This document shows, in pieces, positions 1-64,000 of a stretch of 64,000 nt of DNA (position 1 is its first letter; every line of letters starts with the position of its first letter). Both the position numbers and the translations under genes were made by a program. Source of the DNA: Sphingomonas jeddahensis (lineage in GTDB: Bacteria > Pseudomonadota > Alphaproteobacteria > Sphingomonadales > Sphingomonadaceae); assembly GCF_001981525.1 (NCBI RefSeq), contig NZ_MPSB01000001.1, positions 124,001 to 188,000 of the forward strand, given 5' to 3'. Under the pieces are notes generated by a model. It made no database searches and had not been told where the DNA came from. It saw nothing but the letters and a program-made list of their open reading frames with translations.

Positions 1-1
1 C

Positions 2-532
2 TATCTCGCCGGCAAGAAGGGCCGCGTGCTGCGCCGTTTTTACCCGAATGCGATCGCCGCCGACCATGAGCTGGGCCAGCACAAGGTGCTTGGGTTCGAC
101 CAGGCGCGCGAAGTAGCGGATGATCTGATCGCGCGCTTCGAGGCGGGCGAGTTCGACGTCGCCCATCTGTTTTACGCCAAGTTCCAGTCGGCGTTGGTGC
201 AGATCCCCACCGGGCAACAGATCATTCCGGTGTCGGTGCCCGCCGGGAGCAGCGTTGAGATGGCGAACGATGGGGACGCCACGGTCGAGTATGAGCCCGA
301 CGAGGAAGCGATCCTCGCCGAGCTGCTGCCGCGCAACGTAGCAATTCAGATTTTCCGCGCGATGCAGGAAAACGCCGCCTCCGAGCAGGGCAGCCGCATG
401 ACCGCGATGGACAATGCGACGCGCAACGCCGGCGACATGATCAAGCGGCTCTCCATCCAGTACAATCGCGCGCGTCAAGCCGCGATCACGACCGAGCTGG
501 TCGAGATCATCTCGGGCGCCGAAGCGCTGTGA
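2..532 (+). CDS. atpG: ATP synthase F1 subunit gamma, C-terminal part
   Basis: The reading frame is open from base 2 and gives the last 176 residues of a gamma subunit; the N-terminal part lies before the window. Gamma is the rotating central stalk that couples proton flow through Fo to catalysis in the alpha3beta3 ring. The C-terminal helix is recognisable from the conserved run [15 protein letters not shown] near the end, which pairs with the N-terminal helix to form the coiled-coil shaft. The stop codon overlaps the ATG of the next gene by one base (TGATG), so the lipoprotein gene is probably translationally coupled to it. atpD and atpC follow on the same strand. Confidence 0.96.
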
Positions 533-1152
533 TGAAGACGGGCATCCTGCTGGCGGGTGCGCTCGCCGTGGCGGGCTGCTCGGGCACGCCGGCCGGGAAC
601 GAGACGGCGATCGCCAATGCGCTTGACAGCAATGTGACGGATGGGGACTCGTTCGTTTCGCCCAACCTTGCCGGCGGCAGCTGGGAGGGCGTGTGGAAGG
701 ATCCGGCCAAGTCGATCGAGAACTTCAGCCGCATCGGGCTTCGACCCGGTTCGTATGAGAAGAAGGGCGAGGTGTGGCGCTCCGACGCGGAGCCGACGCC
801 ACTGACCGATCCTTCGGGTGACCATGTCGTGACGGCCTATTTCGCCGCCTCCGGCGACGAGGAATCGCTCGACAAGGTCGCGTTCACGCTGGTCGAGCCG
901 CAGCTGTCGAATGATCAGCAAGCGCGTGACCAGTTCGAAAAGTGGGTGACCCAGGCGCTGACGCAGCTGGGCGTGACCGGCGGCGACACGGTGGTGAAGG
1001 CGATCCATGGCGAGAAGCGCATGGAGGGCAAGCTGAAGGGTGGCGCCGATTACGCGGTGACGCGTGAGACGAATGCCAAGGAGCGACGGCTGACCGTGAC
1101 CTTCGCGCGCGCCGCGCCTATATTGAACGGGACCGATCCGACCGCGCGCTGA
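532..1152 (+). CDS. Lipoprotein of unknown function inserted between atpG and atpD
   Basis: A 206-residue protein starting at ATG 532; a GTG at 529 is in frame but less likely. It has a short lipoprotein signal, with lipobox VAGC placing the acylated cysteine at residue 16, followed by a Gly/Ser/Asn-rich linker. I do not recognise the remaining domain; it looks soluble and has no further membrane segment. It starts inside the atpG stop codon and lies 74 bases before atpD, so it is almost certainly co-transcribed with the ATP synthase genes. The product should be anchored to a membrane outside the cytoplasm, so it is unlikely to be an F1 subunit. A role in ATP synthase biogenesis is only a guess from position. 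Confidence 0.85.
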   Translation: MKTGILLAGALAVAGCSGTPAGNETAIANALDSNVTDGDSFVSPNLAGGSWEGVWKDPAKSIENFSRIGLRPGSYEKKGEVWRSDAEPTPLTDPSGDHVVTAYFAASGDEESLDKVAFTLVEPQLSNDQQARDQFEKWVTQALTQLGVTGGDTVVKAIHGEKRMEGKLKGGADYAVTRETNAKERRLTVTFARAAPILNGTDPTAR

Positions 1153-1184
1153 CGTGGCGAGGGTTCCGAAACGCAACGAGATAA

Positions 1185-2699
<1,515 letters not shown>

Positions 2700-2704
2700 T
2701 CGAT

Positions 2705-2829
2705 CTCCCTCTCCCCACTGGTGGGGAGAGGGTGGCCGAGCGCAGCGAGGTCGGGAGAGGGGCAGTGTGCCACGGCTCCTGACTGCCCCTCTCCCCGACC
2801 CTCTCCCCGCAAGCGGGTAGAGGGAGAAG
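2705..2829. repeat. Dispersed inverted repeat, C-rich/G-rich family, between atpD and atpC
   Basis: Two hairpin arms separated by a GC-rich spacer. The left arm is a perfect 12-bp stem (bases 2707-2718 with 2721-2732, loop TG). The right arm (about 2796-2826) folds around CCCCGCAAGCGGG. The same kind of element occurs at 33.3, 36.8 and 43.7 kb. It fills the whole atpD-atpC gap, and its purine-rich end GGGAGAAGG lies 8 bases before the atpC ATG, where a Shine-Dalgarno sequence is expected. Confidence 0.85.
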
Positions 2830-2838
2830 GTAAGAAAC

Positions 2839-3090
2839 ATGCTCCATTTCGAACTCGTCACGCCTGAACGCCTGGTCCGCAGCGAAGAGGTTTACATGGT
2901 CACCGTGCCTGGCACCGAAGGCGACTTCGGCGTGCTGGAAGGCCATGCGCCGCTGATGTCGACGATCCGCGACGGCGATCTGCTGGTGCAGCGTAGCGCG
3001 GGCGCCGTGCCGGAGACAATCGCGATCCGTGGTGGTTTTGCGGAGGTGAACGCCAAGGGACTGACGGTGCTGGCGGAACACGCCGGCTGA
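2839..3090 (+). CDS. atpC: ATP synthase F1 subunit epsilon (short form)
   Basis: An 83-residue epsilon subunit of the F1 central stalk. It keeps the N-terminal beta-sandwich ([10 protein letters not shown]..., [33 protein letters not shown]) but ends there. The C-terminal two-helix domain that inhibits ATP hydrolysis in E. coli (about 139 residues) is absent. Shortened forms of this length are common in alphaproteobacteria, which use a separate zeta inhibitor, so this is not a truncation. The RBS appears to be the G-rich end of the preceding repeat. An intrinsic terminator follows at 3117-3149, ending the atp operon. Confidence 0.97.
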
Positions 3091-3116
3091 TTGTTTCACC
3101 TGTTGGTGGATGAAGG

Positions 3117-3149
3117 AGCGCGATCGCCTTTGGGGCGGGCGCGCTTTTT
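3117..3149 (+). terminator. Intrinsic terminator after atpC
   Basis: Stem AGCGCG (3117-3122) pairs with CGCGCT (3140-3145), with GC-rich pairs inside, followed by a run of five T. It lies 27 bases after the atpC stop. Confidence 0.75.
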
Positions 3150-3157
3150 CGTTTTGG

Positions 3158-3252
3158 CCCCGTTTAAGCTGAGCTTGTCGAAGCTCCGTCTTGCCCTTTG
3201 TTCGTGTGGGGAGGGGAAGCGCAGCCCTTCAACAGGCTCAGGACGAACGGGG
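3158..3252. repeat. Dispersed inverted repeat, GAGCTTGTCGAAG family
   Basis: Left arm contains GAGCTTGTCGAAGCTC and right arm CTTCAACAGGCTCAGGACGAA, in inverted orientation with about 45 bases between. The same arm pair recurs at 60054-60144 and a diverged form at 24285-24371. It lies in the convergent gap between atpC and dapE. Confidence 0.85.
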
Positions 3253-3332
3253 GTTTGTCGTAACGCTGCCGTTCACCCTGGTCGTGCCGCGCCTGGTCGA
3301 GGTGCGAGTGTAGCGGGGCGTCGCTTGTAGCC

Positions 3333-3363
3333 TCTCCCTCGACTTGGCTCCGGACGAACGGCG
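3333..3363. repeat. Single arm of the GTCGAAG/CGACTTG repeat family
   Basis: CTCCCTCGACTTGGCTCCGG followed by GACGAACGG matches the right arm of the element at 24285-24371. It ends right at the dapE stop codon. No matching left arm is visible, so it is probably a decayed element. Confidence 0.65.
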
Positions 3364-4491
3364 TCAGGCTTGGACTGAGAAGCTCCGTTCCAGGAAGTCG
3401 GCGTAGATCTCGGTCAGCAGCTGGAGATCCGCCACGGCCACCGCCTCGTCCAGCTTGTGCATCGTCGCGTTGAGCAGGCCGAACTCGACCACGGGGCAGA
3501 GGGCCGAAAGAAAGCGGGCGTCGGAGGTGCCGCCGGTGGTGGACAGCTCCGGGACGATGCCGGTTTGCGCCTCGATCACCGCGGCCAGAGTAGTGGAAAG
3601 CGGGCCAGGTTGCGTCAGGAACGCCTCGCCGGAGACCTTGGCGGTCAGCGTCGCCTCGGGTGCGTGGCGGTGGACGATGGCGGTGATCCGCTTGGCGAGG
3701 GCGTCGCCGCGATGCTGGTCGTTGAAGCGGATCGACAGGCGTGCCGATGCCTTGGCGGGGATGACGTTGGTTGCCGGGTTGCCGACGGTGACGTCGGTCA
3801 CCTCGATGTTCGACGGCTGGAACCAGTCGTTGCCCTCGTCCAGCACGATGCCGTCGATCTCGGCCAGCGCGGCGATCAAGCGCGGGATCGGATTGTCGGC
3901 GAGGTGCGGGTAGGCGACGTGGCCCTGCTTGCCGGGCACGTCGATCCAGATGTTGACCGAGCCGCGGCGACCGATCTTGATCGTGTCGCCAAGCCGCGCG
4001 GTGGAGGTGGGTTCGCCGACGAGGCACGCGTCGGGCTTGATGCCGCGTTGCGCCATGCGCTCGATCAGGGCGACGGTCCCGTAGGTGGCGGGGCCTTCCT
4101 CATCACCGGTGATGATGAGGCTGGTGGTGCCGGGGTATTCCACGCGGGCCGCCGCGGCGACGAAAGCGGCGATTGCGCCCTTCATATCCACCGCGCCGCG
4201 ACCGTAGAGGAGATCGCCGCGGATTTCGGGCGCAAAGGGGCCGCTGGTCCAGCCTTCGCCAGGCGGCACCACATCCAGGTGGCCGGCGAAGGCGATGTGC
4301 GGGCCGCCGGTACCGCGGACGGCGAGAAGGTTCTCGACCGGGCCGTCGGGTTCCTCACCCGCGGTGAAGCGATCCACCGCGAAACCGAGCGGGATCAGCG
4401 CGGCTTCGAGCACGTCGAACACCTCGCCGCGTGCTGGCGTCACACTTTCGCACGCGAGCAGCGCCTTGGCGAGCACCAGCACGTCGCTCAT
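3364..4491 (-). CDS. dapE: Succinyl-diaminopimelate desuccinylase
   Basis: A 375-residue M20-family metallohydrolase that cleaves N-succinyl-LL-2,6-diaminopimelate to LL-diaminopimelate and succinate in lysine and peptidoglycan precursor synthesis. Metal and catalytic residues are in place: His71 and Asp73 (HLD), Asp102 (GRGAVDMKG), the Glu131-Glu132 pair, Glu160 (GEPTS) and His345 (NATMHKLDE). The length is normal. The ATG at 4491 overlaps the stop of the GST-like gene (ATGA), giving a two-gene minus-strand operon. The frame stays open far upstream through the GST gene, but that extension has no homology and is not used. Confidence 0.97.
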   Translation of the reverse strand: MSDVLVLAKALLACESVTPARGEVFDVLEAALIPLGFAVDRFTAGEEPDGPVENLLAVRGTGGPHIAFAGHLDVVPPGEGWTSGPFAPEIRGDLLYGRGAVDMKGAIAAFVAAAARVEYPGTTSLIITGDEEGPATYGTVALIERMAQRGIKPDACLVGEPTSTARLGDTIKIGRRGSVNIWIDVPGKQGHVAYPHLADNPIPRLIAALAEIDGIVLDEGNDWFQPSNIEVTDVTVGNPATNVIPAKASARLSIRFNDQHRGDALAKRITAIVHRHAPEATLTAKVSGEAFLTQPGPLSTTLAAVIEAQTGIVPELSTTGGTSDARFLSALCPVVEFGLLNATMHKLDEAVAVADLQLLTEIYADFLERSFSVQA

Positions 4492-5153
4492 GTGCGGGCA
4501 GGCTGCTCGAACTGTTCGAGCACCCATTCCTCTTCCTGCGCGCCGGCAATCCAATCCTGCATGAAGGGATGAGTGAGGACGGCGGTGATATAGGTAGCGG
4601 CGAAGCGCGCCACCGGGAGCGAATAGGTTATAATGCGGGTGCACACGGGGGCGAACATGATGTCCGCGGCGCCGAACTCGCCGAAGAGGAAATCGCCGTC
4701 GCCGCCCCAGCGCGCGCGGGCCTGCGCCCAGAGCTCCATGATGCGGACGAGGTCCGCAGCGACCGCTTCCGATGGCGGCTGCGGCGGATAGATCTGGCGG
4801 ATGTTCATGCTGTGCTCGCGGCGGAGCGACACGAAGCTGGAGTGCATCTCCGCGGCCATCGAGCGTGCCATGGCGCGGGCGGCCTCGTCCGCTGGCCAGA
4901 AACGATCGCGGCCGACCTTGTCGGCGAGATAGTCGACGATGGCGAGGCTGTCCCACACCACTGCCTCGCCATCCCACAGGATCGGCACCTTCCCCGACGA
5001 GGGCGCAAATTCGGCACCTTCGCGGCGCTTGTCCCGATCCTGGTCGTAGAGCGGAACGACCACTTCCTCGAACGGCAGGCCCGATTGCTTGCACGCGAGC
5101 CAGCCGCGCAGCGACCAGGAGGAATAGGCCTTGTTGCCGATGATGAGCTTCAT
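4488..5153 (-). CDS. Glutathione S-transferase family protein
   Basis: About 221 residues from the ATG at 5153 (start MKLIIGNKAYSSWSLR). An in-frame ATG 16 codons upstream gives only a proline-rich leader and is less likely. The N-terminal thioredoxin-like domain carries YSSWSLRGWL and the SGKVPIL turn with the glutathione-binding cis-proline. DSLAIVDYLAD matches the family's (E/D)S-x-AI-x-YL motif. The C-terminal part is the all-helical domain. The likely activity is glutathione conjugation or a related thiol transfer in the cytoplasm; the substrate cannot be told. It is translationally coupled to dapE. Confidence 0.88.
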   Translation of the reverse strand: MKLIIGNKAYSSWSLRGWLACKQSGLPFEEVVVPLYDQDRDKRREGAEFAPSSGKVPILWDGEAVVWDSLAIVDYLADKVGRDRFWPADEAARAMARSMAAEMHSSFVSLRREHSMNIRQIYPPQPPSEAVAADLVRIMELWAQARARWGGDGDFLFGEFGAADIMFAPVCTRIITYSLPVARFAATYITAVLTHPFMQDWIAGAQEEEWVLEQFEQPART

Positions 5154-5204
5154 GGGCTTGGGGGTAGAGGGTGGGGGAGGGAAGGGCAACGGGTGCCACA
5201 CGTT

Positions 5205-5296
5205 CCGTCATGCTAAACTTGTTTCAGCATCCACCGTGCCGCCGACAGGGCTGAGCCTGTGGCGCGGTGGACCCTGAAACGAGTTCGGGGCGACGG
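5205..5296. repeat. Dispersed inverted repeat, ACTTGTTTCAG family
   Basis: Left arm CCGTCATGCTAAACTTGTTT continuing to CAGCATCCACC; right arm GGTGGACCCTGAAACGAGTT continuing to CGGGGCGACGG, inverted. The spacer itself holds ACAGGGCTGAGCCTGT. The element at 10678-10768 is the same unit in the opposite orientation. It lies upstream of the GST-dapE genes. Confidence 0.85.
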
Positions 5297-5317
5297 CAGG
5301 GTGGTCCGGAGGTCGCC
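5289..5317. repeat. 29-base hairpin element, copy 1
   Basis: GGCGACGGCAGGGTG is followed by a 7-bp stem GGTGGTC/GGTCGCC with loop CGGA. A second copy of the same length at 16328-16356 differs at five positions and keeps the pairing. The start overlaps the end of the preceding repeat. Confidence 0.5.
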
Positions 5318-5340
5318 GGTCATTTCGCTGGTGGGTCGCT

Positions 5341-5400
5341 TGGGGCGACGCCCCCACCACCGCCTTTGGCGGCGGTCCTCCTCCCCGTATCGGGGAGGAG
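5341..5400. repeat. Dispersed inverted repeat, GACGCCCC/GGGGAGGAG family
   Basis: GCGACGCCCCCACC, then the hairpin CCGCCTTTGGCGG, then TCCTCCTCCCCGTATCGGGG. The arrangement matches the 3' half of the elements at 6087-6153 and 36776-36905. It lies directly downstream of the engB stop. Confidence 0.75.
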
Positions 5401-5411
5401 TTAGGCGGCGT

Positions 5412-6164
5412 TCAGCCGATCGCTTCGATCACTGCGGCGCGGAGTTCGGGGATGCCCATGCCCTTTTCGGAGGAGGTGGCGATGATCTCCGGATGGGCAG
5501 CGGGGCGCTTGCGGGCCTCGGCAACCGTGCGTTCGGTGACCTCGGCGAGTTCGGACGCCTTGATCTTGTCTGCCTTGGTCAGGACGATGCGGTAGCCGAC
5601 GGCCGCCTTGTCGAGCATCTCGAGGATCTCGCGGTCGACGTCCTTGATGCCGTGGCGCGCATCGATGAGGACCAGCGCGCGCTTGAGCACCACGCGGCCG
5701 CGCAGGAAATCGTTCACCAGGTAGCGCCACTTGCGAACCATGTCCTTGGGCGCCTTGGCGAAGCCGTAGCCGGGCATATCGACCAGACGGAAGGCGAGCG
5801 GGTCGCCGACGTCGAAGAAGTTCAGCTCCTGCGTGCGGCCCGGCGTGACCGAGGTGCGCGCAAGCGACTTGCGGCCGGTGAGGGCGTTGAGCAGCGATGA
5901 TTTGCCGACGTTGGAGCGGCCGGCGAAGGCGACTTCGGGGACGACCGGGTTGGGGAGGTGCTCCAGCGCCGGGGCCGACTTCAGGAATTCGATGCGGCCG
6001 GCGAAGAGCTTGCGGGCGTGTTCCAACTCCTCTGCCGAGCGGGTGATGTCGTCAGGGAGGGAGGTTTCTAAGGACGGGATCGCGTGTGGCGACGCCCCTC
6101 CATTATCCGGCTGCGCCGGACGGTCCCCCTCCCCAAGCGGAGCTTGGGGAGGACTATTCGTCAT
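5412..6164 (-). CDS. engB: Ribosome biogenesis GTPase EngB (YihA/YsxC)
   Basis: A 250-residue TrmE-Era-EngA-like GTPase that helps assemble the large ribosomal subunit. G1 is GRSNVGKSS (82-90), G3 DMPGYG (129-134) and G4 TKAD (196-199). The protein is about 30-40 residues longer than usual at the N-terminus, and residues of about 5-26 are translated from a dispersed repeat (6087-6153). The start is still well supported: ATG 6164 overlaps the yidC stop as ATGA, and no other in-frame initiation codon lies before the conserved domain. It is the last gene of the rpmH-rnpA-yidD-yidC-engB cluster. Confidence 0.95.
6087..6153. repeat. Dispersed repeat lying inside the engB 5' coding region
   Basis: GGCGACGCCCCTCC, the small hairpin CCGGCTGCGCCGG, then TCCCCCTCCCCAAGCGGAGC and a closing TTGGGGAGGA. 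It resembles the elements at 5341-5400 and 36776-36905. It begins 11 bases after the engB ATG and keeps the frame open. Confidence 0.8.
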
Positions 6165-7864
6165 TTTGCGGGGGCTTCCTTGAGGCCCGGGTGGCGGGCG
6201 TAGAGCAGCTTCTGCTGCAGGATCGTCAGCACGTTGGAGGTGATCCAGTAGATCTGCAGGCCGACCGCGAACGGCGCCATCACGAACATCAGCACCCAGG
6301 GCATCAGCGCGAAGATCTGCTTTTGCGCATCGTCCATCGGCGCCGGGTTCAGCTTGAACTGGAAGTACATGGAGATGCCGAGCAGGATCGGGACGATGCC
6401 GATCGCCAGGAACGAGGGCGGCGTGAAGGCGAGCAGCCCGAACAGGTTCACCGGGGTGAGCGGATCGGGCGCGGACAGATCCTTGATCCAGCCGACGAAC
6501 GGCTGGTGCCGCATCTCGATGGTCAGCATCAGCATCTTGTACAGCGCGTAGAAGATCGGGATCTGGAGCAGGGTGGGGGCGCAGCCGGCGAGGGGATTGA
6601 CCTTCTCCGTCTTGTAGAGCGCCATGATCTCCTGCTGCATGCGCGCCTTGTCGTCCTTGTAGCGCTCCTGAATGGCCTTCATCTTGGGCTGAACGGCGCG
6701 CATGTTGGCCATCGACTTGAACTGGCGTTGCGCGATCGGGAACATCAGCAGACGGATCGTCAGCGTGAGCAGAATGATCGCCACGCCGAAGTTGCCGAGG
6801 TGGGTGAAGAGCCAGTCGAGATAATAGAAGATCGGCTTTTCGATCAGGCGGAACCAGCCCCAGTCGAGCGCATAGTCGAGCCGCGGGGCAATGCCGCTGT
6901 CGGTATATTTGTCGAGCAGGCGCACTTCCTTGGCGCCGGCGAAGAAGCGGGTGGTCTGACTGATCTGGCGGCCGGGCTGGAGCAGCTGGGCATTGGAGGT
7001 GTAGTCACCCTGGTACGCCTTGTTGGCACCGGCGCGGAACTGGCCATCGAACGGGCGCGCCTGATCGGGGATCAGGGCGGTCAGCCAGTATTTGTCGACA
7101 AAGCCGAGCCAGCCGCCAGTGGTGCTGAACTTCTTGTTGCCTTCGTCCACATCGTCGTAATCGACGCCGTAATCGGCCTGGTCGTTATGGACCGACATCG
7201 GCCCGACGTGGATCGTCCAGCTATCCGGATCCTTCGATACGCCGGCGCGGTTGACGAGGCCGTAGGCGGCGACGGGCACGGCGCCGGCACCACCGTTGGC
7301 GACCGTCTGCTTGACGTTGAACATATAGCCGTCGTCGACCGACAGCTCGATCGCGAAACGCTGGCCCTTGGCGTTGGCGGCGGTCAGCGTCACCGGCTTG
7401 CCGGGCGCGAGCAGCTGCGACGAGGCGGTCCAGACGGTGTCGGCGGCGGGCGGCGCAAGGCCGTCGTCGCGCCAGCCGAAGCCAGCGAAATAAGCGTCGG
7501 GCGCGCCGGCGGGCGAGAGCAGGCGGACGGGCGGCGAATCCTTCGCCACTGTTTCCTTGTAATTCTTCAGGACGAGATCATCGATGCGTGCGCCGCGCAG
7601 GTTAATCGAGCCGTGCATGGTGGGCGTGTCGATCTGCACGCGCGGCGTCTCGCGCAGCACCACCGCGCGATTGCGGATCGCGGCGGGCGAATCGGCGGTG
7701 GGATCGGCCTCGGGCTTGGGCAGGACCTTGGTCTTGCCGTCCTCGATCTTCGTTACCGGGGGATTGGCCGTCGGGAAGAACTTGTTCTGGATGAGCGGCC
7801 AGCCGAACAGGATCAGCGCCGCAATCACCGCGAACAGGATGAAGTTCTTGTTGTCTTTATTCAC
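6161..7864 (-). CDS. yidC: Membrane protein insertase YidC
   Basis: A 567-residue inner-membrane insertase that works with SecYEG or alone to insert and fold membrane proteins. Segment 1 is at about residues 8-25 ([18 protein letters not shown]). A large periplasmic beta-supersandwich domain covers about 60-340. The conserved five-helix core follows, beginning near [20 protein letters not shown] and including [20 protein letters not shown] and the [10 protein letters not shown] helix. The length is typical for proteobacteria. It lies 15 bases after yidD and overlaps engB by four bases, in the usual rpmH-rnpA-yidD-yidC order. Confidence 0.98.
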
Positions 7865-7879
7865 GAGCGCCCAATTCCC

Positions 7880-8092
7880 TTATGGCACCGGATCATAGCC
7901 GTGCCCGCCCCATGGCCCGCAGCGCGCGATGCGCTTTGCCGCCAGCCAGGAACCCCGCGCGGCTCCATAGCGGCGAAGCGCCTCGATTGCATAGGCGGAA
8001 CAGCTTGGCTGGTAGCGGCAGGTCGGCGGCAGGATCAGCGAGGGCCCGAGCTGCCATCCACGCGCGACGAGGATGAGCAGCCGGGCGATCAT
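7880..8092 (-). CDS. yidD: Membrane protein insertion efficiency factor YidD
   Basis: A 70-residue YidD protein, a small amphipathic inner-membrane-associated factor linked to YidC function. The diagnostic core CRYQPSCSAYAIEAL and the downstream GGHGYDPVP are present. Its ATG overlaps the rnpA stop as ATGA, and yidC follows 15 bases later. Confidence 0.96.
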   Translation of the reverse strand: MIARLLILVARGWQLGPSLILPPTCRYQPSCSAYAIEALRRYGAARGSWLAAKRIARCGPWGGHGYDPVP

Positions 8093-8553
8093 TTCACGAC
8101 CTTGCGCAGCGCCTTGCCGAGCTCGGCGCGGAGCTGCGCGAAGTCGCGCTCGATCCCGCCCATGCGGCCGATCAGCACATGATCCGCGCCCGGCACGCCT
8201 TGCACTGGCAACAGCTCACGCGCCAAGGCGCGCAACCGGCGCTTCATCCGGTTACGCACCACGGCGTTGCCGATCTTCTTGGTGACGGTGTAGCCGATGC
8301 GCATCGTCGCATCGCCATCGTCGCGGGGGCGCACCAAGAGCACGAAGCCCGGCATCGGCGCGCGTCGCCCCGCATTCGCCGCCAGGAAATCCCGGCGGCG
8401 ATCGAGAGTCTTTATGCCGACAGCTTCTTGCGACCGCGCGCACGACGTGCCCGGATCACCGAGCGACCGCCGACCGTCGCCATCCGCGCACGGAAGCCGT
8501 GACGGCGTGCGCGCACCAGGTTGCTCGGCTGAAAGGTCCGCTTCATTGTTCAT
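8089..8553 (-). CDS. rnpA: Ribonuclease P protein component, with rpmH nested inside its 5' end
   Basis: The conserved RNase P protein core begins at [11 protein letters not shown] and includes the RNR-type motif [12 protein letters not shown]. It is the protein cofactor of the RNA enzyme that trims tRNA 5' leaders. No ATG, GTG, TTG or CTG lies in frame between the rpmH stop and this core. The nearest in-frame ATG is at 8553, seven bases upstream of the rpmH ATG (ATG AACA ATG). From there the frame is open through all of rpmH, giving 154 residues with about 48 extra at the N-terminus. This is the arrangement described for Thermus. The alternative is initiation at an ATA overlapping the rpmH stop. 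The stop overlaps the yidD ATG. Confidence 0.82.
8412..8546 (-). CDS. rpmH: 50S ribosomal protein L34
   Basis: A 44-residue L34 with the family signature [18 protein letters not shown] and a basic tail ending GRKKLSA. The ATG at 8546 has GGGA seven bases upstream. It lies wholly within the extended rnpA frame, in another phase. It is the first gene of the rpmH-rnpA-yidD-yidC-engB minus-strand cluster. No dnaA gene or clear DnaA-box cluster is seen beside it. Confidence 0.97.
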
Positions 8554-8630
8554 TCCCGAATCTAAATAATAAAGGCCGCCACGTGGGACGGCCCGAACAG
8601 GGCGCCGCATAGGTGAAGGTGCCCGCCTAG

Positions 8631-8909
8631 TCAACGCTGGCTCAGCACGCGATCGCGGGCGCGGCGGCGAAGCGCGCTGCGGCGGCGCATGGCGCGATCG
8701 ACGAGGTTGCCGATGCGCGGCCAGCGGCGCTTGAGCCGCGCCCAGCGCACCTGTGCCCAGCGCGAATTGCGCAGGATCAGGATCATGCCGCCCGCGAAGA
8801 GGAAAATGCCGCCGGGGCCGGGCAGCGGGCCCATGATCGCGGCACCGATGAGGAGCAGGCCGCCGAGCACCAGCTGTAGGATTCGCAGGGCGGGGTGGCG
8901 GGCTTGCAT
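8631..8909 (-). CDS. Small PGPGW-like membrane protein
   Basis: A 92-residue protein from ATG 8909; an in-frame ATG at 8954 would add 15 residues. Two hydrophobic segments (about 8-25 and 28-42) flank PLPGPGGIFLFAGGMILI, which resembles the PGPGW putative transmembrane family. The rest is a very basic tail (RWARLKRRWPRIGN, RRRSALRRRARDRV) likely to face the cytoplasm. Function is unknown. It is 84 bases upstream of rpmH on the same strand. Confidence 0.72.
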   Translation of the reverse strand: MQARHPALRILQLVLGGLLLIGAAIMGPLPGPGGIFLFAGGMILILRNSRWAQVRWARLKRRWPRIGNLVDRAMRRRSALRRRARDRVLSQR

Positions 8910-8960
8910 CGGCGCGCATGTGGCGCTGGTGTGTTGCAAGTGCAAGACGGTCATTCTTCC

Positions 8961-9052
8961 GTCGTCACCCCGCACTTGATCCGGGACCGCGCTTCTTCTT
9001 CTGGCGACGGGACACGGCCGCGGGATCCCGGGTCAAGCCCGGGGTGACGAAG
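8961..9052. repeat. Dispersed inverted repeat, GTCACCCCGG/CCGGGGTGAC family
   Basis: Left arm GTCACCCCGCACTTGATCCG with GGGACCGCG; right arm CGCGGGATCCCGGGTCAAGC with CCGGGGTGACGA. Each arm is itself palindromic and the two arms face each other. Related elements are at 14191, 23161, 26672, 27892, 56639 and 62001. It lies between the divergent PGPGW-like gene and yifB. Confidence 0.9.
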
Positions 9053-9133
9053 CTTCGTTTGTGAGCGCAATTGCCCGCTTCCCAGCACTAACAAACCGGG
9101 TAAGACCTCACCTGGGGAACAGGTGGGGGACAG

Positions 9134-10642
9134 ATGGCGGCGATCGTCGCGACGGTGGCGTATCTCGGGCTGGAGGCGCGCGCCGTCGAGGTGCAGGTGC
9201 AGCTGATCCCGGGGCTCCCAGCGTTCAACCTTGTGGGTCTGGGCGACAAAGCGGTGGGGGAGAGCCGCGAGCGGGTGCGTGGGGCGATCGCCGCGATGGG
9301 GCTGGCGTTGCCCCCCAAGCGGATCGCGGTGAACCTGTCGCCCGCCGATCTGCCCAAGGAGGGGTCGCATTTCGACCTGCCGATCGCGCTGGGGCTGCTC
9401 GCGGCGATGGGGGTAGTCGATGCCGAAGCGCTGGCCGATTATGTGATCGTCGGTGAGCTGACGCTCGACGGGCGGATCGCGCCGTCGCCGGGGGTGCTGC
9501 TTGCCGCATTACACGCCGCGGAAGTGGGCAAGGGGTTGATCTGCCCGGCCGCGCAAGGCTCCGAAGCAGCGTGGGCGAGCTCGGTCGAGGTGCTGGCCGC
9601 ACCTGATTTGCTGGGGCTCATCAATCACCTGAAGGGTCATGGGCTGCTTGCCGCGCCGCGGCCGGGGGAAGTCGAGCTTGATGCCGGCGGGCCGGACCTG
9701 CGGCAGGTGCGGGGGCAGGAAACAGCGAAGCGCGCGCTCGAGATTGCGGCGAGCGGCAACCACAATCTGCTGATGGTCGGGCCGCCGGGATCGGGCAAGT
9801 CGCTAATGGCGTCGTGCCTCCCGGGCATTCTGCCGCAGCTCGATCCGGCTGAAGCGCTGGAAGTGTCGATGGTACAATCGGTCGCGGGGGCGCTGGAGGG
9901 CGGGCGGCTGACGCGGACGCGGCCGTTCCGCGCGCCGCATCATTCCGCCTCCATGGCGGCGCTGACCGGCGGTGGGCTGAAGGTGCGGCCGGGCGAAGTG
10001 AGCATGGCCCATCTTGGCGTCTTGTTTCTCGACGAACTGCCGGAATTTCAGCGCGCCGTACTCGACTCGCTGCGCCAGCCGCTGGAGTCCGGCGTGGTCA
10101 GCGTCGCGCGGGCCAATGCGCATGTCACGTTTCCCGCGCGCGTGCAGTTGATTGCGGCGATGAACCCTTGCCGCTGTGGGTATCTTGGCGACCCCGGGCT
10201 GGCCTGCGCGCGGGCGCCGAAATGTGCGGCGGACTATCAGGCCAAGGTGTCGGGGCCTCTACTCGATCGGGTCGACCTGCACGTCGAGGTGCAGGCGGTA
10301 AGCGCGGCCGACCTGATGCTGCCGCCGCCGGCGGAGGGCTCGGCCGAGGTCGCGGCGCGCGTCGCGGGGGTGCGGGCGGTTCAGGCGGAGCGCTATCGCG
10401 AGCATTCGATCCGGACCAATGCCGAGGCCGAAGGAGAGCTGCTGGAGGCGTTCTGCACGCCGGACGATGGCGGGAGGACGCTGCTGGCGCAGGCGGCGGA
10501 GACGATGCGGCTGTCGGCACGCGGCTATACGCGAATCCTTCGCGTTGCCCGGACGATTGCGGACATGGCAGGGAGCGCCGCGGTGGGACGGATCCATGTT
10601 GCCGAGGCGCTGAGTTATCGTCGGCAGCCGCCGCGTAATTGA
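9134..10642 (+). CDS. yifB: YifB/ComM family Mg-chelatase-like AAA+ ATPase
   Basis: A 502-residue protein with an N-terminal Lon-protease-like (ChlI) domain (about 1-165) and an AAA+ domain with Walker A GPPGSGKS at 216-223, followed by the Cys-containing segment NPCRCGYLGDP near 342 and a C-terminal Mg-chelatase helical domain. Homologues (ComM) are helicases that extend branch migration during natural transformation. The 'magnesium chelatase' name common in databases does not describe this function. It is a single gene on the plus strand, flanked by repeats. Confidence 0.94.
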   Translation: MAAIVATVAYLGLEARAVEVQVQLIPGLPAFNLVGLGDKAVGESRERVRGAIAAMGLALPPKRIAVNLSPADLPKEGSHFDLPIALGLLAAMGVVDAEALADYVIVGELTLDGRIAPSPGVLLAALHAAEVGKGLICPAAQGSEAAWASSVEVLAAPDLLGLINHLKGHGLLAAPRPGEVELDAGGPDLRQVRGQETAKRALEIAASGNHNLLMVGPPGSGKSLMASCLPGILPQLDPAEALEVSMVQSVAGALEGGRLTRTRPFRAPHHSASMAALTGGGLKVRPGEVSMAHLGVLFLDELPEFQRAVLDSLRQPLESGVVSVARANAHVTFPARVQLIAAMNPCRCGYLGDPGLACARAPKCAADYQAKVSGPLLDRVDLHVEVQAVSAADLMLPPPAEGSAEVAARVAGVRAVQAERYREHSIRTNAEAEGELLEAFCTPDDGGRTLLAQAAETMRLSARGYTRILRVARTIADMAGSAAVGRIHVAEALSYRRQPPRN

Positions 10643-10677
10643 CGCACAATGGCTTGGAGACAAACACTCCTGCCGCT

Positions 10678-10768
10678 GTCGCCCTGAACTTGTTTCAGGG
10701 TCCACTCATCCAGTCGCGAGGTGGCTGCTTGTGGCACGGTGGATGCTGAAACAAGTTTAGCATGACGG
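10678..10768. repeat. Dispersed inverted repeat, ACTTGTTTCAG family, reverse orientation
   Basis: Starts GTCGCCCTGAACTTGTTTCA and ends CTGAAACAAGTTTAGCATGA followed by CGG. It is the reverse complement of the unit at 5205-5296 with a different spacer. It lies in the convergent gap after yifB. Confidence 0.85.
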
Positions 10769-10799
10769 CACTCCTATAGGAGAGGGCCTGAGCCAAATT

Positions 10800-10822
10800 C
10801 CGGCCGAGTACCATGTGGCCGG
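10800..10822. terminator. Hairpin in convergent gap between yifB and the GGDEF-EAL gene
   Basis: CCGGCC (10800-10805) pairs with GGCCGG (10817-10822) around an 11-base loop. On the minus strand it lies 12 bases past the stop of the GGDEF-EAL gene and is followed by AATTTGG, a poor U-tract. A perfect 12-base palindrome CTCCTATAGGAG is nearby (10771-10782). A terminator role is possible but weakly supported. Confidence 0.35.
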
Positions 10823-10834
10823 GCGAACGGGCGG

Positions 10835-12451
10835 TCAGCTCGCGAGGCGTTCGTGCAGGTTCTGTGCGGCCGGCCCGGTGCCGAGCAGGCGGCGTTCGGC
10901 CAGAAGGCGGCGGGTGTTGGCGGCGCTCATGGGGCGACCGTACAGGTAACCCTGGGCGCGAGCACAGCCGAGAGCGCGCAACCGACCCTCGATCTCCATG
11001 TCCTCAACCCCTTCCGCCGTCACTGGCAGGTTCAGGCTGGCGCCGAGACTCGCGACCGCGCCCACGATTGCGGCGCAATCATTGCTCTCGGCGATCGACT
11101 GGACAAAGCTCCTGTCGATCTTGATGCGATCGAATGGCAGCGCGCGCAGGTGGCCGAGGCTGGAATAACCGGTGCCGAAATCGTCAAGCGCGACGCGGAT
11201 GCCCTGGTTCTTGAGGCTGCCGACGATCGACTGGGCAAGCGGCAGATTCTCGAACAAGGCGCTTTCGGTGATTTCGATCTCCAGCCGGTGCGCGGGAAAG
11301 CCGGTTTCCAGAAGCAGCTTGATGATCTTCTGCGGCAGCCAGGCGTCCCGCAACTGAACCGGCGAAATGTTGATCGCCAGCGTGAGCGAGGGATCCCAAT
11401 CGCGCGCGGCCTGAAACGCCTGGCGCATCAGCGTCATCGACAGTTCGGCGATCATGCCCGTCTGCTCGGCGATCGGGATGAAGCGTTCCGGTGGGATGGG
11501 GCCGTGAACCGGATGTTCCCAGCGCGCGAGCACCTCGAAGCCGAGCACATGGCCGTTCGCCAGATCGACCTGCTGCTCAAAAAATGGGACGACCTGCCCA
11601 GCCGGGATCGCGGTGCGCAAGCCATTCTCCAGCTCGTTGCGGGCGTGCAACGCGCGCGCCATGGCGGGATCGAACCAGCCGCAGCGATTCCGCCCGGCAT
11701 CCTTGGCGGCATACATGGCGATATCCGCGGCGCGCATCAGCGTATCGACCGAACCGCGCTCGAAGTCCGATCGCGCAATGCCGATCGAGGCGGAAATATG
11801 GACAGTGGTGCCGTTTAACTCCAGGGGCCGGGCGAGGCGGCTGACCAGGCGATCCGCAATGCGTTGCACCGTTTCCGCATCGCGCGGGTCGAACACGAGG
11901 GCGCAGGCGAATTCGTCGCCACCCAGCCGGGCGGTGAGCACACCGTGCGGTATCTCGGCGCTGATCTCTTTCGCGACCCGGGCGAGCAGGGCATCGCCAG
12001 TGGCATGATCATAAAGGTCGTTGATGGTCTTGAAACGATCGAGGTCGATCATCAGCATCGCCACCGCACGGTGCCGCCGTTGGGCGTCGAGCAGCATCGT
12101 TGCCGATTGTTCGACCAGGGCCCGACGATTGAGGAACCCGGTCAACGGGTCGGTTGCGGACAGCCGGCGCGCGCGCTCCCCTGCAGCGAACTGATTGCCG
12201 AGGATCTCGACTAGCTGGCGGTGTCGTCGCCACCCGATCAGGATCAGCGCGACGTTGAGCGCAAGCGCGACGACCAACGTGCGATCGATACCCCCGCTGG
12301 TGCCGAACACCTGGCGCAGCACCGTGGCGATGGCGGCGCCACCCAGCGCGACGAACAGCGCGATCGCCGCCACCGTAATGAGCCCGGCTGGCGTGGCGCG
12401 TTGCTCCGCCGAGCCGCGTGCTGCCGGTGGAAGGATCGCGGAATCATCCAT
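10835..12451 (-). CDS. Membrane GGDEF-EAL cyclic-di-GMP turnover protein
   Basis: 538 residues. Two transmembrane segments (about 23-48 and 57-75) are followed by a GGDEF domain with intact RLGGDEFA (GGDEF 177-181) and an EAL domain from about 275. The EAL motif is EVL (306-308), but the other catalytic positions are kept: NISPVQL (361), EITES, DDFGTGYSSL (423 on), KID and AEGVE. Both synthesis and hydrolysis of c-di-GMP are therefore possible. The RxxD product-inhibition site expected just before GGDEF is missing. There is no large sensory domain, so the short membrane part may sense or only anchor. It diverges from ffh. Confidence 0.95.
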   Translation of the reverse strand: MDDSAILPPAARGSAEQRATPAGLITVAAIALFVALGGAAIATVLRQVFGTSGGIDRTLVVALALNVALILIGWRRHRQLVEILGNQFAAGERARRLSATDPLTGFLNRRALVEQSATMLLDAQRRHRAVAMLMIDLDRFKTINDLYDHATGDALLARVAKEISAEIPHGVLTARLGGDEFACALVFDPRDAETVQRIADRLVSRLARPLELNGTTVHISASIGIARSDFERGSVDTLMRAADIAMYAAKDAGRNRCGWFDPAMARALHARNELENGLRTAIPAGQVVPFFEQQVDLANGHVLGFEVLARWEHPVHGPIPPERFIPIAEQTGMIAELSMTLMRQAFQAARDWDPSLTLAINISPVQLRDAWLPQKIIKLLLETGFPAHRLEIEITESALFENLPLAQSIVGSLKNQGIRVALDDFGTGYSSLGHLRALPFDRIKIDRSFVQSIAESNDCAAIVGAVASLGASLNLPVTAEGVEDMEIEGRLRALGCARAQGYLYGRPMSAANTRRLLAERRLLGTGPAAQNLHERLAS

Positions 12452-12565
12452 GTCATGCCAAGATGAGGCATTAGCATGTAGAAGGTGTTAATGACCGGCG
12501 GCTTGCTTGTGTGACGCTTTTGTCCTAAGCGCCGCGCAACGTTCCGTGTTGAACGCTGAAGACAA

Positions 12566-12616
12566 GCACCCGTGCGGTGCACGCTGGCCGGCGAGGTTTC
12601 GCCCGCCGGCGCTTTT
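12566..12616 (+). promoter_or_regulatory. Leader hairpins upstream of ffh, attenuator-like
   Basis: A 7-bp perfect stem GCCGGCG (12587-12593) with CGCCGGC (12604-12610), loop of 10, is followed by GC and TTTT, resembling an intrinsic terminator 34 bases before the ffh ATG. Just upstream two mutually exclusive stems exist: GCACC (12566-12570) with GGTGC (12576-12580), or CGTGC (12571-12575) with GCACG (12579-12583). No gene ends on this strand here, so the terminator would act on a leader or small RNA transcript. Confidence 0.45.
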
Positions 12617-12649
12617 GCGTTTGGCCCCGGAGGAAGGGAGTTTGACCCG

Positions 12650-14173
12650 ATGTTCGACAGTCTGAGCGATCGTCTTGGTGGCGTGTTCGATCGCCTGCGC
12701 GGTCGCGGTGCGCTGACCGAAGCGGACGTGCGTCAAGCGATGCGCGAGGTGCGGATCGCGCTGCTTGAAGCGGACGTCGCGCTGCCTGTCGCGCGGCAGT
12801 TCGTCGATGAGGCTACCGAAAAGGCGATCGGGCAGAATGTGCTCCGCTCGGTCACGCCGGGGCAGCAGGTCGTCAAGATCGTCAATGACGCGCTTGTGGC
12901 GATGCTGGGCGGCGATGATCCCGCCGCGGCCGAGCTGAACCTCGGCGTCTCGCCGCCCGCGGTGGTGATGATGGTCGGCCTGCAGGGCTCCGGCAAGACG
13001 ACCACGACGGCAAAGATCGCCAAGCGGCTGTCCGGCGGGCAGGGCGGTCGGGACCGCAAGAAGGTCCTGATGGCGTCGCTCGATGTCAATCGCCCGGCCG
13101 CGCAGGAACAGCTCGCGACGCTAGGCACGCAGGTGGAGGTGCAGACGCTGCCGATCGTCGCCGGGCAGCAGCCGGTGGAGATCGCGCGGCGCGCGTTGCA
13201 GGCGGCGAAGCTGCAGGGTTTCGACGTGCTGATGCTCGACACCGCGGGTCGCCTGCACGTCGATCAGGCGCTGATGGACGAGATGAAGGCGGTGGCGGAT
13301 ATCGCCACGCCGCAGGAAATCCTGCTCGTCGTCGATTCGCTGACCGGCCAGGACGCGGTCAACGTCGCGCAGAGCTTCTCCGAGCAGGTTCCGCTGACCG
13401 GCGTGGTGCTGACCCGGATGGACGGCGATGCGCGTGGTGGTGCGGCGCTCTCGATGCGCGCCGTCACAGGCAAGCCGATCAAGTTCGCCGGGGTGGGCGA
13501 GAAGATGGACGCGCTGGAAGCGTTCCATGCCGAGCGCGTCGCCGGCCGGATCCTCGGCATGGGCGACGTCGTCAGCCTGGTCGAGCGCGCGGCGGAATCG
13601 ATCCAGCAGGAAGACGCCGAGCGCATGGCGGCGAAGCTGGCCAAGGGCCAGTTCGACATGGACGACTTACGCGGGCAGCTGGCGCAGATGCGCCGCATGG
13701 GCGGGCTGGGCGCGCTTGCGGGCATGATCCCGGGCATGAAGAAGGCCCAACAGGCGATGGCCAATGGCGCCGTCGACGAGCGCATCCTGCTGCGCATGGA
13801 CGCGATGATCACGTCCATGACCCAGAAGGAGCGCTCCAAGCCCGAGCTGATCAACGCCAAGCGCAAGATCCGCATCGCCAAGGGCAGCGGCACGACCGTG
13901 CAGGACGTGAACAAGCTGCTGAAGATGCACCAGGAAATGTCCACCGCGATGAAGAAGATCCGCAAGATGGGCGGCATCAAGGGGATGCTGTCCATGCTTG
14001 GCAAGGGCGGGCCGGGCGGCGGCATGGCTGGGATCGGCAATGCACTGGGCGGGCCCGAGCTTGGCGACATGCTGGGCAAGGCTGGCGGCGGTCTGCCGGG
14101 CCTGCCTGGCGGTCTCGGCGGGCTTGGGGGCGGCGGTGCGCTGCCGCCAGGATTTCCGAAGTTCAAGAAGTAA
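12650..14173 (+). CDS. ffh: Signal recognition particle protein Ffh
   Basis: A 507-residue SRP54-type GTPase that binds 4.5S RNA and N-terminal signal or transmembrane segments and delivers ribosomes to FtsY and SecYEG. The N domain is at 1-95. The G domain has GLQGSGKT at 110-117 and DTAGR. The methionine-rich M domain follows (MRRMGGLGALAGMIPGMKK; then SGTTVQDVNKLLKMH). A Gly/Leu/Pro-rich tail of about 60 residues ends at LPPGFPKFKK. The ATG at 12650 is preceded by AGGAAGGGAG. rpsP lies downstream across a repeat. Confidence 0.98.
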   Translation: MFDSLSDRLGGVFDRLRGRGALTEADVRQAMREVRIALLEADVALPVARQFVDEATEKAIGQNVLRSVTPGQQVVKIVNDALVAMLGGDDPAAAELNLGVSPPAVVMMVGLQGSGKTTTTAKIAKRLSGGQGGRDRKKVLMASLDVNRPAAQEQLATLGTQVEVQTLPIVAGQQPVEIARRALQAAKLQGFDVLMLDTAGRLHVDQALMDEMKAVADIATPQEILLVVDSLTGQDAVNVAQSFSEQVPLTGVVLTRMDGDARGGAALSMRAVTGKPIKFAGVGEKMDALEAFHAERVAGRILGMGDVVSLVERAAESIQQEDAERMAAKLAKGQFDMDDLRGQLAQMRRMGGLGALAGMIPGMKKAQQAMANGAVDERILLRMDAMITSMTQKERSKPELINAKRKIRIAKGSGTTVQDVNKLLKMHQEMSTAMKKIRKMGGIKGMLSMLGKGGPGGGMAGIGNALGGPELGDMLGKAGGGLPGLPGGLGGLGGGGALPPGFPKFKK

Positions 14174-14190
14174 CGAACACCGCCTTTGTC

Positions 14191-14273
14191 CGTCACCCCA
14201 GCGAAGGCTGGGGTCTCCGGCGGCGAGGGCACGAACGACAACCAAGAGATCCCAGCCTTTGCTGGGATGACGA
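14191..14273. repeat. Dispersed inverted repeat between ffh and rpsP
   Basis: Left arm CGTCACCCCAGCGAAGGCTG with GGGTCTCCGG; right arm GAGATCCCAGCCTTTGCTGG with GATGACGAA. It is a variant of the GTCACCCC/GGGTGAC class with a GCGAAGGC core. It fills the gap inside the ffh-rpsP transcription unit. Confidence 0.85.
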
Positions 14274-14297
14274 ATTTAGAAGGCAAGGAAGACTAAA

Positions 14298-14708
14298 ATG
14301 GCACTGAGCATTCGTCTGTCGCGTGGCGGCTCCAAGAAGCGTCCTTACTACCGCATCGTGGTGGCGGACGCGCGCAGCCCGCGTGACGGCAAGTTCATCG
14401 AGAAGATCGGCAACTACAACCCGCTGCTCGCCAAGGACGATGAGAAGCGCATCGTGCTCGACGCTGAGCGTGCCAAGCACTGGCTGAGCAACGGTGCGCA
14501 GCCGACCGATCGTGTCGCGCGCTTCCTCGACCTCGCCGGCGTTCGTGAGCGCGCCGCGCGTAACAACCCGAAGAAGGCTGAGCCGGGTGAGAAGGCCAAG
14601 GAGCGCGCCGAAGAGCGTGCCGAGAAGCAGAAGGCCGCCGAGGAAGCCGCCGCCGAGGCGAATGCGGCACCGGCCGAGACCGAAACCGCTGAAGCGTCCG
14701 CCGAGTAA
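14298..14708 (+). CDS. rpsP: 30S ribosomal protein S16
   Basis: 136 residues. The first about 80 residues are the S16 fold ([38 protein letters not shown]). The C-terminal 55 residues are a charged Lys/Glu/Ala-rich extension, longer than the roughly 82-residue E. coli protein but common in alphaproteobacteria. The gene has the usual position before rimM, although trmD and rplS are not adjacent here. SD-like AAGGAAG lies upstream of the ATG. Confidence 0.98.
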
Positions 14709-14717
14709 CAGGCATCC

Positions 14718-14771
14718 GATCGGGTCATGGCGCGTTGCTCCTGATGTAAGAGGAGCATGCCATGACCGATC
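14718..14771 (+). promoter_or_regulatory. Long hairpin that would mask the ribosome-binding site and ATG before rimM
   Basis: GATCGGGTCATGGC (14718-14731) pairs with GCCATGACCGATC (14759-14771) with one bulged G. An inner stem GCTCCT (14737-14742) pairs with AGGAGC (14751-14756), loop of 8. The right strands contain the SD AGAGGAG and the ATG at 14762, so both would be paired. It begins 10 bases after the rpsP stop. No T-run follows, so control of translation is more likely than termination. Confidence 0.65.
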
Positions 14772-14896
14772 CTGATCCCCGGACCGCCAATGATGACGAC
14801 GAAACGGTCGCCAGCAACGAAGGCGTCTCCGCGCCCGACCCAGCCGAAGGACGCGACGACGCCCCCGCCGGCGACGAAGGCTCCGCCGCCGGTTGA
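14762..14896 (+). CDS. Possible 44-codon acidic leader ORF (or displaced rimM N-terminus)
   Basis: ATG 14762 has an SD of AGAGGAG. The product is 44 residues and very acidic (MTDPDPRTANDDDETVASNE at the start). Codons are mostly GNN with A frequent at position two, as in real genes, whereas the overlapping rimM frame in the same stretch looks less gene-like. It stops at TGA 14894-14896, inside the start region of rimM. Loss of one base near 14890 would join it to the RimM domain. It may be a leader peptide, the true RimM N-terminus separated by a frameshift, or chance. Confidence 0.4.
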   Translation: MTDPDPRTANDDDETVASNEGVSAPDPAEGRDDAPAGDEGSAAG

Positions 14897-15365
14897 TGCC
14901 GGCGGGGAGGCGCACGTCGTTCTGGCGGTGATCACCGGCGCCCACGGCGTGAGCGGCGAGGTGAAGCTGAAGCTGTTCGCCGAGGAGATCGGCCCGCACC
15001 GCTCGTTCAACGGCGGGGCGCTGACGCTGAAATCCGTGCGCGGCAACATCGCGCGCTTTGCCGAGGTGGCGGATCGTACCGCTGCCGAGGCATTGCGCGG
15101 GGTAGAACTGACGGTGCCTCGCTCAGCGCTGCCGGCGCTGGAAGAGGGCGAATATTACCACACCGACCTGCTCGGGCTGGCGGTGGTGTCCGACGCAGGC
15201 GAACCGCTGGGGCAGGTCGTGGCGGTCGAGAATTTCGGCGCTGGCGACGTAGTCGAGATTGAGCGGCCGAACGGCAAGCGCTTCATGGTGCCGATGACTG
15301 AGCAGGCGGTGCCAGAATGGAGTGCCGAACGGCTCGTCGTCACGGCGGCGTTCGCGGAGATGTGA
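14790..15365 (+). CDS. rimM: Ribosome maturation factor RimM
   Basis: A 30S assembly factor that binds S19 and helps mature the 16S 3' domain. The N-terminal RimM domain starts at VVLAVITGAHGVSGEVKLKL, and the PRC-barrel follows (EGEYYHTDLLGLAVV..., ENFGAGDVVEIERPNGKRFMVPMT). The start is uncertain. The only in-frame ATGs (14790, 14793) give a proline/threonine-rich leader of about 40 residues with no good SD, while the well-placed SD serves a different frame (ATG 14762). No alternative initiation codon lies between that leader and the domain. It follows rpsP. Confidence 0.9.
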   Translation: MMTTKRSPATKASPRPTQPKDATTPPPATKAPPPVDAGGEAHVVLAVITGAHGVSGEVKLKLFAEEIGPHRSFNGGALTLKSVRGNIARFAEVADRTAAEALRGVELTVPRSALPALEEGEYYHTDLLGLAVVSDAGEPLGQVVAVENFGAGDVVEIERPNGKRFMVPMTEQAVPEWSAERLVVTAAFAEM

Positions 15366-15366
15366 T

Positions 15367-15401
15367 CGGGCTGTCCTCCCCCTCGAAGATGGGGAGGATC
15401 A
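15367..15401. repeat. Half-element of the CCTCCCC/GGGGAGG family
   Basis: GTCCTCCCCCTCGAAGATGG with GGAGGATC is a short inverted repeat in the convergent gap between rimM and the hydroxylase-like gene, similar to the TCCTCCTCCCC...GGGGAGGAG end of the element at 5341-5400. It may act as a weak bidirectional terminator. Confidence 0.55.
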
Positions 15402-15402
15402 G

Positions 15403-16272
15403 TCAGACGTCCATCTGCTTTACCGCGGCGTTCCACATCGAAATGTTGTTGCGTGCTTCCTGCACAAAGGCGGAGCGGCGCACGAAGCCGAGAAAGAACT
15501 CTGCGAACCACTTACCCGGATTGCGCAGCGGGCGTTCAAACTGGATCAGCAGGACGACGCGGGTGCCCTCCGTCTCGTTCCAGACTTCGTGATCATAGGT
15601 GTCGTCGAACACCAGGGTTTCGCCCTCGCACCAGCGGACGACGCGTCCATCGACGCGCATACGCACGTCGCCGTCACGTGGCACGATCAGGCCCAGGTGA
15701 CAGGTGATCAGCCCCTTGGACACCCCGCGATGTGCCGGGATGTGCGTGCCGGGCGCAAGGATCGAGAAAAAGGCGCTGTTGAGGCCGGGGATCTGCTCGA
15801 CGAGTGAGGCGGTCGCCGGGCAGCGCGCCGCGTTTTCATCGATGCGATAGCCATAGCCCCACAGGAAAAATGAGCGCCACATGTTGATCTGGGCGATCGA
15901 GCGGTGATCGGGCGAGATCGTCGCGAGGCTAGGCGCGGCTTCGCCCTGCAGCGCAACAGCGGTCGCTTCGTCGCGGATCGTTTCCCAATTGTCGCGCAGC
16001 GTCTGTGTCCAGGGAAAGGTGCGCACGTCGAGCACCGGATCGTTCGGCACAAGTGAGGATGAGGCAATCAGCCGATCGAAGACGCCGCGCAGATGCTTGC
16101 CGAAGCGGATGATCAGCGGACGGCCTGGCTCTGCCTTCATCTCGGCTCCTGGGGCGGGAGCACCGGATACAGCCTGAATATTCGGCACCCGCAGCGGGCG
16201 GGCACCGTCGTTATTCTGCCGTAATTGCGGCCGGTTCGGGCTGAGGGTCGTCACGTCGTCCGTCCGTTCCAT
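15403..16272 (-). CDS. Aspartyl/asparaginyl beta-hydroxylase-fold dioxygenase
   Basis: 289 residues with the Fe(II)/2-oxoglutarate dioxygenase fold of the AspH family. The predicted iron ligands are His181 (PAHRG) and His228 (TYDHEVWN), with Arg238 ten residues later binding 2-oxoglutarate. This spacing matches human AspH, which also uses two histidines without the usual acidic ligand. Bacterial members include LpxO, which hydroxylates lipid A acyl chains, but the sequence does not settle the substrate. The first about 45 residues look disordered, so the start could be further in (ATG at residue 45). It is convergent with rimM. Confidence 0.85.
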   Translation of the reverse strand: MERTDDVTTLSPNRPQLRQNNDGARPLRVPNIQAVSGAPAPGAEMKAEPGRPLIIRFGKHLRGVFDRLIASSSLVPNDPVLDVRTFPWTQTLRDNWETIRDEATAVALQGEAAPSLATISPDHRSIAQINMWRSFFLWGYGYRIDENAARCPATASLVEQIPGLNSAFFSILAPGTHIPAHRGVSKGLITCHLGLIVPRDGDVRMRVDGRVVRWCEGETLVFDDTYDHEVWNETEGTRVVLLIQFERPLRNPGKWFAEFFLGFVRRSAFVQEARNNISMWNAAVKQMDV

Positions 16273-16327
16273 CGCAAGCTGCGGTTGGCGTCCGTAGCGG
16301 GCTAAGCGACATTCGGGACCAAAACAT

Positions 16328-16356
16328 GGCGACGGCAGGGTGATCGAAAGATCGCC
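16328..16356. repeat. 29-base hairpin element, copy 2
   Basis: GGCGACGGCAGGGTG is followed by stem GGTGATC/GATCGCC with a GAAA tetraloop. It matches the copy at 5289-5317. Outer bases CATGGC (16325-16330) can also pair with GCCATG (16354-16359). It lies between the divergent hydroxylase-like and M16 peptidase genes. Confidence 0.5.
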
Positions 16357-16400
16357 ATGGGGTGTGGCGGCGGGGTGACGGGCAGGCTAGAAGCGATGGC

Positions 16401-19337
16401 ATGATCGCTTCTCCGCGCGCGCTTGCTGCGCCGTTCGCCGTCCTCTCGCTCCTCGCCATCGCTGCCGTTCCCGCGATCGGGCAACAGGCTGCGCGCAAAC
16501 CGGCCAAGGTCGCCGTCGCCAAGCCTGCGCCCGTTGCGGCGACGCAAAGCACGATCATCGATCCGGCCACGATTACCGTCGATACCGCCCCGTGGTTGTT
16601 CAAGGGATCGGACATCCCGCCCGATCCGGCATGGAACTTCGGCGCGCTGCCCAACGGTCTGCGCTATGCCGTGCGCAAGAACGGCGTGCCACCGGGGCAG
16701 GTCGCGGTGCGCGTGCGCATCGATGCGGGGTCGCTCAACGAGACCGATGAAGAGCGGGGCTATGCGCATCTGATCGAGCATCTGTCGTTCCGCGGATCGA
16801 AATATGTGCCGGACGGCGAGGCCAAGCGGGTGTGGCAGCGGTTTGGCGCGACCTTTGGCTCGGACTCCAACGCATCGACCACCCCGACGCAAACGGTTTA
16901 CAAGCTCGACCTGCCTGCCGCGACCGAGGCGAACCTGGACGAAAGCCTGAAGATTTTCGCCGGCATGATGGCGGAACCGGGCATCACCGCGCAGGGCCTT
17001 GCTGCCGAGCGGCCGGCGGTGCTCGCGGAGCAGCGCGAGGCGCCGGGGCCGCAGGTGCGGCTGTCCGATGCGCGCAACGCGCTGTTCTTCTCTGGGCAAC
17101 CGCTGGCGGACCGATCGCCGATCGGCAACGTCAAGACGCTGGAGGCGGCGACGCCGGAGAGCGTGCTGGCGTTCCACCGCCGCTGGTATCGCCCGGCGCG
17201 TACGGTGGTCATCATCTCGGGCGACATCGACCCGGCAATCGCGTCGCAGCTCGTGGTGAAGAACTTCGGTGGATGGCAGGGCACCGGCCCGAATCCGGCC
17301 GATCCCGATTTCGGCAAGCCCGATCCCAAGGGCACGCCGACCGCGACGCTCAACGAACCGTCGATCCCGCCGCTGGTGATCAGCGCGGTGCTGCGGCCGT
17401 GGACCTATCGTGATGATACGATCATCTTCAACCAGAAGCGCTTGGTGGATCTGGTGGCGATCCGGGTGATCAACCGCCGGCTGGAGAACCGGGCACGGGC
17501 AGGCGGGAGCTTCCTGCAGGCGAGCGTCGCGCTGGAGGACGTCGCCCGCTCGGCTAACGGCACCTTTGTGAGCATCCTGCCGATCGGTGACGATTGGGAA
17601 GCGGCGTTGAAGGACGTTCGCGCCGTGGTCGCTGATGCCATAGCGACGGCACCCAGCCAGGCCGAGGTGGATCGGGAAGTCGCCGAGTTCGAAGGCGCGA
17701 TGCGCAACGATGTCGAGACGGCGCGGGTCGAGGCCGGGTCGAAACAAGCGGACGACATGGTTCAAGCGCTCGATATCCGCGAAACCGTGGCGGGGCCGCA
17801 GGAATCGTACAACATCTTCCTCGACGCGAAGAAGAAGGGGATGTTCTCGGCGGCCGGCGCGTTCGAATCGACGAAGCGCGTGTTCAAGGGCGATGCCGAA
17901 CGCGCGATCGTCAACACCCGTGTCGCCGATCCCGGTGCCGCGGCGAAGCTGGCGGCCGCGCTGACCGCCGACGTATCCAACCTAGCCGGTCGCCGTGCCA
18001 GCCAAGCGAAGGTGAACTTCAAGGATCTTCCCAAGCTCGGCAAGCCTGGCACCGTCACGTCGCGCGAAGCGATTGCCGATCCCGGCATCGAGAAGGTCAC
18101 CTTCTCGAACGGCGTGCGGATGCTGATGTATCCGAATGTCTCGGAGACGGGGCGGGTGTATCTGCGCGTTCGTTTCGGCCGTGGCTATGGCGCGCTGCCG
18201 GCGGACAGGTCCACGGCGGCCTGGGCCGCGGAAAGCGCGCTGGTACAGAGCGGGATCGGCAAATGGAATCAGGGCGATCTCGACGCGCTGACCACCGGGC
18301 GGCGCATGGGTCTGAACTTCGACGTCACCGACGATGCGTTCGTGATGAACGCGATGACGACGCCGGGCGACTATGCCGACAATCTGGCGCTGATGGCGGC
18401 CAAGCTCGCGGCGCCGCGCTGGGACGCGGCGCCAGTGCTGCGCGCCAAGGCGGGGGCGCTGGCCGGCTATGCCGGGTTTGACTCCTCACCCGATGGCGTA
18501 CTGTCGCGCGACCTGGAGCGTAAGCTGCGCAACGGCGACCCCCGCTGGGGCCCGCCGACCCGCGAGGAGATCGAGGCGCTGACGCCGGAGGCATTCCGCA
18601 AGCTGTGGGAACCGCTGCTTGCCACCGGCCCGATCGAGGTGGACGTATTCGGGGACGTCAAGGCGGACGAAGCGATCGCTGCGGTGGGGCGCACCTTCGG
18701 GGCGCTGAAGCCGCGCACCGAAGCGCCGGTGGTGGCGCCAGGCGCCGCCTTCCCGGCGCACAATGATCGCCCGGTCGTGCTGACGCATGAGGGCGCCGAC
18801 ACGCAAGCGGCGGCCGTGATCGCCTGGCCGACCGGCGGGGGCAGCGCCGGCATTGCCGAAAGCCGCCGGCTCGACATCCTCGCCGCGATCTTCGGGGATC
18901 GGCTGTTCGATCGGCTGCGTTCGGTGGCGGGCGCCAGCTATAGCCCCAGCGCGGTCAGTCAATGGCCGCTTGGGCTGACGAGCGGCGGGCGCATCGTCGC
19001 GGTCGGCCAGGTCGCGCCGGACAATGTCGACCTGTTCTTCAAGCTCAGCCGCGAAATCGCCGCCGAACTGGTTTCTACCCCGGTGAGCGAGGACGAGCTT
19101 CGTCGCGCGATCGGGCCGATGATGCAGTATCTGGCGCGCGCGTCGTCGGGCAACCAGTTCTGGCTGTTGCAGGTGAGCGGCGGGGCGTATGATCCCAACC
19201 GGCTCGGCGGCGCGCGGACGCTGGTGAGTGACTATATGGAGATCACCCCGCAGACGCTGCAGGCCACTGCGGCCAAGTATCTCAGGCCCGAGAAGGACTG
19301 GACGCTGATGGTGCAGCCTAAGGCGGCGGCGAAGTAA
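16401..19337 (+). CDS. M16 family zinc metallopeptidase (exported, two-domain)
   Basis: 978 residues from ATG 16401. A signal peptide (about 1-28, ending AIGQQA) is followed by an Ala/Pro/Lys linker. The catalytic M16 domain has HLIEH (His123, His127) and the third zinc ligand in AAERPAVLAE (about Glu203), giving the inverted-zinc HxxEH-x76-E layout. A second, inactive M16 repeat fills the C-terminal half. Such proteins are pitrilysin/insulinase-like and degrade peptides in the periplasm. An in-frame ATG 13 codons upstream would put charged residues before the signal and is less likely. Confidence 0.93.
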   Translation: MIASPRALAAPFAVLSLLAIAAVPAIGQQAARKPAKVAVAKPAPVAATQSTIIDPATITVDTAPWLFKGSDIPPDPAWNFGALPNGLRYAVRKNGVPPGQVAVRVRIDAGSLNETDEERGYAHLIEHLSFRGSKYVPDGEAKRVWQRFGATFGSDSNASTTPTQTVYKLDLPAATEANLDESLKIFAGMMAEPGITAQGLAAERPAVLAEQREAPGPQVRLSDARNALFFSGQPLADRSPIGNVKTLEAATPESVLAFHRRWYRPARTVVIISGDIDPAIASQLVVKNFGGWQGTGPNPADPDFGKPDPKGTPTATLNEPSIPPLVISAVLRPWTYRDDTIIFNQKRLVDLVAIRVINRRLENRARAGGSFLQASVALEDVARSANGTFVSILPIGDDWEAALKDVRAVVADAIATAPSQAEVDREVAEFEGAMRNDVETARVEAGSKQADDMVQALDIRETVAGPQESYNIFLDAKKKGMFSAAGAFESTKRVFKGDAERAIVNTRVADPGAAAKLAAALTADVSNLAGRRASQAKVNFKDLPKLGKPGTVTSREAIADPGIEKVTFSNGVRMLMYPNVSETGRVYLRVRFGRGYGALPADRSTAAWAAESALVQSGIGKWNQGDLDALTTGRRMGLNFDVTDDAFVMNAMTTPGDYADNLALMAAKLAAPRWDAAPVLRAKAGALAGYAGFDSSPDGVLSRDLERKLRNGDPRWGPPTREEIEALTPEAFRKLWEPLLATGPIEVDVFGDVKADEAIAAVGRTFGALKPRTEAPVVAPGAAFPAHNDRPVVLTHEGADTQAAAVIAWPTGGGSAGIAESRRLDILAAIFGDRLFDRLRSVAGASYSPSAVSQWPLGLTSGGRIVAVGQVAPDNVDLFFKLSREIAAELVSTPVSEDELRRAIGPMMQYLARASSGNQFWLLQVSGGAYDPNRLGGARTLVSDYMEITPQTLQATAAKYLRPEKDWTLMVQPKAAAK

Positions 19338-19344
19338 GGCTAAG

Positions 19345-19373
19345 TCTCCATCCCCGCTTGCGGGGAGAAGGAG
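19345..19373. repeat. Half-element CCCCGCTTGCGGGG
   Basis: A 5-bp stem CCCCG/CGGGG with loop CTTG (19352-19365), flanked by TCTCCAT and AGAAGGAGG. It matches single arms of the elements at 33319 and 43686. It lies in the short convergent gap after the M16 gene and could help terminate both transcripts. Confidence 0.6.
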
Positions 19374-19397
19374 GTTGTTGTGTCGCCTCGCGGGTCA

Positions 19398-20303
19398 TCA
19401 GCGCCGCAGCGGTCGGCGCTCGCTCAGTTCGTTACGGATCGTCGTTGCTGCGACACCCGCCTCACCCATGGCGTGGCTGATCTGGTCGAGGCCCTTCACC
19501 ACGTCGCCGGCGGCGAACAGGCCGGGGAGCGTGGTGCGCTGATGTTCGTCGGTGACGATGCAGCCATCATCGGTTCCGCGCGCACCGGCGGCGAGCGCCA
19601 GTTCGGAGCGGGTCTCAGAACCGAGCGCCGGATAAACGCTATCGAAGGCCATGCGACCGCCAGCCGTGTCAAGCGCGAGGCGATCGCTCTCGATCGCAAA
19701 CCTACCACACGGCCCATCAACGCGGGTGACACCGGCAGCGTCGAGGGCAGCGGCGCATTCTTCGTCGAGCATATGCTCTGCATCGGGGGCGATTAGCGTC
19801 ACGTTCTTGGTATAGCCGCGCAGGAATAGCGCCTCGCGCATCCCGTGCGTGCCGGTGCCGATCACGCCCACGTTCTTGTCGGTGACCTCATATCCATCGC
19901 AAACCGGGCAGTAGCGCAGCAACCCGGCGGCGAGCGCCTTGTCATGCAGCGCCGTGTCCATCTTGGGCCGGTTGTTTACCACGCCGGTCGCGAGGAGGAC
20001 CGTGCGGGCCTTCAGCTCGAAGGCCTTGGTGCGGATGACGAACGTTTCGTCTGTTGGCTCGATCGCGGTCACGGTCGCGTTATGCGAGCGGACGCCGAAC
20101 GAGGCGGCCTGTTCGCGCATTCGGGCGAGCAAGTCGGGGCCGCTGATCCCGCCGGGAAAGCCGGCATGATTGTGCGTGCACGGGATCAATGCCGCACGGC
20201 TCGAGCCGCTGTCGAACAGCGCAATGTCGAGATGGAAGCGAGCGAGATAGATGGCTGCGGTAAGCCCGGCAGGGCCGCCGCCGATGATGACGCAATCGTG
20301 CAT
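19398..20303 (-). CDS. NAD(P)/FAD-dependent oxidoreductase, thioredoxin-reductase-like
   Basis: 301 residues with an N-terminal FAD Rossmann motif ([12 protein letters not shown]), a central redox pair CPVCDG in the place of the CATCDG of thioredoxin reductase, an NAD(P)-binding motif [10 protein letters not shown], and the FAD-binding end GLFAAGDVV. The glycine pattern of the NADPH motif is poor (THG in place of the usual GNS), so electron-donor use may differ. Related proteins reduce dithiols or belong to the ferredoxin-NADP reductase-like set. It diverges from the serine hydrolase gene. Confidence 0.88.
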
Positions 20304-20438
20304 TCTGGCGGGACGCTTCGGAACGTGGGTGGTTCCGGTTCTTTCTCTCTGCCGCCCGCGTCAAGAGCGGGAGGTCGGATTTGCAGAACGGTTGACGCTT
20401 GAACCGACACCGGTAACCCTGCGGCAAAAGGGGAACCG

Positions 20439-21956
20439 ATGATGATCCGCACGCTGACCGCTGCCTTGTTGCTCGCCACGCCTGCTGCCGTGCTGGCGCA
20501 AGCGGCGCCAGTGCCAGTGCCGCAGCCTGCCGCTCCTGCTTCGGTCGAGGCGCTGGAGCCGCAGCTTACCGGCTTTTTCGAGGCCTGGATGAAGCAGCAG
20601 CATGTGCCCGGCCTCGTCTATGGCGTGGTGAAAGATGGCCGGATGGTGCTGGTCCGCGGGTTGGGCGTGCAGGATGTCGCGAGCAAGCGGCCGGTGACGG
20701 CGGACAGTCGCTTCCGTATCGCCTCCATGTCCAAGGCGTTCACCGCCATGGCGATCCTGAAGCTGCGCGACGAGGAGCGACTTTCGCTCGCTGCTCCGGC
20801 CGACCGTTACGTGCCCGAGATGCGGGGATGGAGATATCCTACTGCCGACAGCCGCCGTATCCGCGTGGCTGACTTGCTCCACCACAATGCCGGCCTGGTC
20901 GAGGACAACCCTTGGGGCGATCGTCAGCAGCCACTGTCCGAACGCAGCTTCACCGCGATGCTGAAGGCCGGCGTGCCATTCGCGCAGGCGCCGGGGCTGA
21001 AGATGGAATATTCCAACCTTGGTTATGCCACGCTGGGCCGGATCGTCAGCAACGTCTCGGGCACGCGCTATCAGGACTATATCGGGCGCGAGATCATGGC
21101 GCCGCTGGGCATGACGGCAACCGGATACGACGTGCTGAACGGGCCGCAGGAGTTTCGCGCGCTCGGCTATCGATGGCAGGATAACGCGTGGGTGCGCGAG
21201 CCGGATATGGCCGATGGCGCGTTCGGCGCAATGGGCGGGGTGCAGACCAGCGCCAATGATTACTGGCGCTGGATCGCCTTCCTGCTCTCCGGCTGGCCGG
21301 CGCGCGACGATGCCGAGGCCGGGCCGGTGAAGCGTGCGACGGTGCGCGAGATCGTGGAAGGCGCCAACTTCGTCAGCGTGCAGGAGCGGCGCGGGCCGAG
21401 CGGCAACACGTGCCGCGCGCCGGTTGCTTATGCGATGGGCTGGTCGGTGGTGAACGACTGCGACTTGGGGCGGATCGTGACGCATAGCGGCGGCTATCCG
21501 GGCTATGGCTCGATCGTGATGATGCTGCCGGACACGGGCGTGGCCGTGTTTGCCTTCGCCAACCGCACCTATGCCGGGCCGGGGCGGCCGGTGGGGCAGG
21601 CGCTCTATGCGCTGCGCCAGGCGGGGCTGGCGACGGATCGAGCCGTGCCGGTATCGGCCGATCTGGCGCGGGCCTATACGATCGCGCGCGACGTGTGGCG
21701 GACGGGCGATCCAGCCAAGGCGCCGCTGGCCAACAATGTCGTGCTCGATCGCGATCTGGCGCGGCGGCGCAAGGATATCGCGGACCTCAGGAAGCAGGTC
21801 GGGACGTGCCGCACCGACGCGGCAATCGTGCCCTCGTCGGCGATGGAAGGGACGTTCACCTGGACGTGTGCGAGCGGTACGGTGAACGGCCGCGTGCAGC
21901 GGGCGCCGACGCCGGCGTTGAGTCTTCAGGTGTTGAGCTTTACCGCCGCGCAGTGA
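20439..21956 (+). CDS. Exported serine hydrolase, class C beta-lactamase fold
   Basis: 505 residues. The signal peptide runs to about residue 20 ([12 protein letters not shown]). Catalytic motifs of the penicillin-binding-protein/class C beta-lactamase fold are SMSK (Ser96, Lys99), YSN (191-193) and HSGG (349-352). An extra C-terminal domain of about 120 residues carries two cysteines (TCRTD, WTCAS) likely to form a disulfide. It is probably a periplasmic D-aminopeptidase or esterase; activity on antibiotics should not be assumed. AGGGG precedes the ATG. Its stop overlaps the GTG start of trmD. Confidence 0.9.
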
Positions 21957-22678
21957 CCTTCCATGCCACTGTCCTGACGCTCTATCCCGAGATGTTTCCC
22001 GGCCCGCTCGGCCATGCCATCGCGGGGCGGGCGCTCGCCGAGGGGCGCTGGTCGCTCGATCCGGTCAACATCCGCGATTTCACCACCGATCGGCACCGGA
22101 CGGTGGATGATACCCCGGCTGGCGGTGGGGCGGGAATGGTGCTGCGGGTCGACATTCTCGCCGCTGCGGTGGATGCGCAAGGGACGGGGCGGCCGGTGCT
22201 GGCGATGACGCCGCGGGGCAAGCCGCTGACCCAGGCACGGGTCCGCGAACTGGCGGCGGGGCCGGGTGCGGTGATCCTGTGCGGGCGGTTCGAAGGGTTC
22301 GACGAGCGGCTGTTCGAGGCCCGCGAGGTCGAGGAAGTGTCGATCGGCGACTATGTGCTGTCCGGCGGCGAGACGGCGGCGCTGGTGCTGCTCGATGCTT
22401 GCGTTCGGCTGCTTCCGGGCGTAATGGGCGCCGCTTCCAGTGGTGTCGAGGAAAGCCACGAAAGCGGCCTCCTCGAATATCCGCATTATACCCGACCTCA
22501 GCAATGGGAAGGGCGCACGATCCCCGAAGTGCTGCGATCGGGGGATCATGCGAAGATCGCCGCCTGGCGCCAGCGCCGGGCGGAGGAAGATACACGGCTA
22601 CGGCGGCCGGACCTTTGGGAGCGTCACGTTGGCGCTCGGGTCGGTCGCCCTCTGGCGCGCGGCGACGAACGGGAATGA
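21953..22678 (+). CDS. trmD: tRNA (guanine37-N1)-methyltransferase
   Basis: 241 residues. TrmD methylates G37 beside the anticodon, using S-adenosylmethionine bound in a trefoil knot, and prevents +1 frameshifts. Family blocks are [43 protein letters not shown] and LEYPHYTRP. The start is GTG 21953, which overlaps the hydrolase stop (GTGA), so TrmD is translationally coupled to an unrelated exported enzyme rather than to rimM. rplS follows four bases later. Confidence 0.96.
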
Positions 22679-22682
22679 AGTT

Positions 22683-23072
22683 ATGAACCTGATCCAGCAG
22701 CTCGAAGCCGAGCAGATCGCGAAGCTGACCGCGAACAAGAAGATCCCTGATTTCCGCCCCGGCGATACGCTGAAGGTCGGCGTGAAGGTGGTCGAGGGCG
22801 AGCGTACCCGCGTCCAGAACTACGAAGGCGTGTGCATCGCGCGTGCGAACAAGGGCATGGGCTCGTCGTTCACCGTCCGCAAGATCTCGTTCGGCGAGGG
22901 CGTCGAGCGCGTCTTCCCGCTGTATTCGCCAAACATCGATTCGATCGATGTCGTCCGCAAGGGCGCGGTGCGTCGTGCGAAGCTCTACTATCTGCGTGGT
23001 CGTACCGGTAAGTCGGCGCGTATCGCCGAACGCCGCGACAACCGTCCGGCAAAGGCCGAAGCCGCCGAGTAA
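22683..23072 (+). CDS. rplS: 50S ribosomal protein L19
   Basis: 129 residues, with the L19 signatures [29 protein letters not shown] and [13 protein letters not shown] followed by [21 protein letters not shown]. It sits at the 30S-50S interface. The tail is slightly extended ([13 protein letters not shown]). It follows trmD in the usual order and is closed by a strong terminator. Confidence 0.98.
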
Positions 23073-23100
23073 TCGGTCCGGTTCTTTGGGTTACGGAAAG

Positions 23101-23132
23101 GGCGTCGGTGGGAGACCACCGACGCCTTTTTT
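23101..23132 (+). terminator. Intrinsic terminator after rplS
   Basis: An 11-bp perfect stem GGCGTCGGTGG (23101-23111) with CCACCGACGCC (23116-23126), GAGA tetraloop, then six T. It is the clearest terminator in the window and ends the hydrolase-trmD-rplS unit. Confidence 0.95.
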
Positions 23133-23160
23133 CTTTGTTGGCGGCGGGGGGAGGAAGAAG

Positions 23161-23192
23161 CGGGGCCCCGGGTCAAGCCCGGGGTGACGAAG
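23161..23192. repeat. Single arm of the CCGGGGTGAC repeat family
   Basis: GGGGCCCCGGGTCAAGCCCG then GGGTGACGAAG matches the right arm at 9020-9052. No left arm is seen. It lies between the rplS terminator and the convergent channel gene. Confidence 0.8.
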
Positions 23193-23210
23193 AATAAAAG
23201 GCGTCCGCTA

Positions 23211-24239
23211 CTACACCGCCACGTCGCCGCGGACGATCTCGACGATGCGGTCGCCTGGTTCCACACGCCGCGCTGCGTCGTCGAAGTGCCCGACGCACAC
23301 GCCGTTCCGGAACAGGCGCACGCCGAGGCCGGTTGTAAGCTCGCGCAGGTGTCGGCCCACATCCTCCGGCGTGGCATCGCGTTCGCGCAGCGCGACGCGG
23401 CCGTCCACCGCGGCGAGGTCGGTCAGATATTCCGCCACATGCGGGCCGTTGGTCGAGCCGGCGAGCAGCAGCCCGGCGAAGCTGGCGGGGTTGATCACCA
23501 CATCGGCGCCGGCCTGACGGGCGAGCGCCTCGTTATCATCGGACTTGATCACCGCACTGATCCGCACGTGTTCGGACAAGCGCCGCGCGGTGAGCACGAT
23601 CAGGATCGTCGTGTCATCGCGTCCGGCCGAGACCATCAGCGTCGAGGCCTGGGCGATACGCGCGATCTTCAGCGTCTCGTCCCGCGTCGCATCGCCGTCG
23701 AGCACCACCGCGCCGCATTCCTCGGCATGGTCGAGCGCGTCGCGATTGCGGTCGATCACGACGATTGTGTCGACGTCCTTGCCGCGGCGGCAGAGCTCGC
23801 GCAGCGCCTCCGTGCCGCTGGTGCCATAGCCGGCGATGACGATATGTCCGGTCAATTGCCGCTGGATCACCTTCATGCGCCACCTCTGCCAGGTGCGTCG
23901 AAGCAGGAAATCATAAGCGGTCCCCAGGAAGATCAGCCACACGAACAGGCGGATCGGCGTCACCACGAAGGTGTCGAACAGCCGGGCGCTGTCCGTCACC
24001 GGCACGATGTCGCCATAGCCCACCGTCGTGACGGTAATCATGGTGAAATACAGCACGTCGATGAAGCTGATCGACCCGTCGATATTGTCGCGCAGCCCCT
24101 CACGATCGAACCAGTGGCCGCCGAGCGCCACGCCGACGAGGGCCAGCGCGAGGCCCACGCGCAACGCGAGGTTCGCCCAGTCGGACAGGCCACTGCGCTG
24201 CCGCAGGTGAAGATCCTTGGCCTGTTTGGTAAGACGCAT
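23211..24239 (-). CDS. Potassium channel protein with RCK/TrkA-N domain
   Basis: 342 residues from ATG 24239. Two transmembrane helices (about 23-41 and 88-110) flank a pore helix and the K+ selectivity filter TTVGYGD (71-77). A cytoplasmic RCK domain begins at GHIVIAGYGTSG (Rossmann GxGxxG at 137-142), and a C-terminal TrkA-C-like region ends the protein. Four subunits should form a ligand-gated K+ channel of the Kch/MthK type. The frame is open 34 codons further upstream, but that part is translated from a dispersed repeat and is not used. Confidence 0.9.
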   Translation of the reverse strand: MRLTKQAKDLHLRQRSGLSDWANLALRVGLALALVGVALGGHWFDREGLRDNIDGSISFIDVLYFTMITVTTVGYGDIVPVTDSARLFDTFVVTPIRLFVWLIFLGTAYDFLLRRTWQRWRMKVIQRQLTGHIVIAGYGTSGTEALRELCRRGKDVDTIVVIDRNRDALDHAEECGAVVLDGDATRDETLKIARIAQASTLMVSAGRDDTTILIVLTARRLSEHVRISAVIKSDDNEALARQAGADVVINPASFAGLLLAGSTNGPHVAEYLTDLAAVDGRVALRERDATPEDVGRHLRELTTGLGVRLFRNGVCVGHFDDAARRVEPGDRIVEIVRGDVAV

Positions 24240-24284
24240 CGGGGCCTCTTCTACCGATCCCCGCGCGACGATCCAGCCATCCTC

Positions 24285-24371
24285 TCCGTTCGCGCCGAGC
24301 GAAGTCGAGGCACAAACCCAATACGCCAGCGCACGTGGCATCTCCCTCGACTTCGCTTGGGACGAACGGGA
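24285..24371. repeat. Dispersed inverted repeat, CCGTTCG...CGAACGGG family
   Basis: Left arm CCGTTCGCGCCGAGCGAAGT then CGAGGC; right arm CCTCGACTTCGCTTGGGACG then AACGGG, inverted, with a spacer of about 33 bases. It is a diverged form of the elements at 3158 and 60054. It lies in the divergent promoter region between the K+ channel and the DPP4-like gene. Confidence 0.85.
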
Positions 24372-24436
24372 CGGGAACTTTGCGCTTGCCGCCGCTCCCC
24401 GCTAGTCCAACCCTACACATCAGCCGGGAAGAGTGA

Positions 24437-26689
24437 ATGCGCAAATGGATGGCGGCGATCGGGGCAGGGGCGGTGGTCTGGACGGCAAGCGCGGTGGCTG
24501 AGCCCGCGAAACCAGCCATGAGGCTGACACTGGAGCGGGTGTTCGCCAGCCCCGATCTGGGCGGCGGCCAGCCGCAGGCACTGCGCCTGTCGCCCGACGG
24601 CACGCTGCTCACGTCGGTTCGTCCGCGTGAGGACGAGCGCAATCGTTTCGACCTTTGGGCGATGGACACCCGCACCGGGCAATCACGGATGCTGGTCGAT
24701 TCGAAGAAGGTCGGCAGCGGCGCCGCACTTTCCGAAGCCGAGAAGATGCAGCGCGAGCGGGATCGATCGAAGACCGGCAAGACCGGCATCCTCGATTACG
24801 ACTGGTCGCCCGACGGCAAAACGATCCTGGTGCCGGTGGATGGCGAGCTGTTCATTGCCACGCTCGACGGCGAGGTGCGCAAGCTGGAGGGGAGCAAAGG
24901 CGCGCTCAATCCGGTGGTGAGCCCGCGCGGCGGTTTCGTGAGCTTCGTGCGCGACCAGAACCTCTGGGTTGGTGCAGCGGATGGCACGGCACGCGCGGTG
25001 ACCAAAGAAGGCGGGGGCACCGTTCACTTCGGCGAGGCAGAATTCGTCGCGCAGGAGGAAATGCATCGCCGCACCGGCTATTGGTGGTCGCCCGACGACA
25101 AATTGATCGCGGTCGAGCGGTTCGACGAGGCGCCGGTGCGCGTGTTCACCCGCGCGTCGATCGGCGCGACGGGCACCAGCATCTACGAACAGCGCTATCC
25201 CGCCGCAGGCACGCCCAATGTGCTGGTCGATCTCTTCATCATGAAGCCCGACGGATCGGGGCAGGTGAAGGTCGATCTCGGCGCAGAAAGCGGGACTGGG
25301 CGCGACATCTACCTCGCGCGGGTGGATTGGACGCCGGACGGCTCGGCGCTGCTGGTGCAACGTCAGTCGCGCGACCAGCGCACGCTGGACATGCTGCTGG
25401 TCGATCCCGCGACGGGCAAGTCGACGGTGATGTTTACCGAGCGCTCGGGCGAGAAGAGCTGGCTCAACCTGTCCGACGCCTATCGCCCGATGAAGGACGG
25501 CAGCCTAATCTGGCGCTCCGAGCGCGACGGCTTCGGGCATCTGTATCGCTGGAAGGCGGGTAGGTGGACGCAGCTGACCAAGGGCGAATGGGTGGTCGAT
25601 TCGTTGGTATCAGTGGACGAGACCGCCGGGCGGCTTGTGTTCACGGGTAACAAGGACGGCGTGCTTGAGCGGCATCTTTACGCGCTCGATCTGAACAAGC
25701 CGGATGCGGTTACTCGGCTCACCGAGGCGGGGTGGTTCACCGCGGGCGTGTCGGCCGATGCGACCGGCACCCGCTTCATCATCAGCCGCTCCAACCCGAC
25801 GCAGCCCAAGCAGACCTATCTCGCCGATGCAAGCGGCAGGCGTATCGCCTGGGTGAACGAGAATGCCGTGACGGGCGCGCATCCCTACGCCCCGTTCCTC
25901 GCCACGCATCGCCCGACCGAGTTCGGCACGATCAAGGCCGAGGACGGCACCCCGCTCCACTGGCAGATGATCACGCCGGTGCTGGAGAAGGGGAAGCGCT
26001 ACCCCGTCTTCTTCATGCATTATGGCGGCCCCGGCAGCCAGGACGTGGCGCGCGACTGGCCCGGCAACATGCCGCTGCGGCAATATCTGGCGCAGCAGGG
26101 CTGGATCGTCTTCCAGATCGACAATCGCGGCTCCGACAATCGCGGCAAGGCGTATGAGGATGCGATCTGGCATGCGATGGGGTCGGTCGAGGTGGCCGAC
26201 CAGCTTGCCGGGGCGGCCTATCTGAAGACGCTGCCGTTTGTCGATCCGGCGAAGATCGCGACCTATGGCTGGTCGTACGGTGGCTATCTGACGCTCAAGA
26301 TGATGGAGCAGCATCCCGGCGTATTCGCGGCCGGCATCTCGGGCGCGCCTGTGACCGACTGGGCGCTGTACGACACGCATTATACCGAGCGGTTCATGGG
26401 CGATCCGACGCGCGATGCGGCGGCTTATGCTGCCTCCAGTGCGCTGCCCGAGGCGACGAAGATCAGCGATCCGCTGCTGATCATGCACGGCATGGCGGAC
26501 GACAATGTGTTCCTCGACAACACCACGGCGTTCGCGGCGAAGATGCAGGCGGCGAACCGGCCGTTCGAGATGATGCTTTATCCCGGCAAAGCGCATGGCG
26601 CGGTGCGCGACGTCCATCCGTGGACGACGATGCTGGCGTTCCTGGATCGGACGGTAAAGAACAAGCCTGCCTCGTCACCCCGGCCTTGA
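24437..26689 (+). CDS. S9B dipeptidyl-peptidase (DPP4-like)
   Basis: 750 residues. A signal peptide (about 1-22, ending ASAVA) is followed by a beta-propeller and an alpha/beta-hydrolase domain. The catalytic triad is Ser613 (GWSYGG), Asp688 (MADDNV) and His720 (GKAHG). The paired Glu207-Glu208 (AQEEMH) matches the motif that grips the peptide N-terminus in DPP4, so removal of N-terminal dipeptides in the periplasm is expected. The last five codons and the stop come from the dispersed repeat that begins at 26672. Confidence 0.94.
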   Translation: MRKWMAAIGAGAVVWTASAVAEPAKPAMRLTLERVFASPDLGGGQPQALRLSPDGTLLTSVRPREDERNRFDLWAMDTRTGQSRMLVDSKKVGSGAALSEAEKMQRERDRSKTGKTGILDYDWSPDGKTILVPVDGELFIATLDGEVRKLEGSKGALNPVVSPRGGFVSFVRDQNLWVGAADGTARAVTKEGGGTVHFGEAEFVAQEEMHRRTGYWWSPDDKLIAVERFDEAPVRVFTRASIGATGTSIYEQRYPAAGTPNVLVDLFIMKPDGSGQVKVDLGAESGTGRDIYLARVDWTPDGSALLVQRQSRDQRTLDMLLVDPATGKSTVMFTERSGEKSWLNLSDAYRPMKDGSLIWRSERDGFGHLYRWKAGRWTQLTKGEWVVDSLVSVDETAGRLVFTGNKDGVLERHLYALDLNKPDAVTRLTEAGWFTAGVSADATGTRFIISRSNPTQPKQTYLADASGRRIAWVNENAVTGAHPYAPFLATHRPTEFGTIKAEDGTPLHWQMITPVLEKGKRYPVFFMHYGGPGSQDVARDWPGNMPLRQYLAQQGWIVFQIDNRGSDNRGKAYEDAIWHAMGSVEVADQLAGAAYLKTLPFVDPAKIATYGWSYGGYLTLKMMEQHPGVFAAGISGAPVTDWALYDTHYTERFMGDPTRDAAAYAASSALPEATKISDPLLIMHGMADDNVFLDNTTAFAAKMQAANRPFEMMLYPGKAHGAVRDVHPWTTMLAFLDRTVKNKPASSPRP

Positions 26690-26760
26690 GCCGGGGTCCC
26701 GCTGCCTTCCCGCGCGCGCAGAAGAAGAAGCGGACCCCGGCTCAAGTCCGGGGTGACGAA
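26672..26760. repeat. Dispersed inverted repeat, GTCACCCCGG/CCGGGGTGAC family
   Basis: Left arm TCGTCACCCCGGCCTTGAGC then CGGGGTCC; right arm GGACCCCGGCTCAAGTCCGG then GGTGACGAA. It is the cleanest two-armed copy of this family. The TGA inside CCTTGAGCC is used as the stop codon of the DPP4-like gene. Confidence 0.92.
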
Positions 26761-26860
26761 GGTAGGTGGCAGAAGAAAAGCTGCGCCAAGCAAAGCTTTG
26801 TTGGCAGAATCTTTCGCTAACGCCTAAGGCGCGCGCGGTTACGAGTTGAAGGACGGGTTT

Positions 26861-27889
26861 ATGGGTTACCGGGTGGTGGTCGCAGGGGCGACGGGCAATG
26901 TCGGGCGCGAGATGGTCAACATCCTCGCCGATCGTGAGTTTCCGGCGGATGAAGTGGCGCTTCTGGCGTCGTCCCGCTCGGTCGGCGAGCAGATCGAATA
27001 CGGCGAAACCGGCAAGATGCTCAAGGTGCAGAACATCGAGCATTTCGATCCCACCGGCTGGGACTTCGCCTTGTTCGCGATCGGCAGCGAGGCGACCAAG
27101 GTCTATGCGCCCAAGTTCGCCGCCGCCGGCTGCACGGTGATCGATAATTCGTCGCTATACCGCATGGATCCGGACGTGCCGCTGATCGTGCCCGAGGTGA
27201 ACCCGGAGGCGATCGACGGCTATCGTGCCAAGAACATCATCGCCAACCCGAATTGCTCCACCGCGCAGATGGTGGTGGCGCTCAAGCCGCTGCACGATGT
27301 GGCCAAGATCAAGCGCGTCGTCGTCGCCACCTATCAATCGGTGTCGGGCGCCGGTAAGCAGGGGATGGACGAGCTGTTCGAGCAGAGCCGCAACATCTTC
27401 GTCGGCGATCCGGCCGAGCCGAAGAAGTTCACCAAGCAGATCGCCTTTAACGTGATCCCGCACATCGACAGCTTCCTGGACGACGGATCGACCAAGGAAG
27501 AATGGAAGATGGTGGTGGAAACCAAGAAGATCATGGATCCGAAGGTGAAGGTGACCGCCACCTGCGTGCGCGTGCCGGTGTTCGTCGGCCATTCGGAAGC
27601 GATCAACATCGAGTTCGAGAACGAGATTTCGGCCGAGGAAGCGCAGAAGATCCTCCGGGAGGCGCCCGGCGTCATGCTGGTCGATAAGCGCGAGGACGGA
27701 GGATATGTCACGCCGATCGAGTGCGTGGGCGAGTACGCGACCTATGTCAGCCGCGTGCGCGAAGATCCGACGGTGGAGAACGGCCTCGCTTTGTGGTGCG
27801 TGAGCGACAATCTGCGCAAGGGCGCGGCGCTGAACGCGGTGCAGATCGCGGAGCTGTTGGGACGGCGGCACCTGCAAAAGGCGGCTTGA
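26861..27889 (+). CDS. asd: Aspartate-semialdehyde dehydrogenase
   Basis: 342 residues. It reduces beta-aspartyl phosphate with NADPH to aspartate semialdehyde, the branch point to lysine/diaminopimelate, methionine and threonine. The NADP motif is VAGATGNVG (8-16) and the catalytic cysteine is Cys132 (NPNCSTAQ). The acid/base histidine lies in the VFVGHSEAINIEF stretch. ATG 26861 with GGACGGG upstream is preferred over the TTG five codons earlier. It is a single gene between two repeats. Confidence 0.97.
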   Translation: MGYRVVVAGATGNVGREMVNILADREFPADEVALLASSRSVGEQIEYGETGKMLKVQNIEHFDPTGWDFALFAIGSEATKVYAPKFAAAGCTVIDNSSLYRMDPDVPLIVPEVNPEAIDGYRAKNIIANPNCSTAQMVVALKPLHDVAKIKRVVVATYQSVSGAGKQGMDELFEQSRNIFVGDPAEPKKFTKQIAFNVIPHIDSFLDDGSTKEEWKMVVETKKIMDPKVKVTATCVRVPVFVGHSEAINIEFENEISAEEAQKILREAPGVMLVDKREDGGYVTPIECVGEYATYVSRVREDPTVENGLALWCVSDNLRKGAALNAVQIAELLGRRHLQKAA

Positions 27890-27891
27890 TC

Positions 27892-28022
27892 TCGTCACCC
27901 CAGTCTTGAGCCGCCCTGTTCCCCGGCGAAGGCCGGGGCCCAGTCGGGGAACAATGTTGGGGGGCGCAGCGCCTGTTATCGCAGCCTTCCCAACTGGGCC
28001 CCGGCCTCCGCCGGGGAACAGG
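27892..28022. repeat. Compound dispersed repeat, half GTCACCCC arm plus GTTCCCCGG/CCGGGGAAC element
   Basis: A left GTCACCCCAGTCTTGAGCC arm runs directly into a two-armed unit: CCTGTTCCCCGGCGAAGGCC with GGGGCCCAGT, and inverted ACTGGGCCCCGGCCTCCGCC with GGGGAACAGG. This suggests insertion of one element type into another. It fills the convergent gap between asd and the acyl-CoA ligase gene. Confidence 0.85.
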
Positions 28023-28028
28023 TAGCGC

Positions 28029-29816
28029 TCACCCCTTGTACAACGCCTCCAGCCGCTCGCCATACACCTGCCGCAGCACATGGCGACGGATCTTCAGGCT
28101 CGGCGTCAGCTGCTCGTTCTCGATCGTGAACGGCCCGTCCGCCAGGATGAACCGGCGGACGCGCTCGATCACCGACAGATCCTTGTTGGTCCGCTCCACC
28201 GCCGCGGCGATCCCCGCGCGATATTCCGCGTTCTGCGCCAGGCTCGCGAAGTCGCACTTCGTCCCGCGCGCGGCGCAAAATTCCTGCGTCCATTCCGGGT
28301 CGGGCACGATCACCGCCACCATATGTGGCTTGCGGTCGCCCGCGATCATCGCCTGCATGATTTCGGGCTGGAGGGTCAGCATCCCCTCGACCTTCTGGGG
28401 CGCGATATTATCGCCCTTGTCGTTGATGATGAGGTCCTTCTTGCGATCGGTGATCTTGATCCGTCCGACCTCGTCGATCACGCCGATGTCGCCGGTGTGG
28501 AGCCAGCCATCGTGCAGCACCCGCGCGGTTTCCGCCGGGTTGCGCCAATAGCCGTGCATCACCAGCTCGCCGCGCACCAGGATCTCGCCGTCCTCGGCGA
28601 TCCGCACCTCGGTGTTGGGCAGCGGCGGGCCGACGCTGTCCACCGTCACGCCCACCTTGGGCCGGTTGCACGAGATCACCGGCCCTGCCTCGGTCTGGCC
28701 ATAGCCTTGCAGAAAGGTGACGCCGAGCGACTGGAAGAACACGCCCACTTCCGGCGTCAGCGGCGCGCCGCCCGATACCATCGCCTTCATCCGCCCGCCG
28801 AACTTCTTGGCGATTTTGGGCTTGAACACACGATCGACGACCAGCGCCTTGGGCCGGTCGACCAGCCGCAGCGTGCCTGCCGCGCGCCGCGCGCCGATGT
28901 CGAGCGCGGCGCCCAGCAGCTTCTGCGACGCGCCGCCCTGCTTGGCGATCACCTTGCTGATCCGCGTGCGCAGTACCTCGAACAGGCGCGGCACGACGAA
29001 CATGATCGTCGGCTGCACTTCCTCCATGTTGGCGGCGAGCTTTTCCAGGCTCTCCGCATAGAAGATCTGCCCGCCCATCGCGATCGGCAGCATCTGCCCG
29101 CCGGTATGCTCATAAGCGTGGCTGAGCGGGAGGAACGAGAGGAACACTTCGTCGCCCCAGCCGAGATCCTCGGAGATGACGTCCGCGCAGCCGGCGATAT
29201 TGTGGAGGATCGCGCCGTGGTGCAGCATCACACCGCGCGGCGCGCCGCCGGTGCCCGACGTGTAGATGATGCAGGCGGTGTCCGCACGGGTAAAGGTGAC
29301 GTGCGCGGCGGCATCCCCCGGATCGGTGGCATGTTCCTCGATCAGCCCGGCCCAGCTGCAACTGCGCACGCCGGAGGGGCGGGGGCGCAACTGGTCGATG
29401 GCGATCACCGTCTCAATATGCGTCGTGCGCAGCACCGCCTTGAGCAATGTGTCGGCGAGCTTCTGCGTCGAGACGATCACCGCGCGCGCACCCGAATTTT
29501 CGATGACGTGCGCATGGTCGCGCTCGGTATTGGTGGTGTAGGTCGGCACGGTGATGCAACCCGCGGCCATGATGGCGAGATCGCTGATGCACCATTCCGG
29601 CCGGTTCTCGCTGACCAGCATCACCCGGTCGCCCGGCTGGAGCCCGATATGCTTCAGCGCCGCGGCGAGGCTGGCGACCTGTCGCGCGGCCTCCGCCCAG
29701 CTCGTCGCCTGCCACGCGCCATTGCGTTTGGCGGAGAGGAACGGCGCGTCACCCTTCTCCCGCGCACGCGTGAAGAACATCGTCACGATGTTCGGGAAAT
29801 GCTCCAGCTTGCGCAT
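28029..29816 (-). CDS. Long-chain fatty acid-CoA ligase (AMP-forming)
   Basis: 595 residues of the adenylate-forming superfamily. The P-loop-like motif YTSGTGGAPRGV starts at residue 185. The GYGQTEAGP motif and the DGWLHTGDIG adenylate-binding stretch are intact, and the C-terminal lysine region includes ITDRKKDLIINDKGDNIAP. The length and the NTERDHAHVIENS segment resemble long-chain acyl-CoA synthetases (FadD15/FACL type). It activates fatty acids with ATP and CoA for oxidation or lipid synthesis. It is a single gene on the minus strand between repeats. Confidence 0.93.
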   Translation of the reverse strand: MRKLEHFPNIVTMFFTRAREKGDAPFLSAKRNGAWQATSWAEAARQVASLAAALKHIGLQPGDRVMLVSENRPEWCISDLAIMAAGCITVPTYTTNTERDHAHVIENSGARAVIVSTQKLADTLLKAVLRTTHIETVIAIDQLRPRPSGVRSCSWAGLIEEHATDPGDAAAHVTFTRADTACIIYTSGTGGAPRGVMLHHGAILHNIAGCADVISEDLGWGDEVFLSFLPLSHAYEHTGGQMLPIAMGGQIFYAESLEKLAANMEEVQPTIMFVVPRLFEVLRTRISKVIAKQGGASQKLLGAALDIGARRAAGTLRLVDRPKALVVDRVFKPKIAKKFGGRMKAMVSGGAPLTPEVGVFFQSLGVTFLQGYGQTEAGPVISCNRPKVGVTVDSVGPPLPNTEVRIAEDGEILVRGELVMHGYWRNPAETARVLHDGWLHTGDIGVIDEVGRIKITDRKKDLIINDKGDNIAPQKVEGMLTLQPEIMQAMIAGDRKPHMVAVIVPDPEWTQEFCAARGTKCDFASLAQNAEYRAGIAAAVERTNKDLSVIERVRRFILADGPFTIENEQLTPSLKIRRHVLRQVYGERLEALYKG

Positions 29817-29821
29817 CTATA

Positions 29822-29965
29822 CTCTCCTATCCTCCCCCGAACGGCGAGGGGGACCGCCAGCCGCAGGCTGGTGGTGAAGGGGCGGCCTTCACACGCACGT
29901 TATCCGCCGTGGCGCCGCCCCTCGACCAGCCTTCGGCTGGTCCCCCTCCTCGTCCCGGAGAGGAG
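29822..29965. repeat. Long dispersed inverted repeat, GAGGGGGACC...GGTCCCCCTC family
   Basis: Outer arms CTCTCCTATCCTCCCCCGAA and CCCGGAGAGGAG; inner arms GAGGGGGACCGCCAGCCGCA and CGGCTGGTCCCCCTCCTC. The centre carries GAAGGGGCGGCC...GGCGCCGCCCC. The same plan is seen at 36776-36905. It lies between ggt and the acyl-CoA ligase gene on the minus strand. Confidence 0.88.
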
Positions 29966-29969
29966 ATTA

Positions 29970-31694
29970 TCACTGCTTCAACGCCGTGCCGACGCTGCGC
30001 GGATCGGGCGCGCCGACCCATCCGCTTGCCGTCTTCTCCGCGGCATTGGCCTTCAGCCCCAGCTTCGACACCGTCACCTTATGGCCCATCGCCTCCAGCG
30101 CCGGCTGCATCGCGGGAAGGCTGGTGCCCTGTTCCAGCACCAGCCCGTCCTTGTTGAAGAACACCAGCCCTAGGCCAAGCGCGTCGCGAGCCGGCAGCTT
30201 CCAGTCGAAATGCGCGACGATCGCCTTGGCGACCTGCATGATGATCGTCTTGCCACCGGCTGCGCCGACGGTGAACACCGGCGCGCCGCTCGCATCATAG
30301 ACGATCGTCGGCGACATGGACGACAGCGGCCGCTTGCCCGGCTGCACGCGGTTGGCGACGGGCGCGCCGTCCTTCTCCGGCGCGAGGCTGAAGTCGGTCA
30401 GCTCGTTGTTGAGCATATAGCCGTTGGCAATCAGCTGGCTGCCGAACGGCATTTCGATCGTCGAGGTCATGGTGGCGATATCGCCATCCGCGTCGACCGC
30501 GACGAAGTGAGTCGTGCCATGCTCGTTGTGCTGCGGCGCGGCGGTGCGCGGCTGGGCACCCGGCGGCGTTCCCGGCTGATAGGTGCCGAGCGCGCGCGCC
30601 TGTGAGATCAGGCCCGATCGCTTGGCGATATAGCCCTTGTCGATCAGCCCGGCGACCGGCACGTCGACGAAATCGGCATCGCCGAGATACTTGTCGCGAT
30701 CGGCGTAAGCGAGCTGCATCGCCTCGCCGATCAAATGCCAGGCCACGGGCGAATCCTTGCCGAGCTTGACGAGGTCGAACCGCTCCAGCATGCCGAGGAT
30801 CTGGAGCACGGTCGTCGCGCCCGAGGAAGGCGGACCCATGCCGCACACCTTGTAGCTGCGATAGCTGCCGCACACCGGCGCGCGCTCCTTCGCCTGATAA
30901 GCTGCGAGATCGGCTTCGGTCATGTCGCCGGGCGCAACTTTCGCGGTGGTGACGGCGGCGACCAGCGCCTTGGCATTGTCGCCGGTGTAGAAGGCGTCGG
31001 GCCCCTCGTCGGCGATCTTGCGCAGCAGCTTCGCGAGCGTCGGGTTGGTGATCCGTTCCCCTTCGGTCAGCGGCTTGCCGCCCCGCGAATACATTGCGGC
31101 GACCTGCGGGAAGCGGCCGACCTTATCCGCCGTACCGGTCGAGGTGCCGCCCTCTGGCCCTGCGACGGCCGTGCGGCCACCGCCCCACAAAGGCGTCAGG
31201 TTCGTGCTCGCGGCCGCCATCGGGCGCGTCACCGTGTAGCCGCCTTCGGCAAGCCGGATCGCCGGGGCGAACAGCGCCTTCCACGGCAGCTTGCCCCATT
31301 TCCTGTTGGCGAGCGCCGCCAACCGCACGTTGCCGGGCACGCCGACCGACTTGCCGCCCGGAAACGCCTGCACATGCGGGATTGGCTTGCCGTCAGGCCC
31401 GAGAAAGCGCTGCGGCGTCGCAGCCATCGGGGCCTTTTCGCGCCCGTCGATCGTCTCCAGCGGGCCGCCGGCGCTCTGATGCAGCAGAAAGCCGCCACCG
31501 CCGATACCGCTTGATTGCGGCTCCACGACGGTCAGCGCGATCATCATCGCCATCGCCGCATCGGCGGCCGAGCCACCGGCGCGCAGGATCTCACGGCCGG
31601 CCTCCGTAGCGCGCGGATCGGCGGAGGTGACCATTCCCTGAGCGTAAGCGGGAACGGGGGCGAGCAGCGCGGCAAGCGCGAGCATGGTCTTCAT
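29970..31694 (-). CDS. ggt: Gamma-glutamyltransferase
   Basis: 574 residues from ATG 31694. The signal peptide is about 1-19 (LLAPVPAYAQG). It is an N-terminal nucleophile hydrolase that self-cleaves before Thr394 in HGTTHF to form large and small subunits. The small subunit keeps SSMSPTIVY and the oxyanion glycines (GAAGGKTII). It hydrolyses or transfers the gamma-glutamyl group of glutathione in the periplasm. It lies 32 bases after pyrD on the same strand. An ATG 12 codons upstream gives a poorer signal peptide. Confidence 0.96.
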   Translation of the reverse strand: MKTMLALAALLAPVPAYAQGMVTSADPRATEAGREILRAGGSAADAAMAMMIALTVVEPQSSGIGGGGFLLHQSAGGPLETIDGREKAPMAATPQRFLGPDGKPIPHVQAFPGGKSVGVPGNVRLAALANRKWGKLPWKALFAPAIRLAEGGYTVTRPMAAASTNLTPLWGGGRTAVAGPEGGTSTGTADKVGRFPQVAAMYSRGGKPLTEGERITNPTLAKLLRKIADEGPDAFYTGDNAKALVAAVTTAKVAPGDMTEADLAAYQAKERAPVCGSYRSYKVCGMGPPSSGATTVLQILGMLERFDLVKLGKDSPVAWHLIGEAMQLAYADRDKYLGDADFVDVPVAGLIDKGYIAKRSGLISQARALGTYQPGTPPGAQPRTAAPQHNEHGTTHFVAVDADGDIATMTSTIEMPFGSQLIANGYMLNNELTDFSLAPEKDGAPVANRVQPGKRPLSSMSPTIVYDASGAPVFTVGAAGGKTIIMQVAKAIVAHFDWKLPARDALGLGLVFFNKDGLVLEQGTSLPAMQPALEAMGHKVTVSKLGLKANAAEKTASGWVGAPDPRSVGTALKQ

Positions 31695-31726
31695 GGCCCG
31701 CGACCCTATCGGCGCGTGTCCCCGCG

Positions 31727-32755
31727 TCAACCGGCGCCGACCGCCTCGGTTATCGAGCCATAGCCATCGCGCCGAAGCAGCGCCGCCAGTTCGCGCAGGA
31801 TGCGCACCGGCAAACCCGGGCCGGCATAGACCATGGCGCTGTAGAGCTGGACGAGGCTCGCACCGGCGCGAATGCGAGCATAAGCCTCCGCTCCGCTGTC
31901 GATCCCGCCGACCGCAATCAGCGGGATCGCGCCGCCCGTCGCTTGCCGGAAGGCGCGCAGCTTCTCCCGGGCAAGCACCGCCAGCGGTGCGCCGGACAGC
32001 CCGCCTGTTTCGCCGGCGTTGCCGGACACAAGCGGTGGGCGAGAGATCGTGGTATTGCCCAGGATCAGCGCGTCTAGCCGGTGATCAATTACCGCCGCGG
32101 CAATGTCTTCAATCGCTGAAGGCTCCAGATCAGGCGCGACCTTCAGGAACAGCGGTCTCGCCGCAGCGGCTGCGCGCGTCGCCGCAAGCAGATCGCGGAG
32201 TGCGGCGCCATGTTGCAGGTCGCGCAGCCCCGGTGTGTTGGGCGAACTGACGTTGATCGTCACATAATCCGCCACCCGCGCCGCCGCAGTCACGCCATGA
32301 ACATAGTCCGCGACCCGATCCGCGGCATCCTTGTTCGCGCCGACATTGAGCCCCAGCACGCCGCGCCGCTTCGCCGGCAGTCGAGCCAGCGCCGCGTGGA
32401 GCCCGCCGTTGTTGAACCCCATGCGGTTGATCACCGCGCGATCCTCGACCAGCCGGAACAGGCGCGGCTTAGGATTGCCGGTCTGGGGCAGGGGGGTCAG
32501 CGTCCCCACCTCGACCGCGCCGAACCCCAGCGCATGCAGCCCCGCCACCGCCTCGCCATCCTTGTCGACCCCCGCCGCCACGCCAAGCGGGTTGGCGAAG
32601 TCGATCCCGGCCACGCTCGTCGCGAGCACCGGATCGGTGAACGAACGTCGCCCCATGGTGCCGGCACTGCCCCACGCCGCCAGCGCGCGGATGGTCAGGC
32701 GATGCGCGCGTTCGGCATCGAGGGCGAAAAGGGCAGGCCGCAGGGGAAAGCTCAT
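31727..32755 (-). CDS. pyrD: Dihydroorotate dehydrogenase (quinone), class 2
   Basis: 342 residues from ATG 32755. This membrane-associated flavoenzyme oxidises dihydroorotate to orotate in pyrimidine synthesis and passes electrons to ubiquinone. Class 2 features are the N-terminal amphipathic helices (LRPALFALDAERAHRL), FMN-binding stretches GVAAGVDKDGE and NRMGFNNGG, the catalytic-Ser loop NVSSPNTPGLR, and C-terminal IPLIAVGGIDSG. A GC-rich open frame extends 27 codons upstream but overlaps the sufR promoter side. It is followed by ggt. Confidence 0.97.
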   Translation of the reverse strand: MSFPLRPALFALDAERAHRLTIRALAAWGSAGTMGRRSFTDPVLATSVAGIDFANPLGVAAGVDKDGEAVAGLHALGFGAVEVGTLTPLPQTGNPKPRLFRLVEDRAVINRMGFNNGGLHAALARLPAKRRGVLGLNVGANKDAADRVADYVHGVTAAARVADYVTINVSSPNTPGLRDLQHGAALRDLLAATRAAAAARPLFLKVAPDLEPSAIEDIAAAVIDHRLDALILGNTTISRPPLVSGNAGETGGLSGAPLAVLAREKLRAFRQATGGAIPLIAVGGIDSGAEAYARIRAGASLVQLYSAMVYAGPGLPVRILRELAALLRRDGYGSITEAVGAG

Positions 32756-32872
32756 CCCCGCGCGGTGCCCGCGAACCGCCGGAGAGATCAACCCCTCATT
32801 GTTGGTTGCGACAGGACCTGTGACGCACCGCAACATGGTGGTTGATTTCCGTCACGCGCGCGCCCATCTGCC

Positions 32873-32895
32873 AATCGGAACGATATAGTCCGATT
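32873..32895. promoter_or_regulatory. Inverted repeat upstream of sufR, candidate operator
   Basis: Perfect 7-base arms AATCGGA (32873-32879) and TCCGATT (32889-32895) with a 9-base spacer, ending 17 bases before the sufR ATG. Rrf2-type regulators bind such dyads and often control their own operon, so autoregulation of the suf operon is a reasonable inference. Confidence 0.5.
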
Positions 32896-32912
32896 TGAGA
32901 ACCGCTCGCAAC

Positions 32913-33427
32913 ATGCGCCTGTCCAGCCTTGCCGATTATGCCGTCGTGATGATGACGGCCGCGGCGCGCCATTGCGGTGGGCTGGCACGCGTAAACGCGA
33001 CCGGCCTCGCGCAGGAGACCGGCGTGCCGCTCCCCACGGCGCAGAAGCTTGTCAGTCGCTTGTCGTCTGCCGGTCTTATCGAGAGCACGCGTGGAACCGG
33101 CGGCGGCTTTCGCCTGTCGCGCCCGCCAGCGACGATTACGCTCGCCGACATCATCGAGGCGGTGGAGGGGCCGATCGCGCTCACCAACTGCGTCGATACG
33201 TCGCATCAGGAGTGCGCGCTCGACGGCAGCTGCCGCGTCAAGCCGCATTGGCCGGTCGTCAACCGCGCCGTCCGCGATGCGCTGGCGGGGGTCACGTTGA
33301 CGCAGCTCGCAACCCAAGCTCCCCTCCCGCTTGCGGGAGGGGTTGGGGGAGGGCCTGTCCGGTCTACCCCCGCCTTCGACATTCCCTCCCCTAACCCCTC
33401 CCGCAAGCGGGAGGGGGAACAGGTATT

Positions 33428-33431
<4 letters not shown>
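32913..33431 (+). CDS. sufR: Rrf2-family SUF operon regulator
   Basis: 172 residues. An N-terminal winged helix ([19 protein letters not shown]; recognition segment around [14 protein letters not shown]) is followed by a Cys cluster Cys93, Cys101 and Cys107 (C-x7-C-x5-C) able to hold an iron-sulfur cluster like IscR. It is the first gene of sufR-B-C-D-S-T-A and probably represses the operon when clusters are plentiful. The normal fold ends near residue 134. The last about 38 residues ([13 protein letters not shown]...) are translated from the dispersed repeat at 33319-33418. Its TGA overlaps the sufB ATG. Confidence 0.92.
33319..33418. repeat. Dispersed inverted repeat forming the sufR 3' end and sufB leader
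   Basis: Left arm CTCCCCTCCCGCTTGCGGGA with GGGGTTGGGGGAGGG; right arm CCCTCCCCTAACCCCTCCCG with CAAGCGGGAGGGGGA, inverted. Each arm contains a small CCCGC-TTG/CAA-GCGGG hairpin. It is open in the sufR frame, and its AGGGGGA end lies 9 bases before the sufB start region. Confidence 0.92.
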
Positions 33432-34894
<1,463 letters not shown>

Positions 34895-34942
34895 CCATGT
34901 GTACCACGTCCTCAGCCCTCATCGCCTCAGTTCGGAATAACC

Positions 34943-35682
<740 letters not shown>

Positions 35683-35686
<4 letters not shown>

Positions 35687-36759
35687 GTGACGCCGTGCTC
35701 GATCTCCCCTCCACCCGCGAGGAAGCATGGCGCTGGGCCGACCTCGGCGGCCTCGCCGCAGCCGCCGCGCTCGCGCCGATCGCCGCGCCGGAGGCCGACT
35801 TCCTCGATCTCCCCGGCGCCAAGCTGCTCTTTCTCGATGGGAAGCTCGACGAAGCACGCAGCGACCTTCACCGCGTTACGCTCATCGAGCTGGGCGGAGA
35901 CGAACACGCGCTCGGCCGCCGCGCGACCGGCACCGGCTGGTCGCTGCGGCTCGACGCGCAGGCGGTCACGCACCCGGTGCAGATCGTCCATGTCGCCACG
36001 GGCCGCGAGAACCATCTGCCGTCCGAGATCGTCCTCGCCGACGATGCCGCGGCCGAGATCGTCGAAACCTTTGTCGGCGCCGGTTGGCAGAACCGCTTCA
36101 CCCGCACGCAGCTCGGCAAAGGCGCGCGCCTGATGCGCTCGGTTCGCCTGCTTCAGCCCGCCGGCTTCGTGTCGCTGCGCGAGGCCGCGCAGGTCGGCGA
36201 AGCGGCAAGCCTCATTACCGTGTTCCTGGGCGCCGGCGGGCAGGGGAGCCGCATCGACGCGCAGCTCACCATGGCGGGCGAGGGCGCGTTCGTCGAATAT
36301 GGCGGCGCCTTGCTCACTTCTGCCGAACAGAAGCAGGAATGCGCCGTCCGCGTGAACCACGCACAGCCGAATGGGGCGTCGCGTCAGGTGTGGCGCGCGG
36401 TCGCAGCGGATCGCTCGGCGGTCAGCCTCGCCGCAGCGGTCGAAGTCGCGCGGCATGCGCAGAAGACCGACGGCGAACAGTCGCTCCGCGGCCTGCTGCT
36501 CGATCGCACCGCGACGGTGAATCTGAAGCCCGAGCTGGAGATTTTCGCCGACGACGTGAAATGCGCCCATGGCGCGACGGTCGGCGAACTCGACCAGCGC
36601 GCGCTCTTCTACATGCAGAGCCGCGGCATTCCGCGCACCCGCGCGCAGGCGATCCTGACGCGCGCCTTCGTCGCCGACGCGCTGGAACGGATCGGCGACG
36701 AGACGGTGCGCAAAGGGTTCGAAGCCGACGCCGACGCCTGGCTGGACGCTGCGTTGTGA
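35683..36759 (+). CDS. sufD: Fe-S cluster assembly protein SufD
   Basis: 358 residues starting at GTG 35683 (GTGA overlap with sufC). It is the SufB paralogue that completes the SufBC2D scaffold and is needed for iron entry. The beta-helix core and the C-terminal signature KCAHGATVGELDQRALFYMQSRG are present, including the conserved Cys-Ala-His. It is shorter than E. coli SufD (423) at the N-terminus, as is common in alphaproteobacteria. Confidence 0.96.
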
Positions 36760-36775
36760 TAAGTGCCGCTTCTAT

Positions 36776-36905
36776 CCTCCCCGGAACGGGGAGGGGGACC
36801 GCCGCGCGCAGCGCGGTGGTGGAGGGGCGCTTCCACAAGCGAGTCCCTATGTGGAGACGCCCCTCCACCAGCTTCGCTGGTCCCCCTCCCCGTGCCGGAG
36901 AGGAT
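36776..36905. repeat. Long dispersed inverted repeat between sufD and sufS
   Basis: Outer arms CTCCCCGGAACGGGGAGGGG with GACC, and GGTCCCCCTCCCCGTGCCGG. The centre holds GGAGGGGCGCTTCCAC...GTGGAGACGCCCCTCC. Same plan as 29822-29965. It separates the first four suf genes from sufS. Confidence 0.9.
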
Positions 36906-36961
36906 ATGCGGCTGTCCTACACGCCGCACTCGTGTCAGCGTCCCCTTATGCTCACCCAATC

Positions 36962-36973
36962 CCCAACGTTGGG
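36962..36973. promoter_or_regulatory. Perfect 12-base palindrome upstream of sufS
   Basis: CCCAACGTTGGG, followed by AAAA, 45 bases before the sufS ATG in the only sizeable gap of the operon. It may be a regulator site or part of an internal promoter; no clear -35/-10 pair is seen. Confidence 0.3.
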
Positions 36974-37018
36974 AAAACCGCGCCAGCGCCTCAACATTGA
37001 CAACATTCGCGAGGCCGC

Positions 37019-38230
37019 ATGACCGTCCTCACCACCGCGCGCCCGCTCGACGTGGTCGCGGATTTCCCCGCGATTCCCGAAGGCTGGGCCTATCTCGACA
37101 CTGCCGCGACGGCGCAGAAGCCGCGCTTGGTAATCGACGCGATCACCCGCGGCTATGGCGAGACCTATGCCACCGTTCACCGCGGCGTATATCAGCGCTC
37201 GGCCGACATGACGCTCGCCTATGAAGCCGCACGCCGTGCTGTCGCCCGCTTTATCAACGGCGCCGAGAACGAGGTCGTGTTCGTCCGCGGCGCGACCGAG
37301 GCGATCAACCTGGTCGCGCAATGCTGGGCCGGCATGCAGTTAAAGGCGGGCGACCGCATCCTGCTCTCCGCGCTCGAGCATCACAGCAACATCGTGCCGT
37401 GGCAGATGGCCGCCGAGCGCGTCGGCGCCGCAATCGACGTCGTCCCGCTGACTGCCGATCACCGCATCGATCTCGACGCCATGGCCGCTATGCTGCGCCC
37501 CGAGCACAAGCTGGTCGCGCTGGGGCATGTCTCCAACGTGCTCGGCTCCGTCCTCGACGCGAAGCGCGCGGCCGCCCTCGCGCATGAGGTGGGCGCGAAG
37601 ATCCTCATTGATGGTTGCCAGGCGGTGCCGCGGCTGCCGGTCGATGTTGCCGATCTCGATTGCGACTTCTACGTCTTCTCCGGCCACAAGCTCTACGGCC
37701 CGACCGGCATCGGCGTGCTCTGGGCCAAGGCCGACCTGCTCGACGCCATGCCGCCGTACCAGGGTGGCGGATCGATGATCGACCGCGTCACCTTCGCAAA
37801 GACCACCTACGCCCCGCCGCCGACCCGTTTCGAGGCCGGTACGCCGCACATTGTCGGTGCGCTCGGGCTTCACGCCGCGATCGACTATGTCGAGGCGATC
37901 GGCCTCGATCGCATCCATGCGCACGAGACGGCGCTGGTCGCCCGCACCCGCGAGGCGCTCGCCGGCATCAATTCGGTTCGCCTGTTCGGGCCCGAGGACA
38001 GCGCCGGGATCGTGTCTTTTGCGATTCAAGGGGTGCATCCACACGACATCGGCACCATCTTGGACGAGGCAAAGGTCGCGATCCGCGCCGGCCATCATTG
38101 CGCGCAGCCGCTGATGGAGCTGCTTGGGGTTGAGGCGACCGCACGCGCCAGCTTCGGCGTCTATAACGGCCCGCAGGACGTGGACGCGCTGGTCAAGGGC
38201 ATTGAGAGAGTAACGAGGATTTTCGGATGA
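37019..38230 (+). CDS. sufS: Cysteine desulfurase SufS
   Basis: 403 residues, a PLP enzyme that removes sulfur from cysteine as a persulfide for cluster assembly. The PLP lysine is in FSGHKLYGPTGIGVLW, DGCQAVPRLPVDV holds the cofactor aspartate region, and the active cysteine is in RAGHHCAQPLM. This is the group II (SufS/CsdA) pattern. No sufE is seen next to it. Its stop overlaps the sufT ATG. Confidence 0.98.
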   Translation: MTVLTTARPLDVVADFPAIPEGWAYLDTAATAQKPRLVIDAITRGYGETYATVHRGVYQRSADMTLAYEAARRAVARFINGAENEVVFVRGATEAINLVAQCWAGMQLKAGDRILLSALEHHSNIVPWQMAAERVGAAIDVVPLTADHRIDLDAMAAMLRPEHKLVALGHVSNVLGSVLDAKRAAALAHEVGAKILIDGCQAVPRLPVDVADLDCDFYVFSGHKLYGPTGIGVLWAKADLLDAMPPYQGGGSMIDRVTFAKTTYAPPPTRFEAGTPHIVGALGLHAAIDYVEAIGLDRIHAHETALVARTREALAGINSVRLFGPEDSAGIVSFAIQGVHPHDIGTILDEAKVAIRAGHHCAQPLMELLGVEATARASFGVYNGPQDVDALVKGIERVTRIFG

Positions 38231-38685
38231 GCGATTCGATCCGAGTGGAAGAAGTGGTTGAAGTGGCGCAGGCCAAGCGCGCCCGCGTCGAGGATGCGGT
38301 GGAAACGCCAGCGCGCCAGCGTGATTATCTCGACGGTTTCCTGAAGCAGCAGCCGCAAGGCGACGTGGCGCATGAACCGGGCGGCGCGCTGTACGAAGCG
38401 GTGATCGAGTCGCTGAAGGAGATCTACGATCCGGAAATCCCGGTCAACATCTACGATCTCGGCCTGATCTATAATGTCGAGGTGACCGATGGCGGCCATG
38501 CGGTCGTCACCATGACGCTGACGACGCCGCATTGCCCGGTGGCGGAGTCGATGCCGGGCGAGGTGGAATTGCGCGTCGGCTCGGTGCCGGGCATCGCGAT
38601 CGCCGACGTGAACCTCGTCTGGGATCCCCCCTGGGATCCGGCCAAGATGTCTGACGAAGCCCGGCTCGAACTGGGGATGTTGTGA
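38227..38685 (+). CDS. sufT: SUF system protein SufT (MIP18/DUF59 family)
   Basis: 152 residues with an N-terminal extension of about 45 residues and a DUF59 domain: DPEIPVNIYDLGLIYNV and TTPHCPVAESMP with the conserved cysteine. In other bacteria SufT helps deliver or mature Fe-S clusters. The ATG overlaps sufS by four bases, and sufA follows by a one-base overlap, so it is firmly part of the operon. Confidence 0.94.
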   Translation: MSDSIRVEEVVEVAQAKRARVEDAVETPARQRDYLDGFLKQQPQGDVAHEPGGALYEAVIESLKEIYDPEIPVNIYDLGLIYNVEVTDGGHAVVTMTLTTPHCPVAESMPGEVELRVGSVPGIAIADVNLVWDPPWDPAKMSDEARLELGML

Positions 38686-39038
38686 TGACCACCGCCACCC
38701 GCACGCGCCCCGCCGCGCTGATCCTCACCGATACGGCAAAGGCGCGCGTCGCCGATCTGATGAGCAAGGCGCCCGCCGGTGCGATCGGCGTGAAGCTCTC
38801 CACGCCACGCCGCGGCTGCTCAGGTCTCGCTTATTCGGTCGATTATGTCACCGAGGCCAAGCCGTTCGACGAGAAGATCGAGACCGATGGCGGAACGCTT
38901 TACGTCGACGGCGGATCGATCCTGTACCTGATCGGCTCCACAATGGATTGGGTGGAGGACGATTTCACCGCCGGCTTCGTGTTCAACAATCCCAATGCGA
39001 AGGGCGCATGCGGCTGCGGCGAGAGCTTCACCGTCTGA
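38685..39038 (+). CDS. sufA: A-type iron-sulfur carrier SufA/IscA
   Basis: 117 residues from ATG 38685 (overlapping the sufT TGA; GTG 38682 is also possible). The A-type fold has its three cluster-binding cysteines in RRGCSGLAY and GACGCGESF. It carries clusters from SufBCD to target proteins. It is the last gene of the suf operon; glgP starts 66 bases later without an obvious terminator between (only the short hairpin GCTGCGATGCAGC). Confidence 0.96.
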   Translation: MTTATRTRPAALILTDTAKARVADLMSKAPAGAIGVKLSTPRRGCSGLAYSVDYVTEAKPFDEKIETDGGTLYVDGGSILYLIGSTMDWVEDDFTAGFVFNNPNAKGACGCGESFTV

Positions 39039-39104
39039 ATTCCTAAGCTGCGATGCAGCATCCATCGTGACCAATGATGCGGGGGTCGTTAAGCTCGCGT
39101 CACG

Positions 39105-41531
39105 ATGACCAGCGAAGCCACGCCCGCCACCGTCCGTTCGGCGCTTGCCGACCGGATCGTCGACACCCTCATCCACCGTATCGGCAAGGACGAGCGCGCC
39201 GCGCGCAAGCACGATTGGCTTGAAGCGACGATCCTGACGCTGCGCGACGAAATCATCCACAAATGGATGGCCTCGACCCGCGCCGCGCATGCCGCGGGGG
39301 CGAAGCGGGTTTATTATCTCAGCCTCGAATTCCTCATCGGCCGCCTGCTTCGCGATGCGCTCTCAAACCTCGGCCGCAACGAAGAGGTGGGGGAGGCGCT
39401 TGCGTCGCTTGGCGTCGACTTGGCCGAGATCGAGGAGATCGAGCCCGACGCCGCGCTCGGCAACGGTGGCCTTGGCCGGCTCGCGGCATGCTTCATGGAA
39501 AGCCTCGCGACGCTGGATCTGCCGGCCTATGGTTATGGCATCCGCTATGTAAACGGCATGTTCCGCCAGCGGCTGGATGATGGCTGGCAGGTGGAACTGC
39601 CCGAGACGTGGCTCGCCCATGGCAACCCATGGGAGTTCGAGCGGCGCGAGAGCGCCTATTTCATCGGCTTCGGCGGCGAAGTGACCGGCAGCGAGACGGG
39701 GCAGGTGCGCTGGAAGCCGGCGGAGGCGCTGGACGCGATCGCTTACGACACGCCGGTAGTTGGCTGGCGCGGCAAGCGGGTCAACACGCTTCGGCTGTGG
39801 AGCGCGCGCGCCTTTGATCCAATCCGCCTCGATGCATTCAACGCCGGCGACCACATCGGCGCGCTCGCCGGCCAGGCACGGGCGGAAGCGCTGGTCCGCG
39901 TGCTTTATCCTTCGGATTCGAGCAGCGCCGGCCAGGAACTGCGTCTGCGGCAGGAGTATTTCTTCTCCTCCGCCTCGATCCAGGACATTGTCCGCCGCCA
40001 CATCCAGTATTTCAAGGACATCCGCACGCTACCAGACAAAGCGGCGATCCAGCTCAACGATACCCACCCCGCCGTATCCGTGGCGGAGCTGATGCGCCTG
40101 CTGGTCGATCACCACGAACTGTCGTTTGACGAGGCATGGGACATCACGCGCCGGGCCTTCGGCTATACCAATCACACCTTGTTGCCCGAGGCGCTGGAAA
40201 GCTGGCCGCTGCCGCTCTTCGAGCGGCTGCTGCCCCGGCACATGCAACTAATCTACGCAATCAACGCCAAGGTGCTGCGCGAGGCGCGGCGCACAGCCGG
40301 GATCGGCGACCAGGCAATCGCGGCGATCAGCCTGATCGATGAAGGCGGCGAGCGGCGCGTGCGCATGGCCAACCTTGCCTTCGCCGGCAGCCACAGCGTC
40401 AACGGCGTCGCGGCGCTCCATACGGAACTGATGAAGCAGACCGTCTTCTCCGATCTCCACCGGCTCTATCCAGATCGGATCAACAACAAGACCAACGGCA
40501 TTACCCCGCGGCGATGGCTGCTCGAGTGCAACCCTTGCCTAACGGCGCTGATCCGCGACGCGATCGGGCCCGATTTCCAGGACGATGCGAGCAAGCTCAA
40601 GGCGCTAGAATCTTTTGCAAACGACGCATCGTTCCGGGAGCGTTTTGGCGCGGTGAAGCGTTCCAACAAGGTGGGACTGTCCAACTATATCAAGGAGAGC
40701 ATGGGGGTGGCGCTTGACCCCGATGCGCTGTTCGATGTCCAAATCAAACGCATCCACGAATATAAGCGCCAACTGCTCAACATCATCGAGACGGTGGCGC
40801 TGTACGACCAGATCCGCAGCCATCCGGAAAAGGACTGGACGCCGCGAGTGAAGCTGCTCGGCGGCAAGGCGGCGTCAAGCTACCATAATGCCAAGCTAAT
40901 CATCAAACTGGCGGCGGACGTGGCGAAGCGGATCAATAGCGATCCGTCCGTCGGTGGTCTGCTCAAGGTCGCGTTCGTCCCCAATTACAACGTTAGCCTG
41001 GCCGAGGGGATCATTCCCGCCGCCGATTTGTCGGAACAGATCTCCACCGCCGGCATGGAGGCGTCGGGCACCGGCAACATGAAGTTCGCGCTCAACGGTG
41101 CGCTCACGATCGGCACGCTCGACGGCGCGAATATCGAGATCAAGGATCATGTCGGCGACGAGAATATCATCATCTTCGGCCTGACCGCCGATGAAGTTGC
41201 CGCCAAGCGCGCCGACGGCTACCGCCCGCGCGACGCGATCGAGGGCAGCGCGGAGCTGAAGCAGGCGGTTAACGCGATTGCATCCGGCGTGTTCTCGCCG
41301 GACGATCCCGGGCGGTACCAGGGGCTAATGAACGGGCTATACGATCACGACTGGTTCATGGTCGCGGCGGATTTCGACAGCTATGCGGCGGCACAGCGCT
41401 CGGTCGATGCGCGTTGGGCGGACAAGGATGGCTGGCGCGGGGCGGCAATCCGTAATGTCGCCAATGTCGGCTGGTTTTCTTCCGATCGCACGATCGGGGA
41501 ATATGCGCGCGACATCTGGGGCGTGATGTGA
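39105..41531 (+). CDS. glgP: Glycogen/starch phosphorylase
   Basis: 808 residues, a GT35 enzyme that releases glucose 1-phosphate from the non-reducing ends of glycogen. The PLP-lysine region EASGTGNMKFALNGALTIGT and GGKAASSYHNAKLIIKL are present, and the N-terminal LGNGGLGRLAACF glycine-rich loop is intact. It is the first gene of glgP-glgB-glgC-glgA-pgm-glgX; its TGA overlaps the glgB GTG. Confidence 0.98.
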   Translation: MTSEATPATVRSALADRIVDTLIHRIGKDERAARKHDWLEATILTLRDEIIHKWMASTRAAHAAGAKRVYYLSLEFLIGRLLRDALSNLGRNEEVGEALASLGVDLAEIEEIEPDAALGNGGLGRLAACFMESLATLDLPAYGYGIRYVNGMFRQRLDDGWQVELPETWLAHGNPWEFERRESAYFIGFGGEVTGSETGQVRWKPAEALDAIAYDTPVVGWRGKRVNTLRLWSARAFDPIRLDAFNAGDHIGALAGQARAEALVRVLYPSDSSSAGQELRLRQEYFFSSASIQDIVRRHIQYFKDIRTLPDKAAIQLNDTHPAVSVAELMRLLVDHHELSFDEAWDITRRAFGYTNHTLLPEALESWPLPLFERLLPRHMQLIYAINAKVLREARRTAGIGDQAIAAISLIDEGGERRVRMANLAFAGSHSVNGVAALHTELMKQTVFSDLHRLYPDRINNKTNGITPRRWLLECNPCLTALIRDAIGPDFQDDASKLKALESFANDASFRERFGAVKRSNKVGLSNYIKESMGVALDPDALFDVQIKRIHEYKRQLLNIIETVALYDQIRSHPEKDWTPRVKLLGGKAASSYHNAKLIIKLAADVAKRINSDPSVGGLLKVAFVPNYNVSLAEGIIPAADLSEQISTAGMEASGTGNMKFALNGALTIGTLDGANIEIKDHVGDENIIIFGLTADEVAAKRADGYRPRDAIEGSAELKQAVNAIASGVFSPDDPGRYQGLMNGLYDHDWFMVAADFDSYAAAQRSVDARWADKDGWRGAAIRNVANVGWFSSDRTIGEYARDIWGVM

Positions 41532-43681
41532 AGCCGTCGCGCTCCGCCATCACCGCGTTGCTGGCGGGGCGTCATGACGATCCATTCTCGTTGCTCGGCA
41601 CCCACGCCGGGCCTGAGGGCACCTTTGCCCGCGCCCTGATCCCCGGCGCGGAAACGGTAGAAGCGCACAGCCTCACCGGTGAGAAACTGGGATTACTCGA
41701 ACGGGTCGACGAGCGTGGCCTGTTTGAAGGCAAGGTCGCGGGCGATCCCCAGCCGGTGCGCTATCGCGCGCAGGGCTATGGGGCCGAATGGTGGGTCACC
41801 GATCCTTATACCTTCGGCCCCGTGCTCGGCCCGGTTGACGATCTATTGATGGCCGAGGGCACGCACTTCCGCCTGCATGACAAGATGGGTGCGCACCTCA
41901 TCGAGCATGAGGGGGCGGGCGGCGTTCACTTCGCGGTTTGGGCGCCCAATGCGCGGCGCGTATCCGTGGTCGGTGACTTCAACGATTGGGACGGTACGCG
42001 TCACCTGATGCGGCGCCGTCTCGATGTCGGCGTGTGGGAAATTTTCATTCCGGACATCGGTGCCGGGCGGCATTACAAATACGAAATCATCGGCGCGGAC
42101 GGTCAGCTTCAGCCGCTGAAGGCCGATCCCTTCGCCTTCGCCACCGAGCTTAGGCCAAGCACCGCCTCGATCACCGCCACCCCCTTCGAGCACGAATGGG
42201 GCGATGCCGATCACCGCGCCGCCTGGGCCGGCGTCGATCCGCGCCGCGTTCCGATGAGCATCTATGAGGTGCACGCCGGCTCGTGGGATCGCGACGAGAA
42301 CGGCTGGTTTCTCACCTGGGATGCGCTTGCCGACCGGCTCATTCCCTATGTGGTCGACATGGGGTTCACCCATATTGAGTTCATGCCGATCTCCGAACAC
42401 CCCTATGATCCGTCGTGGGGCTATCAGACGACCGGCCTCTATGCGCCCTCCGCACGCTTCGGCGATGTCGAGGGCTTCGCCCGCTTCGTCGATGGCGCGC
42501 ACCGCGCCGGGGTCGGCGTGCTGCTCGATTGGGTGCCGGCGCACTTTCCGACCGATGCGCATGGTTTGGCACGCTTCGACGGCACGGCGCTCTACGAACA
42601 TGAAGATCCGCGGCTTGGCTACCATCCCGATTGGAACACCGCGATCTACAATTTTGGTCGGCGCGAAGTGTCGGCGTTCCTCGTCAACAACGCTTTGTTC
42701 TGGGCCGAGCGTTATCATGTTGATGGCTTGCGCGTCGATGCGGTCGCGTCGATGCTGTACCGCGATTACAGCCGCAAGGCCGGCGAGTGGATCCCAAACC
42801 CCGAAGGCGGGCGCGAGAATTGGGAGGCCGCCTCCTTCCTCCAGTCGATGAACCGCGCGGTCTATGGTGCTCATCCCGGCATCTTCACCGTGGCGGAGGA
42901 ATCGACCGCATGGCCGGGCGTAACCCATCCCGCCCACCACGGCGGACTGGGCTTCGGCTTCAAGTGGAACATGGGCTTCATGCACGATACGCTGAAGTAC
43001 ATGGCCCGCGAGCCGGTCCATCGGCGCCACCATCATCATGATGTCACCTTCGGCTTAGTCTATGCGTTCAGCGAAAACTACGTCCTCGCGCTAAGTCATG
43101 ATGAAGTCGTCCACGGCAAGGGATCGCTGCTCACCAAGATGAGTGGCGACGACTGGCAGCAATTCGCCAATCTGCGCGCATATTACGCCTTGATGTGGGG
43201 TTATCCCGGCAAGAAGCTGCTGTTCATGGGGCAGGAATTCGCCCAGCGTGCCGAGTGGAGCGAGGAGCGCTCGCTCGATTGGCACCTGTGCGACGCAACC
43301 GCCCATGCTGGCATCCGCAAGCTCGTCCGCGACCTCAACCGCATCTACCGCGAGACGCCGGCGCTGTACGCCCGCGATTGCGAGCCGGAAGGGTTCGAAT
43401 GGCTGGTCAGCGACGATGCCGCCAATTCCGTCTTCGTGTGGCTGCGCAAGGCACCAGGCGCCAAGCCGGTTGCCGTAATCTGCAACATGACGCCTGTCGC
43501 GCGCGCGCCGTACCGTGTGCCGCTGCCGCATGACGGGCGCTGGCGCGAGATCCTGAATTCGGACGCGAGTGATTATTGGGGGTCGGGCCTCGGTAATCTC
43601 GGCGGCGTCGTCGCGAAGGATGGAGCAGCGATGGTCACGTTACCCCCGCTGGCGACGATCATGCTCGAGTTTGAAGCGTAA
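41528..43681 (+). CDS. glgB: 1,4-alpha-glucan branching enzyme
   Basis: 717 residues from GTG 41528. A CBM48 domain (GVHFAVWAPNARRVSVVGDFNDWDG region) precedes a GH13 barrel with nucleophile Asp in DGLRVDAVASM, acid/base Glu in TVAEES, and the third Asp in LSHDEVVHGKG. It makes the alpha-1,6 branches of glycogen. The N-terminal N1 domain is present, so this is the long form. The poly-His stretch HRRHHHHDVTFGL is the usual family region, slightly His-rich. Confidence 0.97.
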   Translation: MKPSRSAITALLAGRHDDPFSLLGTHAGPEGTFARALIPGAETVEAHSLTGEKLGLLERVDERGLFEGKVAGDPQPVRYRAQGYGAEWWVTDPYTFGPVLGPVDDLLMAEGTHFRLHDKMGAHLIEHEGAGGVHFAVWAPNARRVSVVGDFNDWDGTRHLMRRRLDVGVWEIFIPDIGAGRHYKYEIIGADGQLQPLKADPFAFATELRPSTASITATPFEHEWGDADHRAAWAGVDPRRVPMSIYEVHAGSWDRDENGWFLTWDALADRLIPYVVDMGFTHIEFMPISEHPYDPSWGYQTTGLYAPSARFGDVEGFARFVDGAHRAGVGVLLDWVPAHFPTDAHGLARFDGTALYEHEDPRLGYHPDWNTAIYNFGRREVSAFLVNNALFWAERYHVDGLRVDAVASMLYRDYSRKAGEWIPNPEGGRENWEAASFLQSMNRAVYGAHPGIFTVAEESTAWPGVTHPAHHGGLGFGFKWNMGFMHDTLKYMAREPVHRRHHHHDVTFGLVYAFSENYVLALSHDEVVHGKGSLLTKMSGDDWQQFANLRAYYALMWGYPGKKLLFMGQEFAQRAEWSEERSLDWHLCDATAHAGIRKLVRDLNRIYRETPALYARDCEPEGFEWLVSDDAANSVFVWLRKAPGAKPVAVICNMTPVARAPYRVPLPHDGRWREILNSDASDYWGSGLGNLGGVVAKDGAAMVTLPPLATIMLEFEA

Positions 43682-43685
43682 CAAT

Positions 43686-43793
43686 TCCCCCTCCCGCTTG
43701 CGGGAGGGGCTGGGGGTAGGGCTTTCCTCCAGCGAACTATTCTCTCGGGGCACGCCCACCCCCGACCCCTTCCGCAAGCGGGAGGGGAGGAAG
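43686..43793. repeat. Dispersed inverted repeat between glgB and glgC
   Basis: Left arm CCCCCTCCCGCTTGCGGGAG with GGGCTGGGGGTAGGG; right arm CCCACCCCCGACCCCTTCCG with CAAGCGGGAGGGGAGG, inverted. Same family as 33319-33418. Its end runs into GAAGGAAC, which may serve as the glgC ribosome-binding site. Confidence 0.9.
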
Positions 43794-43804
43794 GAACTAA
43801 GAGG

Positions 43805-45070
43805 ATGGATCACCACCACCACCGCAAGGGACAGCCGCTCGCACGCGATGCGATGGCCTATGTGCTCGCCGGCGGTCGCGGCAGCCGCCTGCACGAGATG
43901 ACGGACACGCGCGCCAAGCCGGCGGTCTATTTCGGCGGCAAGAGCCGGATCATCGACTTTGCGCTGTCGAATGCGATCAACTCGGGCATCCGCCGCATCG
44001 GCGTCGCCACCCAGTATAAGGCGCACTCGCTGATCCGCCACTTGCAACGCGGCTGGAATTTCCTGCGTCCGGAGCGCAACGAAAGCTTCGACATCCTGCC
44101 CGCGTCGCAGCGCGTCAGCGAGTTCCAGTGGTACGAAGGCACCGCTGACGCCGTCTTCCAGAACATCGACATCATCGAAAGCTATGGTCCAGAGTTCATG
44201 GTCATCCTCGCGGGCGACCACATCTACAAGATGGACTATGAGCTGATGCTCCAGCAGCATTGCGATTCCGGCGCCGATGTAACGGTCGCCTGTCTCGAAG
44301 TGCCGCGGATGGAGGCAGTCGGCTTCGGCGTCATGCACGTCGATGAAACCGGCCGCATCATCGATTTCGTTGAGAAGCCCGCCGACCCCCCCGCTATGCC
44401 CGGCAAGCCCGATATCGCGCTCGCCTCCATGGGCATCTACGTCTTCAACACCTCGCTGTTATTCGATCAGCTGCGCCGCGATGCTGAAACACCTGGATCG
44501 AACCGTGATTTCGGCAAGGATATCGTTCCCTGGTTGGTGAAGAACGGCAAGGCGGTGGCGCACCAGTTCACCGACTCGTGCATTCGATCCTCGAACGAGG
44601 CGTCGGCCTACTGGCGCGATGTGGGGACGGTGGACGCTTATTGGGAAGCCAATATCGATCTAACCGATGTGGTGCCCGCGCTCGACCTCTACGATCGCAC
44701 ATGGCCGATCTCGACCTTTTCTGAGCTGACCCCCCCGGCGAAGTTCGTCCACGACATCGATGGGCGCCGTGGCTCCGCGGTGGCGAGCCTCGTGTCGGGC
44801 GATTGCATCGTCTCGGGCTCCTCAATCTACCGCTCGCTGCTGTCGACGGGCGTGCGGACGCACAGCTTCGCGATGCTCGACGAAGCGGTGGTGCTGCCCT
44901 TCGTGAAGATCGGCCGCGGCGCGCGGTTGCGGAAGGTGGTGATCGATCGCGGGGTGGAGATTCCGGATGGCCTGGTGGTCGGCGATGATCCGATCCTCGA
45001 TGCCAAGCGGTTTCGCCGCACCGACAGCGGCGTCTGCCTGATCACCAACCCGATGATCGATCGGCTGTGA
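43805..45070 (+). CDS. glgC: Glucose-1-phosphate adenylyltransferase
   Basis: 421 residues. It makes ADP-glucose from glucose 1-phosphate and ATP, the committed step of glycogen synthesis. The nucleotide-binding loop is [10 protein letters not shown], the regulatory/substrate segment is [19 protein letters not shown], and a C-terminal left-handed beta-helix starts near 295. The N-terminus is [10 protein letters not shown], a natural run of four histidines. ATG 43805 follows AAGGAACTAAGAGG. Seven bases separate it from glgA. Confidence 0.97.
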
Positions 45071-45077
45071 TCGCGCC

Positions 45078-48127
<3,050 letters not shown>

Positions 48128-48230
48128 GGGTCGGCGATTCAAACCTCGGGGACCATCACGAACGTTATCGCGGCAAACGCTCGGATCGGTTGCGACTGAT
48201 GCGCTGCGCTGAAGCCCGGCCTCGCCTACA

Positions 48231-49948
48231 ATGACCGATCCCGAGATGCGGGCCTTTCGCGTGCGTTCGCCCAAAGCCGTTGCCGTCTGGCTATGCCTGT
48301 TCGACAACGACGATCGTGAGACGCGAATCCCGTTGGTGCGCGATGGAGATGACTGGACTGCCACGGTCGCCGCCGTTGAGGGCACCCGCTATGCCTATCG
48401 TGCCGATGGCCCGCCGCCATTCGATCCGTCCAAGCTGCTCGTCGACCCCTATGCAACGCATCTTGACCGGCCATTCGCCTACGACCCGCGACTGGGGGAG
48501 CGTGGCATCGAAACGGCGCCCTTTGTGCCTAAAGCTGTCATTGCCAGACCATTCTCCTCATGGGACCGAGCGCCGCCGCTATTCTTTCCGGGCGGACTGA
48601 TTTACGAAATCAATGTCCGCGGCTACACATTGCTACACCCCGACGTGCCGGAGGCGCTGCGGGGCACGATAGGCGCGCTGGCGCATCCTGCCGTCGTCGC
48701 GCACCTCCAGAAGATCGGTGTGGATGCCGTAGAGCTCATGCCAATCGTCGCGTCGATTGACGAACGCCATCTCGCGCCGCTCGGCCTGCGGAACGCCTGG
48801 GGCTACAATCCCGTCGTGCCGATGGCGCTCGATCCGCGCCTGTGCCCGGGCGGTGTGGCGGAACTGCGCGCGACCGTCGCGTCGCTTCGCGAGGCAGGTA
48901 TCGGCACGATCCTCGATCTGGTCTTCAACCATAGCGGCGAGAGCGATCTGAATGGGCCCACTTTGTCGTTCCGCGGGCTTGATGATGCGGTGTACGCGAG
49001 GACGCCAGACGGCAAGCTGATCAATGATGCCGGCACGGGCAACACATTCGACTTCGGCAATCCCGCCGTGCGCGCGCTGACCCTGGCGACGCTGCGTCAC
49101 TTCGTCGATCAGGCTGGTGTGGATGGCTTCCGCTTCGATCTTGCCCCCATCCTCGCCCGGGCGCCGGGCTTTGATCCGCACGCCCCGATCTTCGCTGAGA
49201 TTGGGGCTGATCCGCTGCTCGCGGATCGCATCGTGATCGCCGAGCCCTGGGATGTCGGGCCCGGCGGCTACCAGCTTGGCAACTTTCCAGCGACCTGGCT
49301 GGAGTGGAACGACCGGTTTCGCGACGACGTTCGTCGGTTCTGGCGAGGAGACGGAAAAACCGGCGACTTGGCAACAAGGATCTCCGGCTCGACCGACATT
49401 TTCGCCGATCAGCGCACCAGAAGCGTCAACTTTGTCGCGGCGCACGACGCTTCACGCTCGCCGATGCTGTCGCCTATGCGCGCCGCCACAACGAGGCGAA
49501 TGGCGAAAACAACCGGGATGGCAATGCCGATGAGGTGAGCTGGAACGCGGGCGTCGAGGGTCTCGGACGCGACGCTGATGTCCGCGCACTTTTGGCCACG
49601 CTTTTCGCCTCCCGCGGCACGATCATGCTGGCCCCGGGTGACGAATTCGGCCGCACCCAATGTGGCAACAACAATGCCTACGCCCAAGACAACGAGGTCT
49701 CGTGGCTCGACTGGGCAGGGCGCGATCGGGAGCTGGAGGACTATGTCGCGAGTCTCGCCGCTTGGCGGCGCGCGCATCCGGAAATATCTAAGCCACTGAT
49801 CCGGCACGACCTTCGGTGGCAGGCGCTGGACGGCTGCGCGATGGAGCCGTGGATGTGGGCTGATGCGTCCGGCTTCGACATGAGCCTCCAGGATGGCGCG
49901 AGCATTCGGATCGACCGGAACGCTCGCGCAGTCACCTTGAGTTCCTGA
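48231..49948 (+). pseudogene. glgX: Glycogen debranching enzyme GlgX, interrupted by a one-base frameshift
   Basis: GlgX removes alpha-1,6 branches after phosphorylase trimming. Frame one (48231 on) encodes the CBM48 and most of the GH13 barrel, with nucleophile DGFRFDLA and acid/base IAEPWD, up to VNFVAAHD. There the expected GAC-GGC-TTC reads GACGCTTC: one G is missing near 49449, just after the third catalytic aspartate. The correct sequence continues in the next frame (FTLADAVAYARRHNEANGEN...) to the stop at 49948. Without the deletion the protein would have about 572 residues. As written, frame one ends at 49538 after a short false tail. A sequencing error or a recent mutation both fit, since the rest is undamaged. 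Confidence 0.92.
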
Positions 49949-49959
49949 CTGGTTCGCGA

Positions 49960-51084
49960 TCAGCGCTGCGGTAAAACCAGATACTTCTCGCCAGTCGCGC
50001 GCTTGCCGAACGCGGCGATGATCTCGGCATCGAGCATATCTTCTAGCGTGATGCGCTTGGTGTACTTGCTGGCGAACGTCGTCTTCAATTCCGCAGCCAC
50101 ACGGGCGCGCAGCGCCTTGGCTTCCGCCGCGCCGATATCCTCAAGGAAATAGGTCAGCAGCCAACCGCCCATCCGCCAGCGCATGCCGAATCCGCGGTTG
50201 AACTCGGTAGGCGCGGTGGACAGGCCACCATAGACATAGACCTGTTTCATCTGCCGCGAGCCATAAGGCCCATCGACCTTCTGTGTCCGTAGCGCGGCCT
50301 GCTCCATTGCGGCCAGGATCTGTCCTGCGAGCTTGCCACCGCCGACCGCGTCGAAAGCGAGGAACGCCTGTGTCGCGGCGATCGCCTCGATCAGCTTGGG
50401 CATGAAATCGTCTGCGGTCATGTCAACAACATGCTCTGCCCCGAGGTCACGCAGCAGCTGCGCCTGCGCATCGCTGCGCACGATGTTGACCAGCGGGATG
50501 CCATCTGCCGCGCAGAGCTTCACCAGCATCTGGCCCAGGTTCGATGCGGCAGCGGTGTGAACCAGACCCTTATAGCCCTCGCGCTTCAGCGTGCCGACCA
50601 TGCCGAGCGCAGTGAGCGGATTGACGTAGGACGAGGCGCCTTCCTCGGCGCTGGTTCCATCGGGTACGATCATGCAGGCGGCCGCCGGTGCCTTGCGATA
50701 TTGCGCATAGAAACCGCCGCCGGCGAGCGCCACCGTTTTGCCGAGCAGTGCCTGTGCCGCGTCCGATGCGCCTGCCGCGACCACGACGCCGGCACCTTCG
50801 TTGCCGACCGGCAGATCGATCCCTGCGCGTGCCGAAAGGGCTCGCTGCACCGGCGGCGAAAGCCGCGCAACGGCGGCGTCGCCATCACGCTCGAACGCGG
50901 TGCCTTCGGTAAGCGCGAGGAGCACGCCCAGGTCCGACGGATTTATTGGGCTCGCTTCTACGCGGACGACGACCTCGTCATCCCCCGGTGTCGGAAGCGG
51001 CACGTTCTGGAGCGAAAGGCGAACCTGGCCGTCCGTGGTGACGGTAGAGACGAGGCGGCGGTGGGTGGTGGGCAGACCGGTCAT
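49960..51084 (-). CDS. Zinc-binding-dehydrogenase-like (quinone oxidoreductase family) protein
   Basis: 374 residues from ATG 51084, with SD AGAGGAG upstream. It is an MDR-superfamily fold: an N-terminal GroES-like domain (DDEVVVRVEASPINPSDLG) and a Rossmann domain (HTAAASNLGQMLVKLC). The structural-zinc cysteines of alcohol dehydrogenases are absent, which points to the quinone oxidoreductase/crotonyl-CoA-reductase-like branch using NADPH. The substrate is unknown. It ends 11 bases from the convergent glgX and lies 172 bases downstream of the monooxygenase gene. Confidence 0.87.
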   Translation of the reverse strand: MTGLPTTHRRLVSTVTTDGQVRLSLQNVPLPTPGDDEVVVRVEASPINPSDLGVLLALTEGTAFERDGDAAVARLSPPVQRALSARAGIDLPVGNEGAGVVVAAGASDAAQALLGKTVALAGGGFYAQYRKAPAAACMIVPDGTSAEEGASSYVNPLTALGMVGTLKREGYKGLVHTAAASNLGQMLVKLCAADGIPLVNIVRSDAQAQLLRDLGAEHVVDMTADDFMPKLIEAIAATQAFLAFDAVGGGKLAGQILAAMEQAALRTQKVDGPYGSRQMKQVYVYGGLSTAPTEFNRGFGMRWRMGGWLLTYFLEDIGAAEAKALRARVAAELKTTFASKYTKRITLEDMLDAEIIAAFGKRATGEKYLVLPQR

Positions 51085-51256
51085 GAAGGCTCCTCTCGTT
51101 TGCCCGAGGCTGTGCGGGAGTGAAGCAGCCATGTCGACCCAAAAGAACTCGCGTGCCCCTCGAGCTAGTCTAACGGCGTGGGACAAGGATCCTCACGAGC
51201 GGCACGTGCTTCCACTGACTTAGCACCAGCGGGGCACCAGCTAGGAGTGCGCTGAT

Positions 51257-53077
51257 TTAGTCCAGCGTCATGCCCCTCATACAGCCTTCATCGCGCCAAG
51301 CCTTGATCGTGTTGAAGAAAGCGACCGGCCCCTTGCCGTAGCTGGAGAAGCTAGCGGCCTTCGGGCTTAGCTGACCCTCTCCGTTATAATAGCCCGGTGT
51401 GCATTCCTCGAGGAACTTGCGCCGGTCGAGCACGGCGGAAAGGATCTCCTGCGTCCAAGCCTCCTCCGCTTCTTGGGTAGGCTCCACCCGCGACTTTTGC
51501 GACCGCATCGCCTCGCCGATAATGTGCGCGGCATGACCCGCCTGTTCGAGCAACGCGTGCGGATAATTGGCGGTAAAGCCCGACTGGACCACCGAGAAGA
51601 TGAACATGTTGGGGAAGCCGTTGACTGTCATGCCGTGCAGCGTCTTGCCGCCGTCCACCCATTTCTCCTCGAGTGTACGCCCACCAACGCCACGCACGTC
51701 ATAGCCCGCGCGCCGCGCGTAGCTGGTGCCGACCTCGAAGCCGGTGCCGAAGATCAAGCAATCGAGCTTATACTCCTTGCCCGCGACCACCACGCCATTC
51801 TTGGTGATCCTCTCTACGCCCTGACCATTGGTATCGACCAATGTAACGTTGGGGCGGTTGAACGTCGCCAGATAATCGTCATGGAAGCACGGGCGCTTGC
51901 AGAATTGGTTGTACCAGGGCTTGAGCGCGTCGGCGGTCGCCTTGTCCTGCACCACATCATCGACGCGGGCGCGGATCGATTCCATCTTCTGGAAATCGGC
52001 GAGCTGAACCAGATCGTCGGGGTTCTCCACGCCGCTCTTCAGCGCCTTCATGCGCGCGATGATGCCGAGGTTACGAATGATGTCAGTCCAACCGTCGTTG
52101 ACCAGATCCTCGTCCGCCCATCCGCCGGAGACAAGGGTGTTGAAATTTTCCATGCGATGCTGGTGCCAGCCGGGCGTGAGCGACTGCGCCCATTCGCTGT
52201 CGGTCGGGCGATCGCCGCGCACATCGATCGACGAGGGAGTGCGCTGGAAGACGTAGAGCTGCTTCGACGCCGCGCCGAGATGCGGCACGCACTGCACCGC
52301 TGTCGCCCCGGTGCCGATGATGCCGACCACTTTGTCGCCGAGCTTGTCGAGCCCGCCGTTCTGGTCGCCGCCGGTATAGGCATAGTCCCAGCGGCTAGTG
52401 TGGAACGTGTGCCCTTCAAACTCCTCGATGCCAGGGATGCCGGGCAATTTGGGGCGATGCAGCGGGCCGTTCGCCATGACCACGAAGCGCGCCCGGATCG
52501 CGTCGCCGCGGTTGGTGAAGACAGTCCAGCGCCGTGTTTCCTCATCCCAGGCCATGTCGGTGACTTCGGTCTGGAACAGCACGTCGCGATAGAGATCGAA
52601 ACGCTCGGCGATGCGACGGGAATAGGCGCGAATTTCCGGTCCCTGGCTGTATTTGCGTTCGGGAACGAAGCCGGTTTCCTCCAGCAGCGGCAGATAGACG
52701 TAGCTTTCGATATCGCATGCCGCGCCGGGGTAACGGTTCCAATACCACGTGCCGCCGAACTCGCCGCCCTTCTCGATCAGTCGGACATCTTCGATCCCGG
52801 CCTCGCGCAGCTTGGCACCGGCGAGCAGACCGCCGAAGCCGCCACCGATCACCACGACCTCTTTCTCGTCGGTCAGCGGCCCGCGATCGATCGGTGCCTC
52901 GATGTATGGGTCTTCGAGATAATGGGCGAACTTGCCCGCCATTTCGACATATTGCTCGTTGGCGTCGGTGCGCAGGCGCTTGTCGCGTTCCGCCAGGTAC
53001 TTGGCCTTTAGTGCCTGGGGATCGAACGCCAACTTGGCATCGGGCGCATCATGGATCGCCTGCGACTCGAGCGTCAT
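51257..53077 (-). CDS. Baeyer-Villiger-type flavin monooxygenase
   Basis: 606 residues. FAD Rossmann motif GGGFGG (78-83), NADPH motif around GIIGTGATAVQC, and between them the Baeyer-Villiger fingerprint FxGxxxHxxxW at 220-230 (FEGHTFHTSRW). Such enzymes insert oxygen next to a ketone to give esters or lactones. The length and the N-terminal extension of about 70 residues resemble cyclododecanone/phenylacetone-type enzymes. A palindrome 38 bases upstream may be a regulator site. The quinone-oxidoreductase-like gene follows downstream and may handle a related compound. Confidence 0.93.
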   Translation of the reverse strand: MTLESQAIHDAPDAKLAFDPQALKAKYLAERDKRLRTDANEQYVEMAGKFAHYLEDPYIEAPIDRGPLTDEKEVVVIGGGFGGLLAGAKLREAGIEDVRLIEKGGEFGGTWYWNRYPGAACDIESYVYLPLLEETGFVPERKYSQGPEIRAYSRRIAERFDLYRDVLFQTEVTDMAWDEETRRWTVFTNRGDAIRARFVVMANGPLHRPKLPGIPGIEEFEGHTFHTSRWDYAYTGGDQNGGLDKLGDKVVGIIGTGATAVQCVPHLGAASKQLYVFQRTPSSIDVRGDRPTDSEWAQSLTPGWHQHRMENFNTLVSGGWADEDLVNDGWTDIIRNLGIIARMKALKSGVENPDDLVQLADFQKMESIRARVDDVVQDKATADALKPWYNQFCKRPCFHDDYLATFNRPNVTLVDTNGQGVERITKNGVVVAGKEYKLDCLIFGTGFEVGTSYARRAGYDVRGVGGRTLEEKWVDGGKTLHGMTVNGFPNMFIFSVVQSGFTANYPHALLEQAGHAAHIIGEAMRSQKSRVEPTQEAEEAWTQEILSAVLDRRKFLEECTPGYYNGEGQLSPKAASFSSYGKGPVAFFNTIKAWRDEGCMRGMTLD

Positions 53078-53114
53078 CTGCCTCTCCTCGTTCCTGCTTT
53101 TTATTGGAACGCAT

Positions 53115-53128
53115 TATGACTTGTCATA
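53115..53128. promoter_or_regulatory. 14-base inverted repeat upstream of the monooxygenase gene
   Basis: TATGAC-TT-GTCATA, a perfect dyad centred about 45 bases before the start codon, in an AT-richer patch of the gap. Short dyads of this kind are typical TetR- or MarR-type operators. No regulator gene is adjacent. Confidence 0.45.
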
Positions 53129-53156
53129 TGGCGGAGAGAAAGCGAAAGTTACGGCG

Positions 53157-53912
53157 TCAGCGTTCCAGCCGACCGTCTCCGATCGCGCTTGCTTCGAAGG
53201 TGAATAGCGTCTCCGGATCAGGCGCGTCGATCCGGCCGGCGATCTCCTTCGGCGCGAGTTCACGCAACAGGTGGCGGATCATCGCGCGGCGTGCGCGCCT
53301 TTTGTGGTCGCCGCGGACGCAAGTCCACAGAGCCGCGGGCGTGCTGGTGCGGGTCAGCATCGTATCGCGCGCCACAGTGTAATCGTCCCACTTGTCCTGA
53401 GCCACCGCATCGAGCGGCGAGATCTTCAACGCCTTCAAGGGATCCGTGCGGCGCGACTCGAGCCGTGCTGCCTGCTCCTCGCGCGAGATGTCGAGCCACA
53501 GCTTCACTAGCCGGATGCCGTCACCGATCAGCATCGCCTCGAAGCCCGGCACGTCGGCGAGGAAACGTTCTTGCTCCTCCGCGCTGGAGAAGCCGTTCAC
53601 CACCTCAACGCCGGCGCGATTGTACCAGCTGCGGTTGAAGATCACGAGTTCGCCCGCGGCGGGCAGGTGAGTCACGTAGCGCTGGAAGTACCATTGCGAG
53701 CGTTCCCGGTCGGTCGGCTTCGGAAGCGCGACCACGCGGGTCTGGCGCACCGCTAGATGCCGCGTGATCGTGCGGATCGCGCCATCCTTGCCGGCCGTAT
53801 CACGCCCTTCGAGCACGACGACCGCGCGAGCGCCGCTGTCCGCTGCCCATTGCTGGTAGCGGACGAGGGCGAGCTGAAGTTCTCGATCTTCACGCTCATG
53901 ATCGTCTTTCAC
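53157..53912 (-). CDS. ppk2: Polyphosphate kinase 2
   Basis: 251 residues from GTG 53912. A single-domain PPK2 that moves phosphate between polyphosphate and nucleoside phosphates. Walker A is GRDTAGKDG (36-44) and the Walker B/lid region is IFNRSWYNRAGVE (91-103). The one-domain layout fits class I (NDP phosphorylation) or class II; the sequence alone does not decide. The GTG lies five bases after the thiolase stop, so the two genes are probably co-transcribed. Confidence 0.92.
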   Translation of the reverse strand: MKDDHEREDRELQLALVRYQQWAADSGARAVVVLEGRDTAGKDGAIRTITRHLAVRQTRVVALPKPTDRERSQWYFQRYVTHLPAAGELVIFNRSWYNRAGVEVVNGFSSAEEQERFLADVPGFEAMLIGDGIRLVKLWLDISREEQAARLESRRTDPLKALKISPLDAVAQDKWDDYTVARDTMLTRTSTPAALWTCVRGDHKRRARRAMIRHLLRELAPKEIAGRIDAPDPETLFTFEASAIGDGRLER

Positions 53913-53917
53913 GGGGT

Positions 53918-55102
53918 TCAGACCAGCTCGACGGCAACGGCGGTGGCTTCGCCGCCGCCGATGCAAAGGCTTGCAATACCACGCTTTTTGCCGTGATGCT
54001 TGAGCGCGGCGATCAGAGTGGTGATGATCCGCGCGCCCGAGGCGCCGATCGGGTGGCCGAGCGCGGTTGCGCCGCCGTGGACGTTGATCTTGTCATGCGG
54101 AATGCCGAGATCGCGCATCGCGAACATCGCGACGCAGGCGAACGCCTCGTTGATCTCGAACAGATCGACATCGTCGATCGACCAGCCCGCCTTTTCGAGC
54201 AGTTTCTCAATCGCACCGACGGGAGCGGTGGTGAAGGCGGCGGGTTCCTGTGCGTGCGCGGAATGCGCGACGATCCGGGCGACCGGCTTTTGCCCCTTTG
54301 CTTCGGCAATGCTTGCTTTGGTCAGCACCAGCGCGGCGGCGCCATCGGAAATCGAGGAGCTGGTCGCGGCAGTGATCGTGCCGTCCTTCGCGAAGGCGGG
54401 CTTCAGCGTCGGGATCTTGTCCGGCATGCCGCGACCGGGTGCTTCGTCGGTGTCGACCACCACCTCGCCCTTTCGGGTCGCGACGGTCACCGGGACGATT
54501 TCCTCCACAAAAGCGCCCGACTTGATCGCTTGCTGCGCGCGGCGCAGCGACTCGATCGAATAATCATCCTGCGCCTGGCGGGTCAGCTGATATTCGTTGG
54601 CGGTATCCTGCGCGAACGTGCCCATCGCACGGCCCACTTCATAGGCATCCTCAAGCCCGTCGAGGAACATGTGGTCATAGGCCGTATCGTGGCCGATGCG
54701 CGCGCCCGAGCGGTGCTTCTTGAGGATGTACGGGGCGTTGGTCATGCTCTCCATGCCGCCCGCGACGATCAGGTCGGCGGAGCCGGCGGCAATCGCCTCG
54801 GCGCCCATGATCACCGTCTGCATGCCCGATCCGCAGACCTTGTTGACCGTCGTCGCCTGCACCGACTTGGGCAGCCCGGCCTTGATCGCCGCCTGACGCG
54901 CCGGCGCCTGGCCGAGCCCGGCGGGGAGCACGCAGCCCATGTAGATGCGCTCGACATCAGCGCCGTCCACACCGGCGCGTTCGACCGCAGCTTTCACCGC
55001 CGTGGCGCCGAGGTCAGTCGCGGAAACATCGGCGAGCGCGCCCTGCATGCCGCCCATCGGCGTGCGGGCATAGGAAAGAATGACGACGGGGTCGGTGGCC
55101 AT
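53918..55102 (-). CDS. Acetyl-CoA acetyltransferase (thiolase)
   Basis: 394 residues from ATG 55102. Catalytic cysteine Cys90 (NKVCGSGMQ), the GHP histidine in GGATALGHPIGASGAR, and the second cysteine in CIGGGEA are present. It condenses two acetyl-CoA to acetoacetyl-CoA, or runs in reverse in degradation. Thiolase next to a polyphosphate-using kinase suggests storage metabolism, but no phaB or phaC is nearby. A 34-codon upstream open frame lacks homology. Confidence 0.95.
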   Translation of the reverse strand: MATDPVVILSYARTPMGGMQGALADVSATDLGATAVKAAVERAGVDGADVERIYMGCVLPAGLGQAPARQAAIKAGLPKSVQATTVNKVCGSGMQTVIMGAEAIAAGSADLIVAGGMESMTNAPYILKKHRSGARIGHDTAYDHMFLDGLEDAYEVGRAMGTFAQDTANEYQLTRQAQDDYSIESLRRAQQAIKSGAFVEEIVPVTVATRKGEVVVDTDEAPGRGMPDKIPTLKPAFAKDGTITAATSSSISDGAAALVLTKASIAEAKGQKPVARIVAHSAHAQEPAAFTTAPVGAIEKLLEKAGWSIDDVDLFEINEAFACVAMFAMRDLGIPHDKINVHGGATALGHPIGASGARIITTLIAALKHHGKKRGIASLCIGGGEATAVAVELV

Positions 55103-55194
55103 GGAAATGCTGCTCCGCGGAAGAAATCTTATTGATGACGATCTAGTCACGAAGTTTCGCGAATACAAAGGGTCGCGGATTGCGTTAGGCGGCG

Positions 55195-55446
55195 ATGGAC
55201 TCACTCATCGACGTGCTCAAATGGGCGGCTTCGATCAGCGGCATGATTGCCGCTTTCATGGTTTCGCTGGACCTCGGCCGCCGAGTGACTGGCTGGGGCT
55301 TCGTACTATTCGTCGGATCATCGATCTGCTGGATCAGCGGCGCGGCGATGACGGGCGATTGGGCGCTTGGAACCCAGAACGTCGTCCTGTTCGGGATCAA
55401 CCTGTTCGGCGTGTATCGATATCTGATACGAAAGAAGGGTGTCTGA
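55195..55446 (+). CDS. Small two-helix membrane protein of unknown function
   Basis: 83 residues. Hydrophobic segments at about 12-26 and 34-52, and a weaker one at about 60-75, end in a basic tail (YRYLIRKKGV). I do not recognise the family. Its stop lies eight bases inside the prepilin peptidase gene (GTG 55439), so the two are translated together. It diverges from the thiolase gene. Confidence 0.7.
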   Translation: MDSLIDVLKWAASISGMIAAFMVSLDLGRRVTGWGFVLFVGSSICWISGAAMTGDWALGTQNVVLFGINLFGVYRYLIRKKGV

Positions 55447-56188
55447 CCTTTTCTGGCCAATCGCGCTCGGGTTCCTTGGTGCGATCCTCGGCAGCTTCCT
55501 TGCGACAGTTGCAATCCGTTGGCCGGCCGGCCGCTCCTCGGTTGCCGGGCGATCGATGTGCGACAATTGCGGTGCGCCGATCCGCGCGGGTGACCTGATT
55601 CCGCTGGCTTCCGCCCTGCTGCTGCGCGGCAGGGCACGTTGCTGCGGTGTGCCGATCGCGCCGTTGCACGGGCAGGTGGAAGCGGCCTGTGCGCTGGTGG
55701 GGCTTGCCGCGGGTGTGGTGTTGCCTGAGCCCGCCGGGATCGTCGTGGCGGCGTTCGGCTGGTTGCTGGTGCTGGTCGCTACGCTGGATGCGACCGAGAT
55801 GTGGATTCCGGACCCGCTCGTCGCCATTCTTGCCATCGGCGGCGTGCTGGCAGCGCTGGTGCTGCCGCCGCCGCTTACCGAGCGGTTGATCGGCGGGGCG
55901 GCAGGTTTCGGATCCTTGTGGCTGATTGGCTTCGCCTACCACCGCCTGCGCGGGCAGGAGGGGCTGGGCGGGGCCGATCCCAAGCTGTTCGGGGCGATCG
56001 GCCTGTGGCTCGGGTGGCGGATGCTGCCGCCCGTGCTGCTGATCGCGGCGCTCGTGGGGCTGGGGATCGTGGCGTGGCGGCTGACGACAGGCCGGGCGGT
56101 GGCGCGTGACGATGCCGCGCCGTTCGGGACGTATCTTGCCGTCGCGGCTTACCCGGCGCTGCTGCTCATGGTAGAGTTCGGATCATGA
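55439..56188 (+). CDS. Prepilin peptidase, A24 family
   Basis: 249 residues from GTG 55439. A polytopic inner-membrane aspartic peptidase that cleaves type IV prepilin-like leaders. The catalytic aspartates are in DATEMWIPD and GLGGADPKLFG. The N-terminal zinc/methylation domain has CDNC, but the partner motif reads ARCC instead of CxxC, so only three of the four usual ligands are in position. No other pilus or secretion genes are in this window, so its substrates lie elsewhere. Confidence 0.9.
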   Translation: MSDLFWPIALGFLGAILGSFLATVAIRWPAGRSSVAGRSMCDNCGAPIRAGDLIPLASALLLRGRARCCGVPIAPLHGQVEAACALVGLAAGVVLPEPAGIVVAAFGWLLVLVATLDATEMWIPDPLVAILAIGGVLAALVLPPPLTERLIGGAAGFGSLWLIGFAYHRLRGQEGLGGADPKLFGAIGLWLGWRMLPPVLLIAALVGLGIVAWRLTTGRAVARDDAAPFGTYLAVAAYPALLLMVEFGS

Positions 56189-56619
56189 TCGCGTTGCTTC
56201 TCGCCCTGGCGGCCGCGGATCCGCCCAAACCGCCGGAGTCGATCGATGGCCTGCCGATCGGCGGCCTCGAGCGCCAGTCGATGCCCGGGCAAGGGTGCGC
56301 GGCCTATCTGTTCAGCGCCGGCAAGTCGCGCACGTTTGTGGCGATGGCGAGCGCCGCACCGGGCACGTTGCGGATCGCGGTGGACGGCAAACCAGGCGAT
56401 TACGCGCGCGGATCGCAGACCGGAAGCGTCGGCTATGGCTTTGGCGCGACGACCGAATATCGCGGCGGCGATGTCACCGCGACGCTCGACATGACGGTGC
56501 AGACGCGCAAGGACCTGTCACAAGGGGCAGTGGTGGAACGTGGAACGCTGCGTATCGACCGGACGGGGAAGGATACGATCGTGCTGCCGGTGGCGGGGCT
56601 GATCGGGTGTGCGGCGTGA
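56185..56619 (+). CDS. Exported protein of unknown function
   Basis: 144 residues. A very short signal sequence (MIALLLALAAADPP) is followed by a small beta-rich domain with two cysteines (about 38 and near the C-terminus), which could form a disulfide. It overlaps the prepilin peptidase stop by four bases (ATGA). No family recognised; a periplasmic location is inferred. Confidence 0.65.
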   Translation: MIALLLALAAADPPKPPESIDGLPIGGLERQSMPGQGCAAYLFSAGKSRTFVAMASAAPGTLRIAVDGKPGDYARGSQTGSVGYGFGATTEYRGGDVTATLDMTVQTRKDLSQGAVVERGTLRIDRTGKDTIVLPVAGLIGCAA

Positions 56620-56638
56620 TAGCCGTTCGCTTTCTGTC

Positions 56639-56719
56639 TGGCCGAGCTTGACCCGGAGACCAGTTTTTTCTCGCTGATGACGAAATAACGGGCCCCCGGG
56701 ATCAAGTCCGGGGTGACGA
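56639..56719. repeat. Degenerate GTCACCCCGG/CCGGGGTGAC repeat
   Basis: The right arm GGGCCCCCGGGATCAAGTCC with GGGGTGACGA is clear. The left half (GGCCGAGCTTGACCCGGAGACC) appears decayed. It fills the gap before the aldehyde dehydrogenase gene. Confidence 0.7.
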
Positions 56720-56774
56720 GATGACAGAGACGAGGACCAACTCGCGCGGAAAGAAAAAACAAGGGAGAGGATCG

Positions 56775-58184
56775 ATGAAGGACTTACTGGCTGCCCAGCG
56801 CGAGAGCTTCATGGCCGCGCTCCCTGAACCATTGTCAGTGCGCAAGGATCGGCTGAAGCGCGCCGCCGCAATGGTCCGCGACCATGCCGATCGCTTCTGC
56901 GACGCGCTGAGCGAGGATTTCGGCCACCGCAGCCGCGAGCAATCGATGATCACCGATATCGGCGGCTCCGTCTCGCCGATCGAGCATGCGCTGAAGAACC
57001 TGGAGAAATGGGCCAAGCCGGAGAAGCGGGGCGTTCAGTTTCCGCTCGGCCTGCTGGGTGCCAAGGCGTGGGTGGAATATCAGCCCAAGGGCGTGATCGG
57101 GGTGATCGCGCCGTGGAACTTCCCGGTGAACCTGGTCATGTCGCCGCTCGCCGGCGTGTTGGCCGCGGGCAATCGCGCAATGGTGAAGACGAGCGAATAT
57201 ACGCCCGTCACCGCCGCCTTGTTCGAGGAAATCGTCGGGCGGTATTTCGATCCGACCGAGCTCACCTTTGTCTCAGGCGGGCCGGACGTGGGCAAGGCGT
57301 TCGCCGAGCTGCCGTTCGATCACCTGCTGTTCACCGGCGCGACCGGGATCGGGCGCCACATCCTGCATGCCGCGGCGGACAATCTGACGCCGGTCACGCT
57401 GGAGCTCGGCGGCAAATCGCCGGTGATCGTCGGCAAGGGCGCCGATATGAAGCAGGTCAGCGAACGAGTGGCAGTCGGCAAGATGCTGAACGCGGGGCAG
57501 ATCTGTCTCGCGCCCGACTATGTGCTGGTGCCGTCCGAGCAGGAAGGCGCGGTGGTCGAAGGGCTGAAGAGCGCGGCAAGTGCGATGTACCCGACGCTCC
57601 TGTCCAATCCGGATTATACCAGCGTCATCAACGATCGGCATTTCCAGCGCTTGAACGACTGGATTGCCGATGCGCGCGACAAGGGCGCGACGGTGGAGGT
57701 GGTCAATCCCGCCAACGAGGATTTCGGCAGCACCAACAGCCGCAAGATGCCGCTGCACATCGTGCGTGATGTAACAGACGACATGACGCTGATGCAGGAG
57801 GAAATTTTCGGCCCCGTCCTGCCCGTGCGCCGTTATGACGGGATCGAGAGCGCGATCGCGGAAGTGAACCGGCGTGACCGACCGCTAGGGCTTTATTATT
57901 TCGGTGGCGATGAGGGTGAGCGTCGGCGGGTGCTGGACCGGACGATTTCGGGCGGTGTGACGCTGGACGACGTGGTGTTCCACGTGTCGATGGAGGATCT
58001 GCCATTCGGCGGCGTCGGGCCATCGGGCATGGGATCATATCATGGGCTCGACGGCTTCCGCACCTTCAGCCACGCCAAGGCGATCTACAAGCAATCGAAA
58101 CTGGATGTGGCGAAGATCGCCGGGTTGAAGCCGCCCTATGGCGCCGCGACCCGCAAGGCAGTGGCGCGGCAGATCAGCGGGTAA
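56775..58184 (+). CDS. Aldehyde dehydrogenase, coniferyl-aldehyde type
   Basis: 469 residues from ATG 56775 with SD GGGAGAGG. An NAD(P)-dependent ALDH: IAPWNFPVNLVMSPL oxyanion Asn region, LELGGKSP general-base Glu, and catalytic Cys in GQICLAPDYV. The short length and the N-terminal AQRESFMAALPEPLSVRKDRL match coniferyl aldehyde dehydrogenases, which oxidise lignin-type aldehydes, though many act on other medium aldehydes. A single gene before the DUF465 pair. Confidence 0.94.
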   Translation: MKDLLAAQRESFMAALPEPLSVRKDRLKRAAAMVRDHADRFCDALSEDFGHRSREQSMITDIGGSVSPIEHALKNLEKWAKPEKRGVQFPLGLLGAKAWVEYQPKGVIGVIAPWNFPVNLVMSPLAGVLAAGNRAMVKTSEYTPVTAALFEEIVGRYFDPTELTFVSGGPDVGKAFAELPFDHLLFTGATGIGRHILHAAADNLTPVTLELGGKSPVIVGKGADMKQVSERVAVGKMLNAGQICLAPDYVLVPSEQEGAVVEGLKSAASAMYPTLLSNPDYTSVINDRHFQRLNDWIADARDKGATVEVVNPANEDFGSTNSRKMPLHIVRDVTDDMTLMQEEIFGPVLPVRRYDGIESAIAEVNRRDRPLGLYYFGGDEGERRRVLDRTISGGVTLDDVVFHVSMEDLPFGGVGPSGMGSYHGLDGFRTFSHAKAIYKQSKLDVAKIAGLKPPYGAATRKAVARQISG

Positions 58185-58196
58185 TCAATCGGGCGC

Positions 58197-58223
58197 GGCG
58201 CGGGGGAAGCGATCCCCCGTGCC
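58197..58223. terminator. Hairpin between convergent aldehyde dehydrogenase and DUF465 genes
   Basis: GGCGCGGGGG (58197-58206) pairs with CCCCCGTGCC (58214-58223), ten pairs with one G-U, loop of 7. No T-run follows on either side, so it is a possible but not typical bidirectional terminator. Confidence 0.5.
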
Positions 58224-58247
58224 GAACCCAGTCAGTTCGTGCAGTGA

Positions 58248-58403
58248 TCAGTGCGCTGAGATTTCTTCCTTCAGACGCAGCTTCTGCTTCTTGAGCTCCG
58301 CAATCAGCATGGTATCGGGCATTGGCCGATGCCGTTCGTCGTCGATGCGCTGATCGAGCGTGGCATGCTTGGCCTCCAGAGCCGAACGATGCGCGGTCTG
58401 CAT
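58248..58403 (-). CDS. DUF465 (YdcH-like) protein
   Basis: 51 residues from ATG 58403, with SD AAGGAGG nine bases upstream; the in-frame start 19 codons earlier is less likely. A helical hairpin with the family layout: ALEAKHATLDQRIDDE, then a proline turn, then LKKQKLRLKEEI. Function unknown. It faces a second DUF465 gene across 186 bases and converges on the aldehyde dehydrogenase gene. Confidence 0.85.
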   Translation of the reverse strand: MQTAHRSALEAKHATLDQRIDDERHRPMPDTMLIAELKKQKLRLKEEISAH

Positions 58404-58592
58404 ATCAGGAACCTCCTTGCTTGCTTGACGGGACTCAGGAGTAGAACACTGATCGGCCAAAATGTCTCACGCGAAAGTGGTTAAGTTGCGCCGGGCTGCG
58501 CGGCATCCGCGATGTCACGCAGTTGTAACGAGTTTCTGCAGCGCAAGTCACACGCCTTCTGCTAAGGGGACCGCGAAACGGAGGGCGACTTG

Positions 58593-58784
58593 GTGGACGA
58601 TGGCGAGCTCATCACGCGATTGGGCGCGCTCCGGCTGGAGCATCGCGATCTCGACGCGGCGATTGTGGCATTATCCGCCGGGAGCGATCAGCTGCAGCTT
58701 GCGCGGTTGAAGAAGCGCAAGCTGCGGCTGCGCGATGAGATCAGCGCGATCGAGGATCAGCTCATCCCCGACATCATTGCATGA
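58593..58784 (+). CDS. DUF465 (YdcH-like) protein, second copy
   Basis: 63 residues from GTG 58593 (TTG 58590 adds one). SD GGAGGG is eight bases upstream of the GTG. Same helical-hairpin plan: GALRLEHRDLDAAIVAL, a loop, then LKKRKLRLRDEISAIEDQL. It shares the core (K-x2-K-x-RL-(K/R)-(E/D)-EI) with the divergent copy, so the two are paralogues. Probable start of a small unit with the RcdA-like gene 81 bases downstream. Confidence 0.82.
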   Translation: MDDGELITRLGALRLEHRDLDAAIVALSAGSDQLQLARLKKRKLRLRDEISAIEDQLIPDIIA

Positions 58785-58865
58785 GTATCGCTTTGGGACG
58801 GATCACGCCAAGGTGGTCGGTTCCGGCCTGTCGCAATCGCCCATCGACGATGTAACGGTTGCGGC

Positions 58866-59327
58866 ATGCACGGGGGCACGCAGGAATCGCCGATCCATCG
58901 GCGGCTGATCGACACTCTATATGTCGAGGCGATGGTGCTCGCCGACGATGCGCGGAGCTATTTCGACGATGGCGGTCGCGAGGAGCGCGAAGCACTGGCG
59001 CCGATGGCGCGCGTGACGTTCAGCTGCGAATCGCTGAAGGTAACCACGCGGCTGATGCACGTCATCGCCTGGCTGCTGACCCAAAGGGCCGTGCTGGCTG
59101 GTGAGCTGCGGGCGCGCGACGCGCTTGACGCATCGCGGCGGCTGGGCGATTCGCCGGCGACGACGGGCGAGACCGTGGCGGAACTGCCGCCGCAGGCGCA
59201 GGCGCTGGTGGCGTCGAGCATGGATCTGCATCGTCGCGTCGCGCGGCTGGACGCGGCTCAGGAGGCCGGGCTTCCCGACGAAAGCCCGGCGCGGCAGATG
59301 TTCCAGCGGCTGGCGACGGCGTTCTGA
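58866..59327 (+). CDS. DUF1465 family protein, RcdA-like
   Basis: 153 residues, mostly helical, with the family segment TFSCESLKVTTRLMHVIAWLLTQRA. DUF1465 is the family of Caulobacter RcdA, an adaptor that brings substrates to the ClpXP protease at cell-cycle transitions. Whether this protein does so in sphingomonads is unknown; an equivalent role in protein turnover is an inference. Length is close to RcdA (about 160). Confidence 0.82.
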   Translation: MHGGTQESPIHRRLIDTLYVEAMVLADDARSYFDDGGREEREALAPMARVTFSCESLKVTTRLMHVIAWLLTQRAVLAGELRARDALDASRRLGDSPATTGETVAELPPQAQALVASSMDLHRRVARLDAAQEAGLPDESPARQMFQRLATAF

Positions 59328-59340
59328 AACCGCGGGAGGC

Positions 59341-60051
59341 TCAGCCTTCCACCCGCTCCCAGTGACCGGCCTCGAACCCGCCGACCGCCAGAGCGGCGAC
59401 GCGCGCGGCGACCACTTCCGGCGGCTTCACCGATGCGGGATCCTCGCCGGGATAAGCGCGGGCGCGCATCTTGGTACGAGTGGCGCCGGGATCGATGATG
59501 GCGGTGCGCACGCGACTGATCTCCGCCATTTCATCGCCATAGGCGCCGAGCAGCGTCTCGAATGCGGCCTTGGACGCGCCATAGGCACCCCAGTAAGCGC
59601 GTGGCTTGCGGCCGACGGAGGAGGTGATGCCGATCACCTTTCCGGCATCCGAACGGCGCAGCATCGGATCGAACGCCTGGATCAACGCCACCTGCGCGGA
59701 GACGTTGAGCGTCAGCACCGTGGCGAGCTCCTTGGTGTCGATCGCGGGCACGGCGGCGAGGGTGCCGAGGGTGCCTGCGTTGAGCACCAGCACGTCGAGC
59801 GCCTGCCAGCGTTCAGCGATCGCCGTGGCGAGACGGGCGATCGAATCGTTCTCGGTCAGGTCGAGCGGGGCGATGGTCGCGGAGCCGCCGGCGTCGAAGA
59901 TCGTTTCTTCGACCTCCTCCAGCGCCTTGCCGGTGCGGGCGGTGAGCACGACGTGTGCGCCTTGCGCGGCAAGCGCGATTGCGGTGGCAGCGCCGATGCC
60001 GCGGCTCGCGCCAGTGATGAGGGCGAGCTTGTTGTCGAGAGGTTTGTTCAA
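59341..60051 (-). CDS. Short-chain dehydrogenase/reductase
   Basis: 236 residues. NAD(P) motif TGASRGIG (13-20), NNAG-like LNAGTLG at 90, and the catalytic Ser144/145-Tyr157-Lys161 set (ITSSVG, YGASK). The substrate is unknown. The only in-frame start before the motif is TTG 60051, two bases from a dispersed repeat that runs up to 60144, so the original leader may have been altered. It lies downstream of purF on the same strand. Confidence 0.9.
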   Translation of the reverse strand: MNKPLDNKLALITGASRGIGAATAIALAAQGAHVVLTARTGKALEEVEETIFDAGGSATIAPLDLTENDSIARLATAIAERWQALDVLVLNAGTLGTLAAVPAIDTKELATVLTLNVSAQVALIQAFDPMLRRSDAGKVIGITSSVGRKPRAYWGAYGASKAAFETLLGAYGDEMAEISRVRTAIIDPGATRTKMRARAYPGEDPASVKPPEVVAARVAALAVGGFEAGHWERVEG

Positions 60052-60053
60052 TT

Positions 60054-60144
60054 CCGTTCGCCCTGAGCTTGTCGAAGCGCGCCTTCTATCTCGCTGATCC
60101 GGAAATAGAAGGGCGGGGCTTCGACAGGCTCAGCCTGAACGGGA
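60054..60144. repeat. Dispersed inverted repeat, GAGCTTGTCGAAG family, between purF and the SDR gene
   Basis: Left arm CCGTTCGCCCTGAGCTTGTC with GAAGCGC; right arm GGGGCTTCGACAGGCTCAGC with CTGAACGGG, inverted. The centre CCTTCTATCTC...ATAGAAGG also pairs, so the whole unit folds into one long hairpin. Confidence 0.92.
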
Positions 60145-60146
60145 GA

Positions 60147-61604
60147 TCAGGCCACCCGTTCTTCGAGCATCGCGAACTGATCGACCGCGGCGGTATCGTC
60201 GTGATCGGTCAGCGCGGTGGGATAATCGCCGGTGAAGCAGGCGTCGCAATAGCCGGGGCGATATTGCGAGCGCTCCGACTTGCCGAGCGCCTTGTAGAGA
60301 CCGTCGATCGTGACGAACGCGAGGCTGTCGGCGTGGATGAAATCGGTCATCGCGCCGAGATCATGCGTCGCGGCGAGCAGCTTGGCGCGCTCCGGCGTGT
60401 CGACGCCGTAGAAGCAGCTGTGCTTGGTCGGCGGGCTGGCGATGCGCATGTGCACCTCCGCCGCGCCAGCCTCGCGCATCATCTGCACGATCTTGAGGCT
60501 GGTGGTGCCGCGGACGATCGAATCGTCGATCAGCACCACGCGCTTGCCCTTGATCAGCGCGCGGTTGGCGTTGTGCTTCAGCTTGACGCCGAGGTGGCGG
60601 ACCTTGTCGCCTGGCTGGATGAAGGTGCGGCCGACATAGTGCGAGCGGATGATGCCGAGCTCGAACGGAATGCCGCTTTCCTGCGCATAGCCGATCGCTG
60701 CTGGCACCCCCGAATCGGGCACCGGGATGACCAGATCGGCTTCGACGGGCGCCTCGATCGCGAGCTGCTGCCCGATCGCCTTGCGCACCGAATAGACGGA
60801 CTGGTCGTCAACGATCGAATCAGGGCGCGAGAAGTACACCCATTCGAAGATGCAGGGGCGGGGTGCTACCGGGCCGAACGGACGGACGGAGCGCATCTCG
60901 GTGCCCTGGACGATCACCAGTTCGCCCGGCTCGACGTCGCGGACAAACTCCGCGCCGACCACGTCCAGCGCCACGGTCTCACTGGCGAAGATGATCGAAT
61001 CATTCAGCTTGCCCATGACGAGCGGGCGGATGCCGAGCGGGTCGCGGCAGGCGATCATGCCCTCAGGCGTCATCACGATCAGCGCATAGGCGCCTTCGAT
61101 CTGCTTGAGCGCATCGATGAAGCGATCGAGCAAAGTGCGATAGTTGGACGTGGCGACGAGGTGGATGATCGTCTCGGTGTCGCTGGTCGACTGAAAGATC
61201 GAACCGCGCCGGATCAGCTCCCGGCGGACCTTCATGGCGTTCGAGATATTGCCGTTATGCGCCACCGCAAAGCCGCCGCTCGCCAGCTCCGCGTAAAGCG
61301 GCTGGACGTTGCGCAGCGCCGTCTCGCCGGTCGTCGAATAACGCACATGGCCGCAGGCAACGCTGCCCGGCAACGCGCCGATCACGGCCTCGCTATCGAA
61401 ATTGCCAGCGACGTGACCCATCGCTTTCTTGGTGTGAAAGTGATGGCCGTCGAATGAGGTGATGCCTGCGGCTTCCTGCCCGCGGTGCTGAAGGGCGTGC
61501 AGCCCCAGCGCCACAAGCGCGGCGGCGCCTTCGGAGCCTGACACTCCAAAGATGCCGCACTCCTCGTGCAGATGGTCGTCGTCGAAAGGATTTGTGGTCA
61601 GCAT
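60147..61604 (-). CDS. purF: Amidophosphoribosyltransferase
   Basis: 485 residues. First step of purine synthesis: glutamine and PRPP give 5-phosphoribosylamine. A 15-residue propeptide precedes the nucleophile Cys16 (EECGIFG). The PRPP loop is VVLIDDSIVRGTTS. Cysteines in RPCIFEWVYF, KHSCFYGVD and YCDACFTG fit the [4Fe-4S]-containing Bacillus-type enzyme, so it depends on cluster assembly such as the Suf system in this window. ATG 61604 gives the normal length. Confidence 0.97.
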   Translation of the reverse strand: MLTTNPFDDDHLHEECGIFGVSGSEGAAALVALGLHALQHRGQEAAGITSFDGHHFHTKKAMGHVAGNFDSEAVIGALPGSVACGHVRYSTTGETALRNVQPLYAELASGGFAVAHNGNISNAMKVRRELIRRGSIFQSTSDTETIIHLVATSNYRTLLDRFIDALKQIEGAYALIVMTPEGMIACRDPLGIRPLVMGKLNDSIIFASETVALDVVGAEFVRDVEPGELVIVQGTEMRSVRPFGPVAPRPCIFEWVYFSRPDSIVDDQSVYSVRKAIGQQLAIEAPVEADLVIPVPDSGVPAAIGYAQESGIPFELGIIRSHYVGRTFIQPGDKVRHLGVKLKHNANRALIKGKRVVLIDDSIVRGTTSLKIVQMMREAGAAEVHMRIASPPTKHSCFYGVDTPERAKLLAATHDLGAMTDFIHADSLAFVTIDGLYKALGKSERSQYRPGYCDACFTGDYPTALTDHDDTAAVDQFAMLEERVA

Positions 61605-61715
61605 GTGCGTGGGGGCTCGCGTCGTGCGCGGCCCATATAGCGACTGTCGCCGATTTGTCATGGGGTGGATCGAAGCGCGCGCCCATCGGTTCGTGCGCGA
61701 AAGGAGAGTTCCGCG

Positions 61716-61967
61716 ATGGCCAAGGACCACGGATCGCAGATCAAGGACGACAAGCTCTACGAAGACCTGCGCAAACAAGGCGAATCGAAGGAGAAGGCGG
61801 CGCGGATCGCCAATGCCAAGGCGGCGGGGACGCTGGAGCACCGGGGCGAGAGGCTCGAGGATCGGACCAAGGACGATCTATACGAGGAAGCGCAGGAGAT
61901 CGGGATAGAAGGGCGGTCGAAGATGAACAAGGCGGCGCTGGTGGAGGCGATTCGGAACCATAAGTGA
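61716..61967 (+). CDS. Small Rho-N-domain-like protein
   Basis: 83 residues with SD AAGGAGAG. Highly charged: DKLYEDLRKQGESKEKAARIANAKA is followed by a SAP/Rho-N-like helical segment (DLYEEAQEIGIEGRSKMNKAALVEAIRNHK). Similar small proteins are common in soil proteobacteria and actinobacteria, often described as Rho-termination-factor-like and stress-linked; the role here is unknown. It diverges from purF. Confidence 0.82.
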   Translation: MAKDHGSQIKDDKLYEDLRKQGESKEKAARIANAKAAGTLEHRGERLEDRTKDDLYEEAQEIGIEGRSKMNKAALVEAIRNHK

Positions 61968-62000
61968 GTTGGGCGGCGCCCGAGCTAGTAAGGTCTCCGT

Positions 62001-62099
62001 CCGTCATTCCCGCGGAGGCGGGAATCGATAAGCACCAGCGCTGAGTATAGAGCGGAGACGTCCGAGTTTATGGATCCCCGCCTCCGCGGGGATGACGGA
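62001..62099. repeat. Dispersed inverted repeat, CGTCATTCCCGC/GCGGGGATGACG type
   Basis: Left arm CCGTCATTCCCGCGGAGGCG with GGAATCGATA; right arm TATGGATCCCCGCCTCCGCG with GGGATGACGG. The centre TATAGAGCGGAGACGTCCGAG is not clearly paired. It lies upstream of hisI. Confidence 0.88.
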
Positions 62100-62146
62100 T
62101 GAGTCGGGCTGGTGATTCGTGCCTTCAGGACTGTAATGGCGGCGCC

Positions 62147-62509
62147 ATGACCGACCCACGCGAAGCTGGCCTCACCCTCGATCCGAAGTACGATGCCGCC
62201 GGCCTCGTCACTGCCGTGGTGACGGACGTCGCCACCGGCGAGGTGCTGATGCTGGCGCATATGAATGCCGAAGCGCTAACGGCGACTCGCGCTAGCGGGA
62301 AGGCGACCTTCTGGTCGCGTAGCCGCCAGGCTTTGTGGGTGAAGGGCGAGACTTCGGGGCATTTCCTTAGCGTTCGCGAGTTGCGCATCGACTGTGACCA
62401 GGATGCGATCTGGGTGATCGCCGAGCCTGCCGGCCCCGCCTGTCACACCGGCGCACGTTCCTGTTTCTATCGCCGTATCACGGAGGAAGGGCTGGAGCGC
62501 GTGGGTTGA
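62147..62509 (+). CDS. hisI: Phosphoribosyl-AMP cyclohydrolase
   Basis: 120 residues, the stand-alone cyclohydrolase of histidine synthesis. Zinc and magnesium ligands: Cys83, Asp84, Asp86 (IDCDQD), Cys99-His100 (ACH) and Cys106 (RSC). [18 protein letters not shown] is the family core. No other his gene is nearby, so it is separated from the his cluster. Its stop overlaps the TTG start of the next gene. Confidence 0.96.
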
Positions 62510-62991
62510 GATATGTGGCGCTGGCGCTGCTGCTTGCCGCCTGCGGCCAACCGGCGCCCGATCCCGCGCGACCGGAGGAAGCCGGCGCTGCGTTGGAGCA
62601 GGCGGCCCTGAAAGCCGGGATTGTCGCCGACCCCGCCAATCTTAACCCTGTTGGGGCTTACGCCTCCGAGACGGATCGGGTGTGCATCGTGCCGCACAAC
62701 AAGGATTATCGGATCGGCGCCAGCGTTGAATATGGCGAGGGGCAAAGCTGTATCGCACGCGGCGTCGCATCCGGCCGCGACACGTTGCAGATCGACTTCG
62801 GGGAGGATTGCCGCTTCGAGGCTGGCGTGGAGGGTGGGCGGGTCGTTTTTCCGGCCGTGCTCCCCCCCGCGTGTGATCGGCGCTGCACCGGGCGTGCTAC
62901 GCTTACCGCCATCAACGCCAGCTTGCTCAGCAGCGCCGAAGCGGAAGCGCGGGCTATGCGCGCGCCTGACGGGGAGCCGCTCTGCAGTTGA
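62506..62991 (+). CDS. Lipoprotein of unknown function
   Basis: 161 residues from TTG 62506, which overlaps the hisI stop (TTGA). A short signal ends in lipobox LAAC (Cys13). The mature part has six more cysteines (including [22 protein letters not shown] and the C-terminal LCS), suggesting disulfides outside the cytoplasm. Family not recognised. It is translationally coupled to hisI, though nothing suggests a link to histidine synthesis. Confidence 0.75.
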
Positions 62992-63023
62992 CGTTCACGT
63001 AAGCGGTAGGTAAACCGCCGGTC

Positions 63024-63437
63024 ATGTCGGTTGCTGGCGTCTTTGACTCGCTCCCGCCTCGCGCGGATCGCACGCATTTTACCATCACTGATCTCGCGTT
63101 GGAGTTCGGCGTGACCCCGCGTGCGCTGCGCTTCTACGAGGACGAGGGGCTGATTGCCCCCGACCGGCGCGGCACCGCGCGTATCTATTCGCATCGTGAT
63201 CGTGCGCGGCTTGCCTGGATCCTGCGTGGCAAGCGTGTCGGGTTCAGCCTGGCCGAGATCCGCGAGATGATCGACCTCTACGACATCGGGGACGGCCGCA
63301 ACACGCAACGCTCCGTGACGATCGCGCGATGTCGCTCCCGGATCGATGCCCTCAACGCGCAGAAGCGCGACATCGACGATGCGATTGCCGAACTCGACGA
63401 GTTCGTCGCCCTACTCGAACAACCCGATAAGGACTGA
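63024..63437 (+). CDS. MerR-family transcriptional regulator
   Basis: 137 residues. The N-terminal MerR helix-turn-helix begins at FTITDLALEFGVTPRALRFYEDEGLI (about 19-44), with the wing RIYSHRDRARL, then a coiled dimerisation helix (RSRIDALNAQKRDIDDAIAEL). There is no metal-binding cysteine loop, so it is not a metal sensor. It lies five bases before an acyl-CoA dehydrogenase gene, which fits the LiuR-type regulators of branched-chain amino-acid or fatty-acid breakdown. Confidence 0.9.
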   Translation: MSVAGVFDSLPPRADRTHFTITDLALEFGVTPRALRFYEDEGLIAPDRRGTARIYSHRDRARLAWILRGKRVGFSLAEIREMIDLYDIGDGRNTQRSVTIARCRSRIDALNAQKRDIDDAIAELDEFVALLEQPDKD

Positions 63438-63441
63438 TCCC

Positions 63442-64000
63442 ATGCCGCAATACACCCCGCCGGTGCGCGACACGCGCTTCGTTCTCGAGCATGTCGTCGG
63501 CCTGAGCGGCCATGCGAACGTGCCCGGCTTCGCCAACGCCACGCCCGATACGGTCGACGCGGTGCTGGAGGAGGGCGGGCGCTTCGTTGCCGAGGTGCTG
63601 TTCCCCATCAACCAGTCGGGCGATCAGGAAGGGTGCACCCGGCACGACGACGGATCGGTAACGACCCCGGCGGGCTTCAAGGAAGCGTACAAGCAGTTCG
63701 TCGAGTCGGGCTGGGGCACACTGTCGGCGCCGGAAGCGTTCGGCGGACAGGGGATGCCGCACGTCGTCTCGACCGCGTTCCAGGAATATATGATCTCGGC
63801 CAACATGGCGTTCGCCATGTATCCGGGCCTGTCGCATGGCGCGATCGCGGCGCTGGTCGCCAAGGGTTCGCCCGAGCAGCAGGAAAAGTACCTGCCCAAG
63901 ATGGTGTCGGGCGAGTGGGGCGGCACCATGAACCTGACCGAGCCGCAGTGCGGCACCGACCTTGGCCTGATCCGTACCCGCGCCGAGCCGCAGGGCGATG
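63442..64000 (+). CDS. Acyl-CoA dehydrogenase, N-terminal part
   Basis: ATG 63442; 186 residues are visible before the window ends. The N-terminal extension typical of one FadE-like branch (MPQYTPPVRDTRFVLEHVV) precedes the acyl-CoA dehydrogenase helical domain. TFSAPEAFGG-like GTLSAPEAFGGQGMP and the FAD/substrate strand MNLTEPQCGTDLG are seen. It oxidises acyl-CoA to enoyl-CoA and passes electrons to ETF. The gene starts five bases after the MerR regulator. Confidence 0.93.
   Translation, partial: MPQYTPPVRDTRFVLEHVVGLSGHANVPGFANATPDTVDAVLEEGGRFVAEVLFPINQSGDQEGCTRHDDGSVTTPAGFKEAYKQFVESGWGTLSAPEAFGGQGMPHVVSTAFQEYMISANMAFAMYPGLSHGAIAALVAKGSPEQQEKYLPKMVSGEWGGTMNLTEPQCGTDLGLIRTRAEPQGD

Follow-up and report, generated by a model that had tools for sequence, protein, structure and literature searches.

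In Sphingomonas jeddahensis, the gap between rpsP and rimM carries a small gene for an acidic protein, and the Shine-Dalgarno sequence and start codon of this gene are predicted to be paired in an RNA hairpin whose 5′ arm contains a promoter-like −10 box. We propose that this arrangement may be a transcript-start-dependent translation switch for the small acidic protein, in which the −10 box of an internal EcfG-like, stress-type promoter would be the 5′ arm of the hairpin; we give this reading a probability of about 0.6. If it is true, a hairpin made of its own promoter insulates a chromosomal stress gene from the read-through of a highly expressed ribosomal operon, and the rpsP-rimM operon has a new regulatory input; according to a recent review, no information exists on the regulation of that operon (PMC10931766). 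The features are as follows, with positions in the window, i.e. the whole stretch of 64,000 nucleotides that was analysed, and with the basis of each in parentheses.

14298-14708, forward strand: rpsP (S16), the upstream gene and the source of read-through mRNA (ORF; Pfam PF00886, E 6.6e-30)
14711-14716, forward strand: −35-like box GGCATC, with GGCAT 17 nt or GCATC 16 nt before CGTT (conservation; GGCAC-N16-CGTT in other genera)
14718-14771, forward strand: hairpin with an outer stem of 14 bp (one bulge) and an inner stem of 7 bp, over the Shine-Dalgarno sequence and ATG of the small ORF (fold, covariation, long-context stability)
14732-14736, forward strand: GCGTT with the −10-like box (CGTT, 14733-14736), in the 5′ arm of the hairpin (conserved while its pairing partners vary)
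14742-14744, forward strand: predicted start of the short mRNA (placed from the −10 position)
14749-14755, forward strand: Shine-Dalgarno sequence AGAGGAG of the small ORF (sequence; paired within the hairpin)
14762-14896, forward strand: small ORF, 44 aa, acidic (MTDPDPRTANDDDETVASNEGVSAPDPAEGRDDAPAGDEGSAAG) (conserved in relatives; purifying selection in frame)
14790-15365, forward strand: rimM, with ATG 14790/14793 inside the small ORF, +1 frame (ORF; Pfam RimM domain from residue 45)

A conserved small gene in the rpsP-rimM gap

The ATG at 14762 opens an ORF of 44 codons whose reading frame differs from that of rimM. The genus is represented by 151 genomes; rpsP was located in 149 of them, and 143 of the gaps between rpsP and rimM were fetched and read. 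The small ORF was present in 87 of these gaps, including that of S. mucosissima; it has the same frame relation to RimM in 82 of them and another one in five (G041, G088, G101, G102 and G112). Some gaps were reached by a similarity search with the spacer, which gave 11 loci (four of them also fetched independently) and six genomes drawn only in this way, all 17 with the small ORF. Among the 126 gaps reached independently of this search 70 had the small ORF, and when only gaps fetched regardless of the spacer were counted it was present in 74 of 130. The statistics below were computed on 82 of the 87 gaps; the remaining five, with the other frame relation, were recognised later and sit among the 61 'others'. 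The median length of these 61 is 13 nt. The consensus of the small ORF is M..DPDPRT..DD..DATNQGVSA.EPAEG.DDAP.GD.GSP..

Selection was analysed in sister pairs of genomes, 24 in all, of which eight with more than 25 differences were excluded. In the 16 independent pairs, the small-ORF frame showed 84 synonymous changes compared with 42.1 expected (z 8.1). Over the same stretch, 29 synonymous changes were counted in the rimM frame (41.5 expected) and 32 in the third frame (47.7 expected). The synonymous excess is found in the small-ORF frame only, which indicates that the ORF is protein-coding and that the overlap is not constrained as RimM protein. Judged by these substitutions, the small ORF is a protein-coding gene under purifying selection.

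The small protein had no match in NCBIfam or in the PDB, and a Pfam identity was rejected: the single match, Mfa1 (E 0.71, one of 22 members), is at chance level. Nine genomes from six further genera of the family also have the small ORF between rpsP and rimM. When 296 genomes of the order, a set in which the family has an unstated share, were searched with a profile, 13 matched, all in its own family. In the open-licence literature of PubMed Central, nothing was recognisable as describing the hairpin element or the small ORF. The small ORF represents a previously unrecognised conserved small-protein family.

The hairpin over the start of the small ORF

The first base of the hairpin is the tenth after the rpsP stop codon (14706-14708). 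The fold energy of 14718-14771 is −33 kcal/mol (z −6.2), a value equalled by none of 200 dinucleotide shuffles, and the hairpin was retained when folded in contexts of 171, 260, 400 and 703 nt. The sequence-only reading had claimed stems of 13 and 6 bp; the hairpin with its one bulge was found again, and the lengths are corrected to 14 and 7 bp. That AGAGGAG and the ATG at 14762 are paired, as had also been claimed, agrees with the fold and with the probabilities of being unpaired on the long mRNA (0.14 for 14750-14756, 0.001 for the ATG). Stability alone is not unique, as 19 of 7106 54-nt segments (step 9, forward strand) were equally stable.

A covariance model and an alignment were made from 47 of the 80 distinct hairpin sequences, the aligned segments being taken around GCGTT and the start codon. 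Nine of the 14 pairs of the outer stem had changed on both sides in this alignment, and the covariation score was 0.403 compared with 0.240 for shuffled sequences (0.403 reached by none of 500 shuffles). The model recovered 29 of 33 held-out loci with E up to 0.1, each in the expected position, and these 29 sequences covaried independently (0.301 versus 0.183 shuffled, 0 of 500); of five covariation measures in the held-out set, one, that of further pair types, was not above the shuffles (464 of 500 reached it), controls of this kind being inflated by kinship among the sequences. Covariation in sphingomonads, suggested earlier as a check on the hairpin, was therefore found in both the 47 and the 29 held-out sequences. 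It is because of this covariation, energy alone not being unique, that the hairpin is clearly more than chance, and it is conserved with covariation across Sphingomonas. G-U pairs were common in the outer stem of the 47-genome alignment, a frequency that points to a hairpin acting as RNA rather than as a DNA palindrome. A scan of the family with the model gave matches in three of 249 genomes including its own, a result of little weight with only 18 of the thousands of candidates per genome scored. A weak second match of the model in the same genome (L165, G000:C10:116628-116704, E 0.026) lies at the start of an ORF.

A known RNA family was rejected for the hairpin, as no curated Rfam model matches on it: a search of 13500-16500, in which ribosomal leaders were covered, gave three sub-threshold matches, all of them elsewhere. 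A role in RNA processing or mRNA stability, as an RNase III site or as protection of the 3′ end of rpsP mRNA, would suit a long and stable stem, and terminator-like hairpins of another kind occur, by eye, in a few gaps that lack the small ORF. This role is nevertheless very unlikely here, since it predicts neither the burial of the Shine-Dalgarno sequence and ATG nor the conserved GCGTT, and the sequence 3′ of the stem has no U-run. Gaps of about 75 nt without the small ORF and with a different, terminator-like hairpin (by eye) were seen at L004, L027 and L070 (G063, G049 and G048).

The start of rimM

mRNA structure is part of the control of rimM in E. coli. The sequence-only reading had taken the ATG at 14762 as the rimM start and had suggested that the hairpin could serve a control of the E. 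coli type. A rimM start at 14762 is ruled out by frame: this ATG is in another frame, opens its own 44-codon ORF, and selection acts in the small-ORF frame. The likeness to the translation control of the E. coli rpsP-rimM-trmD-rplS operon is a structured mRNA between the same two genes; the difference is that the structure here guards another gene in another frame. As the buried ATG belongs to a separate small ORF and is not that of rimM, the E. coli analogy fails to explain the hairpin.

The probable start of RimM is within the small ORF but not within the hairpin. ATG 14790 lies outside the hairpin and is roughly half unpaired in the long mRNA and in the short one, and a RimM-frame ATG inside the small ORF was present in 80 of the 82 genomes. 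In 68 of the 82 such an ATG lies in the middle part of the small ORF, where T/C use in the rest of the ORF would predict 30.4; the excess is only suggestive because the genomes are related. In the five genomes with the other frame relation, the frame of the small ORF is that of RimM itself and is closed by a stop, and a separate ATG precedes the RimM core (by eye).

The idea that the hairpin reduces RimM output relative to S16 draws on its location in the rpsP-rimM gap and on the part played by mRNA structure in E. coli, but we regard it as most improbable: the buried ATG is in the other frame and is the start codon of a small ORF under selection, the stem does not include ATG 14790, and 32 of the 143 gaps are just 8-13 nt long, too short for such a hairpin. 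With the RimM start probably outside, the hairpin therefore need not lower RimM; translation of the small ORF could. A gene on the opposite strand (15366-16272, Asp/Arg hydroxylase family) lies 3′ of rimM, so trmD is not directly next to rimM here.

Promoter-like boxes in and before the hairpin

GCGTT was present at most 75 nt upstream of the small-ORF start in 81 of 82 genomes, while its 3′ partners vary; its invariance in the 47-genome alignment is partly by construction, the alignment having been cut around GCGTT. In the same alignment, the four specified bases of GCAnC were at least 90% conserved; they lie outside the stem, 15-17 nt before CGTT. GCGTT and GCAnC are conserved beyond the needs of pairing, and pairing therefore does not explain these two blocks. 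With the best of four spacings chosen, the −35 and −10 boxes were 16 or 17 nt apart in 67 of the 82 and 15 nt apart in 15. The −35 box starts with GCA in 66 of 82, and the following base is A in few.

Of the 82 gaps that hold the small ORF, 66 have a −35/−10 variant pattern, as do one of the 61 others and one of 82 reversed sequences; 16 of the 82 lack it, and in 13 of the 82 it also occurs on the other strand. A second set comprised 116 loci and overlapped in part with the same genomes; here the pattern was present in 21 of 22 loci with the small ORF and in 2 of 94 without it. In eight of ten distinct loci from other genera, the small ORF is preceded by GGCAC-N16-CGTT; L261 has a weaker match and L309, with a small-ORF-like gene, lacks the promoter pattern. 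GGAAC- or GGCAC-N16-17-CGTT followed by a Shine-Dalgarno sequence and ATG gave 19 matches versus 0 in the control (121 genomes) and 14 versus 1 (249 genomes); GGAAC-N16-17-CGTT alone was not enriched in the genome studied here (37 matches versus 62 in the control). In several genera, GGCAC-N16-17-CGTT with a Shine-Dalgarno sequence and ATG stands before a ferritin-like (Dps-type) gene and before further genes that, by eye, seem stress-related (L255, L250-L252 and others), which suggests that GGCAC may be a −35 variant in this family.

The EcfG-type promoter of Sphingopyxis is given as GGAAC-N16-CGTT, with GCAAC as the other most frequent −35 and an AAC core that is almost invariant, a mismatch occurring in 3 of 79 (PMC7083833); that of S. 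melonis is given as GGAAC-N17-20-GTT (PMC6599016). The site described here is like these EcfG promoters in its −10 CGTT, in a spacing of about 16-17 nt and in its closeness to the start codon, and its −35 is similar (GGAAC/GCAAC there, GGCAC/GCAnC here). It differs in being without the AAC core, inside an operon and inside a hairpin that buries the Shine-Dalgarno sequence. At the present locus CGTT lies 17 nt from GGCAT or 16 nt from GCATC, and neither GGAAC nor GCAAC is present. Because the AAC core is absent, the promoter is called EcfG-like and is not assigned as a member of the class. A NepR domain (PF18557) was found over the cut-off at G000:C5:61854-61943, i.e. a general stress response regulator is encoded in the same genome.

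Boxes without AAC are also listed in the table of the 50 most EcfG-dependent genes of S. melonis Fr1. Its entry #1462, an uncharacterised protein, has GCATC-N16-CGTT 31 nt from the gene, with a log2 value of −6.1 and a score of 7.33, below the authors' cut-off of 10; #1765 (GGATC) scores 19.2. The small ORF was not recognised among the 50 genes of that table, a result that bears on the question only if Fr1 has the ORF.

A strong structure with sequence-conserved blocks could also be a self-contained RNA regulator, i.e. a ligand- or protein-bound leader or a thermometer, in which GCGUU and GCAnC would be RNA recognition sites and a signal would open the hairpin. We consider this unlikely. First, the Rfam search gave no match on the hairpin. 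Second, the blocks stand at promoter-like spacing (15-17 nt) and recur in genera whose hairpins have other sequences. Third, opening costs near 20 kcal/mol would be far for a thermometer.

Predicted accessibility of the small-ORF start on long and short mRNAs

In the switch that we propose, the 5′ arm of the hairpin holds the −10-like box and the 3′ arm the Shine-Dalgarno sequence and ATG of the small ORF. A read-through mRNA from rpsP, having both arms, would fold and leave the small ORF untranslated. The internal promoter (GGCAT or GCATC, 16-17 nt, CGTT) would start an mRNA near 14743, about 7 nt past CGTT, and on this short mRNA, devoid of the 5′ arm, the Shine-Dalgarno sequence and ATG would be free and the small ORF translatable. 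We infer that the boxes may form an active promoter read by EcfG, that the hairpin would block translation in the cell and that stress would activate the gene.

The cost of opening the small-ORF start was 21.7 kcal/mol on the long mRNA, a value matched by one of 28 Shine-Dalgarno-led starts (mechanically called ORFs of more than 100 codons in the 64-kb window), compared with 3.1 kcal/mol on the predicted short mRNA from about 14743. The latter was insensitive to the exact start (2.7-3.3 kcal/mol for 14741-14746), and predicted transcripts from 14740 to 14746 leave the Shine-Dalgarno sequence and ATG mostly unpaired. Over the 82 loci, the median cost was 19.4 kcal/mol (long) versus 6.0 (short); the two costs differed by more than 5 kcal/mol in 78 loci and by 5 or less in four. 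For 28 other EcfG-type sites, drawn from 33 pattern matches and including two that head an ORF of only nine codons, the medians were 8.6 and 7.1 kcal/mol. Only 5 of these 28 differed by more than 5 kcal/mol, so that the location of EcfG-type promoters in hairpins of this kind is unsupported as a general rule.

Nine distinct loci from other genera, where the hairpin sequences differ, had long/short costs of 13.9/6.8, 12.8/8.4, 18.9/8.1, 14.3/2.8, 15.4/5.8, 22.7/4.7, 11.3/9.5, 27.4/4.0 and 11.6/3.8 kcal/mol; a tenth row, L336, was not counted as its gap sequence is the same as that of L228. Seven of the nine differed by more than 5 kcal/mol, and L221 and L258 did not.

Another way to open the stem would be translational coupling, in which ribosomes finishing rpsP melt it and the output of the small protein scales with that of S16. 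The −10 box is at most 35 nt from the rpsP stop in 48 of the 82 genomes, as this would call for, but the distance exceeds 60 nt in 25 and 120 nt in 10. Those 25 keep a high opening cost (median 17.2 kcal/mol, lowest 7.3; median 20.2 in the other 57), and rpsP seems to be set apart from the hairpin by a repeat-like insertion in G058 (by eye). Coupling also leaves GCGTT and GCAnC unexplained; it is quite improbable for the present locus, and as a general rule coupling to rpsP translation is unlikely. Paired REP-like inverted repeats of the CCCCAGCGAAGGCTGGGG type were found at 14191-14272 and 27921-28016 (four matches with up to three mismatches, 0.14 expected). One such pair is directly upstream of rpsP, and in G058 the stretch from rpsP to the hairpin seems, by eye, to have an insertion of similar sequence.

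The proposed switch could be extended to RimM, the choice of promoter toggling the locus between two proteins. The read-through mRNA would give RimM with the small ORF shut, and the stress-started mRNA would give the small ORF, whose ribosomes, by crossing the RimM start, would throttle 30S maturation in stress. We find this extension doubtful.

Comparable systems and a second case

Late genes of phage T4 (I-TevI, segB, soc and e) are described with a hairpin over the ribosome-binding site and a late promoter adjoining it or inside it; the I-TevI hairpin is confined to mRNA started upstream, and mRNA from the late promoter is too short to fold and is translated (PMC2988022). The present locus is like these genes in that the ribosome-binding site is, by prediction, buried on upstream-started mRNA; an inner start past the 5′ arm, if used, would free it. 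It differs in that a bacterial chromosome, a stress-type promoter, a ribosomal protein operon and a conserved small acidic protein are concerned, and in that the case here is a computed one. The S16 leader of Flavobacteria is likewise a structured RNA tied to rpsP and rimM (PMC7247131); that leader is upstream of rpsP and in another phylum, and no Rfam match was obtained here.

A second case was found in another genus (L162, G284:C6, reverse strand, hairpin 1568-1501). There, the stop codon of ald (alanine dehydrogenase) is followed after 11 nt by GGAAC-N17-CGTT in a hairpin over the Shine-Dalgarno sequence and ATG of a DUF3072 gene. A DUF2171 match (L163) was rejected as a further case because its hairpin is weak (10.3 versus 7.5 kcal/mol). 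At L162, the opening cost was 21.2 kcal/mol on the long and 4.0 on the short mRNA, and the position of the site directly 3′ of a co-oriented gene fits insulation from read-through. The DUF3072 gene, as a second example, suggests that the promoter-in-hairpin design may recur.
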